Assembly (NCBI GenBank): GCA_936450465.1
Contig: OW388293.1
Span: 50,086,040 to 50,150,039 of the forward strand
DNA length: 64,000 nt
Source: Gibbula magus
Lineage: Eukaryota > Mollusca > Gastropoda > Trochida > Trochidae
Direction: 5' to 3'
Shown here: piece by piece, positions 1 to 64,000 of the stretch
How positions within the stretch are numbered: position 1 is the first letter of the stretch
Layout of the letters: every line of letters begins with the position of its first letter
Translations under genes and position numbers: made by a program
The notes under the pieces: model-generated
What the model saw: the letters and a program-made list of their open reading frames with translations, nothing else
Databases searched by the model: none
Told to the model about the DNA's origin: nothing

Positions 1-128
1 AAGGTTTTGGGTTTTTAGACACATACACTGAAGGTAATTAAACTTGTGTTAAACGGCAGGAAGAAAGAATCATTACAATCAAGACTGTAATACATTAAGA
101 AAACAAGATGTGTTTGTTAAACACGGAT

Positions 129-402
129 GCCCCCGGATATACCAAAGTTATGGCCAAGGTTAAAGTTTTCTGAAGATGTCCACTGCGGCAAAGTCAAGGT
201 CACAAGGTCAAATATGATGACCTCATCTGAATGGTCTCATCACAAGGTATGCACATACCAAGTATGAAAGCCCTAGCTCTGAGCAATCCAAAGTTATGGC
301 CAAGGTTAAAGTTTTTGTGGACAAACATACAGACAGACAGACAGACAGACGGACAGGTGCAAAACAATATACCCCCGGAATCTCCAATTCGGGGGCATAA
401 AA
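129..402. repeat. Repeat with duplicated 'ccaaagttatggccaaggtt'
   Basis: The 20-mer occurs at about 138 and 289. A short (acag)n run follows near 330-352, and 'cccccggaatctccaattcgggggc' forms a hairpin at the end. Related 'gtcaaggtca' blocks occur at 47590-48118. Confidence 0.5.
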
Positions 403-839
403 ATCTACGATATTTCAATCAAGACATGTTAATCTCTGATATTGACATTTATACAATGTTATTCATCAGAATAACCAAAAATAAATTTACGATCTTTTAA
501 AATGAAAAGTGTAAATGTGGCAATATATTATCTTCTCCTCTGCTACCGCTACACTATCCCATCTCAACCTGTCACAATGTACTATACAGTGCACACATTT
601 AACTGAAATGTCCTATATAATTACTTCCTAAGCGAAATCCTTACATCCTGCAGATAAACACAAATACTGTCCTCCATCATGACAAATAAATTCAAAAGTT
701 CCATCCCATTTAAACCAGGCACATTTTGCTTTTAACATATATATTTATATATACTATGTCACACATTTCACCGAGATGTCACAAATTTAAGCCATTGAGT
801 AATATTTTATTTGGCTCTGACATGCCAAAAAAACAACAC
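403..839. other. No feature seen
   Basis: AT-rich single-copy-looking DNA without an ORF or repeat boundary that I can support. Confidence 0.4.
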
Positions 840-1240
840 ATTAAAGTTCAAATAATTTCACTTGACTTGCGTATTCATACCCTATTGCCAAATAAATGAT
901 AATTACTTATTTCAAATTGAAATTGAGCAGCACCTTTTACATGTGCAGAAACAGAAATTACACGTCTTGTACATATGCACAGTGAGTATATGACCTATCA
1001 ACATTACCAACCCACATCTGTCTTATTATCTCTAATTGGTTAATTTATAAAATGTTTGACCAATTTGTGCATGCCATTGTCCGATTTTTGATCATAAATC
1101 GCAACTTTTCCTTTAAATTTTCACTATACTGAATGAACTAATATTAAATTGAAAAGTTCAAACAACAGCCAGTACTTCTCGACAAAATAACACTATTTAT
1201 AACGTCTGACATAATGTGACTTCAACATACATATGGCTCT
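840..1240 (+). repeat. Interspersed repeat family, copy 1
   Basis: Shares 'cctatcaacattaccaaccc', 'cattgtccg' and 'cagtacttctcgacaaaata' with copies at 1950-2335 and 18440-18860. No coding potential was recognised. Confidence 0.6.
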
Positions 1241-1949
1241 TTAGGTGAAATACTTACATCCAAACACAAGATTCTGTCCTTCCTCATGACATATGCATTC
1301 AAACACCCCATCCCTTCTCAACAAGTCATATTGTATTTTTGACATACATCCAATGTAACATATACGTTATTGACACATGTATACCTTCCGTTACATGTTA
1401 TAACGAGCTGACAATAGTCCTAGAGATACAAAGAATACATACATATAAAGGCAGTTGTTTCCCTATGTGATATGATATGTTATACCATGGCAACAGGTGG
1501 CATGACACCGCCATATTTAATTGAATAGACCGCCATTCTTACAATGTATTAAATGCATCAATTAATAACACTGGAAATATTTATGAGTTACTGTAAGCGT
1601 GATGGCCAATTATATGTAATATACCATGCGAATGAATGGTTGACATGTCTGGATATTACATAGATTTGGATAAAAATGCCATCTGTTTATACATCATTAT
1701 TAGTTTTTTCCTTTTTTATATTCAAAATGTATGACATATATTAACACGTTAAGGAAATAATGTCGATCTTTTTGTCATTTATGACTGTCACATCACCCGT
1801 TATAAAAATCTCATCTACAAGTGAAATGATGTAGCCTTATATACATAGCTTTTATGCTGAGTCCAAAAAGGGTTTAGATGTTTTGATGAAATCTTAATAT
1901 TCATAAGATATGATTGACATTATTGTAATAGGGACATTCATATAATAGT
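1241..1949. other. No feature seen
   Basis: AT-rich sequence with short diverged stretches resembling the neighbouring interspersed repeat, but no boundary. Confidence 0.35.
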
Positions 1950-2335
1950 TAATTTGGCTTTGATACAAGCCAAAACATCATATGATTTATGTTCAAATAA
2001 TTTTGCCCAACTGGCATTTTATATATTTCCGATGAAAATCAAGCAACAGCCTAAAGCAGAAACCAAAACTACATATCCCATTAAGAGGAGATATATGACC
2101 TATAAACATTACCAACCCAAATTTGTCGTTTTGCCAATTGTAGATAAGTTTCCATAAATATGTTTGAAGTACACATAAATTGTCTGGTTTTGATCAGAAA
2201 TCAACTTTCACCTTTATACAATACGGAATCAACTAGCACTTAAATGGTAATTTCCAACAACAGTCAGTATTTCTCAATAAAATAACACCATTTATAATGT
2301 TTGACGTATGTGACTCCAACAACACACTGGATCTA
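1950..2335 (+). repeat. Interspersed repeat family, copy 2
   Basis: Diverged copy: 'cctataaacattaccaaccc' and 'cagtatttctcaataaaata' in the same order as in copy 1. Confidence 0.6.
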
Positions 2336-2532
2336 CTTAAGTTACTTTTACATTTAAAATAAATATTATTTTTACTTATAAAATTAATATTATTAGAGAA
2401 CACATGCTTCCACCTGGATATGCACATGATAAAGTTCTAATTGAAATGAAATAGACTTTTAACATTTTTGAAAAAAGATGCTTGGATATGAAAATTCCTG
2501 TGATGCCCCTCAGAGTGGGGTGGGTGAGGGGG

Positions 2533-2838
2533 GAGTAAGTTGAGGTGAGATGATTTGGGGTTTAACGCCGCTTTAGCATTCACTTATATCACAGCTGCCA
2601 CTATCATTGCAGGGAGAAAGGCTGCAACACCAGTGTGGCTATGTATTGCGATGAAACTTGCAGCAAATGGAATTAGAAAACCATGTTTGGAATTGCACTG
2701 AAATTCAGTGTAGCACAATTTGCGCCCGAACCTTACTGCACATAGGACAGGTCTCCACTGCAAACCAAAACCAAAACCAAAACTGCAGTTGCAAATTCCT
2801 TTGTGAGATTCAACCCCAGAACTCTTTGATCAAAAGCT
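2533..2838 (-). repeat. tRNA-derived SINE copy, degraded
   Basis: Same body as the copy at 22599 (tail 'gatttggggtttaacgccgc', body 'ctgaaattcagtgtagca'). It contains a small (accaaa)n expansion, and its tRNA head has decayed. Confidence 0.7.
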
Positions 2839-3462
2839 GAATGTGATAACCGTGACAAAAATATTTACTCAACAATTGTTTTTCAAATGTAAATGTAAAA
2901 ATATCTAAGTCAACCATCAAAACAACAAAAGATAAAAAAAAAACTTTAATTGGTTGATCTATATTTTATATTATTCAGATTGTATCTGAAAGTTCATTCA
3001 AAGGTCACAACGACAGAAACTCGCATGTTGCTTCAGTCAGCATACTAAACAACAAAGATGACACAGATAGCTGTCACATAAATTGTTCTCTAATTCTACA
3101 CGAGGGATTTCAGAACAACAGCCTGAACTCGAAGGGAGCTAATGCGCTATTGGATATCAGAGTTGCGACCATATCGTAGTATTGGTATTTATAAAACGTC
3201 ACTCCACAATAAGAAATTGTCACTAGCGACACGATCCCAAGTCGCAAATTAATGTTAAAAGTTCATAGTTTAAATGAAACAAAATGTCAACAGAAACATT
3301 ATCTAGTAAAATACTTTTGACACGTGGCCTGATGACCTCAAAATAATACTGACAACTGTCATGCTCATTTCTGTGGAAAAGTTTTAAATCCATACTTCTT
3401 CAGAAATGCCTTTTAAAGTGAAAACTTTTTTATACAACATTAGCTGATATCCCAAAAGTGGA
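2839..3462. other. No feature seen
   Basis: Noncoding sequence between a SINE and the first pogo-like MITE. Confidence 0.35.
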
Positions 3463-3635
3463 TCAAGCCGCGATAATCCGGCCACCGATAATCCGAATCT
3501 CGCAGTGTCCGAACGGTAGGAAGATGTAACCAAACTAATCTATTTAGTAGTCCTCAGTACTCAGTAATCCGAACATTTCACTATCCGAACGTTTTTGATG
3601 AAAAACGGAAGAGTTTGGATTATCGAGGCCTGACT
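3463..3635 (-). mobile_element. Pogo-like MITE, copy 1
   Basis: Ends like cagtcaggcctcgataatcc next to TA. Same 175-bp sequence as at 15594 and 42863, in reverse orientation. The left end is slightly worn. Confidence 0.75.
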
Positions 3636-3729
3636 GTATACACATGTATAAAAAAAAATATGTATATGTATATGTATCGGTGAAGTATGAATTGCTGACT
3701 TCAGCAAATTTCATTCCAAAGAATACCTG

Positions 3730-4010
3730 TCAAGGTCTTTTACACATGAAGCTTTTATCACAGTACCAAACCTGGAGATCATATCTATATATACTCCTAC
3801 AATAGGTGCAACAATTACACGACTCACAGGATACAGAGATAGTTACACCCCATTTGAGCCATTCACTGCTTCGATCAATCATTTCACATTGAACCGGTCC
3901 CAGAAATAGGTCATTAAAGGGACAGTGTGACAATGTATCTAGTTCGGCTTCCATAGGCACTCTAGTACTCGTACAAGCTGGACTCGAGTCCTTTTTCTAG
4001 GATTCTGGAT
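3730..4010 (-). other. Unassigned stretch with short ORF
   Basis: A 76-codon Cys-rich frame (3960-3730). The surroundings ('attaaagggacagtg', 'gactcgagtcc') look like repeat ends. I regard it as repeat-derived. Confidence 0.25.
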
Positions 4011-4190
4011 ATATAACGGATTAATAATAAGGATATAGTTTGTTTCTACAATTATTATGATATCATAAGAGTAAATTTTTCTCTTCTCATAGAGTTTACT
4101 CCCTTCAGCTTTTCGATCATAACCTCTGTTCTACTATGGCCAATTTATCTTTTCTAACAAAATCCCCTCACGGTAAAAAAGAATACCACT

Positions 4191-4516
4191 AAGAATGGCA
4201 ACATCCAACATGATTTCATAGCTTTGGTCAAGAATGACAACATCCAACATGATATCATAGCTTTGGTCAAGAATGACAACATCCAACATGATGTCATAGC
4301 TTTGGTAAAAAATGACAACATCCAACATGATGTCATAGCTTTGGTCAAGAATGACAACATCCAACATGATTTCATAGCTTTGGTCAAGAATGACAACATC
4401 CAACATGATATCATAGCTTTGGTCAAGAATGACAACATCCAACATGATGTCATAGCTTTGGTCAAGAATGACAACATCCAACGTGATGTCATAGCTTTTG
4501 TCAAGAATAACAACAC
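4191..4516. repeat. 39-bp minisatellite, about 8 units
   Basis: Units of 39 bp (core 'atgacaacatccaacatgat' then 'tcatagctttggtcaag') repeat about 8.3 times, differing at a few positions. Since 39 is a multiple of three and lacks stops, ORFs of about 100-120 codons open on both strands. These are repeat shadows. Confidence 0.95.
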
Positions 4517-4560
4517 CTAGAAAACAGAAGGTTAAGTGTTATCACTATTACACCACTTTC

Positions 4561-4780
4561 AATAATACTTCCCTAATATCATGACTGCTATAATCATTGC
4601 GGAGAGGAAAGCATGCAAAACAATTGTGGCGAAGCATTACAATGAAACCTGCGAGCGTAAGATGGAATTTGCAAACCAAGGGTAGCACTGCACTGAATTT
4701 CAATGAAGCACTGAACTAAACGATAGTTTCCGTGACTCTGCCAGGACTAGAACAGAGGACCTCTCCACAAAAAGTGAAAT
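4561..4780 (-). repeat. Degraded SINE fragment
   Basis: Shows the SINE body ('actgctataatcattgcgg', 'actgaatttcaatg') next to the 39-bp minisatellite, with neither a clear head nor tail. Confidence 0.45.
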
Positions 4781-5070
4781 ACTCTAACTTCAAACATTCT
4801 CCAGAATGGAACTAAGTTCAAATATAACTACAGTCTTGTCGACAGACTCGTATCACATTTGACCTTTGCTGCTTACTTCCTGTCAATTACTGGAGAGCAG
4901 AAATAAATGTTTTATGTTCACCCAAGCCAATTGTCACTGGACATTGATCAGTCATATGTCAGCATATTTACTCTGTATATCCGAGTTTCAATACAGCTCT
5001 AGAATGCTAACCTCTGGCTAGGAAAGTAGTGCCTGGTGTACAAGCTGCTAGTCTAAAGGATGAGTCTTAA

Positions 5071-5444
5071 AGAGACGGTTCTATCGGAGTATCCGTCATG
5101 TTGTTTTTGTGTATTACGTGAATGAGAAAAACAAAGTATTTTTTTTTTAATTTTGCAACTTTTTTATATTAAAATATATAAATAGAATATCCACAGAATA
5201 AAATTATTCATCATTAGACTGATCAACAACATCTTGTTATGCTATAGCTATATTTCCTCACTCATAGATCAATTCATATTTTAATTTTTGTCTATTTTGG
5301 CAAATTATCAAACATAAAAGTCACCAAAATATTATCCTCAGCATAATTGTGTTAGTCATGTATACATAACATATATGTATTTATAAACAGAAATGTTCTG
5401 CCAAATTTCAATTCCACAAAAAATATCCCGAGAGAACCATCCCT
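5071..5444. mobile_element. TTAA-flanked MITE
   Basis: TTAA lies on both sides (5067-5070 and 5445-5448). Ends are AGAGACGGTTCT and the complement of AGGGATGGTTCTCT. The interior is AT-rich. Partial relatives start near 28303 and end near 60955. Confidence 0.65.
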
Positions 5445-5989
5445 TTAAGTTTTAAAATATTTATGATCCTGTATAGATATATTCAGCACCTTGGAACAAC
5501 TTTCAGCTTATATTCTCAGAAATCCACTGGCAGAATGGCTATTGCTTTGATAATATCAAATGAAGACAATGAATTAAAATTGAGTATCAAGTTAAATTTC
5601 AGAACCAGTAACAACAACAATTTGAGTGCAGATTTTTCTATGTTTCTAGATTATTTGCAGAACTTTAAATATTTGTGAATATCACTTTCAACATTTTGAA
5701 ATATAAGTGCTATCAGGTTTATGGATGTCTAACTTTCTACTCTAATTCAATTTGTAGAAAAAGTGCCTTGATCATAAACTAATTAAGGCGGATAAATCAG
5801 TCATCAACATATGTCACGTTTCGTGGGTTAGACTCCTAAAATAATTGTTTAACATGTGATCACCAACTGAAGGCAAGAGCAGATATCACTCTCGTTACCA
5901 CGAAAAGTTAGCAAAACAACTGGATACTGCAGTAGTGACAAAATAGGCACTGTATGAAGACAAAAAAAATGTGTTCCAATTTGTAAAAA

Positions 5990-6190
5990 AAAGACAAGGG
6001 TATCCATAAGCATCTAGGTGTAAACTTGTCCCCTTCCCGTTCGTAAATCAAGGTCTTGTACAAAAGACTATCTTCAATCACTAGTCTTACACCATGATTA
6101 TATATTTGGTATGGATGGCTCACAAATCCTTTATCATCGCTCATAATATTGTACACTCCGTCATGAGGAAAGCGAATGTTGGCCTCAAGT
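5990..6190 (-). other. Possible isolated coding segment
   Basis: The minus strand reads ANIRFPHDGVYNIMSDDKG, then FVSHPYQIYNHGVRLVIEDS and YKTLIYEREGDKFTPRC, from 6190 down to about 5990. The composition is protein-like, unlike the chance ORFs around it, and a possible acceptor 'ttgag' stands at its start. I do not recognise the family. Confidence 0.25.
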
Positions 6191-7299
6191 TATCTAATTG
6201 ATATTCATTGGTTGGAAATCAATCTTGATGGTACAAATTATTAATTAAACTTGTATGATATTCCTGATTGTTTTTGCAAATTACCATTTTCAATCAACAG
6301 TTTGAATACAATCATAACATTAATACCATTGAAATGCCCGGAATTTAATTAATCGGTCTGGTGATAGGAATAATATCAAGAGTTTCATACTCAAACTACA
6401 GATGTATACAGATACATATTTACTCAAAAATTCACTGGATTAGATCAGGGTAGCCTCCCTTTACCCAGAGACTAATCCCGGATTATTCGCTATGTTTGGG
6501 AGTTAAAATTCCTGTAAATTGGCTTCTCAAAATAGTTTTGAAAAGAATATTCAATTTGATTTAAATTTGTTTAAATTAATTGGGAAACATACTGCACATT
6601 GATACACAATGAGTTCATGAATGTGTGATGCCCATAGCAACTGATGAGGTGGTACCTCAATATAATTCGCTTTATTTTTGTGACCTTTGAGTGATATGAT
6701 TGACAGCTTGGGTTAAACAAGGGTAATAACGCAGGGAGCGGCTTGGCTATGCATTTGACATTGATATGAGCGCTTATATTTAAGTACCCTAATCATAATA
6801 ATTATATTATTAGGTTTTAACTGATATGCACCAAAAGGGGGTGTGGAGAGGTCATGGTACAGTAGGGCATGTTACTCTCATCATGAGCTCAGGTACCCTC
6901 ATCCTGTCTACACACAGCCCTGACAGCGGATGGGATATCTCCCAGGAAGCACTTGAACCCTCCAAGAAATTTTCGTATAATATGTATTATGAAACCCCCC
7001 AACACTGAAGTGCTCAGTCAAAAGGGTTGCGCTCCTGGTTTAAAATCAGAGTTCTCTCTTGACCTGTGTTTAGAGATCACAAGGTACTAAAACAAGGGCA
7101 GCGAGAACAATTGGGGAATTTGAAACAGTGTCCTTTGGATACACAAGAGCAGAACATATCAAAGGTGAAATCCACATACTTTTTATCTTTTTCGTGAATC
7201 TTGTCGATCACAATGTTGTCAAAAGGTACTGAAAATTCAATAACATAAATAATTTCCTCAGGTTTATAAAAAAAATAACAAAGTATAAACTTGTTAGTT
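6191..7299. other. No gene seen
   Basis: AT-rich. A 60-codon ORF at 6826 has no recognised motif. Confidence 0.35.
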
Positions 7300-7518
7300 T
7301 CAATCTTGCAAAGGCTGTAGAAGAGGCCTATTCCATAAAAGATTGAAACTATTATTTTCCATTACTCCTGGAACCTGTTCAGAGTCATACCAAGGAAGAA
7401 TCTCATTGCCAAACCCACAAGCATGGCGGAGACATTCATAAAAGGTAAAAACCATTATGTTGTCATGTCTATGCAAGTTTGAACAACAAAAGGACATCCA
7501 CAGTCTTACTGAATTCAT
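7300..7518 (-). pseudogene. Fragment of a LINE-type ORF2 C terminus
   Basis: An open frame reads RHDNIMVFTFYECLRHACG, then PWYDSEQVPGVMENNSFNLLW. This resembles a stretch downstream of reverse transcriptase in many animal LINEs (RHD.V...IH..LC.KYG, then WY.H.PE.V.EN..KILWD). The reading decays after LLW. The match is from memory of the motif. It could be chance or an unrecognised exon. Confidence 0.35.
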
Positions 7519-7837
7519 TGTAAATGTGACAAAATTTTTAAGTGTCTGATCCTGAGTACCAAAGAGAATCCTTCAGAATCATGTTTCAGTCCTTCCAACT
7601 TTATCCACGCAAAGGAGATGCAGAAGTTGAACAACAGGCTGCACATCAACACGATGCAGTGAGTTCTCTTCAAACTCATGTCCCTGAGCTACTTAAATGG
7701 CTAACTTAACTAAGTTGACTGGCAACAAAATCAACAGCAATGTTGAGATTCAGTCAAACGCACCTTTGCACCTTAAGAACTCCTTTCTCTCATCATGAAT
7801 CTTGACACGCATTAAAGAGGATCTTCTAACAAGTAAA

Positions 7838-8047
7838 TATGTGTAAAAGTGCAATATTATTTCAATAAATCTCTCTTCAGTCTTCACAGTACAGCTTTAA
7901 GTGAAACTTTCTCAAGTAAATCAATAGATTTTGTGTTAAAGTGCAAAATATTTTTTCAATATATATCTCTTTGCAGTACAGCTTTAAGGGGAAACTTTCT
8001 TAAGTAAATCAATAGATTTTGTGTAAAAGAGCAAAATATTATTTCAA
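7838..8047. repeat. Tandem repeat of about 110 bp
   Basis: Units share 'cagtacagctttaag' and 'aagtaaatcaatagattttg'. About two units precede the fold-back insertion, and the interrupted third resumes at 8480-8550. Confidence 0.7.
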
Positions 8048-8480
8048 TATATAGAGGATATTTGACTTTTCTTGACAAATACCATGTTTATCTCATCGAG
8101 TGAGGTAGAAAGTTTATATTATCACGAGTGGCGCAGCCACGAGTGATAATATTTAAAATTTCTATCTCACAAGATGAGATAAACATGGTATTTGTCAAGA
8201 AAAGACAAATTTCATATTTATTATATTCAAAATCCTTGCATATTCACTGAAATCAACTTACATTTATGTTAAGTCGGCTCCTGAATGAGCCTGTCACCTC
8301 AACAACAATGTGACGTCATGAACGTGTCATGACGTCGGAGCATTGTTTTATGATGTCAGGTCATTGTTATATCAGTCACTAGTGACTGATAACACGTTCC
8401 ATTGTTATTTTCTCTAGTGACTGATAACACGGTTTATTTTCATTGATAGACCCCAGTATTTCACATGCAATCATATAATA
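8048..8480. mobile_element. Fold-back element with CRE-like motifs, inserted in a tandem repeat
   Basis: 8060-8211 is a long near-perfect palindrome (arms with 'caaataccatgtttatctca', centre 'gtggcgcagccac'). It is followed by TGACGTCA-type motifs near 8320-8340 and a second palindrome 'cagtcactagtgactg'. It splits a unit of the tandem repeat at 7838. Confidence 0.6.
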
Positions 8481-9060
8481 AAGGCCTATATCTCTTTGCA
8501 GTACAGCTTTAAGGGGAAACTTTCTCAAGTAAATCAATAGATTTTGTTTTGTACTGCCAGCACACACTTCAAGAGACAATGAAGCAGGCGATAGCACTTC
8601 ACTTATTGGGCAAACACTTCTTCATATCAATTTTTTTTACTTGTATCCTTTTTCTTCTCTTTGAAGTAGCAAACAGAAAAACACTCAACATTTTACGCAC
8701 ATCTATATCAATTTGCAACTGTTGAAGAAGGATGAAAACAAATACCTGATCAAATACATTCTAGAACTCACAATGTATATTTACATAGGTAATACATATT
8801 TACCAACATGAAAGGAACGATGAATATAATAATCAATTATAATGACCTTTTCTGCACTTAATGCAATGTTTTGATGATCGTACTAATTCTATTTTCACAA
8901 TTGATGAACTATTTTCTCTTCATCTGACCAACTTCTAAAAAGCCTCTCTATAAAGATATTAGTCTTGCCCTGTGACTGTGTAAAAAAACAAGAGCCTTTG
9001 ATACAGTCTAGGTCCGTATTTAGCAACTCTAGATAGACTGTATAGACAGGAAACTGAACA

Positions 9061-9232
9061 ATAATTAGAGAGGAGGAGAGAGCCGCCAAAACACATGAAG
9101 TTAACCTCACGAGGAGCAGGAGGAGGAGTAGGAGGAGGGGCAGAAGAATGTGTGTAGTTACATGTTTCGGGGATTTGACTCCCTTTAGCAAACTCACATC
9201 AGTTTTGGCGGCTCTCTCCTCCTCTTTAATTA
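9061..9232. mobile_element. Small TIR element with GGA-rich core
   Basis: About 32-bp inverted ends (ataattagagaggaggagag and its complement at 9201-9232), with a core rich in ggaggag. Confidence 0.6.
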
Positions 9233-12200
9233 TTAAACTTCCATGAACTAAATTTTAGACTATTAAGTTAAGTCCAGGGGAAAACATCTTCAATTCAACA
9301 ATTTGATAAATTTAAAAAGCATAATCACTATGTTTGTGAGATAAGTACACTCTTGTCTAAATATCCTCTGAAGTATAAAGCAATTTGATGAAATGAAACA
9401 TTATAAGTTTTCAATCTTGAAGTAAGAAAAAGAATCCTTGTCCACATGTACCCTGAAGTTTAAATACTATATAATGATAGTGTTACTTTCTTCAAATTTT
9501 AAACAATTTGATAAAGCAAATAACAGATTATTGTAAAAAAAAAGAATTTCAGTCTACAAGTGTCAGATCATGCCCCAAAGCATAAAATATCTTTTAAAAC
9601 TTTTCTCCGAGTCGTAAAACAATATGATTAATATGAAACTGTCTAATTTTAAGTCCTTTTGAGTGAGTATAAATATTTCATGTCAAAGAGCATTCCCTTT
9701 CTTAAACACTTCAGCAAACTTTTACTCACAACAAGACTTACCTTTACTGATAATCCAAAAGCAAAAAGAAGATATCTGAAATACCCTTCCACAGGAAACA
9801 AGGTAAGTAACACACCTACTCTCAAACATCATCTAAATTCCGACCTGTAATGTTCGAGTTAATGGGATGATAAGCTAGCGAACTCATTTCTCATCATAAT
9901 GTATGGTATTGATACAGAGTCTCTAAGTGACATTATTCACCGGGACACAACGAGTTAAATATCGCCACTGACCTGGAAAGACCTAGTCACAGCTGAAGCA
10001 AATGATGAACTCGCTCGGAACAAGTGTATGTGCAATACACTGCGGGTGATAAGTAAATACATATAAATCATTTGGTGCAAGGGTTGTCTCCCTTTATTAG
10101 GATATTATAGTAGATGTTTGAAAACTAACTCTTTCACATCTGTCCACTGCACAAAGCATGCAAATATATTATTGGTTAACCCTTTATCTTAATGTCGAAC
10201 CATGCTGTGTGACTCTGTCACAGGAATCACGACTTGATAATCAAATGATAATTCATATACTCACAGAACTGACAAGAGGATATCCATAATTTATTACCTT
10301 TGAGGGCATTCATGTTGGGGTTTGTTTTTCATATGATGCCTTTGGGCAAAATATTCCTTTACCACGATGATGTGACATCATAAATAATGTTCTGATGTCA
10401 CGCTTTATCTATGACGTTGTGTTGTAAATGCGGCAACGGGGGATAGACAGTCTAAGCTTGAAAATAGATTTTAGCGTACATGATCCTCAATTTCATAATT
10501 TATTTGTGTCTACATTGTACTATGTTTACAACACAAGAGCCTGACTATTATATATAAGTATGTTTTGAGTGAGACTAAATTAAGGATCAAATGTTAATAA
10601 ATATATTTCATTATTTCATTTTAGATAAAATTTTCAAAATGTTATCAACCTGTATGTTGATCATATATATATCTTGTCTTCCCAATCAATAGCAAATTTT
10701 AGCAATAACACATTAAAGGGGCAGTAGCACGTTTTTTGGAAATTTTATTTTTTCAAATTTCCCATTTAAAATGATAGTTTATGTCATTTATATTTACTTT
10801 AGAGGGTGAAACATCTTATTACACAAACCAATTATCTGTAGTGGTAATAACGGTGTTGCATATTAAGCAAAAATTGCATGGCAGCTATTTTATTGTGAAC
10901 ACATTTTATTATTTTTAATGACAAAAATTATTCCCATGGCTTTTTTTTAACCATGTACACTTATTTTTAAAATGATTTTAGCAAAGAGAAGGGTGTTTTA
11001 CTATTAATGACATTATTATTCAAATACATGTCATCAACTTATTTGAGCGAAAAAAATGTGCTACGGCCATAAAGGCAAAATATATTTCGATAAAATTCTT
11101 TTTACTTTCAAAGATTTTGACTCTAAAATAAATACACATAATTTTGACACTGCTGTGTTTGTTAATTTGGAACATATGTCAGAGTTCTTGGAAATTGTAA
11201 TAAAATCTGCCAGCTTGACAGAGTATTTCGTAAAAAAATTTTGGAGAAATTAGCTAAAAAGGTTTCTTAAATTGACGAATGGGTATTATTTTACAAAGCA
11301 ACAACAAAATTAATATGATTAGCTAATTTGTATCAATAATCAGTTTTAATATGGAATAATTACGTTACTGCAACAGAAGTTACAAAACCACTATTCCTCG
11401 ATGAATTTAACATTATTACCCTCTATATACATGTTTCTGTGGAGGTCTATCAAGCAGCTAATTAAGCTAATCAAATGAGTCAACAAGCATTATTGTGGAT
11501 AATAACACCTAATTAATAACATGTAATTAACCAACATTCTCAACCAACACATTTGTCGTATCATTAACTGCAACGAAAATATTCAGTTATGACGAAGTTC
11601 TGTAAATAATCTATAACTATAATCACCCAACTAAGCACTCCCAACCAATTTTAGTTTTAAATAATCATTGTAAAACTGAATTAGATACAGAATTGTTTTT
11701 AAAAACACTTCAGAAAATTTTATCAATGTAATAATGTTCAGTAAAAACATGGGAGAAAAGTATGAGATCGCTCTACAGTCACTTTCAATTGTTCGTTGAC
11801 GTCAATGAACTATGGGAACGAAAATGGAAAGTATAAATGAGCACACATAAAATATTTGACACAGCTTTACATTTAATCTTGGTAAATATATATATCAGCA
11901 CTACAAGCACCTGTTTGTTTACAAATTATATAATGTTTCATCAAAAAGTTTACTGTTGTAATGTTGCATAGAAATATTATACAAATTTTAAAAGACATTA
12001 TTATAACATTTGGATTGATCACAGAAGCGTGACATCCTGTTTAGCTAACAGTAACAACCTGAATGCATGCATAAACCTAAAAATATATAAAAACATCAAA
12101 AACCTACCAAATATGCATCTTGTGTGACAACCAGACAAAAGAATTATTCATAACTCTTTCTTCATAATCCAACTATACACCTAAATAACAACCTGGTTTA

Positions 12201-12636
12201 CCTATCTACGTGAATATATTTCTTTCACACTTGAGCAAATTTGGATGTTTTGACAACGTGATCGTTCGGGTGAACATACTCCACTCCACAATATCCTCAA
12301 TACCTCCCCTCGACACAATAAGATCAATTATATACAACAAATAAGTTGAGGTCAGAAAGTTTGATAACATGATTTGTTAGACTCCCCTGCATCTCCCACA
12401 TTCTTCACCGATGAGACAGCGTGACACCTAATATCTACCCCATTTTCAAATAAGAGATGATTTGAAGCATGCTAGCAATCCTATGCTACGAGGAGTCATA
12501 AGAAGGTTTAAAATACTGTATTTCCCCTAATAGACACCCCTATTTTTTCAGACCTCATTCAGCGCCGGTGTCTATTTGAGACCTGCGTCTATTCGAGACC
12601 GGCATATCTAACTTTTTGGCATATTAATCATCTGAC

Positions 12637-12667
<31 letters not shown>

Positions 12668-12849
12668 AAATAGACCATTGTCTCTTAATTTTTTGACAGA
12701 GAAAATCATCTGACCAACAATTCAATAATTCAATTCAATAAACTAATCACTTCTGCCCACAGGTAGTTTGAAATTCTTAATCACACTCATAGTGTAAATT
12801 CAAAATAATAAAACCAATTTTCATGACTAGAATATGACTAAATTAGCAA
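9233..12849. other. Gene-free stretch
   Basis: Apart from the fold-back copy at 10310-10560, this is AT-rich DNA. An (AT)n microsatellite lies at 12644-12667, and 'gcgtctattcgagacc'-type short repeats at 12555-12605. A possible MITE end, 'attaaaggggcagtagcacg', is at 10713. No gene was recognised. Confidence 0.4.
10310..10560 (+). mobile_element. Diverged fold-back repeat
   Basis: Matches 43752-43960 loosely ('tttttcatatgatgccttt', 'gtgacatcataaataatg', 'atctatgacgttgtg'). Its CRE-like sites have mostly mutated. Confidence 0.55.
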
Positions 12850-13165
12850 AAAAGAAATTTGCCAAAAATTCACTAATTCAAGTTAAATTTCGCACTGCAC
12901 CTCTCCTAGTGGTAAAGTAGCAATGTGCCAAATTTGAAAAGGAAGAGATGAATAGTTTTTCTGTAATCAATCGGACATTCTAGCTCCAAATATGACTACC
13001 GGTAAGTTGAAAAATAAAAAAAATCGCCATAAATAAATTAATTCACCAATTCGGGTTAAATTTTGTACTGCACCTCTCCTTGTGTTGAAGAAGACATGCG
13101 CCAAATTTGAAAAGATGAGATGAATAGTTTTTCTGTAATCGATAGGACAAAAAAAGTTTTTCAAA
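12850..13165. repeat. Two tandem units of about 173 bp
   Basis: 'ctgcacctctcct' and 'gatgaatagtttttctgtaa' recur 173 bp apart with about 85 percent similarity by eye. The 125-codon ORF starting at 13120 begins in this repeat and is not a convincing gene. Confidence 0.7.
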
Positions 13166-13499
13166 CGGAAGGTTACATGACGGAATCGTTTGTATTACTA
13201 GATACCCCCAACCGATGGTCGGGGTATAACAACATCACACTAATTTTTATGATTAGTTTACACACTGACCTGAGCTGGTACAATTTTGTATGGTCCAAAT
13301 ATAAATTACAGTGGAGGTCGTACACCCCATTAACAAATAATAGTTGTCCCCAAGTAGTGTCAAGCGGTAGAGCGTCTTTTCATCAAAGTGTTCCACCTGT
13401 GGTGATACATCACAATGAAGGTGTACAGCCTGGGGGATTGTATACACACAGGACTAGGAATGTTAACCTCATAATCCACCTCCACAATAACAGCTAATG

Positions 13500-15060
13500 G
13501 AATAACAATTGCATATCATTATATAACATTTCCTTGAATAGTTCAACTTGGTTTAAGGTCAATATTGTTATCTTAATTTGTGTCCTTTCATATCATAATT
13601 AAAATATTGGATGATTTAAATTTTAAGAGCTATTATTGAATGCAAATGCACCTGTTATATATAAATAGAAACATATTTTTTAAATTTGTGTACATTTACA
13701 TATATGTGCTATATTGTTATCAAAATATTTAATATTTAAGAGCAATAATTTGCATGCATTTGCATTACACAGCATTGTTTTATTTGTCTCTTTATAAAAT
13801 GATGAAATGAATGTTCTAATATGAAAGCAATAATGAAGTAACTATTGCATAGTGTCATAATATTATAATATTTCCTCCACCCAGCTTAAGTCAATATCAT
13901 GTTCATGCTCAATGTGTGTCTTTATGAAATTCATGTTGCACTGGAAATAATTGGTAGCAATAAGAGATTTACAATCGCAAATAACTGATAATAGAAATTT
14001 GAACTTGTAGGAGTCAATGATAATTTCTGAATATGAAAGCTTGTATCTGAATGAAATCATATAATTTTGTTCAACAATAACATCTTCACATTTGGAATTT
14101 GTTCGATGATCTCATCACATAAACACTTGACAGCTGCCGGTAACGATATAAATCATTTACTCGGATTAAACTACCATCATATCAACAGGGTATGAAATGA
14201 GACTTGTCCAACACCCCGGAACTTTGGGTTCCGGCTGCTACTTTTGGAAGTTATTCCTAAATTTCCAATTTAAATTGACAAAATAACAGTTTGGGCTGGC
14301 AACTTTTGAGTTTATAGATGTTCTTTAATTTTGCAATTCAAATTGACAAAAGAATTACACTTTTGGGCAGGCAATTTTTGGCGGTTATTCTTTAGTTCGG
14401 CAGTTTAAATTGACGCCTAACACTTTTGGGCTGGCACCTCTTCAAGCTTGTTTGATAAACTGATTATCAGCCCAAAGCATGACAGATCGAGAATACGCTT
14501 GGTTGAGTTCAAAATAATGCAGTAGATCTCCATCCATTTTCAATCTCGAGGTCATAATAGAGTTAAGAATGAGAAAAACTGCCACTACATAATTAGATCG
14601 GAGTACAGCTGCATGTGAGGTGTAATTATTTCATGTAGACTGCCCAGTTCACACAGAAATACCTTGCATACTTCACACGCTGTGTACAAACCCTCAAACA
14701 AAGTTCACAGCTCAATACACTGTACCTCTGTTGTATTCAGCTTGATTAACTCTATATAACCACCTGGATTAACTCTATATACCTGTATGTAGGCTCACAA
14801 GGAGTGATTTCTCTAAGCTAGCTAGCTATAGTTGACATCATAGAGAAATCACCTTAACCCCTCTGGATTTGCCACAGAACATAATCATTGTGAATGGAGC
14901 TATTAAGCTCTGTAGGTGATATTTTTACTTTTATAAAATAATTTTCTTCAAATTTATTTTAACTCCTTTCAGGTAAATTATGAAGTCCGAATGTGGAGAG
15001 ATTTATTTGTAGTGAGCCTCATCAAATCTAATCAAATAAAATCCATTTACTTGTTCTCAT
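13500..15060. other. Gene-free stretch
   Basis: Noncoding except for the degenerate tandem repeat at 14220-14440 and a 'gctagctagc' palindrome near 14820. Confidence 0.4.
14220..14440. repeat. Degenerate tandem repeat of about 80 bp
   Basis: Three units share 'acttttgg', 'ggcaacttttg' and 'aatttaaattgacaaaa'. Confidence 0.55.
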
Positions 15061-15084
15061 AGTCCCCATTCAAATTGTGATACA

Positions 15085-15318
15085 CTTCTCCCGTTGGTAG
15101 AGTGTCCGCTCATCACCCGGAAGACCGGGGTTCGATTCCCGGTCGCGTCATACCAAAAGACGTTAAAAGATGGTAGTTGTTGCTTCCTTGCTTGACACTC
15201 AGAATAATAAGGACAGAACAACGCTTGAACTGGTGCTGCATGGTGGCTGCCGGGCGCAAAATGCACAAACCAAATTTCCGATTTACAATGTATTGAGGAC
15301 AATAAAGACTTATTATTA
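15085..15318 (+). repeat. Second tRNA-derived SINE family
   Basis: The head has 'gttggtagagtgtccgctca' (A-box region) and 'gggttcgattcccgg' (B box). The body is unrelated to the other SINE and ends in 'aataaagacttattatta'. A relative lies at 48120-48300 in inverse orientation. Confidence 0.8.
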
Positions 15319-15593
15319 TACCAGTAAAATCTCTGAATTCATCATCTAAAAGAATCTCCACAACAGCAATGATTTCATTGTCATAATTTAAATGCTAGTT
15401 AGAAAGATATTTTTCAGAGTTGGAAACATTTAGATCAGGCGAGTAGGATGAATGCCTAAGAAGTTGAAACGTGGTGTTTCTTGTCCACTTTTGATAAAGG
15501 GTCAAAAACCCTGGAACCCATCAAGCCAAAACCTTCCTCCATTTCGGAAAAATAACATCCCTTGCGAAAGAAATGACCTGTCACACTTATATA

Positions 15594-15770
15594 CAGTCAG
15601 GCCTCGATAATCCGAACGCTTCCGTTTTTCATCAAAAACGTTCGGATAGTGAAATGTTCGGACTATCGAGTACTGAGGACTACTAAAGAGATTAGTTTGG
15701 TTACATCTTCCTACCGTTCGGAAACTGCGAGATTCGGATTATCGGTGGCCGGATTATCGCGGCTTGACTA
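15594..15770 (+). mobile_element. Pogo-like MITE, copy 2
   Basis: TA-flanked (TA at 15592). It starts cagtcaggcctcgataatcc and ends ccggattatcgcggcttgac. The interior is nearly identical to the other two copies, which suggests recent spread. Confidence 0.8.
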
Positions 15771-15919
15771 TATGCTTTCATCAAATGATTCAGAATTTTG
15801 TGGGAGTACCTTAGCACAGGAAAAACTACACATGCAAAGAGTCACTGATATCACTGAGTTGCATGATTTTCCATTTGAGGCTTGTTACTCAATTAGCAAT
15901 CACCACTCGTACAAGTGAG

Positions 15920-16845
15920 AAAGTTTATATTTTAGAAAAATATTTATGCTATACATCTGTCAGGTTGCTGTAAAATGAATGACTGAAAGCTGGGTCGTCT
16001 CTAAGATTAACACTGATTTCTTTCTGCAATAGAACGTCAAAATTTGGCCCACCTCACATCACAGTACTACCTATGAGGTATTACGTAACATCAACTTCTA
16101 TTTAGAGAAACTTCCATACAATTTTATTTAGCATGTCATACAGGGTTCACTGACCTCGTAACAGATTCAATTTACTGGCTTATTGATTTTTCTGCATAAA
16201 GCCACCACAGCTTATTCCTATGTAAATAGAAATAAGTAGGTAAATATTATCATGTATGATTTGTGCTACCGGTATATACTTATTGATGGAGTGGAATTCA
16301 CTTCTCTTGTGTAATGTATGTATGTATGCAAGAAGGATAAGAGTACATACACTAAAATGTTACAGTATTATTGATAGGCCTATATGTCATTTATACAATA
16401 TTAAGTTATATCTCACTTTATGAGGATGAGATAAATAAATGCTGTCAAAATATATGAACCAATATTAAAATTTATCATTGAGTGATCTGCCAAAGTTGAT
16501 TAATTATGTACATTTATGTATCAATCTATATTAATTTAACACTGACAAATTCAAGACATCATAATTCATAAATTTAATTGTTGTCAATAACAAATATTCA
16601 ATACATCATAACATGATTACAAAATTATTGAAAATATTATAATTTCCATGTTAACAATTTGACAATGACACAAATTTTGCTAATCAAAACAAAATATTTA
16701 AGATCATTTTTCAAGTGACTCGTAGCTCGTTCATCAGCACTTTATCAAATGTTTATGACAGTTAATGACATAATATTATTAAATGATATGTCGAAAGTGA
16801 GTGTAAATATGTTACTGCACACACAATTGACAACCTGCTAACAAC
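15920..16845. other. Gene-free stretch
   Basis: Very AT-rich. No ORF, RNA or repeat border was supported. Confidence 0.4.
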
Positions 16846-16990
16846 GTGTGTACAGTAAGTAACTTTAGTAAGTATAAAGTTACGTCAACGTGTTTGTTTA
16901 GCCAGTGCATTGCAACAGGTGGCATTGAAAGTAAACAATCGGTCGCGTGCAGAAAGCTGACACGTGCAGCAAATATGATTCATAACTTAC

Positions 16991-17145
16991 CATGTGTCGC
17001 CCATTTCCTGTCTGTGAACGTTTATGTTCAATTCGTGCATTTGACGATATTTAGTTTGGGTATCGTGAACTTCCGCTACACTTGTCAAACCACCCTCACC
17101 CGTATATGTGTGACGTCACAACCCGGTTTATCCAGCCAATCAGAG
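16991..17145 (-). promoter_or_regulatory. Promoter-like patch with possible first exon
   Basis: On the minus strand an inverted CCAAT box (17136-17140) and a full CRE TGACGTCA (17111-17118) precede a short stretch that ends ATGGGCGACACATG and then an excellent donor gtaagt (16990). The region is richer in GC than its surroundings. If real, it starts a gene that runs left, but I could not find its next exon. CRE motifs also occur in repeats here, so this may be one. Confidence 0.25.
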
Positions 17146-17424
17146 GCGATCAAGTTTATTAACCGGGCGATAAGAATCGTATCTCACACAGGCATGTTCA
17201 TTTACTGCTTGTTCATTTACGACGGCGTATAATAATCCTATTTTCGAGTTATTACACCAATAAATACATAAATATAGGGTGGATTAATGTTGAAAATGAT
17301 CTCCAGCCTGCAAATTGGTGATAGTTGAGGAGCAAAAAAAAATTTCTTGTAAAAACAAAGTTAGACTATGCAAGACACCGATTGTGACATATGCTGTATC
17401 AAGATGGTATTTGGTAGCAATTTT

Positions 17425-19061
17425 TAGGTCTTCAAGACAAAGTCATGAAGACGTATTGTTATTATCGTGTTTTTTAAATTCATTATTTGTACCGAATTTT
17501 GTCCGCAGGATTCCCGCTTAACGACTCCAGCGATTTAACTGAAATTTGTAGTGATGATAGCTTGTGACTAAAACTGGTTTTGTGTCGAGTCACTTTTTTG
17601 ATTTTCGACTTCTTTCTTGAGTTATCTCCCCTTGAAGTCAAAACTTCAAACATCAATTACTCGAAAACTATTTAAGATAATTTCACAAAACCTTCACCGA
17701 AATGTTTAGGCCTATAGCGGTTTTCGGCCGTGATAATAGATCTTTTGCTATTTCAGTCTCAGAAACAATTTTTTTACTTGCGCCGTTTTGAGGGTACGCA
17801 CAATTTGGACAATGAAAAAAATCATTGAAATTTTGTGATTTTGAGAATTTTATAGGGTTACTTTCTTTGTAGAACTACTGATGATACCATTGTGTTTAAT
17901 AACTCCTTTTGAAGTCGAGATGTCATTTATTAAGAATTATAAAATTGAAACATATATATGTCATAATTTAAGTGTGACAAGTCATAGAACGTTGTCATTT
18001 TTCCAAAACCGACATTTTCAGGAAAGTTCAAAGGCACACACCAACTTCAATATCAATAATTCAGCTATTGGAATTTTTGTTACACCTCCGAATGCACAAT
18101 TTCAAGAAGAATACTTTTTATGTTGACCTTTTCCATCAAAAGGTTGATAGTTAAGCTTCAAACATCGCAAACGTTGTCTAATGGTCCAAATTTAAGCATT
18201 TCTAAATATTTTATTGGCTATTTAAAAGAACATAAATCCTTTCCTAGCAATCTAAATGACGATTACATCTACTCAAGTTGAAATTAAAGCACAACCTTTT
18301 CTATATTACACCTTAGTATGAAAATATTAACCATGTTGTCTTAATCATGAGATAGATCCTGTAGAGGTCCATTAAAGGTGCATCCATTGTGTTTCATAAA
18401 ATTCTATTTGGCTTTAATGCGTTCCAACTCACCACATGTGCTGTTTACAAGACATATAAATTCACCCAGCTTGCATATTTATCCCCAATCGCCAAATATA
18501 TCATAATTACTAGTTTCCAATTAAAATTTAGTAACATTATTATGCATGTGCAGAAATCGAAACTGCACGTCCCAATTACATGCACAGTAGTTATATGGAC
18601 TATCAAACATTATCAACTCAAATTTGTCTTTTTGTCTGTTATAAATAAGATTCCAAAATTACGTTTGACTCATTGACGCGCGCCACACGCTGGTCATTGT
18701 CCGGTTTTCGATCAGAAATCACTACTTTTACCTTCATATCGTTAATATGCTAAATCTACTATCATCAAGACGGTAGTTTTCGGTAACAGTCGATACTTCT
18801 CGATAAAGTAACACCATTTATAACGTTTGCAATATGTGACCCCCCAACAACACAATGGATGTACCTTTTATGTGCGATTTTTCCATTTTCAGAGGGTAAT
18901 GTTCTTTGGAGATTTTTTGTACAAATTTTTTAATGAAAATAGAGACATGTTTGATAGCTCATTTTAAAGCGGAGAAACGGATGAAATAACTGAGAGTCAA
19001 ATATGGAGTTCAAGGTCCAGTAGAAGTCTTGAAGACCTTAGTATTGACGCGTCAATCCTAG
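17425..19061. repeat. Large interspersed element with 'aggtcttcaagac' ends
   Basis: Starts aggtcttcaagacaaagtca and ends 'gtcttgaagaccttagta' then 'ttgacgcgtcaatcctag'. The same ends bound 59550-60480, which is shorter. Copy 3 of the family at 840 (18440-18860) lies inside, so this one is probably composite. No transposase was seen. Confidence 0.5.
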
Positions 19062-19378
19062 TTGTCAATATAATGTTCCTCGTTACAGTCAAATAAAACT
19101 ATAAATTACGGTGCCATAAAACGTTTCGCAAAACAAAAAAAAAGAGTAATGGCCTCTGTAGCTCATCAGGGTTCAAATTATTTAATGTTGAAGACTGAAA
19201 TGGATTGTTCTCCATCGGGCAAAAGAAAGTACTCACCTCAGTTGGTTTCCATTATTTCAATATTAAAAAAAAATCAGATGCATTTGACTATGGTGCAAAA
19301 CAATTATACTTATCTGCAGTAGTTTGAATGAATTAATTGGTGACTGTTTAAAATGTGTACAGAATCAGGCACATTTAT

Positions 19379-19379
<1 letters not shown>

Positions 19380-19418
<39 letters not shown>
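19380..19418. repeat. (GA)n microsatellite
   Basis: About 19 uninterrupted ag dinucleotides. Confidence 0.95.
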
Positions 19419-19420
<2 letters not shown>

Positions 19421-19699
19421 ATATAACTGTTTATATTACCTGTCATTTCATTCAGATTAATATGAATAAAAAGGAAGGCTTCAACTGGTATTCATTTTGA
19501 TTTAAGATTTGATTTTTAGTTTTCCAAACAATTGCTCTTTGCCTTTTTGCTTTTCACCCCCATAAGCCCTCAGCTATTGTGACTACCTCTCTATACCGTA
19601 ATATCTAAATATGTTTGTGTATGTTACATTTATAATGTATAAATCTTGTCTACGTTCATCTTCCCACGCAAGGCATAGCTCGCGCCAGTCTCCATTTAA

Positions 19700-20236
19700 G
19701 GATGTCCGCTCCTTCCTGTTGAATTTCAAAATGAAATATGATTAAGTAAAGATTTTTTTCTCATCTTTATTTACTTCATGATATTCTACGTCATCTACAT
19801 ACTTTAAAAAAAAAAAAAAAAAAGAAAATGTGACTTTAGAACCTCTAAAAAGTGCTTAAACAGCATAAATGGCCTTAAAGGGAGTTTTCAGGTACATTTT
19901 GTGTCAAACCCTAAAAAAAGCCACACTACCATATATATTTTTTCATCGATTTCGGTAGGGTAACATGAACTTTGTAACATATCAAAAAAAGGAAAACAAG
20001 TTTAATACTAGAAATGTAGTATTTAAAAGTTTTTAGCAGTTTTTTTTCTCATTTTCCCATAGACTCCCATGTTAAAATTGTACTTCACCCAGCTATCTTA
20101 CAGGCGTCATATCTCGAAAAAACCCACACTATCCCCCTATTTTTTATGCTGATTTTTCAATCATATACTTTGATCTTTTAAAAAATATAAGTTAAACAAA
20201 AAAGTTTAATTCTATGATTTTGAGGAGCGAACATCC
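19700..20236. mobile_element. TTAA-flanked MITE nested in another MITE
   Basis: TTAA lies at 19696-19699 and 20237-20240. Ends are GGATGTCCGCTCCT and the complement of GGATGTTCGCTCCT. It sits inside an element with ends CTTCCCACGCAA (19660 to about 20275), a relative of the one at 25121. Confidence 0.75.
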
Positions 20237-20282
20237 TTAAGCAGTTGGAGAATGGCGGGGGTATTTGCGTGGGAAGACGGTC

Positions 20283-21403
20283 TACGTTGTGGGGAGCAGT
20301 ATTTATAAATGGGTAACCCTGTTTATTAATCCCCCTTTCCTGTATCATCTGGAAATAAATACCTTTCAAATCAATATTTAAATAATGTTCAATGTGTAGT
20401 GTGAGGTAACCATTGGTGCTCACATGTCAAATGTACACGTAGTTCAATCGGACATGGGGTGTTTCTTGGAAATGGTAAGAATGTTCCTGTAAATGCAATG
20501 ATAAGAGATTTGAGTTGGTGCTCTGTAGATGTTTTTACAAAGAATCGAATGTTGTCGTTATATACCTGAACTCTATGGATAGCAGTCGCATGTACAAAAC
20601 GATACTCGTTCTCTTGATATTAGAGTTTGCATGTTATGTTAAATCAGATATTTGGCAGACCTTTTTATGGAAAGTTATGTTTGAGTCTTATGTTTAAAGA
20701 ATATCTTACGCAAATTTAGATGGTTTTTTTTACCTTTGACCATTGAAACCGGCCAAGCCTCCTGTTCCTGCATATATATGTTGTATTCTAAATAATTATT
20801 CGCATGTACGTTTCAGTTTTATGGTTCATAAGGACTTTCACATTTGCAACAATTGTACACATTGATTTGTTATTGCTGTTTGTGTGAAGTGAGCACATTC
20901 AAATGTGCATCACTATTATCATTATTTATTAGCATAATATGTTTAGCGCTTTGAGCATGCTTTCGAGCGTGGATATGTGCGCTTTATAAATATGCACTAT
21001 TATTATTATTACGTACGTTTGAAGATGAAGCAATGTAACGTTATGAGGAGTTACGTTTCATTCTGTTTGAAGCTGTTTCTAAATCGGTAACGGATTATTT
21101 AATAACCCAAATGATAACGACAAGTTTGTATCTCAATGGAAAAGAAATTGCAGATATTTCAGCTTCTTAAATTTTACTTTATTTAATACGTTTAAACGAC
21201 GAGAAATGTCATTGGTATGATTTTTCTCGTATTACAAGTTTGAGGTTATTAGCATTTCTTCATGTCTGAAGAGTTGAAGAAAATTAAGTTCTCATGTAAC
21301 ACGGATACGCCTTTATTATATGATCAGAACATGCTTGTTATTTAAGATTTACTTGATAAATAACATTACACACTGGTATCTTTTCATAAGAAGGGTTGCA
21401 GCA
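20283..21403. other. Gene-free stretch
   Basis: AT-rich DNA before the mariner remnant. Includes 'ttagcgctttgagcatgctt' and 'gcgctttataaat' at 20943-20993, a phrase seen in many animal SINE or LINE tails (from memory). Confidence 0.35.
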
Positions 21404-21862
21404 TATGATCAAGCAAATATATCCAAGCAATGGAGGCCTTTTGAAGCCATTACAGATGATATGGTTGCACGGGTCCAGGGCTTTATCATGTCCGATCGTA
21501 GAATAACGGTGGACGAGATATCTTCAGAGTGTGGCATTTCTCATGGACGTGTATGTACCATCTCTCATAAGCACAAGCACATGTCCAAGGTGTCTGCAAG
21601 ATGGTTGCCACGAAACAAGGTGCACATGATCGACACCAGAGAGTTGAATCCAGTCGTGAGCTTTTTGACATCTGCAATGTTGATCCCGATAACTGTCATG
21701 TCCATACGCCATGTAGTACAGGGGATAAACCGTGGATTCATCACTGGGATTCTGACACCAAGCAGGAATTCATGTGATAAGCACAAGCACTCTCCTGCAT
21801 CCAAGAAGTTCAAAACTCAGCATCATGCTGACAAGATCATGGCGATTATCCAAGCTGCAAGT
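21404..21862 (+). pseudogene. Broken mariner transposase
   Basis: Mariner motifs appear in order but in different frames: ITDDMVARVQ and RRITVDEISSECGISHG, SARWLPRN, then (frame shifted) GDKPWIHHWDSDTKQEFM, then (shifted back) SPASKKFKTQHHADKIMA. The usual GDE(S/T)W reads GDKPW, so the catalytic region is mutated as well. A dead remnant of a SETMAR-type mariner. Confidence 0.75.
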
Positions 21863-22598
21863 TAGTCAATGGCACAGTCACAATAGCAATGCAGATGTAA
21901 ATGCATCCTACTCGTGTGTTACCATAGTGACTGTGTTATTGACAAGCTTGCAATTCCAGAATTTTAATACTGCAGGTGGCTCTTGTCGTTCATTGCTTAT
22001 TGTGACCTTAGCTACCAGTATATTAAATATTTCTAAATGTCTTATACACATTTATGCAAATTAATGGCATTAACCTGTACTTGTAAAAGGATATAAGGTT
22101 TGCAACCTGCAGCAATAGTTAGTTGAGAAGATGCATTTGCATGTGAGCTGTCATAATGACCTGACATTTGATAATCTTACAGCCTGGACAATCTACATAC
22201 CATAATAAAGGATGTGATATGCGTACAGACAGAGAAATCATCACATTCAGGGACACACACATTACATTTGCTTACCCTCATTTCTAATATGTCATGTTGT
22301 AGATGAAAAATGTTTCCATTGATTATTTGCTGACAAAACAATTTTGCATAAGAAACATACTCTTTGTCACTTTCAGATATTTTTTTACAAGATTTGAAAT
22401 TCATTAAGTTTTAGAATTAAATATTTTTAGTTTTCTGTAAGAGTCACTGTTAAATCTTCTTTTACTATTCTGAAACTCTGTGAAAACAAATTGGGTGCTA
22501 GATTACAACTCAAGTTTATGTGTCAAAGCAAGTATATACATATACTCAGATTTAATTTGAGAAGACCTGTCACCCCACATATATCCAAAAGACATTTT

Positions 22599-22892
22599 AG
22601 TGAGATGAGGTGATTTGGGGTTTAATGTTGCTTTCAAGAGTATTTCACTTATATCACAGCTACTAGTATTACGGCAGGGTGAAAGCCTGTATCGCCATGT
22701 GGCTATGCATTAAAACTTGCTAACATCGGCTGGAACTAGCGAACCATGGGTGGTACTACGCTGAAATTCAGTGTAGCATTGCACCCAAACCTTACTGCAT
22801 ATAGAACAGTTCTCTGCTGCTGCCCCTGGCGGGATTCGACCTCTGGACACCTGATCGGAAGATGAATGCACTAACAACTGAGCTATCCCGCC
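22599..22892 (-). repeat. Full-length tRNA-derived SINE
   Basis: Read on the minus strand, it starts ggcgggatagctcagttg (A box) with 'ggtcgaatcccgcc' (B box), then the same body and 'gcaacattaaaccccaaat' tail as the SINE at 35718. It is the best preserved copy and lies beyond the 3' end of SYF2. Confidence 0.85.
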
Positions 22893-22970
22893 ACCGCAGA
22901 AGACCTAGAAATGTGTGGCTGATTTCCTTTTTTTTTAGTAAAAGAGCAACACAAAGTACTAAATAATTTT

Positions 22971-22976
22971 TTTATT
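22971..22976 (-). terminator. Likely SYF2 poly(A) signal
   Basis: This is AATAAA on the minus strand (plus TTTATT), about 790 bp beyond the SYF2 stop codon, with no other gene between. It is a reasonable 3' end, inferred from position and motif only. Confidence 0.4.
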
Positions 22977-23760
22977 CACGATTTAAAAGGATTACATGTA
23001 AATACAATAAGATATGTACATACAACAAAAAGGTTATCTCATGATACAATAAGTTTCTGTAAATTTACAATTTTAAACGTGTTTAATCTGAAGTTCTTGA
23101 ACCATAGTAGATAAACAAAAGAAAACGTTATGATAATTTAACAATTTGCAACTTAAGGTTATCCCTATCCTAGGTAATTTGTTTTCCCAGTTAAAATATT
23201 TCAATGAAGCTTTTGTATCTCTGCAATATAGTAATGCGATCACCTTGATCTACCCACACAATGACTAAAAGAGAAAAATGAATTTGCAAATTTCTTTCTT
23301 AACCTGTTATGTCTTTAAATGATTAGTTCCTGGGTGGCCAACTTTCAGAAATTATAACTTGTAGATGACATTTGGATTGTCTTCGAGAAGCCATGCAACA
23401 TTCTCTTCCGAGAGACGTAAAACTGGCGTATCTAGAAAATTGAAAAACGTTGCATTTAAATTCATTGGACCGTTTAGATTGAACCCCTTTTCCCTTTTTT
23501 AATGAGAGAACCCCCCATCCTCACTCAACATTCCTTGATCCACCTATGGGTAACTGACTTGAGTAATCTCTGTGGGGAGAGAATGCCATACGTAGATAAT
23601 AACTGCATCTGTAGCTGAAGGTTCTAATGCAGATCCCTCAAACATATGTCATTCAAAATGGCTGCCTTCTATTTCTAAACAGCCCTTCCTCTTTCCAAGT
23701 CCTTCCTTTAAGCTGTTGATGTTTCCTTCTCAAGACGTCGAAACATGTTGTAGTTCTTTT

Positions 23761-26700
23761 CTAAACAGCTGTTCCTCTCTCCAAGTTCTGTTTAATCTCG
23801 GCGGTGTACTGTCCGTAGAATCTCTCCAGCTTCTTGTTGAACTTCATGTTCCTCTCGTTGATGTAATCAATGTCTGCGTCCTCATCAAACGTGCGCCTTC
23901 TGCTGTACTTGGCTCTCTTGTCGATCCTATTAGAAGTTTAAAAGCAGTGCAATCATGCATTACAACAATACTGCAGTGACTGGATTAACTTTCACTATTG
24001 ACCCACAAGGCACTATTGGGATAGAGATAGTCTATTGAAATTAACTATCAGCCCTTTGCACAGCTCTTACTGCAATAATTCGATAGTCCGATCTATCGTT
24101 ACATCCCTAACTAATATCAAATCAAAATTAAAATGCTTCACTTGTCTAAGTATAGTTTGGTCTGAGATGAATGCTTAATTCAAGAGACATTGAGTAAACC
24201 TTTTTGTGACAGAATCTTTTTCAGCTTATTGTAAAATGGGCTTATATATATATAATATCAGTGGCGGATCCAAGGGGGGGGTTCAGGGGGTCCGGACCCC
24301 CCTCCTTTTTAAATCCATGTATAAGTTGGGATATACATCTAAACCCCCCCCCCCCCCCCCCCCCCCCCACTGAGTGGAGAAAAATTGTTTTGGGACCCCC
24401 CCCCCCCCCTTTCAAAAATCCTGGATCCGCCCCTGAATATATTTAAAACATTGGTACCAAAATAGTCGAAATAGCTGTTTATTGCTAAGATTATAATTTA
24501 AAAGATGTTACAAACTCAAATCTTAAAATGATGGTTTGTTTAACATAATCTTGCTACAAGAAGCTTCTATTGTATCCTTGTCATGGTACATTAGAGGTCA
24601 AGGTCAGAACTAGGGGAGATAATGTCAAAGAAGGGAGATAACTCACTGTTTCTCCAGGTCCTCCACCATTCTGTCGACTGCTTCTTCCGAATCTTTCTGC
24701 TGATGGAGGCCAAGAGTGTTGGATGTGGAATAGAAATCATCCCCGCTGAAGAAAAAACAACACATCAAAGACTCAATAAACTCAATGACATTTGTTTGTA
24801 ACATTGGCTTTTTATAATAATCTGAAGAAATTTGTATCACTTAATACTTTATCTGATTAGTGCCAAACCATTCTGATTGGTCTATTTACATGAATCACAA
24901 CTTCTTGACAAAGAAGATAGTTTGGTTTTGGTCATTTACTGAAGTCATCCCTTGCAGGAGTGAGGACACAGGAGTAAAGGGTTGACAGATATCAGCAAAT
25001 CATTCCTATCCAGATAAAGAGGCAAACATTTTTATTTGAATTAATTATTCCTAATGCTCATAGTAGGATAAGGATGACAACTTAACATCACTTTACAAAA
25101 CACTTAAACAAACATGGTATCAACTTCCAAACGCAAGGCATAACTCTTGCCAGTCTGCATTACTGGCTGATTTTACCCTTGCGGTATTTCTCTTGCTTTG
25201 TTGTGTCAAGATAGTGAATCGCTGCACCAGAAATGCATAGCGGGCCTGGATTTCTAAACACAGATTTTTTGAAGGAAATACTGCAAGGCCTATATCAGCC
25301 AGTAATGGAGACTGGCAAGAGTTATGCCTTGCGTTTGAAGTTGACATGGTATGTGTATTTAATAGGTTCATATTTTGCTGAGATAGTTATAGACACTTTG
25401 TTGAGGGTGAAGAATTAGAAATAAAATAATACTGGATGTTGACTCACAGTTTCTGTTTCTGTCTGTCCACCTCCCTATTGTCAGGCTTCAACTGTTTGGT
25501 CAGAGTCTGGTACTGTCGGAATGTTGCCTGCTCAAAATCTGCAAATTAGTAGAAATCTCAAATTTATAACCCCCATGTGCAAATATACCTATACACAAGA
25601 TTTCCGTTTTCTGGAAACAATCCTTCTTATGAAGAAGTTGAAAAAAAGAAGAAGCAAGTTTACAGACAGACAGCAAACACAATGACTGCCATAGCCATAG
25701 CCATTAGCCCTTACAATCTCAAAAGACTACTGGAGAGGAATTGAGATTTACCAGCGAAAACAAGCAGATAAGAATGTTATTCTGTTGAGATGAGTTTTAA
25801 CACCTACCGGCGAAACCTGTGTCTGGGTTCTTCTTTTTCTTTTTCCTCTCCCACCGCTCGGCTTCATCTGCTCCAACCTCAAGCAGCTTTACCCTGTCAT
25901 AGTTATCTCCCCTGTCAACACACTCCTGTAACAGATATAGCAAGACGTGTTTGTCTGGGGTTGATATCAACCTTTTCAGCCATTTAGAATAGTGTATTTT
26001 GAAACTACAAACCCATTTCAGTTGGACAGATATATCTACACAATCACATCATCTTTAAACATGCCCCTTGGGCTTAAAGTATGTACATTTTACAATGAAA
26101 TACTTATAGGCTTCTTAATCACATTGATATATCACAGATGTGGTCAAATCTCATCTAAATCAAATTGAATGTACACTCGTACATTGCTGTCTTTCTGATC
26201 TGAGAACTACACCACAGAGGTCATGTCAGGTGACTTTTCACCTCAGCCAATCAGAGATGAGTTGACATACGGAACACCTCATTCAGTGCCATATCTAAGG
26301 ACGCCTCTCATTGACTGAATTTATTGAAGGCAAAAGGTCACAGTGAGGGTCAACTGACATGACCTCTGCCAGATAGTCCTCTGACTCAAGTCGACGAACG
26401 AGCTACCAGAGTTACGATGAATTCGATTTAAATAAGTTGACATTTCAATGAGGTATGGTCTTAAAATAAGACAGAGTGATAGTCGGATCCAACTATAATG
26501 GGATGTCATTACTAACCTTCTTCTTCTTCTCCTCATCTTCTTCCCATTCGACTCGTTTTCTCTTTGCCTCAAAGTTGTCTGGTCGTTTCTTCCTCTCGTC
26601 TTCAGCCACAACCTCTTGATGGTTTAGTTTCCTTGCTTCATTCTGACATACCAACAAATGAATATCTTGTCATCATTTATATATAAAGAATACTAAACGA

Positions 26701-27481
26701 TGTCCCGTTTGATATCATGTTTATTAAACGAGTGGATGGTTTGGTATTTTAACGAGCGAAAGCAATTTAAAATTCCGATGCCATTCACGAGTTTCATAAA
26801 CATGTTATCAAACGGGACCGAGTTATGTATTTTATTTATAACTCAATGATGTAACTAGCGCTGAATTGCAAGAAAATCGTTTAAGCGACACTGACTTGCA
26901 AATAGGTCACCCGCTATTGCAGTCGCGCGACTAACATTGTGACGTCAACCAAAAACGACTATGACGTCACGCACCGATTATGACGTTACGGCAACACGCA
27001 GTGGTATCACTTATGTGTGTAACCAATTCATTGTTATCTAATGAGTGATCTAACCACGGTTGAGTAATAAATAATGATAACCTATAACCATGTATAAAAC
27101 CTTGAAAATGTTTGTCTGGGCAATAATTTTGTATTATTTCCATGAATTTGTAATTTGTCAATTTACAGATTTTGGGCTAGCTAGTTATAGCCTACATTAG
27201 AATGCCAAAATGCAAAAGAATTAACAAAAATATTGAACACATTTGTTAAATAAGTTGTAATTCGGTAAGTTTTTCACTACAATATTCGTTGATATCACAA
27301 AACACATAAGTTCAACTTATTATGTTAAAAGCATTTGATAAATTTCACGCTGGAAAAAATATTATTTTTATTTTAAACATCTGAAAACGCAAACCATTTT
27401 CAGTTCGAGATCCCTCAGTCTGTTGAGTCTGTTGAACTTCTTTTTGGCTGATCCGCCTGATGTTGAAGGTTTCTCCTCCAT
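23761..27481 (-). CDS. SYF2: Pre-mRNA-splicing factor SYF2
   Basis: SYF2 is a small, highly charged protein of the spliceosome (NTC/Prp19-associated, known from yeast and human). Six exons join in frame: 27481-27395, 26642-26517, 25925-25808, 25538-25448, 24745-24647 and 23926-23761 (stop TAG). They give 228 residues, against 243 in human. Family blocks are plain: [12 protein letters not shown] in exon 2, AERWERKKK and KNPDTGF in exon 3, TKQLKPD in exon 4, [10 protein letters not shown] in exon 5, and [15 protein letters not shown] with [19 protein letters not shown] at the C terminus. All introns are GT-AG. The N terminus is shorter than in human. The frame stays open upstream of the chosen ATG, and a 'tttgtag' just before it could be an acceptor, so another 5' exon may exist. 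Introns carry MITEs. The identification is secure; the start is less so. Confidence 0.93.
24259..24435. mobile_element. hAT-like MITE in SYF2 intron 5
   Basis: Ends CAGTGGCGGATCCA and the complement of CAGGGGCGGATCCAGG. The flanking AT-rich 8-mers match only in part. Inside are two long C runs (24343-24368 and 24398-24409), prone to slippage. Confidence 0.65.
25121..25343. mobile_element. Long-TIR MITE in SYF2 intron 4
   Basis: Inverted arms of about 50 bp: caacttccaaacgcaaggca on the left and the complement of caacttcaaacgcaaggcat on the right, continuing through 'taactcttgccagtctgcat'. Confidence 0.7.
26695..26985. mobile_element. Fold-back element with CRE-like motifs in SYF2 intron 1
   Basis: A palindrome (gtcccgtttgatatcatgtt and its complement near 26815) is followed by 'gtgacgtcaa', 'atgacgtcac' and 'atgacgttac' between 26939 and 26990. 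Same layout as the elements at 8048 and 43741. Confidence 0.5.
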
Positions 27482-30392
27482 ACTTCGCGATCTACAAAGT
27501 TGATATAACAAAATATATGCTTGTGATAGTTTATTAGAATCCTGATTGTTGGTATACTGAGAAGAGAACATGCCATTACGATTTATGAGTGGAGTCAGTG
27601 GAGGATCCAGGGGGTTCCCCTTATGAACAATTTTGCACGTAGTTTGATGGACCCCTGGGTCAACTCCCCCTCCCTCCTTTTCAACATGTGACAGCCCCTC
27701 CCCCCCTAAAAATTCCTGGATCCGCCTTTATGGAGTCATGTTTATATGTCACTTCAACTGTATTAGAACTACCGGTATGGGTTAGACTGGATTTTCACAT
27801 GGTGCATTCTCTTCATTTCCTCATTAGGTGCACCCAATTCTTTTTTCCTTTTTTTTTGCACTTCAGCAGTGTATGAAACAAGGCCCGTCAGAAAGCCTGT
27901 AACCTAGTAAGTTAAGCCCTGGTGAATATTTTAGGTTCAACTTTTAAATAAAAAATTTGTTCTGGCTTGTTTCATATGCTGCCCCTGGGTCTCTGTTAGA
28001 CTCTCTTCTGTGTATTGTTTACTCTTGGATCTATCGATTCAATAATCTTAGTTTGTCTAGAAAATGAGTTGACGGTCATAAAATGCGGCATTTGTCAACA
28101 ATGATATTCCATTTAGTGTTTGGAATATTGAAGACTGCTGGAGATGGATATGTACTCCTGTCAAGACTATTATACACTATACAGTCTACGATACAAGAAG
28201 AAGGTCTCACATTTGATATATGATAATCGCCATCATTTTCAAATGAAACTTAAAGGCTGAGGTAAGTTTACAATTGAGACCTCTGTTTTAATTTTGATTA
28301 GTTAAAGGGAGGATTCTATTGGAGTATCTGCCATTTTATGTTTGTGCATTACGTAGGAGACAAACGATGTATGTTTACTAATAATCACTTTTCAACAAAA
28401 CAGATGTTGATAGAATATTCACAAAGTAACAAATAGAATGACTAATATCCTTATAATGATCAACAACATCTTTTTATATGGTAACCTCGAGTGATTGGAT
28501 TTCGGACGCTTAAGACACAAATCAATGTTGACAATAAAAATGTTTGAAAATTAATAAATATGTATCATCTATTTTTCCATATGAGCTTTTTCTAAAATAA
28601 ATTGGAGACAATTCGGCGGGGAAAATGTTTTGATGACTATCTTGTCTCATTTAGTGAGCACATTCGGAATTTTGACAGTCAGCGAGTGTATGCCGTTTTC
28701 GGACATCTGATTGGTCGATACCAAAAAGGGATATCCCAAGCTATTTATGTAACTTCCGTTGACCCAGAATATAACAAAAACGCAAGGACAACGTAGAAAT
28801 TTTGTTGGTAGCCGGTATGACTTGTTCAAATTATCAAATTGTCGACTTTTTCATAACATGCAAAAAGTAGTTCAGGATAGAGATAGATTTTAAGCTTAAG
28901 AGTGAAGTTTGTATGATATTACAAATCTTAGGAAGTTTCACACGAAACATGTTATTCTGACCGCTAGCGGAGACCTTTCCTTTGTATTGATGATGTCACA
29001 TGGCTCCAAATATCATGAAAAACTACCCGAATGTGAGCCGTCCGAAAACCAAGTGCGTCCGAAAACCAAGTACTCGACGATACGTAGCAAAGCTTTCCCC
29101 ACATTTGTAGCATCTGTGAGTGGCTTCATTTCTAACTGTTTTATTATTTAATGAATGTGTATGTGTGCCATTCTTTATCAAACACAGAGTCAAAAACATT
29201 ATTGTCATTAATAAATCTCAAATCTACTGTGTTGTAATCATGTATTGATAAGATAAATGTCCCTTGAAATTTCGTTTTCACCAAAAATATACTAAACTAG
29301 TAAAAGATACAAGGGGTCTCAATTACACGACATAACAAGTCATAATGAAATTAATTGTAAACATAAAGAAATTGTTTATATTTTAGCATATTTATCCGTT
29401 AAAACATATCACATTTTTATAATGTTGATATGATTTTAGTTAAGTTTAAAATAAACTACGATTTGATGGATGTGAAAATAAATAAAGAATTCTTGTGAAA
29501 ATTTTTATAATCCATTAGAATTCGTTGCCCATTCTAAATAAGCCCTTACAAGAACGTTTAATCATAATTAGATATATTATTTTCAATATTTGTAAGTTTT
29601 AAATGGTAAGTTCATGAATACAAACCGTATATATCAAGGATTCTATAGAAGAAATAGGAAAGACAAATAGTTTTAGTGACACTTCCGTCGTAAACAACGT
29701 TTTCAACTCTAGAGTTATGTGCCCTTTGATGTATGATCACATAGGGGGCCGCATTTGGTTGGTACATAATCACAATTTGTTAAACATGACACATTCCTTA
29801 ATATTATATTTGTTGATATATTCTGCATACTCATCGTTGCAAATAATTGTTTTTTCTTCAAACTTTTAAATAATAAACATTATACATATAAAGATAATAG
29901 ATTGGTCACAAAAAGGCCAACATTATTACTAACTTTTCTTCCCTGCTACCAATCTTGATATTCGAAGGGAAATAACTCTCAATACATTCCATTAAATACA
30001 ACCGGATTCAGAATATCAATAAAGCATTTTCATTGGATAATATCCTACAGTGACATATCGTAAACAGTATTGTAAACAAACTTTATATAGTGTAAGTTGA
30101 AAGAACTATTCCTGATTAAACAGCTACAAAGGACTGACATTAGAAGAAACTTAATTGAATGCACAGAGTTTCATAGAATGTTACTGGTTCAAGTGTATTC
30201 AATCCTCTACGTTGAAGCGATTCTCCACAAAACACTTTTTGACATTGGTTATATTTGCTTCCGGGTGTTGCAATCAGATCTAAAACTGCAGCGTTGACAA
30301 ACTCGACTTAGTTATTTCTATAATTAGTAACATACTAACAAAACTTACAACCGGATCTGATTTAACCTGCAGTATACACACGTATACGTGAG
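27482..30392. other. Intergenic region between divergent SYF2 and the vWA gene
   Basis: About 2.9 kb between the SYF2 start and the TATA box of the next gene. It holds a hAT-like MITE (27596-27729) and, from about 28303, a partial copy of the TTAA-flanked MITE seen at 5071-5444 (it starts ttaaagggaggattctattgg). Otherwise it is AT-rich sequence with only short chance ORFs. I see no further gene. A 5' exon of SYF2 could lie here, but I could not identify one. Confidence 0.5.
27596..27729. mobile_element. hAT-like MITE upstream of SYF2
   Basis: Ends CAGTGGAGGATCCAGG and 'cctggatccgccttta', as in the copy at 24259. A fragment of the same family starts at 34614 in the vWA gene. Confidence 0.6.
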
Positions 30393-30400
30393 TATATAAG
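30393..30400 (+). promoter_or_regulatory. TATA box of the vWA gene
   Basis: 'tatataag' lies 90 bp upstream of the start codon. Normal TATA spacing puts the transcription start near 30420-30425 and gives a 5' leader of about 65 nt. Inferred from motif and spacing. Confidence 0.5.
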
Positions 30401-30428
30401 ACCAGCACTTGAGAGAGAAGCTTGGTTG

Positions 30429-30449
30429 ATGCTGTTTGCTAATGAGTAA
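30429..30449 (+). other. Short upstream ORF in the vWA gene leader
   Basis: ATG CTG TTT GCT AAT GAG TAA lies about 40 nt before the main ATG at 30490, inside the predicted leader. A six-codon uORF here could lower translation of the main frame. It matters only if transcription starts upstream of 30429, as the TATA box suggests. Confidence 0.35.
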
Positions 30450-30489
30450 CTGTTAGAAACAGCTAGAGTGCGTATCAGATACAATCATC

Positions 30490-33400
30490 ATGAATTTTGC
30501 ATCAAAATATGTGTTTGCTTACGAAAAACCAGAGTATGAGTATGTTTCGGAAGAGGAATATGACCACGGAATGAGCGTGAGGTGAGTGACAATATTGTAA
30601 ATACAATTTACAGCTATCTATTAAATATAAGACTGATTTTAAGTATTTTCTCTTCTTAGTTTACAACAATCTAAATATCAAATTAGACTGAACAATAACA
30701 TAAAATAATTCAATTCTTATTCACATAAGAAGTTAGTATAAATAAAAAAAATTAAACATATTAATTTATAATAAACACAGGGGCTTGTATTGCTGAAAAC
30801 AAACTGTTCCTAGGTTCAATACTACGATGCGATATACCTATACTTAAAAATAAAGAAAGGGAGGCAACGCCAATTTTACCCCCTGTCCAATCAAGTCCAA
30901 ATTCCAAAATGTTAAAACACGTTGTACACCTAAAACACATTGTAAAATTAAAGCACAGTGATTTCTCGTTCGAATAAAGCAAACATCAACAAACTCGGTG
31001 CATTATTTCTCAAGTTATGACACTTGAAACAAACTGTTTGAGAGGCATTCTAGAAGTTGGTGTGATGAAGAAGACAAATATTTATGGATGATAAACTTAT
31101 TAACAATAGCAACTTTTCGGTATATACCGTTATCAAGCATATGGGAGAGATGATAAAAACAGAGGTTATATACATGATACATTTTGGTATGATAATGAGA
31201 TAACAAAGACAACAAGATGAGATAACAATAAGATGAAAGGTGTAACAAGCAGGTTGTGATAACATGGATACCAGTGGTGTCTCAGCAATACATCGAAAAT
31301 AATCAAGGAAAAAGTCGATATTTCATTCCTAGCAAATTTAAAAGCGATCAATCTCGAAAAGAGTTTTCTACTATCACCTTACATCCCTGATACATTTGTC
31401 ATACTTGAATAGTTCGGGTATCTTACCGTTACAACTTAGCTATAGTCTGTTTGCTTCAAAATCATACCGATGAATTCATTATTAAAGTGAAACACAAGAA
31501 CAATAAATAAAACTTTTTTACATCTTTCTTATTTATTTTCACGTACCAACTCGTGATATAAATTTGATGATTTTATATAACGTAATAAAACAGTTGCTTA
31601 ACAACGTATCATATGATTGTTGTTGACTTAGAACATCTCATTACACGGGAGTCATTACAATGACTGTAACAGCCGAACACAGTAGACAGTCCCAGGGACA
31701 ATCTCAAAACTCTTCTGATGAATATTCACTGTCACTTCTGTCACTGACATCACTGTCAACTGAGATCACAATGGGTGTGACTGTTGCGTGGTGAAGACCA
31801 TCACGTCTCCAGTACGCAGATTCCACGTCGTTCACAACTTTGGCTACACATCTAGCCCAGACCTCCTGTGTGATGCTTGCAAGACTTTCGATCACAATAT
31901 TTTTCACATCTGAGAGTTTAAATGTCTCATTTTTCCTACCAACATCACCTTTAACGATACCCCAGATCGGATTCAAGTCACAGTGGTAGGGGGGAAGACG
32001 GAGAACATCATGTCCATGTGTATGCAAAAGTTTGGCAACTTTGTACACAGGTTTGGTTTTATTCAATTTGATGACATTGTACAGTACAGGCTTTGCTGCT
32101 TTTGTTGGGAATGGTACATTGTTCGCCTGCAACCAAGTTATCATGTCTCCTTTCCGTGAGTTTGACGTGGGAACCTTGGTATCCGGATCCTGTACACTGT
32201 CATATGATGCATTGTCCATGACTATAAGAGACTTCTTTGGCAGAGCAGGAATCAGTTGCGTCTCAGTCCATTCCAAAAACACGGTACCATTCATCTCTCT
32301 ATGATAGTCTCTGTTGTCCTTGGATTTTGAGCGAAAAACCAAATCACATTCAGGCAGAAATCCTTTACTTTCACACCCCGCATGCAAAATTATAAGTCTC
32401 TCTCCTTTGCCAAGGGGGAGTTTGCGAGACGTCTTGGCGTCAGTGGACACCCACTGACATGCCGTATGACAGGCATTGACCCAGGTTTCATCCAAATAGA
32501 CAATCTCGTATCCCTCTCCTCTTTTCTTCTTGATGGTACGTAGGTAGTTGTTCCTCAATGAGACAACGTCTTTTCTCTCACACAAAACATGTCTTGACTC
32601 CCCTGAGATCTTCTTGTAACAATACCCAAATGAATGTAACAGTTTCCAAAGACAATGTTTTGATACAATCAATGCATGTTCTTTCTTCAGATAGGACTTC
32701 AGTATTCTCAGTGAAATGAACTTGTTTTGTGAAAACAGTCTCCGGATAGTATTTCGGATAATTTCCTTTTGAAAACTGTCAACTTTTTTAACTTTAATTA
32801 TCTTTGAGATGGCCCCGCTGGTTGTCGTGTCTGTTTCATTTTGCTTCTGTAAAATGTACAACAGCTTTCCCTCAGTAATACCAAGAGCCTTGGCGGATCT
32901 CTTCCAATATTTACAAAGTGAAAATATCGACCTTCCCCTCTCTCCTTCAGCCTTGAAAAAGTTATAAACTCGATAGACAAGTTTTTCCAGATCATCAGTG
33001 AACTTCATAATGTACCGTAATTATTTAATATTGTTTTATATTTAATTGTGAAAGTGTGTATGATATGAACATTCATGGCAATTATGTGATGTGTATTATG
33101 CATTGATTTCGTATCAATTAAATGTTCATATTTGCACATTAATATTTCAATATTTCATCTAAAGGTATATATCTCCAGGGTTTATATCAATTAAACACTC
33201 TCTAACAATTTATGTTCTTTTTTAGCTGTGTTCATTTTCATAACATTATATACGGTAAATTGCTTGAGCGATTGCTACGACGAACATGAATTTCACGTGC
33301 AAACACACGGCTGTTTCGCTTATAGCCCGCCCGGATAATTCCAGGATTCGCAAGTTAAGGGTTAATAATGAATTCATCGGTATGATTTTGAAGCAAACAG

Positions 33401-36400
33401 ACTATAGGAATGATTATCGACTTTTTCCTCGATTTTTGCCGATGTATTGCTGAGACACCATTTTCGCTCATTCGAGTTTGACGAACAAAAATTTGTGTTT
33501 GAAGTGTCATAACTTTAGAAATAATGGACCGATTGTGTTGATGTTTGTATTAATCGAACGAGTAATCACTGTGCTTCAATTCTACAATGTGTTTTAGGTG
33601 TACAACTAGTGATAACATTTTGAAATTTGGACTTGATTGGACAGGCGGTAAAATTGGCGTTGCATCCCTTTCTTTATTTATAAGTATAGGTATATCGCAT
33701 CGTAGTATTGGACCTAGGAACTGTTTGTTTTCAGCAATACAAGCCCCTGTGATAATAAATACTTCCAAACAATAATTAATATCATACTGTTATTTATATA
33801 TTTACATATATAAATAAACACAGTAATATCAACACTCCTCTAGAAATTATAGACCATTTCAAAAGATGCAAAATTTACTCATATTTTCAAGATGGTGATA
33901 TAATTACTTAGAGCTAGGATGGGAGTATAGTGCAGGTCCATTTATTGCTTTTCCATGACACAATTAGAATCCATATGACTGAAACCGAAAATCAGATAAG
34001 GTAATTCTTTAATTTAATAAAGTGTGATATCGTATCGTATAATATTTGATCTACAGTGAAGGTAGTAGTGACGAAGATGAAGAAGTGCAAGAAGTTGAAT
34101 GTAAATCTTTGGCTGGACCGAGGGGAGGAGCAGCTATCCCATCGCCAGCATCAGCTGATGTTCCATCAGGTAGGGGTTAATCAACACCAAGGCTCCCACA
34201 TAACGCCCCAGCTCTGATAAGTGCCACCTTTACCAATTTAAAGCCCCACTTCAGCCTTCCTCAAACTTTAGGTCATATTACAGTAAATCATAAAGAAATG
34301 TGCACAATCGAATGTCTTTTATGTTACCTCAAAGTCAATGTTCATTATAGCAAATCTGCCCTTCAAATGCACAAGCTGTAACAATATGGATCACAAGCCA
34401 ATATTTACATTCTTATTAATTCCTTTATATAAGTGTCCTGTCAAATTGGATAACTGTTGCTATCTAGTGTTTCTCTTAGACTCCACTTTATCTTTGTTTA
34501 GCCCCACCAAGGCCACCAAGGCATAGAAAGAAGAAAACAAGGAAAGAGCTTTCTTGGAAGAGAGGTAAGAATTTCTAAAATTCAGATATATTGCTGTCTC
34601 TTTCAAATGTCAACAGTGGTGGATCACGAAGGGGGTTCAGGGGGAAGTTTTAATGTAAAACTGATAATTTTTCCTAGATGTCTCAGAGTAATAAATAATA
34701 ATAAGTAAAGAAATAATAGCTAGATAGAAATCATATCCAAGATGAAATAATTCTATAATTTTTGTCCTTGCTTTTTTTTAAGTTTGAAAATTATAATATA
34801 AAATATTGGAGTTTGGATAACCTTCATTTCTATTTGTATTTTTTGCATAAGGAGTGAAGTCTGCACCATCAGAACAGTCCGACAAGAAGTTCCGACGAGC
34901 AGACACAAATGTTGTGTCAATCAGACTAAATGAACTGGTTGCCCCTAGTAACATGTTTGCCGGAGATCCTGTGCGATGTACGCAGTGTGAGGCTATTCTC
35001 TCCAACCTGGCTACGCTGGTGTCTGACGGTACTGATAGGGTGAGGGGGTTATTGTGTAAATTTGTTGTTTTGCAAATTTCAATAAACATTAGTGTAAGTG
35101 GATTGAACAAATTGGTCATCTTGTTGCTTTGAATGTGTCTCTGAAAATATTTACTCATCAAAGGTGGGTAAAATTTCGCTCACTGATTTTTAAGTGACAA
35201 CATTTACCTACCGGTATGTTTCAAAGAGATATTGCCGTTTAAGCATTCAACCACAACACTACAGTGGCAACGGGGGAGTACAAGAATTTCAAAATGACAA
35301 TGGATTATAACTAAATATAGATGTGTCACTTCTTCTGTAGCTGCAACACTGAAGTTTTACTAATTTTCGAAGATATTTTGTCTGTGCCAGGTATGGACAT
35401 GCGATTTCTGTGGAGAGAGGAATTTGGTTGATATTGACGATGAGGAGATTCCAAAGACTGAGGATGTGACATTCCTGGTAGAACCTGCCCCAGCTACCGC
35501 GGCAACCGGACTGAGCGGACTCGACGAGTCTCTTGTCATCTTCTGTGTGGACATCTCCGGAAGCATGTGTGTCACCACAGAGGTGAGTTCTAAGTCTCTT
35601 ATTTTGTTATCTTCTATGCATAATCGCACTACTATATTTCACCACCAAGGTTTTTTGACTCTCAGCATAGCGTTTTGTTTTCAACAGTTATAAACACCAC
35701 TGAGCTCATAATCACTTTTGGGGCGGAATAGCACAGTGATTAGTGCGTTCGGCTTCGGATCAAGAGGTCGGTGGTTCGAATCCTGCCAGGGGCACGGCAA
35801 CTTTGTCTGCAGTAGAGAATTGTTCTACACGCATTAAGGTTGGGGTGCAATGCTACACTGAATTTCAGTGCAGTTCCAGCCATTGCTCACAGGTTTCACC
35901 GCAATACATAGTCATATGGTCTTGTGGGCTTTCTCCCTGCCATAATACTAGCAGCCAGGGATGCAGAAATCGGTCTATTTGCCGGACATGTCCGATTGTA
36001 AATCCAGTTTGACCGAATGGAAAATTGACCTATCGGACATCAGTTGACCAATTGCAGAAAAAAAAGGAAAACTGAACTTACAAGCATTAAATAAAGGCAA
36101 ACTGCCCCGCCCTGCTTGTGTCGGTCATAATTGTTTATAAAATTGAAATACGTTGATCCAGTCAAGAAGTCACATTAATTCTTCACAGCACGAGGCACGA
36201 CATCAATCATCATTATCTTCAGTAAATTATAATTGTTTGCAGAAAAAACACTCACCGTTTGATATTTAATTGATATTTTCAGTGTCATTTAGTGACTGAA
36301 AGATGTGACCCATTTCACAACATCATTTATGAAAAAGATTTCTTTAGCATCGCATTGTAAAAAAATTTTGTCAAAGATAAACATTGCATGAACGTGTGGC

Positions 36401-39400
36401 TTCACCGTACCGGTGATTCATGAATTTGTTACAAAATAAGATTTTGCTACTTTGAATCTCGATAAATTTAATAATATCTCAGTCATAAAACATAGGTAAC
36501 ATATTGTAACACAATATGATAGATCAATATCGATGTATGGTAAAGCTATTATACAAATTCAAAATAAATAAACTTATCAAAAACGAATAATTAGCAATAT
36601 TATTTCACGAGACATTATGTAGTCAAACACCGTTTGTATGATGCTACGAACAAGCGATCGCATTTACATGATGACACAAGTTATAAAGAGGTATGCTAAT
36701 TTAAAAACTCCAATTTCTCTTGCGTTTACATAAGTTCTTTTTATTTTATAATTATTCATTTACAATTGCGAAATATGTCTCCAAATAAAATATAAAAGTA
36801 ATCTTATTAGAATAAGTTCAAATTCGTAACTACATCTTGAATAGGAAATAGTCGTATAGAAAATAGTTGGACCACGTGCTCTGCCGAGTTGTGAGTTTAC
36901 GTAAATTATATCGCTATTGAAAACGAGTTCCTTTGAATTTAAAATGATTATTTAGAAGGTTAATATCTTTTGGTCCATGATTTGAACTTTTGATGAACTA
37001 TGTGCAATTACATTATTTGAATTTCTCGTCTATCTTGACGCAAATTCGCTTGTAAACTCGCTTGTGTAAACTCGCTCAAACTAGCACTGTCGGTAAATCG
37101 TAGTTGGTAAACATTGATTTTAAATTATGAACCATTTTATGCATGTTAATGATAAATAAATAGTTATCGTTAATTGTAAAATGTTTAATAGTATGCAATG
37201 AATGAAGAACCAACAAATAGTAATACTTTCTTATACTTTATTTATAAAAAAAATTTTACTTCCGGGTTCGTCTTTTTGGGTTAAAGATGAAATGTCCGAC
37301 TGGCAAAAATTTGAATCTGCATCCCTGCTAGCAGCTGTGATATAAGTGAAATACTCTTGAAAGCGGCGTTAAACCCCAACTCACCTCACCTCACCTTACT
37401 CACTTTTCATGAAAGAGGATTTATTTGTAAATCAGAGTGAGTTAAATATACAAGAAATACTTGCAGTACTACTTTGGCTTTATTCCAATCACTTACTTCT
37501 TTTAAATGTTTACTGTAACTTTTCTCCAAATTTCATTCATCAATCCCAGTTCCGAGCAGGAATCATCAGACTCTTAACATGTACAGTCCTTAATTTTTAC
37601 TCTCAGAAAAACTCGGGATATTATTCTTATTATTCTCATATAATCATCTTTCCTTTTCAGGTTCCAGGCAGGTTGAATCTACGAGGAACCAGCCGACTTC
37701 AACGTATGCAGTCCTTCAATGAAACGCGTGAGGATCAGTATCTGCCCAGACAGAGACGGGATGTGACGTACGTGTCACGTCTGCAGGCGGTTCAGGCGGC
37801 CGTGGATCACCAGTTGGAGGATATGCAGAAGGAACACCCCAGCAGACGTGTCGCTCTCATCACCTTCGATAATGAGGTGCGAGAGAAATATGTTGTACTC
37901 TTTTATTCTTCGATTTCTCTCTGCCATCATTTGGACTATTGTTTTCATCATTGTGTCATTTAAAGCTTAAAGTATTAACCTGTATTGTGTTCTGGCAGGT
38001 AACAGTGGTCGGTGACGGAACCGCGGACGAGACATCAGTTGTCGGGGACAAACTGACCAATCAGCAAGCTCTGACAGAACTCGGCAAAGGATTCAACATA
38101 CCCAAGTCCATCAAAGAAACTAGGAAATCTCTTGGAGAGAAACTTTTCAAGTATGCTTATTTCTTGATAAATCGTGTTTTCTATCATAATGAATTCACAA
38201 ATATTTCTTACGAGGCAATATTTCTTGATAAGATTTCCAACTATTTCAGTTGGAGTAAAGGAGCAAAATACTTTGAAGATCAGCTGGTGATATCCCTCAC
38301 AGATATATGATTAGCATGATAAATGATGAAATTATGAACAAATGATTTCTATTTATGTTCAGTCTCGAGGAAGGCGGGGCCACAGCTCTTGGACCTGCGC
38401 TAGTTGTTGCAGTTTCCATGGCGTCACGTCACCCAGGGTCAAAGGTCATCATATGCACAGACGGAATGGCCAACGTAGGGATGGGAAAACTGGACGAGGG
38501 GAGAGTAATTACTGAAAATGATGAAGAAAACTTTTATGAAAACATTGGAACAACTGCTATGGCAGATGGGTAAGAAGTTAGGATTCTCTAACAAATTATT
38601 TTCCAGTACAGTGTTCAGTGAGAAGAGGTATTAAAACGTGTATCATATTTCCTTGATAACTAATTTTTGTGGGGTTGTGGTTGGTGTGTGATGGGTTCAA
38701 GATATGGGAAGGAAATCTTAATAGTTAAATTCAACCTGAGATCCAAACCATTGAAATATAACACTTGTTTAAAGTAGAACACATGCTGGATAAGAGGATG
38801 CTAAAGAAAATTGATTCAGGAGAAATGCTTATGGATATATGGTAAATAGATTTATATCATATTAATAATAATACACACATATAAGTTAAATTCTGTTTAT
38901 TACCGAAGTTGTAAAATTAACGAAAACACGCTAAAATCCACTTTCAACCATAGGCTGGCAACCCGCCGTCGTGCATTTAGAACGCAACGTCATAGACGAA
39001 ACGTGACGTCATAGCATTGTTTATGACGTCACATCACCATGAAAAAGTGATATGTTGCCCTAGGGCATCGTATAAAAAATATGAACCCCGATATGATTGC
39101 CCCCGTATAATTCTCTCTGTCTCCCAGCATGATTGTATCTCGCTCTCGTTCGGGAAATACTATTATTCAGGCACTCGTGTTGTAAACATAGTATGACAAA
39201 GACACTCATATGATATCCTCTATATACTTACAGGGTGGCCATCTCCGTGGTTACAATCAAAGGATCCGACTGTAAACTTGTCGAACTGGGTAAACTGGCA
39301 GATAGGACTGGAGGACAGGTGGGTTGATCTTACTGTGTCGCTCATCTTACCTGCTATAATGTTCCAATCCATTGTGAGTTGCTGATTACATTAATCATAG

Positions 39401-42400
39401 CTCAATTTCTAATCTGGGATAATACAGGTGCACAAATTATTCCTTTGTCTGTGGATCCCAAATATCACAGGATATCAGGTGATCTTCGGCAAATGATCTA
39501 TCGTAAATAATAAAAGAGGACAGACATCCTCACAATACAACTTAATATTATAAAGTATATTGTTGTATTGCTCAGGTGAACATTGTTGACCCCCTGAAAC
39601 TAACCCAGGAGTTCAGTACCATCCTGGCCGACCGCATCACCGCCACCAACGTAGTGGCCACCTTCATCCTGCACAAACAGCTGTGAGTAGAACATCTATA
39701 GACAAATATAGTTAACCCTCGTCATGCTGATCGTTGAATAGATAGAAACAGCTAGTACGTTTGCATTTGAGTTCTTGAATAACAAATGACACCCCATAAC
39801 GCTCTCATTAATGGATTGGAAATACATAATTGGCAGCTCCTTGTTTAGCCGAAGAGAAGATTACAGGTGAACATGTTAATGAGATGTTTCTCAGTTTGCA
39901 ATAGGTTAAACTCTACACAGTTTTTATCAAAGTCATTAAAAAAATTAAAATGAAAGAGTGGTGAAATCATGCATCTTTTTGAAATATACATATGGCTTTG
40001 ATAACATCGACTATCATTTGGGGGTATTTTTTCAGCCGAGATAAGTTTATTGATAATCTCTGTTTCTTGATCTTTATGCAGGTACATCAACAATGTTGAT
40101 GAGACTAAGAGAGAAAGCCGAGCGGTGCGAGAGGTTGGAAATGTCACATGTGATACAGAGATCACGTTCGAGTACAGTGTCCGAGCGGAGAGAACGGAGA
40201 AACCTGCAGAAACAACAGCACAGCAACCGGGCCAGGAGGAAACTGGTAGGGACATGTTCTGAGGTTTATGTAAACTGAAGATTTAAGCTTTGCATTGAAA
40301 GGCTATATTTACATTCAGTTGGTAAACATCCATTATTCCTGAGCAGTTATCAGCTGCCGAAAAGAATAAGAAAAACTCTTCTGATAGCAGTGTGGGAAAT
40401 ACATTTTAGACTTTATGGTTTGAAAAATTAACCATCTTTTTGCAAAATGTGACAGAACCTTATAAAAAAATCCCGCAAACTATGCAAGCTGTTCTGGATA
40501 CTTTTGAGTGTGACCCCATCTGAAATGAAGCAACAATCGGCTGATGTGCAAACAGCTACGTATATCAGAATGTCTGTCATGAAGAAACCAATGGAGGGTT
40601 TTCAATTTCACATCTGTTCAAGACATCAATGGAGGGTATTTTAAGTTTTCATGTCTGCTGACTCCTCCAGGTCTCCAGAATTCTGTTTAAGAATTCGATA
40701 GTAGCTCTGGTATCAGTTGTAACCCATTTTTGAATCATTGTAATTGCTTTATATAACAAGTTCAAGAATCACTTCTACTGAGATGTAATATGCTGTTGCT
40801 TAAACTGGTGTCTCCTCTTTGGTATAGCAACTGATGTTGATGTTGTTACTAAGCAAATGTCTTATTCTCTGCTTGAAGTTTCAAGAGGACTGTAGTTACT
40901 GACATTCAAATGCAGATCTATTCAGCTAATGAAGATGTTGGGCAGTGCAGAGGTCAACAATTTCACTGAAACAGATTATTTCCTCATTTGCATTAATGAA
41001 TGCTTTGAATATCATGACTAATCCCTTTATGTTTCCAGCTGATGCGGGGGCAGGTCCCTCAACGTCTGCTGGAGCGGAGCAGACGTCAACATCTCCACCT
41101 GAGCAGACCCCAGCAGTTCCAAAGGAGCTTCCCTTCCAGCTCCAGATCTTCTACACAGACACAGAAGGGATGAAGGCACTCCGAGTCCTCACCAAGAAAC
41201 AGCCGGTCACTAACGACAGGAACCTCGCCGAACAGAGTAAGTTCAGAGTTTTATTTGAGAATTGTTAGCTAAGCATCAAACATTTTGGAAATCTGATTTC
41301 TGACATTAATATTTCAACGAGTTATGGATCAAGCATGATAACTACTGGTCAGTTTAGTGCAAAATGTATTTCAAACTTTGTTCAAGGAACAGGTTTAACG
41401 ATTTATCAAGATTACAGTAGTATAAAAGTTCATCAGGGAAAAACAATGTAAAATCTTATCATGCGAAGGTTATTGTAGCATTCATAGGCCTATCATACAG
41501 ACAACCTTGACAGTGCTTTCAAGGTTAGAGTGAAGCATTGAAATTGTTAGCATGATATCTCATAAAGGATCACTTGATTCTCTTTCAATTCAACAGTTTG
41601 CAGTAGTTTTTATGGTGACAGTGAGTCTTGAAAATAACCACACTCATAATATCAATACAATTGGACTACATCAGGTTTCACTTGACATTTAACTTTATAC
41701 TTACATTTATCTTAATTTGAATCAATAAAATCCGGCTGAGGATCTTTTCACCTCAGCGACAATTTTTGCTCAAATAATTCTTCTGCTCTCTGCAGGTGTA
41801 AACATGAACGTCCTGGGTATAAACGCAGCCCAGAACGCTGCTAACTACGCACTCCGAGGGGAGTACACTATGGCTCGCGGTGTAGCGCTCATGAATCAGA
41901 GGCTTGCCTGGAGACACGCGTGAGTTATGTCCCTTGCTTTAAAGACTGTGTTTGACACTATATAATACTGAAAAATACAACTACTTGTAAATAATGTTCA
42001 TTATCTTTAATCTTTATTCTACAAAACAAGAATAGTCCCTATTGAAAATGAAATATAGATAGATACCCAACTTATTCCTTATAGATACCGTAGTTATTAC
42101 CAGTGACTTGTCAAACAAGTGAAAGTAAGATCCGTTTACAAGTCATGATTTGTAATAAATATGAGTTTTGTAGTTAAATATAACACACAGTTAAAGAACA
42201 TGATTTGATTTAAACAAAATAGATTCTAAACGTTTATAAATTGTGTTGGAATACAGTTACCGGTATGTCTGTTGCATCAGAATGTGAAATGTAATTTGTG
42301 TGGAGGTATAATGCGGCACCAAAAATGATCTTTGATTTTAATGCTGAGACAAATCAAATTATGAATAATTAAGAGTAATCATCACCAAGGAAACAGCCAA

Positions 42401-44823
42401 TAGATGGGGCGCTAAGTTACGCCAAGTGTCTCATTCGCATATGTGTACCAGTAATAAGTATGTATTTTAATACTATTCTATTAATTTTTGTTGTCGCCAC
42501 TAATGGCTGCAATACTGCCCAAGCGGCGTTAAACAATAACTCACTCACTCACTCACTCACTCACTCACTCACTCACTCACTCACTCACTCACTCTATTAA
42601 TTTTACTGTTGTTTCTACAAAAGATTTTGATAATTTCAGACGATCTGATGAAGGAGAGAGTAGAGGAAAGAAAGGGGAGAAGAAAGCTTGGTACAGGAAA
42701 ATATTCAGCAAGATTCAGACCGTGGAGAACCACGTGACCAAAGCACAGCTGGTGAGTAGTACAGGGGAGATAACTCTGGCTGAGAGAGATTACAATTGTT
42801 AGCATGTACTTTATTATTGAAATGGTATTATCATTATTGATTCTATTTACATTTAATGCATACAGTCAGGCCTCGATAATCCGAACACTTCCATTTTTCA
42901 TCAAAAACGTACGGATAGTGAAATGTTCGGACTACTGAGTACTGAGGACGACTATAGAGATTAGTTTGGTTACATCTTCCTACCGTTCGGAAACTGCTAG
43001 ATTCGGATTATCGGTGGCCGGATTATCGCGGGTTGACTGTAGTGAATAAAAATAATCAGAGAAAAATTATGAAAATGATTTATGAAATTGTCAGGAATTT
43101 CTTCAAAAATTTAATGATCAACTTGCCTTCAATAAGTAAGAAGCTCACAAGTTTAATAATCATTTATACAATGATTGTTTGACTCTGGAATTTGATATTG
43201 TCCTTACACAACTTCAGCTTTGAAAATCTGTGCATGAAGCTTGTAATAGTGGGAACAAAAATACCTAACTGATATGACCTGTCATGTAACAGTTTCTATG
43301 TCATATTTGTCACCAGTCGGAGAGGTCGAGGTTTGGGACGACGTACAGCGATGAAGAAGATATTTCTGATGAGGAGGAAGCAGTGACAGCGTGTAAGAGC
43401 AAGAAGAAGAAAAAGGTAAAAATACATGTCAGAAGTTTGTTTTGATCTATTGACACAAATGGCTAGTCTTTTCACAGCCTCATGAAGGAGCTGTAGGCTC
43501 TGAAACTGGTTGAGAAATCCTGTTATCTTAGAAATACAGATATTTTGTGTTCATGGTATGGCATGAAAGATTTCTGTTTGAAAATATCACATCCACATTT
43601 AAAGATGCATGATTATCTTTGCATGATTGGTTCTAAAATGTACCAATTATTACAAAAGGTGGTAGTTTAGGTTATATCTTCTTACTCGACTTTCATATTC
43701 ACACTCAAATGCTTAATATATCAAATATATATATTACCTACGGGGTCAATCATATCAGGGTTCATATTTTTCATACGATGCCCTAGGGCAACATATCACT
43801 TTGTCATGGTGACGTGACATCATAAACAATGATATGACGTCACGTTTCGTCTATGACGTTGCGTTCTTAATGCGCGACGGCGGGTCGCCAGCCTATGGTT
43901 GAAAGTGGATTTTAGTGTGTTTTCATTAATTTCACGACTTCGGTAATAAACAGAATATTATATGAGTGTCTATGCCATACTGTGTTTACAACACTCCTGC
44001 CTGAATATCGGTATATCCCTCGCTCTCACTCGGGAAATACTAATATTCAGGCACTCGTGTCGTAAACATAGTATGACATAGACACTCAGCGAGCATTTTC
44101 AAAATGGATAGCCCCACTAATTGCGGCAGTGTTAAAATGGGTGAATTAAAATCATTATTAATAATCAATTGCAAGTGTGTATTGTCTCGATTTTATGCTC
44201 AATTGGTTCCGATATATAATGTACGTAGAGGTAATAAACTGTCATTCTCGAGAAAAATGCATTTCAGGTATCCTTTAAACATTGGGGCTGGAGTCACAAT
44301 TTGGGGTCCTTTTCACAAAGCAAGTCTCAGATTACAGCACGAGTAATTTGAATTTTACCATGCTCATGTAGATCATGTTACCATGACAACATGTGACGTG
44401 CATTTTCACGAACTGATACCCTTTGACTTTTCAATGGTAACCATCTGTACTCTACCAATAGCCCAACATGTTCTCTGACATTTACTAATGATATGACAAA
44501 CCATGCGCTGATATGCAAACAGAAACTATAATCGTTACAACTCGCGTTTCTTTTGCTGTTCAGTATATTACTTGAGAAGATTTTAGATCTTCAACCTAAG
44601 ATAATTATTCATGCAAATCCTGATGTGCTACAGAACCGATGGCTCTTTTCCATTACAAAGGAAGTTTGATAGATTTTCAGTTCATCTCTTCATCAAATTA
44701 GTTTTTTCTCCTCTTCAAGATGTCTCTTTTGTTGTTGAACAGAGTCGGGCCCGTACCTCTGAGATAGCGGACGACATGGCAAATGATGTTTACTGTCAAG
44801 CCCGCATCAGCAAATTCGACTGA
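30490..44823 (+). CDS. Sec23/24-type zinc finger and von Willebrand factor A protein ('circularly permutated Ras protein 1-like')
   Basis: Sixteen exons join in frame into 730 residues: 30490-30581, 34057-34169, 34502-34564, 34852-35039, 35391-35582, 37661-37876, 37999-38150, 38363-38569, 39234-39318, 39576-39682, 40082-40245, 41039-41236, 41796-41919, 42640-42751, 43317-43415 and 44743-44823. Every junction is GT-AG and phases agree. In order: an acidic then Pro/Lys/Arg-rich N terminus; a CxxC...CxxC zinc finger (C132, C135, C156, C159) like that of Sec23/Sec24; a vWA domain from about residue 200 to 470 with a full MIDAS (D206-I-S208-G-S210, T346, D372); a Ser/Thr/Pro linker (about 526-560); and a helical, charged tail with a Lys run. 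From memory, animal proteins of this layout are named 'circularly permutated Ras protein 1-like', though I see no Ras G-domain. Function is unknown; metal-dependent protein binding is inferred from the MIDAS. Introns hold many transposons. Confidence 0.9.
31486..33361 (-). mobile_element. Inner element carrying the transposase, bounded by TTAA
   Basis: TTAA stands at both borders (31482-31485 and 33362-33365), as left by TTAA-specific (piggyBac-like) insertion. The right border has the end CCCTTAACTTGCGAATCC, shared with the element at 53059. The left border lacks it, so that end is divergent or lost. The encoded transposase is IS630-like, which does not match a piggyBac end. Either the element is composite or the end belongs to a mobilised non-autonomous piece. 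Confidence 0.45.
31704..33008 (-). CDS. IS630/Tc1-type DDE transposase, third catalytic residue apparently lost
   Basis: An uninterrupted 434-residue frame. An N-terminal helix-turn-helix-like part (about 1-130) is followed by a DDE_3-type catalytic core: YLDETWV (D173), IVMDNASYD (D265) and LPPYHCDLNPIWG (339-350). Family members normally read LNPIE followed by one or two hydrophobic residues and W at the last position, so the expected Glu and its neighbours look deleted here in frame. The frame is otherwise intact, with an acidic Ser/Glu tail. It lies antisense in intron 1 of the vWA gene, inside a nested transposon (30776-33751). It is probably inactive in cutting but could still bind DNA. 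An alternative is that a nearby acid (D344) serves. Confidence 0.8.
   Translation of the reverse strand: MKFTDDLEKLVYRVYNFFKAEGERGRSIFSLCKYWKRSAKALGITEGKLLYILQKQNETDTTTSGAISKIIKVKKVDSFQKEIIRNTIRRLFSQNKFISLRILKSYLKKEHALIVSKHCLWKLLHSFGYCYKKISGESRHVLCERKDVVSLRNNYLRTIKKKRGEGYEIVYLDETWVNACHTACQWVSTDAKTSRKLPLGKGERLIILHAGCESKGFLPECDLVFRSKSKDNRDYHREMNGTVFLEWTETQLIPALPKKSLIVMDNASYDSVQDPDTKVPTSNSRKGDMITWLQANNVPFPTKAAKPVLYNVIKLNKTKPVYKVAKLLHTHGHDVLRLPPYHCDLNPIWGIVKGDVGRKNETFKLSDVKNIVIESLASITQEVWARCVAKVVNDVESAYWRRDGLHHATVTPIVISVDSDVSDRSDSEYSSEEF
35718..35955 (+). repeat. tRNA-derived SINE, 5' part
   Basis: The head is tRNA-like: an A-box-like 'tagcacagtgattagtgcg' and a B box 'ggttcgaatcc'. It lies in intron 5 of the vWA gene. 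The body continues after an inserted hAT element, at 37336-37399. Confidence 0.8.
35956..37327. mobile_element. Non-autonomous hAT element inserted in a SINE
   Basis: Ends CAGGGATGCAGA in inverted orientation are flanked by a perfect 8-bp duplication CTAGCAGC (35948-35955 and 37328-37335). It is 1372 bp and has no transposase frame. Removing it restores one continuous SINE. Confidence 0.85.
37336..37399 (+). repeat. tRNA-derived SINE, 3' part
   Basis: This is the remainder of the SINE that begins at 35718. It ends in the family tail 'aaagcggcgttaaacccc' and a short tcacc repeat. Confidence 0.75.
38880..39225 (-). mobile_element. Fold-back repeat in vWA gene intron 8
   Basis: The main 200 bp match 43752-43960 in inverse orientation ('aaaatccactttcaaccata', 'atgttgccctagggcatcgt'), with two TGACGTCA motifs. 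It ends a few bases before the exon 9 acceptor. Confidence 0.75.
42484..42594 (+). repeat. SINE-like tail followed by (CACT)n microsatellite
   Basis: 'gccactaatggctgcaatac' and 'aagcggcgttaaacaataac' are followed by about 14 copies of actc (42537-42594). It lies in intron 13 of the vWA gene. A reverse copy of the tail is at 61508-61566. Confidence 0.7.
42863..43039 (+). mobile_element. Pogo-like MITE, copy 3, in vWA gene intron 14
   Basis: Flanked by TA at 42861-42862 and 43040-43041. The inverted ends CAGTCA..CTCGATAATCCG resemble pogo/Tigger termini. Confidence 0.85.
43741..44095 (+). mobile_element. Fold-back repeat in vWA gene intron 15
   Basis: The inverse partner of 38880-39225, with 'atatgacgtcacg' and a terminal hairpin formed by 'tgtgtttacaacactcctgc' and 'ggcactcgtgtcgtaaacat'. 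A diverged third copy is at 10310-10560. Confidence 0.75.
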
Positions 44824-46680
44824 ATATAAAAAGGAAGGAAGTTCGTAATAAGCATCATGTTTCCAAATGCAAAGTATTACAACACTCACGACCAAGGCTT
44901 CAGATAATCTGATGACGGATGTTTTTGACTGAATATACCCGGTACAGATGAACATTAATTGCTTGTTGTCAAAATTGGTGTTTTCAGATGGCTGAATGCA
45001 AAGTTTCACTGCAACCACGCATGTGCATAAAATGCAAATGATGTGGAGACGGATGAAGAAAAGCTAAATCTTTGTGATTAGACATTATCAAAAGGCTCAA
45101 AACGGCGTGTTTGAGATTGCTGATGCAGAACATTTGTTAAAACGACAAAATGAAAAGCAAAATTGTTTCTGCATTACAAATAAAAGATACAAGATCAATG
45201 GTATTCAATACTGGATAGTTTTAAAAGGCTTAATGAAATTCTTCATCTTCGTTTATTGTTGTCATAATACACGTTTTAAAGGTCCTCCATAACAAACATT
45301 TTTAGCATCCAGTTTGAAGATTGCAGTCACGGCTACTTCTGCTGAAACAATGGTTGAAAACATTTGCTTCTCGTTATTTTTTCTTAATGTTTAGGCTTTT
45401 ATCAAAAGTCCTAACCACAAAGTTTGCTATATTTTAGGACACTTCTATGTCCAACATACTTGCTAATCTTCAAGTCACTTTGACACACATAATTTGATGT
45501 TTTTACATTATTTATCTCATTTAACAGATATTGTTATATGTAAATCGACTTATGTAATACATTTTGTTCATATGCTATGTTGTTATTTTTTATTATTACA
45601 GTGGATAACTTCATAACAATATGATTATGAAACAATTAGAGATATTTGACATGTTGTGTAATATCCTGTCTTTGCTTTCCCAAATATAAGATTTATATTT
45701 TCATGGGTTTATTTTCACTTCAAGATGAGCTATATATGGCGCTCGAACAAAAATGTCATATATTAGTTATTATTCTTATTTTTAAAAAAATCAAATTTGT
45801 TTCAATGTGTATTTGTACAAGGTTTTATCACTCATCAAAGATATTCCTGATATCATTCTAAATGTTATATCATCATGTGACATCAGTCTAATATTAAATG
45901 ACTTTGAATATGATGTCATTCTAATGGTATGACATCAACTGCGATGTCAGTCCAAGAAAATGCTATTTTACTCAATAGAATAAATTTGGTATCATAACTC
46001 ATGATTGTTGAGTTTAGCCTTGAAATATATTAATCCAACAATGTCTAAACGTCTTTCCTCTCTTAGTATTAGGACCTCACCAGCTGGTCAAGAAAGAATC
46101 ACTGCTTAACATTTGTAAATATTCAATTCTAAAATTCAAATTGCATTCTATGTTTGTGCATAATTATTTGAATTCATTTACGGTTTATTATATTTTTAAA
46201 CTATTCATTTTAAATGATAATATAAAATAATAATTTTACAATGATTCACATATGTTTTGAATATATAATAGTGTGTAATTACTTTGGTGATGATTTAGAG
46301 GAAGATATAATTGTTGATTTTATATTGTTACTTTTATATGATTTGTTTTATATTTTGTATTAAATGTAATGTAAGGGTTGTTGAAAGGTTGTTCAAATTG
46401 TCGTGTATGTTGATATTTTTGTCTATTTTTTCTACGAACGGAAGTTATCACCACGTTGAGAAAGATAGCACTTCCTTTGTTTTTTTGTGCAGAAAGAAAT
46501 GTGAAAATAAAGATGTAATGATCTTTATTTGAAGCGACGAGTGGTTTAAAAATTTTCATTATTGAACTATGTAATTCAAGATGAGTATGTGTTTATGATA
46601 TTGTGCGATATTTTCAGCTTCTTATATAAGTTGTCACTTTATCCTGCTTGATGAATAAAGCTGTTTGCCCTGTTACACAG
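44824..46680 (+). other. Probable 3' UTR of the vWA gene
   Basis: AT-rich sequence follows the stop at 44823. It contains no convincing ORF or repeat boundary. A well-placed AATAAA at 46654-46659 is followed by a T/G-rich stretch. Transcript length is inferred, and earlier signals (around 45970 and 46505) are possible. Confidence 0.4.
46654..46659 (+). terminator. Candidate poly(A) signal of the vWA gene
   Basis: AATAAA in 'gatgaataaagctgtttg', just before the MITE at 46696. It implies a 1.85 kb 3' UTR. Confidence 0.35.
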
Positions 46681-46695
46681 TCATTGTTTAATATA

Positions 46696-47184
46696 CAGTC
46701 ACTGGACATAAATATTCGTCACTTGACGTTATTTCCATAGACTTGCATGTTATTTTTGTGTAGCCTAAATAATTGTCATGAATTTTATTTTTATCGTATA
46801 CTATTGAAATTGTCTACACTTGTGAAGAATCATCTTGGCTACAATCTCATAATTTAAACTTAATTTTCCATTGGTTATCGAAAGAATGACAGCAATTTGA
46901 TTACCATATATACATAAAAGTGATAACGTTTAACATGGCCGTCGATGGGAAACGTTTTTATTTTATGTACATCAGTAGCTATTTCTAATTCCATTTATTA
47001 AATATTAGTCCGGAAAATTAACTGAAATTATGTACTTCAAGCTGTGATGATTTCAATTCAACCTGAAAAGTTTTACAACGATCCATTCAAAACTCATCTC
47101 AAGAAAATTATTTAAGCTACACTAAAATAACATGCAAATCTATGGAAATAACGTCAAGTGACGAATATTTATGTCCAGTGACTG
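46696..47184. mobile_element. Tc1/mariner-like MITE between the converging genes
   Basis: TA flanks (46694-46695 and 47185-47186). About 90-bp inverted ends start CAGTCACTGGACATAAATAT. It is 489 bp with no coding capacity. Confidence 0.85.
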
Positions 47185-47257
47185 TAGAACCACTTTGTAA
47201 GTAACACACCAAAAATACTTTGAATCCTGGTGTGATGTCAAAAGTAAAAAGACCTGG

Positions 47258-47351
47258 ACCCATATTTTCGAAGCTCTCTTAGCGCTAGTGCCATACATTA
47301 ACATTGACTAACAACTATCTTAGCACTAACACAGCTTCGAAAATATGGGTC
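47258..47351. mobile_element. 94-bp palindromic MITE
   Basis: Inverted ends acccatattttcgaagct. Almost the whole element folds on itself. It lies between the 3' ends of the vWA gene and PEX7. Confidence 0.65.
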
Positions 47352-47589
47352 ATTGCACAAAGCAACCTCAGTGCCATCTTTTAATACTGGACTGAGGGTA
47401 CCGGAGTGGCCTTAGCGTTTCGTGCAAGGGGACCCTGGATCATTATACTATGTTGTGTCCCTGAGCAAAGCACTTCATCCTCATTGAAAGTACAATATCT
47501 TCAGACTAATAATATATTAATAACAAGTGGTTGTCACTAAGGTGACACGATCCCTCGCCGCAAAATAATACTTCAAAATTGAAAAATAA

Positions 47590-48118
47590 TGTCAAAATCG
47601 ACTGTCAAACATGTCTGAAAAGTCAAAGCTCCACTGTGACCTTGACAATAATGTCAAGGTCACCAAAATCATAAAAATCATTAAAATCACCTAGGAGGTG
47701 CTTTGCCTTGTGTAAGAAATGATGGAATTCCAGTGAATGGTTCTTGAGATATCCCGCTGACAAGCTTTACATGTACATTAACATGTGGAAAAATTAAAAG
47801 TTCCGCTGTGATCTTGAAAATAATGTCAAGGTCACCAAAATCTAATCAGCCCTTTGTCTTTCCTTGGAGAAGCTATGTGTAAAATATGAAGAGAATCCAG
47901 TGAATGGTTCTTGTGATATCCAGCTGACAAGGGTAAAATGACAAAGTCTCGTTGTGACCTTGAAATGAAGGTCAAGTTCACAAAACTCTGTAGGAACATT
48001 ACTCTTCCTATGATGAACCCATATGCAAAATATGAAAAGAATCTAGTGAATAGTATTTGAGTTATTCCATTTTGTACGGACAGACGCAACCGAATACTAT
48101 ATCCCCCGGCGCGGCGGG
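47590..48118. repeat. Tandem blocks with 'aatgtcaaggtcacc'
   Basis: Three diverged units ('gtgaccttgacaataatgtc', 'aggtcaccaaaatc') end in the GC hairpin 'cccccggcgcggcggggg', like the repeat at 129. Confidence 0.5.
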
Positions 48119-48119
48119 G

Positions 48120-48300
48120 GATAATAATAACACTTTATTGTCCTCATTACAATGTAAATTCGGAAATTTGTTTTGTACCATTGGTACCCAGCAGCCACAG
48201 TGCATCGCCAGTTCATGCGTTGTTCTATATAATGCTGAGTGTCAAGCAAGGAAGCAACAACTCCCATCTTTTAACGTCTTTTGGTATGATGAGTGACCAG
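48120..48300 (-). repeat. Copy of the second SINE family, head missing
   Basis: The minus strand shows 'agacgttaaaagatgggagt', 'cttgacactcagcattat' and the 'gaggacaataaagtgttatt' end of the SINE at 15085. Confidence 0.75.
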
Positions 48301-48586
48301 TGCCTTGTACTGGCGTTAAAATGATCATTATTATTGTGATGTTAAAGGAGGCACTTGATACCCTGTCTAAAAAACAACATGCAGATCCAACTAAGCGCAG
48401 AGAAGGGGAATAATTAAAAGGAGGACAATTCAGCATCATTACATGGAGCCTTCTACAGGAGGTGCAACATTTTGTAGTTGGGACCTTTTTTCGGGGTTAG
48501 ACCCCTTCATCAGACTTGGAAACCATGTGGAGCATCAGTATTGAATTTGGTATTTTATGAATAAGACAACATGAATTAGGTAATTA

Positions 48587-48592
48587 TTTATT
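48587..48592 (-). terminator. Candidate PEX7 poly(A) signal
   Basis: AATAAA on the minus strand, about 0.9 kb past the PEX7 stop. It is the first clear signal I see in that stretch; the choice is inferred. Confidence 0.3.
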
Positions 48593-48971
48593 TTCAAAAA
48601 TCAGGTTTCATGATAATAACAAATGATTGCAACGCCCATGTTAATACATTAGTATTTCCTGAGAAAGATTTCTTTAACACCTGGAAATTTTATAAACTCA
48701 GTTTAAATTAAAACATAACACCAGTGTATGAAATAAGCTTGATAAGTAACCAGCCCAGGACCGTTATTTGTAAATTTAAATGGCAAAATTAACAAAAACC
48801 TCTCCCAAGTTACCAGCCCAGATCCAAAAGTACAGGTAACTAGGTTGTGGACGGGGCTTATTTCATACTCTGATAACACACAATCTATAATATGTACTAT
48901 TTTGACATGAACAGTGATGGTGTGTGATAAATAAAAGATCCCCTATAAAATGTAGAATAATCAAGATATTG

Positions 48972-49070
48972 AGTGAGTGAGTTGTTGTTTTACGCCGCTT
49001 TCAAGAGTATTTCACTTATATCGCGGCTGCTAGTATTACGGCAGGGCGAAAGCCCGCAACGCCATGTGGT
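48972..49070 (-). repeat. Truncated SINE tail
   Basis: The last 100 bp of the SINE family: 'gagtgagtgagttgttg', then 'acgccgctttcaagagtatt', up to 'aacgccatgtggt'. Confidence 0.7.
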
Positions 49071-49496
49071 CAAGATATTGAAGAATAAAATTATTTCATA
49101 ACATTTTGTCACAATTACAAATACTCACAATTATGATGAACATGAAAGATGACTTGGATTTGTTTGCAATAACTAAATGCAGATGGACAATCCTGATATT
49201 TGAATCATTCAATCAACAAATTTTGAAAACATTTATCAATGTTATTATCACATTCATGATCACTCTGTGTGAACCAATTAAAAGTATCACAGAATTTCAA
49301 ATGTACAAAGATAACATCAAACTTCATTCATTCCAACTTAGCAAATTTATTGTAAGAATAGGAAGATTTTCTGGATAACAACGTTAATGTGAAAATTCAC
49401 AACATTTTGGAAATCTTCCTGTTCTTATGTATGTCACTTCTAATGTTATCACACAATATCTAATTCTTTATACCCTTAAAGCTTGATATGTTCAGT

Positions 49497-52400
49497 TTAC
49501 GGTGCCGGAATACATGACCGTGGAACAAAAACCTGAATAAGTTCATCCCAGCCGCAGTCAGCAATCTGCCAAAAACAAAGGTAAACTGATAAATCGGGAA
49601 TATGAATAAGATTAATCAATTTATCTTGGTGTCCTGCGATACATTGATTGATTATTGAACATCATTAATAAGGTAAATGCCCGACCAACTGTGGGTTATA
49701 TTAGCACACCGGTGTCTAATACAAAATATACAATATTTTTCAGAGCACTACAATACTGAGAGAAGTGCACATAAAATCCTTATTCCAATTTTATTCTGCA
49801 AATGTAACAACTCTTTTGTCAAACTGTAAAACAAAACTTTTAACTGTTAGTGCGTGGTCACTTTATCAGAGATTATCTGTCCATGGTTAATTGATGAAAT
49901 GAGATCTAGCATCTCCAAGTCAGAGCAGGAAAGTGTTGTCATCCCTGCACAAAGAGTCAACAACGAAAAAATGTGCTCTGACTGTCTCTATGAAGAAATG
50001 TCAGCATAAAAATAATCAAGCTGGGTCATAAAGGGGATGTATGCAGGGTATGAAATTCCCAAATCTTTAAGCCAGACCACAGGTCTGAAATACTTGCCAA
50101 GCTGGGTCATAAAGGGGATGTCCAAGGGGAGTGTAAAATGAGGGTTAATCAAATGAATGTTCAAAACTCAAACTTCCTCTCTCGATCAGCCACTGTGGGT
50201 CATTCTATATTGAGCTTGTTTAATTTGAATCTGTAGTTAATCTTAAAACTGTTGTCATGGTCCAATGGGGAGGTTTTCTAAAACTTTGCAAACTAATTTC
50301 AAAAATATTTGTTGATGGAGTTATAGCCCTTGAATCTGTTATTAAATCGAAATTAATGTTGTAAGCACAGTAAATAACACAATTAAGCTACATTTAAAAA
50401 GTTGACTTTAAGTGATTTTGATCTTTGACTTTCATATCATTTTATTTTACTGTTCACAAAGAAATGTGTTGTCATTCATGTATGACCTTCCAGTGTCAAA
50501 TTATAAAGAAATGAATTCTTTCTATTCACCTGTCCTGGAATGTGAAGGTTGAAGTCGAGCCCATATACAAACTCTGTGTGGTGTTGAATCACTTCCACTG
50601 CTTCTGGTTGGGTGTAGTCCCATACTCTACATACAAACATACACATATGTATTACACATAAGGTTAAACATATATTCAGTGTCATATGTTTAATATCACT
50701 TTTGCCTAGCAACCATTATAAGTTGAATATTAAGAAATTATTATGCTCAAAAGTGTACGATGCAATTTTTTATAAAACTCATGAAAGTTTTAAAAAGAAC
50801 CTTTGTTCTTGTTCAGATAATACAAAATTAACACTCAATTTGTAAATAATAAATGAAACATTTGCTTGTGTAGCACTCATTTAGCAACCTAGATAAAATG
50901 TATGAAAACAAAGATATTTGTTCACAAAGTAGTCCAGTAAGACAATATTCAAAGCCTTATTGCTGATTGGTGTCTTGCTCTTGTGTTATATAAAACCTGG
51001 CTGTATTGCTACACTGCATGGTTAAGAGTTACCAATCAGTGAAGCCAATTGTTACAAATACATTATAACTGAACCTACCCCCTGGCCCCCTGGCCCTCTG
51101 GCCCCCTGGTCTTCTCCTCAAGAGAATACGGTATTATCATACAAATGACTGGTGATAGACAGAGAAATAGACAGTCACTGAGAACTAATAACGTACCTGG
51201 TTGTAAAGTCGTAGGAACATGACGCTAGTTTTGTCGCCATGAAAGGTGACGTCTGAGAAAGAAAGAAATCCTTTAAAGTTTTACATTAATTACTGTCAAA
51301 CGTGGCACACATAGTTTTGGTTTGATAGATCTGTAAAGAATTACTTATAATTACTAATAATTTTCTCAATAAATGATTATTTATGAAGCAACATCGTGTT
51401 CACTATATTAAGATTTGCATAAATTATGCAAATGAAGGTATGAAAAATACAAAAGGCACATCTACACATGAAAGTGATTATATGTAATCAGTTTTCGTAA
51501 TATTTGAACAATTAGTGTCTGTGTTATGAGCGTAACAAGAAGTATGACGGATGGACACACTGACCGATACATACCCCTGATTACTTCATACAGGGGGTAT
51601 AACAAAGAAAGTAATCCATGACAGGGGTATGAAAAGCTTTGAAGCATTTTCGAAACATTTAAGAACTTATAATCTTTTACTGAACATCAAACCACTGACC
51701 CTGATCCTTCGTACAGCGTATTGATGACCTCTCAGCTCATACAAAGCTTGACGAGGGTTCCGAATATCCCAGCCACGGATCAAACCGTCCACGCTTCCAG
51801 AAAATACCATATTCTGTAAACAATACAAATCTTTAGAAAGTGCATAATGTTTTGGAAAATGATAATGTTGTAATTTTTCAATGAATATGACACAATTCTA
51901 AGATTCCCTGATAACAATTAAATCTACTGCATCTCTTTGAATACAACCAGTCTCGATTACAATCTGGGCCTTGAATAGAGCCCGTGGGGTTCAAGGGTGC
52001 TGAGGTAAATACAACCCGGGTCTTGAATATGGATTAAAGGTCTACCATACTTCCCTTGAATATAATCTGGGGGTTAGGGGGTGCTGAACGAAGTAGAACC
52101 TAAGGGTTGAATTCAAGGAAATAAGATACTTCTAGTTTAACCAACTAACTATCACTTCAAGTTGTCAGTTACCAATAGCACTGTCAAAGCCTTCAGAAAA
52201 TATATTATGTAGATGATTTCTAAACCTACTTATTCAAAAAGAGTTTTCATCGTATTTAAACTTTGTCTGTCATGACTTGAATTAAAATGGAACTTGCAGA
52301 TGGGATTCACACAAAAATAGAACCATCTGTAGCTAATTAGGATTTAAATAATTAATTATATACATGTTGGTTGAAAATGTACAATTTATAATCCACAAAA

Positions 52401-55400
52401 GCCAGACCAAAGCATCTGATTTTAGGGGATGGCCCCTTTGGCTCTCTTTAGGGGTCACAGGGTCACAGGGTCACGGGGTCACCAAATCTACAATTTAGAA
52501 TCCCCATCGACCAAGGAGTCTGTACACAACATTTAAGCTTTGTAGAGCTTTTTGTACTTGAGAAGAAGATGAAAATAGGTTTTTAGGTCATAACCACTGT
52601 GACTCATATTTGGGGTCACATGGTCACCAAATCTACAATTTAGAATCCACATTGGCCAAGGAGTCTATGCATAAAATTCCAGCTCTCTGGAGACAATGGT
52701 TCTGGAGAAGAAGTAAAAAAAAGCGTACGGACTGATGGACACCATGCCATACCATAAGCCCATTGGGACTTCAAGCCTTATGAGCTAAAAGTGGTAATAA
52801 TTGAAATTATTCATGAAAAGATGAGAAATTACTTGATCGTACTTGCACCAATCGCAAGTGAGTATTTCAGCGTTGTGTGCAGGTATGACACAGGTCGGGA
52901 AACTTGGCTTCCTAGCGTCCCACATTCGCAATGTCTGGTCTCCTGTTGCCATGGAGACAGAAATATTTTATAAACTATCATACATATAGATGTGTTTTAA
53001 AATGGGAGGATTTTTGTACCAGAAAAGAGTATGTCATCTGAAGTTGGTGTCATATTAACCCTTAACTTGCGAATCCCGGCATAGTCCGGGATGGCCATAA
53101 CCAATTGCTATGTGTCTCAATCCGGTTCCCATATATGCGAGATTTAGAATAATTCACGCCGGTCTCTCAGTTTGCTAGCCGTGGCCGCGGTCTCTTAGTT
53201 TGCTAGCCGTGGCCGCGGTCTGCGAGTCGATTGTCTCCGGGGGTCGCTCCATGAGAATGGCTGTATTTATGCTCCGCAGTTCGCCATGAGAATGAAACTT
53301 TGATCAATGTCTGGTCGAAATGTCCAGCAAAATTCACACCAATTTGCGTGTGCATTGTTGACTCGTAACGCATCGATAATTAGCTTTACAAAAGGCCAAT
53401 TTTGTCGGGCTTCACCCCGAAGCCTAATGTGCCTGGGGGCTAATTATCACCCACGTGTTTGCATTGCCTCGGGTTGGCCCCGCCTGTACATGCTATCTGC
53501 TTCGCATCTAGCGAGTTGGGGAAAAAAATCGGTTACTCGCCTTACTCCCACACTTCATATTATGTGAACGAATTGTTTGTTTTAAAAATTAATTATAGCA
53601 AAATAAAGGGGAAAGAATGGACTACAATCCCATTTAAAATTTGCAAATGTCAAAAAAATAATAAAGACAAAGCAAGCGCCGTGAAAAAGGTCATGTTTAC
53701 ACTTCATAAATTTTGAAACAATCAGCGATTTTCACAACTTCTTACACATTTATCACTGCTAAATTACTGAATGCATTTTCATAATTTTCATACCGGTATC
53801 ACAATAAACCGAAAAGAATAATCTTTTATTCTATATAAAATGCGCATTTTTATTCACAGAAATAAAGATACAATTTTACCTTTCTGAGAGGCATGTGAAA
53901 CCAAACGACAGACAAACTAATCAACATATTTTCATCAGTTATGGTTCGAGGTTAGGGTTTATTTGAAAGGTCAAACAACATAACCATAATTGGGTTGACA
54001 TGTGCTTATTTGTCAATTGGTTTGAGATTATGATTTCTTGGAAAAGTGCGATGAACGACCGTTTGCAATGCCGCATACATGTTGTAAGTATTTATGATTT
54101 TATAGGTGGAAATAAAGACAAACTTTACATAGCTATATAATTATAACCAAAGGTCGCATTCTAATAATTTTTATATCATTGTGAAGCTAGACATATTGTC
54201 TTCAATTCCGTATATAAATGGAATTTTTTCGTTTCGTATTTATGATGTTACAAGGCACGATTTAAAGACAATCATAGAAAATAATTTCAAAGTTTCGGGT
54301 GTGAAGTAGCCATTTGTGTACGGGTGTCGCTACTTGAATTTGTATAGAACGCCCATATATAGTCCGCATTCGCCATGTAGATGCGGTATATTTCGTAAAA
54401 ACAGTACCGGAATCGCCGCCTGGAAATTCCGCCAGCACAGCTAATTAGTGCCTAAGACAAAACTACTGCTGCGAGCTGCGAGCCTGGAAATTCCGCCACA
54501 GGGGCTAAAATTGGTAAAATAGAAATACCCAACTTGAGGGTTAATATGGTTATATTATATATCAAGTCAACATTCTATCAAAACCATATAAAAACAAAAT
54601 TCCTATTTATGTCTAACGAACAACAAGTAAAAGACAACTGCGGCTATGTACCCTATCCATAACCAATTGATCCTCTAAAGCAGAACTAACTTGTGTGTAA
54701 CGAAAGACAGGTGTGGAGAAGACTAACGAGTACATACCTGAGGCAGAGAGGATACAACCAGGTATGTGACGGGACCGGACAGGTGTGGCGAAGACTAACA
54801 AGTACATACCTGAGGCAGAGAGGCTACAACCAGGTATGTGGGGAGACCAGACAGGTGTAGTGAAGACTAAAGAGTACATACCTGAGGCGGAGAGGATACA
54901 ACCAGGTATGTGGGGAGACCAGACAGGTGTGGAGAAGACTAACGAGTACATACCTGAGGCAGAGAGGATACAACCAGGTATGTGGAGGGACCGGACAGGT
55001 GTGGAGAAGACTATCGAGTACATACCTGAGGCAGAGAGGATACAACCAGGTATGTGGGGAGACCAGACAGGTGTGGAGAAGACTAACGAGTACATACCTG
55101 AGGCAGAGAGGATACAACCAGGTATGTGGGGAGACCAGACAGGTGTGGAGAAGACTAACGAGTACATACCTGAGGCAGAGAGGATACAACCAGGTATGTG
55201 GAGGGACCGGACAGGTGTGGCGAAGACTAACAAGTACATACCTGAGGCAGAGAGGATACAACCAGGTATGTGGAGGGACCGGACAGGTGTGGAGAAGACT
55301 AACGAGTACATACCTGAGGCAGAGAGGATACAACCAGGTATGTGGGGAGACCAGACAGGTGTAGCGAAGACTAAAGAGTACATACCTGAGGCAGAGAGGA

Positions 55401-58400
55401 TACAACCAGGTATGTGGGGAGACCAGACAGGTGTGGAGAAGACTATCGAGTACATACCTGAGGCAGAGAGGATACAACCAGGTATGTGGGGAGACCAGAC
55501 AGGTGTTGTGAAGACTAAAGAGTACATACCTGAGGCAGAGAGGATACAACCAGGTATGTGGGGAGACCAGACAGTGCTGTACACGATCGACTCGTGGCCA
55601 GTGAAGGTCATCACAGACTGTGGCGACTGGAGGTCCCACTAAAAAATAATAATGGATTTATTTAGCTTATTTTAATTAGTCAGAGGAAACTACTGCAGCA
55701 CAAATGTAATACCGCTGTATATATGACATCATAATTTGTAATAGTTAACATAATATGAGGACTGTAGTCTTTGGCCTAAATTTGAATTCACAAGGTTTTT
55801 GTCGTCTCACTGTCTGCGATTTTGCATGATTTAAATAACTGAGTAATAAACAAAATGCTAAGTATGTAGGCTGTCATATACCAAACCCCAATTTACACAA
55901 AACGTGCGACAGGATATATAAGCCAAGTATAGTTTACACTTCATTACCTTAAAACTTGGTTAACTTACATATAACGAATCAAGAAACAATGTACATTTAA
56001 ACTTTTTTTTATCAAACTCTTGTTAGGAGTTGTCGTTAGATGAGGTAAAGTTAGATTATATGGATTTATAAATTACTTACAGCAAAACTTAAAAAAAATA
56101 TCCACTCACTACTTTAATGAAGTTATCCCAAGACCCAGTGACAATCAGATTTTCTCCTCTCGTTGGACTCCAATCAACTGAATTTATCTGAAAGTTTAAA
56201 AAAAGATGGATCATATCAGACAGCTGGTTAAGAATAAATATAAAATAATGATGATAATTTAGCTGCATCATTAACTTGAAATATAGGGGCAGAGACAGGG
56301 TGTTTTTTTTCGGGATGTCTCAATTACGTCATTTATTATAATTATTGTAATTGCCCCCCGATTACACATTGCATATTGGAGCATTACAAGTTACAACCCT
56401 CCACATGGCTTTTGATTTTAATTAAAGTAAGTACGCGAGTAACAATTGCAATCAAGAGGTTTTGACTATTCATACATCTTGGTTTTCCTTCATCTCCACA
56501 ACTTTTAAAATGTCACTTAAAGAAGAAAAAACAAAAAACGGAGGAAAGCATTTAATCTAAAACTAAAAAAAGGTTTGTGAATAATGTATATATATATATA
56601 CTCACCTCCTTACTGTGTTCTTTATATGCCTTTATTGGACCCTAGAAATGTTATTGTTAATAAATTAATCAAAAGGTTGTTTTTTTAAATACAAAATTTA
56701 ATTTAAATAAATTTTAAAATCATACCCGAGCAACATAGAGTATATACATTTAGCGGATGGTGTATGTTTATGAAGTCATTTTGTTTTACAAAAGTCTATG
56801 AAATTTTCCCAAATTTATTGATCGAAAAGAATAACACATTTGTGAACAAACATGCAATCTTCACTTTTAGTTTAAAAGAATTGATATTAATTAAATCTTG
56901 TGTACCTTTGGTTGGAGAATATCCCAGACAACCAGTGACCCATCACCCCCTGCTGCTACAAGAATATTCTCGTTATTCTCCGCCCATGTCACATCATATA
57001 GTCCGTCATTCCACTCGAACGATCCAGTAGGAACAATTCTGTCCTGTTGTACCTCCAAGAGAAAAAGAGTTCCACTTCCTGAAAGATAAATGATCAGTTA
57101 GTGTTCTATCATTTTAGAAGCCTATCAGCGATTTCGTCTATTGTTTCGCAGGTACCTTGTTTTCTCGTAATAACCCTACACTATTATCTCAGTCGGGTTT
57201 TCTTCTGATAATAATCCTGTATGAGGTTTTTATTGTGAAAGTAAGTTTTTACTTTTGAAGTTAAGACCTTAAATGAGACTAAGAATTGTATGTCAAACCA
57301 ACAAACCAATTCTTTTCACAACGATTAAGTATCAAAAAGTATACAAAGATAACTTTTTCAGAGCGTAAATGGTGGGAATCGAAGTCTATACCCTTTCCTC
57401 CTTAAGGACGCTCTACCTCCACGCTACCAAGGAAGCCTAAAGAACAGTGTGGATTTCCTCTTTTTATAGTCATACCTTCTCTGCTTCTATATAACGCTAG
57501 TCTGGGAAACATACTCTTTATAAAGCAGGATTTGGGAATTAAAAAATATAAAATGTAAATTTTGACATTTGACGGTTATAAATTAAAAAAACCCCGCCTA
57601 CCCCTCATTCTTTTGCTGTAAGAAAAACTTCAATATACGATAAGCCCTCACATTTCTGTTGATCGGGAACTAAGTTAGATAAAACACTCTACCTTGGTTA
57701 TGCTTGGGATTTAAAACCCTCGTTAAGAAAGAATCTGGGAAGTAAGACCTTAGCTTCCTCACCTCAGATTTTACAATCCCAACAGGGGTTAACAAATGTG
57801 ATTACCCAGTAAATAGCGCACCTCAACTTGCCCGGTGGCAAGTAAACAATCAAAAGTCATATTAAAAACTTACATCAAGAAGAAATTTAGAACACCCTCC
57901 AAAGTTCTTACATAACTGATAATTGTTATTCATCATATGATTTTTGTTTCTATTTGTCATTTCAACACATTTCTTACAATATTTCACTGAGAAACCCATA
58001 GTGTGTTCAGGTACCAAAAACCAATCAGCAAAGATGAATGATATTCCGAATGCTTTCGTGGAATGCATAAGGTCATTTGACCTGATTTCCTGGAAGGGTG
58101 TGTTTGTGTGACATGTTTCAACAGGGGACAGGAACTATTTTTATTTCACCAATTATTGAATACTGAATAGTAACACTAGCTGTAATATTAGGGTCAGAAA
58201 CACAACCATTTATCGTTTTCTAAATTGGTTTGATCATATTAGTGGTTTATAATTATGACAACAACAGATATTAATACAATGCAAGCTGATTAATTTCATG
58301 AACATATGTGTAAACACACTTGACCGAAACAACTTTGTGTTTTGATTGACTTTGATGTAGGCCTGATGTGTACCCGTATTTTAGCTCATCAGGCCTAAAA

Positions 58401-61400
58401 GGCCGGATGGGCTTATGGCATGGCATGGTGTCCGGCGTCCGTCCATCCGTAAACTTTTCGCTTTTTCAACTTCTTCTCGAGAACCAATGACTCCACAGAG
58501 CTGTAATTTTATGTGCAGACTCCTTGGCCAATGGGGATTCTAAATTGTAGATTTCGTGAACCCGTGACCCCAAATGGGGTCACAGGGGTCACATCCTTAA
58601 AAACCTATTTTCATCTTCTTCTCCAGTTCCAAAAGGTCTAGAGAGCTGAAAAGTTGTATGCAGACTCCTTGGCCAATGGGGATTCTAAATTGTAGATTTT
58701 GTGACCCCTTGACCCCAAATGGGGTCACAGGGGTCACATGTTTAAAAACCTATTTTCATCTACTCCAGAACAAATGTACCTAGAAGGCTGTAATATTGTG
58801 TGCAGACTCTTTAGCCAATGGGGATTCTAAATTTTAGACTTGGAGACCCTGTGGTGCCTCAAATAAGGGCCTCAAGCCATGACTTAAAAATCTATTTCAG
58901 TCTTCATCATTAAACAATATAAACCCTGATGAGCTACAGAGCCCATGGCTCTATTTTTAATTGTTATGCCCACTTTTGTGAAAACCTGAATTCATAATTG
59001 TTACAATGATCCTCAAGCAAATGAATTCTTTAATTTATCATAATCTTGTACCTCAAATTTAGCATACACTTATGGGTTTATATATATTGATAGAAAATAT
59101 TCACTGCACCGAGAATCTCTGAATCAAAGTAAAGATAAAATTCATTTATACCAGCCAATCAAAGGTGAACTCATTTTAACAGCAGCCAAACAAGTCTCTG
59201 ATTACTGTGCTTGTCTTATCAAATGTTCAATATATTTTAATTTTTTTTAAATATTCTTATTAAGAGGCTGATTAAAATACCCACCCTGCATTAGCTGTTT
59301 TATATACTGTTTGTCATACTCACACAATGTTGATTTGTAATCATTGTGACAAATAAAACTGAATGACCCCCAAAAACCATATTCATGACTCCCTCACTCA
59401 CCAGCAGGGAGTAATAATGACTTTTAAATCTGCCTACATGGGAGTAGGGCAAACACTGAATTAGACTATTTTAATTATGAGTTCTGATTGCTCATTTGGA
59501 AGGTCTAGTCAATTAAGACTAAAAACAGACACACACACATTATGTTATTAGGTCTTCAAGACATAGTCTGGAAGACGTATTGTTTTTATGGGAATCCTTA
59601 TTATTATTTCCACGATTTTTGTCCGGCGATTCCTTAAGTAACAGCTGAACCGATTTTGATGAAACTTTCAGGGATGGTACAATTCAATGAGACTTAGAAA
59701 TGTGTCGAACGGATTTCTGATTGCTTGATCCATTAAAGGTCCAGTTCGATTCTAAGTTTCAATTTTTAACATTGGAACTTTTTTTAAAAGATGCGCAATG
59801 ACAATGTGAGCAAAAAGGTAAATTATGGCGAATAGGTAGGTCACGTGGTTTAGCCGCCATTTTGATTTTTGTCATTTTTTTAAAGTGTCCAACCCCATGT
59901 ACCTTTGACAATCATCTTCTCTGAAGATACTTGCACCACGAATCTGACATTTATTTTTGTATGTAGCTGAAGCATTGGTGAATACAAGGTGTTGTTTTTC
60001 AGGAGTGAACTCCTAATACTTTTCGCACAGTGACCGTACAAAGTTGGGCGACTTGTTACACGGGACCTACTTCAAGGGGACAATACTCCAACTTCCCAAT
60101 CTTACAATTGCATGAAATTTTCAGGGCTACTAGATAAATATAGTGTCTTTAGGAATCAATAATAAAATCGCTCGCGAACAGTCATTTCCGGTCACAATTA
60201 AGGCTGAAATTTTCAAAATTGACATAGTGACTTGAAACTTTTTTCAAAAGATGGGCAATAACAATGCGACGATAACAATCATGACGAATTCTAGGTCACG
60301 GGGTTTTCCCGACATTTTGTTTAAAATGAAATTTATGATCTTTTGAGGTTTTCTCAGTACATTATAACATGATATGAATGGAAGTTTTGACAGAACAATG
60401 TTTGTGACATTCCTCGATCAAGTTGAGTTGAGGGTCAAACAGAAGTCTTGAAGACCTAAGTATTGACGCGTCAATCCTAGTTTTGTTTTATTATTTTATT
60501 ATTTATTTATTACTTTATTTCTATGCAAATAGTGGGCAAGTATGAACAAAATCAGGGCAAGTAAAAACACAATTTACACTTGCCCTTGGGCAAGTAAAGA
60601 TTTTTCAAATTGTTTAACCCCTGCCCAAGCATAACTTCTGTATCGTGTTTTATCCTACACATAACACCCTTCAATGTACTGTGTTGTAACACAGGGAAAG
60701 ATCAAATTCTGAATTTCTTGTAGCTGAAAATACTAATGACATTTAAAATTTAGAACTAATATTGTCATAAAATCATTGAACAATTCACGCTTGTTTAAGA
60801 AATGACTATTGTAGACATGTAATAAATTCATAATCATTTAGATTTACACTCATGTTTGTTCCAGTATGTGGTGAAATATGTACATTTATAGTTATATTTA
60901 TATAAAATTTGTTCTTTCGTTTCCACAAAAAATACCCTGATAGAATGTACCTCCTTTAAATGGATCTGCATGCTGCTGTCCCTACCACATTCTTTGTAGA
61001 CAGCGCCTTTTTTTCTTTCTTTCTTTTTACATAGTTCAATCTTATTTTGAGATGGCTATAGGATAGGATAGGTAGAATCAATTGATGTAAAAAAATTAGT
61101 GCAAGAATTTATCTTAAAGATTCTATGCATGCTTCAGAATTTCCATCACCTGAGAGGCGGTAATTTTTTTCTGCTCCATTCTGAGAGGGAGAATTATGAT
61201 CATGTGACTTTCTATTTACAGATCGACTGTCACTATCCGATGACTGATTTTATAGATTTTTTGTCCTGGTACTTTTATAGACATTTTATTTTGCATTTGA
61301 AATGCTGTTAATGATTTTAGTAGTCAATAGTAACTCTTCCTTTGATATAATTTATCTTCTGGATTTCCAATATTGTTAATATTTATCTATATGCATGAGC

Positions 61401-62457
61401 ATCCGGCCTACTGGCGAAACCACCTGTACTCTCATAATATATATAGCGTGAGAAATTAGATCATCGCACTCACCCGAACATTGAATTCTGCTCGTTTTAC
61501 GATATAATGAGTGAGTGAGTTATTGTTTACGCCGCTTCGGCAGTATTGCAGCCATTAGCGGCGAACGATATAATGATGTGACAACAAATTAGAGTAAAGT
61601 CCTCATATTTCGGCCACTTTAACGGTGACCTCGCTTGCAGGCATTCTAACCCTCACTGGCCTCACTCGGCACTTCTTGGTCAACAATCAGCCGGAGGCAA
61701 AGAGTCTTTGTTATAAGAAAAATGATTGGCTGATATTTTAAAGGGGGTAACTCTTATGAATAAAATAGCGTAAAAGCAAGGGTATGCGTCGGGTTATTTC
61801 GTCCACCAATCTCGTAATTTCGTCCAAACAGATTTAAGTATCAGAGACACTGTATTATAATTTCGTCCACCTGTTTTTGTCGTTTTCAAGTCTCCCGGGC
61901 GGGAAGGTCGTGACATAACAGCTTCGTCACATTGTATCAACCATTCAACAATGCTGTATGTACCATGTGACTAATATCGATTGACTGATATTCTTAGTAA
62001 GAAAAATAACAAACGAGACAACGATTTGAGGGTAGGACAGGCTGTAAATTTGCCTTTTTTGAAAAGTGGACAAAATATCAGGACTGGACAAAATGGTAGG
62101 ACTTTACTCTATATGTTATGTATGAAACAAGCATTAACGATCTGCCCGAGGTAAAATGCATTCTATCATCTCAGTATCACTCAAGCAGCCAGTTGATAAT
62201 TGCGATAAGACAATGTTGACAGTAGGCTGCTTGAGTCACAGACATGCATATTACCACAAAGATGGAGGCATTTTGCACACGACCCTCTTTGTGAAGTCAC
62301 AAGGTCTATTACTGAAGTTTTTTTCGCATTTTAAATATCTTCTCGTACCTGCTATTCCATAATGTTGAGATGATGCACACGCAAGTCTTTCGGGATAATA
62401 TGGAGAAAATTTGACGGAATATCCATGTCTGGATTGTGTTCTAAATGTTACATTCAT
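49497..62457 (-). CDS. PEX7: Peroxisomal targeting signal 2 receptor, peroxin-7
   Basis: PEX7 is the WD40 receptor that binds PTS2 signals in the cytosol and brings cargo to the peroxisome. Ten exons join in frame into 316 residues (human 323): 62457-62349, 57078-56906, 56641-56606, 56187-56110, 55638-55530, 52942-52833, 51813-51700, 51252-51197, 50626-50530 and 49565-49497 (stop TAA). Diagnostic blocks include [120 protein letters not shown] and IADCGWDE. An in-frame TGA four codons upstream fixes the start. Intron 1 (5.3 kb) and intron 5 (2.6 kb) hold transposons. The last 72 bp around the exon 5 donor are the first of 12 tandem copies that run into intron 5. Confidence 0.95.
52415..52790 (-). 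repeat. Reverse copy of the 'agctcat' repeat in PEX7 intron 6
   Basis: Contains 'aatctacaatttagaatccc', 'ccataagcccattgggactt' and 'ccttatgagct', the complement of the repeat at 58383. Confidence 0.65.
53059..54540. mobile_element. TTAA-flanked piggyBac-like non-autonomous element in PEX7 intron 5
   Basis: TTAA lies at 53055-53058 and 54541-54544. Ends are CCCTTAACTTGCG on the left and the complement of CCCTCAAGTTGGG on the right. The first 18 bases match the right border of the inner element at 33361. It is 1482 bp, more GC-rich near the ends, with no transposase frame. It lies beside the PEX7 minisatellite. Confidence 0.65.
54711..55574 (-). repeat. 12 x 72 bp minisatellite made from the PEX7 exon 5/intron 5 border
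   Basis: Twelve head-to-tail units of exactly 72 bp, with few substitutions. The unit at 55503-55574 includes the true exon 5 end and donor (exon edge 55530). The other eleven lie in intron 5. On the minus strand each unit carries exon-derived codons [15 protein letters not shown], then the donor CAG|gtatgt, then intron-derived sequence that reads MYSLVFSTP. Because 72 is a multiple of three and no unit has a stop, long frames stay open on both strands. The chance ORFs here come from this repeat and are not separate genes. Confidence 0.95.
55524..55559 (-). promoter_or_regulatory. Exon 5 splice donor facing its own complement
   Basis: The donor CAGGTATGT (55532-55524 on the minus strand) is perfectly complementary to ACATACCTG in the same exon (55559-55551), with 18 nt between. 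The exonic segment, with one more G, matches 9 of 10 bases of the U1 snRNA 5' segment ACUUACCUGG. The pair recurs in all 12 minisatellite units. A regulatory effect is inference. Confidence 0.5.
58383..58960 (+). repeat. 'agctcatcaggcc' mollusc-type repeat in PEX7 intron 1
   Basis: Starts agctcatcaggcctaaaagg. Inside are three tandem units of about 130 bp with 'cagactccttggccaatggg' and 'gattctaaattgtagattt'. A reverse copy lies at 52415-52790. It has the look of a repeat common in bivalve genomes (from memory). Confidence 0.65.
59550..60480. repeat. Shorter copy of the 'aggtcttcaagac' element in PEX7 intron 1
   Basis: Same start (aggtcttcaagacatagtct, gaagacgtattg) and end (agtcttgaagacctaagtat, tgacgcgtcaatcctag) as the copy at 17425. 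Confidence 0.55.
61508..61566 (-). repeat. SINE-like tail in PEX7 intron 1
   Basis: 'gagtgagtgagttattgttt' then 'acgccgcttcggcagtattg' is the complement of the tail at 42484. Confidence 0.6.
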
Positions 62458-62816
62458 TAGTCCATTTCAGATAACAAAATATAAATATATCAGTTATCTC
62501 CCTTTGACAAAATTGATATACGGACAGTCGCAAAATTCACTGAAAAAACTTCATTACACAAAATGAATAGAAGGAACACATGTTATGTAATTTTATATAA
62601 CGATAAATTAGTTTAAATCAATCAAAAGATGTACGAAACAGATTCATAAAATTTACGACAAACGGAAATACGAATGTTGAAAGTTGCCGCCATCTTCTGA
62701 AATAGACAACAAAGTTAGGAGGGAGCTTTGTGCTTCTGAAATAAATAAACCCCAAATGAAGCGAAAATTTGTTTGAAAATTCTATTTAGTGACACTTTTC
62801 TGGTCACTTATCGGAT
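62458..62816. promoter_or_regulatory. Bidirectional promoter between PEX7 and the NPAT-like gene
   Basis: Only 359 bp separate the two start codons, which point away from each other, so both leaders and promoters must lie here or overlap. 'gccgccatctt' at 62686-62696 matches the YY1 core (CCGCCATNTT), typical of TATA-less housekeeping promoters. No TATA box is obvious. Confidence 0.5.
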
Positions 62817-62868
62817 ATGGAACGACCTGTTTACTTTTTACCATCAGAAGTGTCGAGGCTCATTTTAG
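62817..62868 (+). CDS. NPAT: First coding exon of an NPAT-like LisH protein (partial)
   Basis: ATG starts a 52-nt coding exon, MERPVYFLPSEVSRLIL, ending in phase 1 at a good donor (gtaagaag). LPSEVSRLILG resembles the N terminus of NPAT (LPSDVARLVLG in human), where the LisH motif begins. NPAT is a nuclear coactivator of replication-dependent histone genes in S phase. An in-frame TGA lies eight codons upstream, so this ATG is the start. No second exon is seen before the window ends. The call rests on about 11 residues and the donor. It could be another LisH protein. Confidence 0.5.
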
Positions 62869-63520
62869 GTAAGAAGTTTCGTTTGACTGCTCGTTTCGAA
62901 AATGTAGTGATGACTGACTGTAACTGTGACAGGTGCGTTATATCTTCATGCTCACAAGGATAATGAGATTCTACGTCGTTTGAACTCGTTGTCTTCGTAA
63001 TTCAAATGTTAGCAAATGCAATAACATTGTGGTAGCCATTAGAATCATCAGTATCATATTTTAAACATTTATAATTATAATAAAGTAACAACAACTTGAG
63101 AACAACGAAAGAATGTAAAAATCCAAAATATAGCAATTGAGAAAAGACTGCATTTTACTGGACTCACATTGATCTGTATATTTCATATTCTTTCTAGCTT
63201 AAACATTAGAATTAGCTTCTTTATCATTGCTGCACCTGGTCCAAGGATCTTAAAAAAATGTAGCTAAGATCATATTTTGAATGTCTAGCTTGTTGATTTG
63301 AGATAAAGTAAAGTATTCTTTTTATATAAATCTCATTGTCATCTTACTGATTCTAAATAAAAGGTCAATTTGAGCACATATAAATAAATAATCGACTCAG
63401 CATTTTCTGTGCTCATAAAAAATTATCGTTAGTTTCTTCATAATTCTGGCCCCTAACAACTATCTTTCATGAAATTTTGCATGCTGTTTACACATTAGGC
63501 CAAATATATCCCTGTTAAAA
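62869..63520 (+). other. Start of intron 1 of the NPAT-like gene
   Basis: AT-rich sequence after the donor, with no recognisable exon or repeat boundary. Confidence 0.35.
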
Positions 63521-63957
63521 GCCCAGTCTGATTAAAATCGACCTTGTTCCAAGGTATAAAATTTGCAAAATTATGCATCTACCGGGATACGAACAGGTTC
63601 TGTAGATTCCTCTCCACAAGGTCTGAGAACTACCCGTATAAGCGCATGTTCCGAACCAGTTTAGCACAGCCAAAGCCGAGTCAAATAGCTGACCAATCAC
63701 AACATAGTTTTTAAACGGTCACTGTTTTGAAAGCATTCGGAACAGACCAAAGGATAGCTGTTTAAATAGCTTCTCGCACCGAAAGCATTTGTTGGGCGTC
63801 TTTTGATTAGCTACCTGAATTGCGCTCGAACACGCGTGTCTTCGGGCTGTTATCAGACGGTTTGGCGTGGAACCTACGAACGATACTAGTTCGTATCCCG
63901 GTAGATGCACTATTTTGCAATTTTTATTCCATGGAATTGATTTTAATCAGACTGGGC
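63521..63957. mobile_element. TIR element at the right edge
   Basis: Both ends read GCCCAGTCTGATTAAAATC in inverted orientation, and the inner arms share 'gcatctaccgggatacgaac'. It is 437 bp with no clear target duplication. The last 43 bp of the window ('cctcctttcacaaagcaacc') look like the start of another repeat. Confidence 0.65.
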
Positions 63958-64000
63958 CTCCTTTCACAAAGCAACCTTTACTAAAGTTAACCTTAACTCC

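Follow-up and report, generated by a model that had tools for sequence, protein, structure and literature searches.

The splice donor of PEX7 exon 5 in the Gibbula magus genome has been turned into a tandem array of 12 units of 72 bp, of which the first contains the true exon 5 border and the remaining eleven lie inside intron 5. The anatomy of this array, its presence at a single locus and the recurrence of similar arrays at other exon borders are established by the assembled sequence, and clear examples of the exon-border donor array architecture are present in at least two further genes of this genome. Such border minisatellites were quite probably born by slippage and would be tolerated because the first donor wins and the copies remain intronic.

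The window, that is, the whole 64,000-nt stretch of DNA analysed, carries on its minus strand a gene of 10 exons with canonical GT-AG borders throughout, encoding an intact product of 316 aa. This product is a WD40 protein that shows 76% identity over 100% coverage to a PTS2-receptor-like protein of Haliotis asinina, and the top of its PDB table is chain 3w15_A, 'Peroxisomal targeting signal 2 receptor'. The gene name proposed by a first-pass annotation of this DNA, PEX7, was thus confirmed. The exons are located as follows:

62349..62457, minus strand, PEX7 exon 1
56906..57078, minus strand, PEX7 exon 2
56606..56641, minus strand, PEX7 exon 3
56110..56187, minus strand, PEX7 exon 4
55530..55638, minus strand, PEX7 exon 5, 109 nt, ending in ...CTCTCTGCCTCAG; the exonic part of unit 1 is formed by the final 45 nt
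52833..52942, minus strand, PEX7 exon 6, with the acceptor ...GGCAACAG|GAGACCAG, to which donor 1 is expected to be joined
51700..51813, minus strand, PEX7 exon 7
51197..51252, minus strand, PEX7 exon 8
50530..50626, minus strand, PEX7 exon 9
49497..49565, minus strand, PEX7 exon 10; the stop codon ends at 49497

The intact 316-aa protein needs donor 1, and no second copy of PEX7 was found in the genome. A retrocopy, which would show the mature mRNA, was not present either among the 17 protein matches in the genome, nine of which correspond to the PEX7 locus and the other eight to WD40-like sequences with 25-40% identity.

Tandem Repeats Finder (TRF) identified one array in the window (54705-55574, period 72, 12.1 copies, 94% matches, score 1530), whose parts are:

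54711..55574, minus strand, array of 12 x 72 bp, each unit with 45 exon-derived and 27 intron-derived bases
55527..55532, minus strand, PEX7 exon 5 donor CAG|GTA, the first of the 12 donors, with the exon border at 55530|55529
54738..55458, minus strand, eleven intronic donor copies, each scoring as an acceptor too; their last exon-like bases are 55458, 55386, 55314, 55242, 55170, 55098, 55026, 54954, 54882, 54810 and 54738
55569..55574, minus strand, CTGTCT in exon 5, a member of the 6-bp direct repeat bounding the array
54705..54710, minus strand, CTGTCT directly after unit 12, the second member of that repeat

The sequence CAG|GTATGT occurs 12 times on the minus strand at a spacing of exactly 72 nt, its core being kept in every unit, and the last exon-like bases range from 55530, the true exon 5 border, to 54738. 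The first-pass annotation was right in placing the start of the array at the real border (55530|55529), in counting 12 intact donors and in describing a 72-bp unit that is in frame. It had also called the units exact, which holds for their length alone: 11 of the 72 columns are variable (6/45 exon-derived and 5/27 intron-derived), with 0-8 differences between any two units. The proposed division into approximately 42 coding and 29 intron bases becomes about 45 + 27, with an ambiguity of 6 bp due to the CTGTCT at both ends. Minisatellites are made up of highly similar units of 10-100 bp repeated head to tail, and the PEX7 array (72 bp x 12.1, 94% matches) is one of them. Since a single locus was found in the 140-contig assembly of this 1.47-Gb genome and variant units are interspersed along the array, the latter is not obviously an assembly artefact, judging by the assembled sequence.

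This anatomy suggests how the array may have arisen. The CTGTCT direct repeat, present in exon 5 and 72 bp further on in the intron, could have given rise to a first tandem duplication across the splice donor, and unequal exchange or slippage would then have expanded it to 12 copies; an origin as a border minisatellite is supported by the donor copies, which follow the true donor at intervals of exactly 72 nt, and by the CTGTCT at both ends. All the copies lie downstream of the true donor, which would explain why the array is tolerated. If, among equal donors, the first is preferred, the spliceosome would join donor 1 (55530|55529) to exon 6 and remove the other eleven as intron, generating the ordinary 316-aa PEX7. 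Occasional use of a later donor may add in-frame 24-residue modules at a low level, and the cost of the array to the cell would be low. We infer the order of events from the anatomy and the choice of donor 1 from the intact PEX7 and PMC6783452, and this low cost is likewise inferred; we judge correct the earlier description of the copies as decoy donors that the cell must ignore.

In libraries of designed reporters that carried two consensus donors, splicing went predominantly to the first, acceptors showing no such preference (PMC6783452). Several points weigh against this first-donor reading of PEX7. The 'first come-first served' rule rests on donor pairs, not on 12 donors. In the same source the stronger of two unequal donors dominates, and the true donor of a second array-bearing gene, the glucosylceramidase described below, appears weaker than its decoys (TAG|GTGAGT, matrix score 6.4 vs 8.6). 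Folding predicts pairing for every donor of the PEX7 array, donor 1 among them. Finally, the array of a putative D8C-domain gene is acceptor-like too, which favours the dual use of sites considered below.

Homology searches identified the genes that carry sister arrays at an exon border. A GH30 glucosylceramidase (exon Pfam E 1.8e-26, with GH30C in the next exon) has a donor array of 46 bp x 19.7 at C1:76.54M, and NUP133 (PDB phmmer 4.7e-11, the match reaching the border residue) has one of 23 bp x 9 at C3:6.41M with GT in 8 of the 9 units. A third array, of 65 bp x 27.8 at C1:4.26M, follows a D8C_UMOD-like exon (E 6.4e-4; its 20.3 bits fall short of the 27-bit cut-off); it probably belongs to a D8C-domain gene and is a weaker case than the other two. 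No unit length here is divisible by three, so that downstream donors, if used regularly, would break the frame; with two firm arrays and a weaker one out of frame, the in-frame unit of PEX7 looks like a 1-in-3 accident. Duplication of this kind has also taken place at other exon borders of this genome, out of frame in the three homology-supported cases. Judging by the arrays sampled, minisatellite growth in this genome does not seem to leave exon borders untouched, and the first-pass view that such a border is unusual in a housekeeping gene needs qualifying, as exon-border arrays recur here. Overlapping matches to donor-like arrays compared with the reversed pattern numbered 2828 v 3289, 1305 v 1045 and 88 v 0 (72 of these 88 coming from a single 15-bp array), with no consistent enrichment.

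The other outcome proposed by the first-pass annotation was a protein variable in length and splicing, in which alternative use of donors 1-12 would insert 0-11 modules of 24 residues between SASG and DQTLRMWD to yield a functional length-variable PEX7. The 72-bp unit, the 12 intact donors and the exon frame without stops, which stands as that annotation reported it, agree with this idea. The absence of stops is weak evidence, because a second minus-strand frame and one plus-strand frame contain just one stop each. We searched for the module with the array frame, whose best match (78 bits) was ordinary PEX7 (best 120 of 157 matches), and with PEX7 plus 11 modules, which again ranked ordinary PEX7 first (best 120 of 258 matches). 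Neither set of matches listed contained a module-bearing protein, for which a far higher score is expected, so these results speak against the variable protein; several of the matches listed are unnamed, and the database searched lacks this species' own PEX7 (best match 76%), making the absence of an isoform there weak evidence. An insertion at SASG|D was seen in 0 of 187 PEX7 homologues. Furthermore, the WD-repeat Trp is changed to Arg in four of the 12 units, all four intronic, and the six exon-derived variable columns comprise three synonymous (11, 14 and 38) and three residue-changing ones (6, 13 and 31), indicating no clear protein constraint on the copies. Taken with the out-of-frame sister arrays, these findings make a functional variable PEX7 highly improbable.

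Exon 5 itself shows one peculiarity. Residue 165 of PEX7 is Leu, compared with Ala in 184 of 187 homologues and Val in Gigantopelta, and it is the sole never-seen residue among the 73 PEX7 sites conserved at 95% or more. The same test in seven other molluscs gave one or two such sites in three of them and none in four. That the array might have driven drift of exon 5 is a lead only.

An unlikely possibility that nevertheless deserves consideration is that each AG|GT of the array is dual-specific, acting as donor or acceptor, with whole 72-nt units being spliced out or kept randomly. UBC, with nine AGGT units and an RT-PCR ladder (PMC10809524), may be a precedent, and in human tandem repeats introns that are a multiple of the repeat unit were enriched 8.4-fold, according to the portion of PMC10809524 available. 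Each jump would regenerate CAG|GTATGT, so that stepwise (recursive) removal of units is conceivable, which would mostly yield normal mRNA and, as a side product, an in-frame ladder. When the gene's 668 AGs are scored as acceptors by matrix, places 2-12 and 14 go to the 12 AGs of the array; eleven of these (7.89-7.96) exceed all nine true acceptors (best 7.04) and the other (6.67) exceeds eight, and when 51 AGGT sites are ranked for dual use, those of the array take the first 12 places. These scores reflect the pyrimidine tract and the AG, whereas the branch site argues against such a ladder: the best candidate reaches 4.48 in eight units, which is the 75th percentile among 639 other AGs, and scores lower in the other four, and it has U at -2 in only one of the 12. 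The 72-nt unit is also far shorter than the smallest PEX7 intron (264 nt). In other arrays scored likewise, the D8C array (4.8-6.8) and the copies of an ORF-only array, L053 (6.0-7.8), also resemble acceptors; this likeness is moderate in glucosylceramidase (1.6-4.7) and absent in NUP133 (-2.4 to 0.1), L056 (0.3-1.4) and L057 (-6.2 to -3.4). Acceptor-likeness is therefore unnecessary for an array to persist, and dual sites were rejected as a general explanation of border arrays.

The donors of PEX7 also have a potential partner in their own exon:

55524..55559, minus strand, predicted hairpin of unit 1, formed by ACATACCTG(G) and the CAGGTATGT donor, with the polypyrimidine stretch between them; repeated in every unit

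The sequence CAGGTATGT is found 12 times on the plus strand as well, once among the exon-derived bases of each unit; as a result, a 9-nt sequence perfectly complementary to the donor lies 18 nt upstream of it in all 12 units. This plus-strand complement was absent from the first-pass annotation. We consider it very doubtful that the hairpin is a regulator that hides all the donors from U1 and delays the removal of intron 5. The exonic ACATACCTG complements the donor at 9/9 positions, compared with 8/9 for the genome's own U1 5′ end (ATACTTACCTGG); array donors are predicted to be unpaired at 0.01-0.06 (array fold) vs 0.18-0.51 for the other eight PEX7 donors (local folds); and of the gene's 677 other GT 9-mers only 2 have a comparable complement within 60 nt. 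None of the 11 variable columns falls in the 18 that make up the hairpin arm plus donor (P = 0.03, in a test chosen after the fact and given no weight), which could hint at constraint and so speak against a merely tolerated array. Against a regulatory role, the whole region folds no better than shuffled sequences (z -0.19, 87/200 as good) and the arm codes for HIPG, which is conserved in homologues. No donor-masking hairpin was seen in six other arrays examined, with first donors 0.17-0.54 unpaired, and this ruled out the hairpin as a general explanation of border arrays. It is similarly improbable, if slightly less so, that the PEX7 unit combines donor, acceptor and donor-masking hairpin in a pre-mRNA working as a self-correcting recursive-splicing ladder, which would leak copy-number-dependent in-frame isoforms, and that border arrays are a standing class of this genome; in this reading, the PEX7 array would be the most elaborate of the exon-border donor arrays seen.

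The tolerated border minisatellite that we favour bears on how donors are chosen. Choice among identical sites has so far been tested with designed pairs in the work reported in PMC6783452, and this snail genome offers natural series at true exon borders, 9 to 28 units long and in or out of frame, whose decoys match the true site in strength or, in glucosylceramidase, exceed it. Knowing which donor is used would directly test the first-come rule and the cost of extra splice sites, and border arrays could catch an early step in intron change by tandem duplication. The literature searched (titles and the starts of abstracts, most subscription journals lying outside it) revealed neither a PEX7 repeat nor an exon-border array of splice donors.

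Several known systems resemble the PEX7 array in part. Human UBC and VCX3A also consist of head-to-tail units each with an AG|GT that is potentially donor and acceptor, and the UBC unit is likewise a multiple of three (PMC10809524, available portion); in PEX7, AGGT stands at every unit boundary (12/12 CAG|GTATGT). In contrast, the UBC array is exonic, its unit is a whole ubiquitin and unit splicing has been demonstrated, whereas in PEX7, where splicing by units is hypothetical, every unit but the first sits within a pre-existing intron and corresponds to part of an exon border. The copied PEX7 segment spans an exon/intron junction, as does CBS 844ins68, in which a duplicated 68-bp portion of the intron 7/exon 8 junction creates two splice sites and the cell strongly favours one, neutralising the extra copy (PMC2630376, whose available passage says 'splice donor' while the title it cites names a 3′ splice site); there is one extra copy at intron 7/exon 8 in CBS and eleven at the exon 5 donor in PEX7. 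The intron gain in potato RdRp also involved a boundary-spanning tandem duplication that passed on splice signals, in that case a single one producing a new intron instead of an array within an old one (PMC4974935, in the part available). The 38-bp VNTR of TERT intron 6 is, like PEX7, an intronic minisatellite able to pair in the pre-mRNA (PMC3948165, in the part available). Lastly, the tandem donors of PMC6783452 share with PEX7 the arrangement of equal donors in series, but as designed reporter pairs, unlike the natural arrays of 9-28 units in the snail.

The host gene is read on the minus strand, where ten exons taken from the window and joined across GT-AG introns give an uninterrupted protein of 316 aa. 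Its top database match is a PTS2-receptor-like protein of the vetigastropod snail Haliotis asinina (76% over full length), and chain 3w15_A, "Peroxisomal targeting signal 2 receptor", ranks first in a PDB search, identifying it as PEX7. Neither a second PEX7 nor a PEX7 retrocopy was found in the 1,470,318,725-bp genome searched (140 contigs, window included). The window also holds several other repeats and elements. PEX7 introns carry similar repeat pieces with GGGTCACA at 52333-52700 and 58380-58840; a repeat with SQASIIRTLPFFIKNVRIVKCSDY in its translation occurs twice (15577-15918 and 42774-43050) and is probably a dispersed element; a 39 bp x 8.3 array at 4158-4520 has three open frames, two on the minus strand and one on the plus strand; and a 438-aa open frame on the minus strand (31704-33020) matches DDE_3 below the cut-off (25.8 vs 28.6 bits) and is probably a Tc1/mariner-like transposase.

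The donor array that the first-pass annotation described at the PEX7 exon 5 border is real. CAG|GTATGT recurs twelve times with an exact spacing of 72 nt, starting from the exon 5 donor itself, and TRF reports the array at 54705-55574 (72 bp x 12.1, matches 94%). Unit 1 comprises the final 45 nt of exon 5 and 27 nt of intron. The units had been called exact, which does not hold: 11 columns vary, and units compared pairwise differ at 0-8 sites. Identical pairs are non-adjacent (2/8, 4/7 and 6/9), a pattern that unequal exchange could leave, and CTGTCT, which opens the exonic part of unit 1 and recurs immediately after unit 12, is a plausible seed of the first border duplication. A genome search with exon 5 plus array, in which very common words were skipped, matched the PEX7 locus alone. 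The stricter triple pattern CTCAGGTATGT (spacings 51-81) found three loci genome-wide, namely PEX7 and two arrays with shorter units, of 15 bp on contig C1 and of 31 bp on C12; its reversed control found none. By the tested features the PEX7 array is a minisatellite. Codon 165 reads Leu in all 12 units, true exon included, against Ala in 184 of 187 homologues, which hints at joint evolution of array and exon.

Splicing from later donors would insert modules of 24 residues per unit between SASG and D, and a length-variable in-frame protein had been proposed on this basis. As claimed, the exon frame contains no stop across the array; one stop occurs in another minus-strand frame and one in a plus-strand frame, and a unit length divisible by three is a 1-in-3 chance. 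Three of the six variable exon-derived columns are synonymous; at column 13 the copies encode Leu in three units and Arg in another. Against such isoforms, four of the copies have lost the WD40 Trp to Arg through a T-to-C change in column 6, and residues between SASG and D were absent from all 187 homologues examined among the matches listed (of 649 and 157). Searches with the modules gave ordinary PEX7 alone among the matches listed and no protein carrying them. We therefore regard the in-frame isoform as very improbable.

Splice signals were scored with generic position matrices. On these matrices, the array donors rank 6-17 among the 781 GTs of the gene and the array AGs rank 2-12 and 14 as acceptors among 668; 11 of these AGs outscore all nine true PEX7 acceptors and the twelfth (54809, 6.67) outscores eight, and in a dual-use ranking of AGGT the top 12 of 51 are the array sites. 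The best branch-site candidate in the array is ordinary, with U at -2 in 1 of 12 units. Every array donor is perfectly complementary to its own unit's ACATACCTG, and the predicted unpaired probability of the donors is 0.01-0.06 vs 0.18-0.51 in the eight other PEX7 donors (0.04 in a single-copy version with the flanks joined). Folding of the region as a whole is no better than that of shuffled sequence (z -0.19), so the pairing with ACATACCTG is specific yet gives no sign of selection. All ten U1 loci examined, of 42 matches, carry ACTTACCTG, which pairs with the array donor at 8 of 9 positions. U1 snRNA genes form a large tandem cluster at G000:C15:48140667-48173802 (same snail genome), with spacing mostly 704 bp.

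The more general discovery is that donor arrays recur at exon borders of this genome. Three CAGGTRWGT at spacings 44-74 (pattern 1) gave 1367+1461 overlapping matches genome-wide vs 1778+1511 for the reversed pattern, and CAGGTRAGT at spacings 75-105 (pattern 2) gave 286+1019 vs 69+976. The first 100 places listed per pattern, outside which the PEX7 array falls, contain at least 23 distinct arrays, 10 from pattern 1 and 13 more from pattern 2; two of the former, C1:83.02M and 83.04M, have the same flank. Upstream flanks were inspected for 20 of the 23 (all except C2:35.03M, 80.15M and 80.24M). Two arrays lie at exon borders by strong homology, one probably does so by weaker homology, and three are candidates from an open frame that runs into the array. 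At the other 14 no exon was seen, a judgement made mostly by eye on open frames, with Pfam on a few, and hence no proof of absence. The six arrays with visible or possible exons are as follows.

L042:4491-5397 (G000:C1:76537490-76538396), minus strand: GH30 glucosylceramidase gene, donor array at an exon border (unit 46 bp, 19.7 copies)
L059/L062 (G000:C3:6409950-6411100), minus strand: NUP133, donor array at an exon border (unit 23 bp, 9 copies)
L043:3935-5730 (G000:C1, ~4.26 Mb), minus strand: D8C_UMOD-like exon followed by a donor array (unit 65 bp, 27.8 copies)
L053 (92 bp), L056 (50 bp) and L057 (19 bp): open frame into a donor array, possible exon

The GH30 barrel runs into its array (E 1.8e-26), with GH30C encoded in the next exon; the NUP133 exon matches PDB Nup133 chains as far as the border residue (E 4.7e-11). 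The strict donor motif is kept in 14 of about 20 and 8 of 9 units, respectively. The D8C_UMOD-like match is weak (20.3 bits vs a cut-off of 27), and Pfam and PDB gave no homology support for the open frames of L053, L056 and L057. Unlike PEX7, the other arrays include units with damaged donors.

Sister arrays with units of 46, 65 and 23 bp (1, 2 and 2 modulo 3) have grown to 9-28 copies. Regular use of a later donor would break their frame; most simply read, these arrays imply that splicing relies mainly on the first, true donor. In designed libraries (PMC6783452), the first of two consensus donors was predominantly used across contexts, the order of acceptors was without effect, and the stronger of donors differing in strength dominated. 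The glucosylceramidase array offers a sharper test of a first-donor rule, which it could break, since its true donor TAG|GTGAGT scores 6.4 vs 8.6 for its decoys, the intronic copies (generic matrices). Among the seven arrays compared, the donor is masked in PEX7 alone; acceptor-likeness, on the same matrices, is strong in PEX7, the D8C array and the copies of L053, whereas the glucosylceramidase shows it moderately and NUP133, L056 and L057 lack it. Thus neither property is a general reason for tolerance, and dual donor/acceptor use is possible where acceptor-likeness is strong. For PEX7 itself the best reading, which we consider quite likely, is a border minisatellite that the gene tolerates, donor 1 being the one used.

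The systems nearest to the PEX7 array are the dual-specific splice-site arrays of UBC and VCX3A (PMC10809524), a type defined at the RNA level to which the PEX7 array may belong, the silent border duplication CBS 844ins68 (PMC2630376) and intron gain via boundary duplication (PMC4974935). The PEX7 array unites traits of all three.
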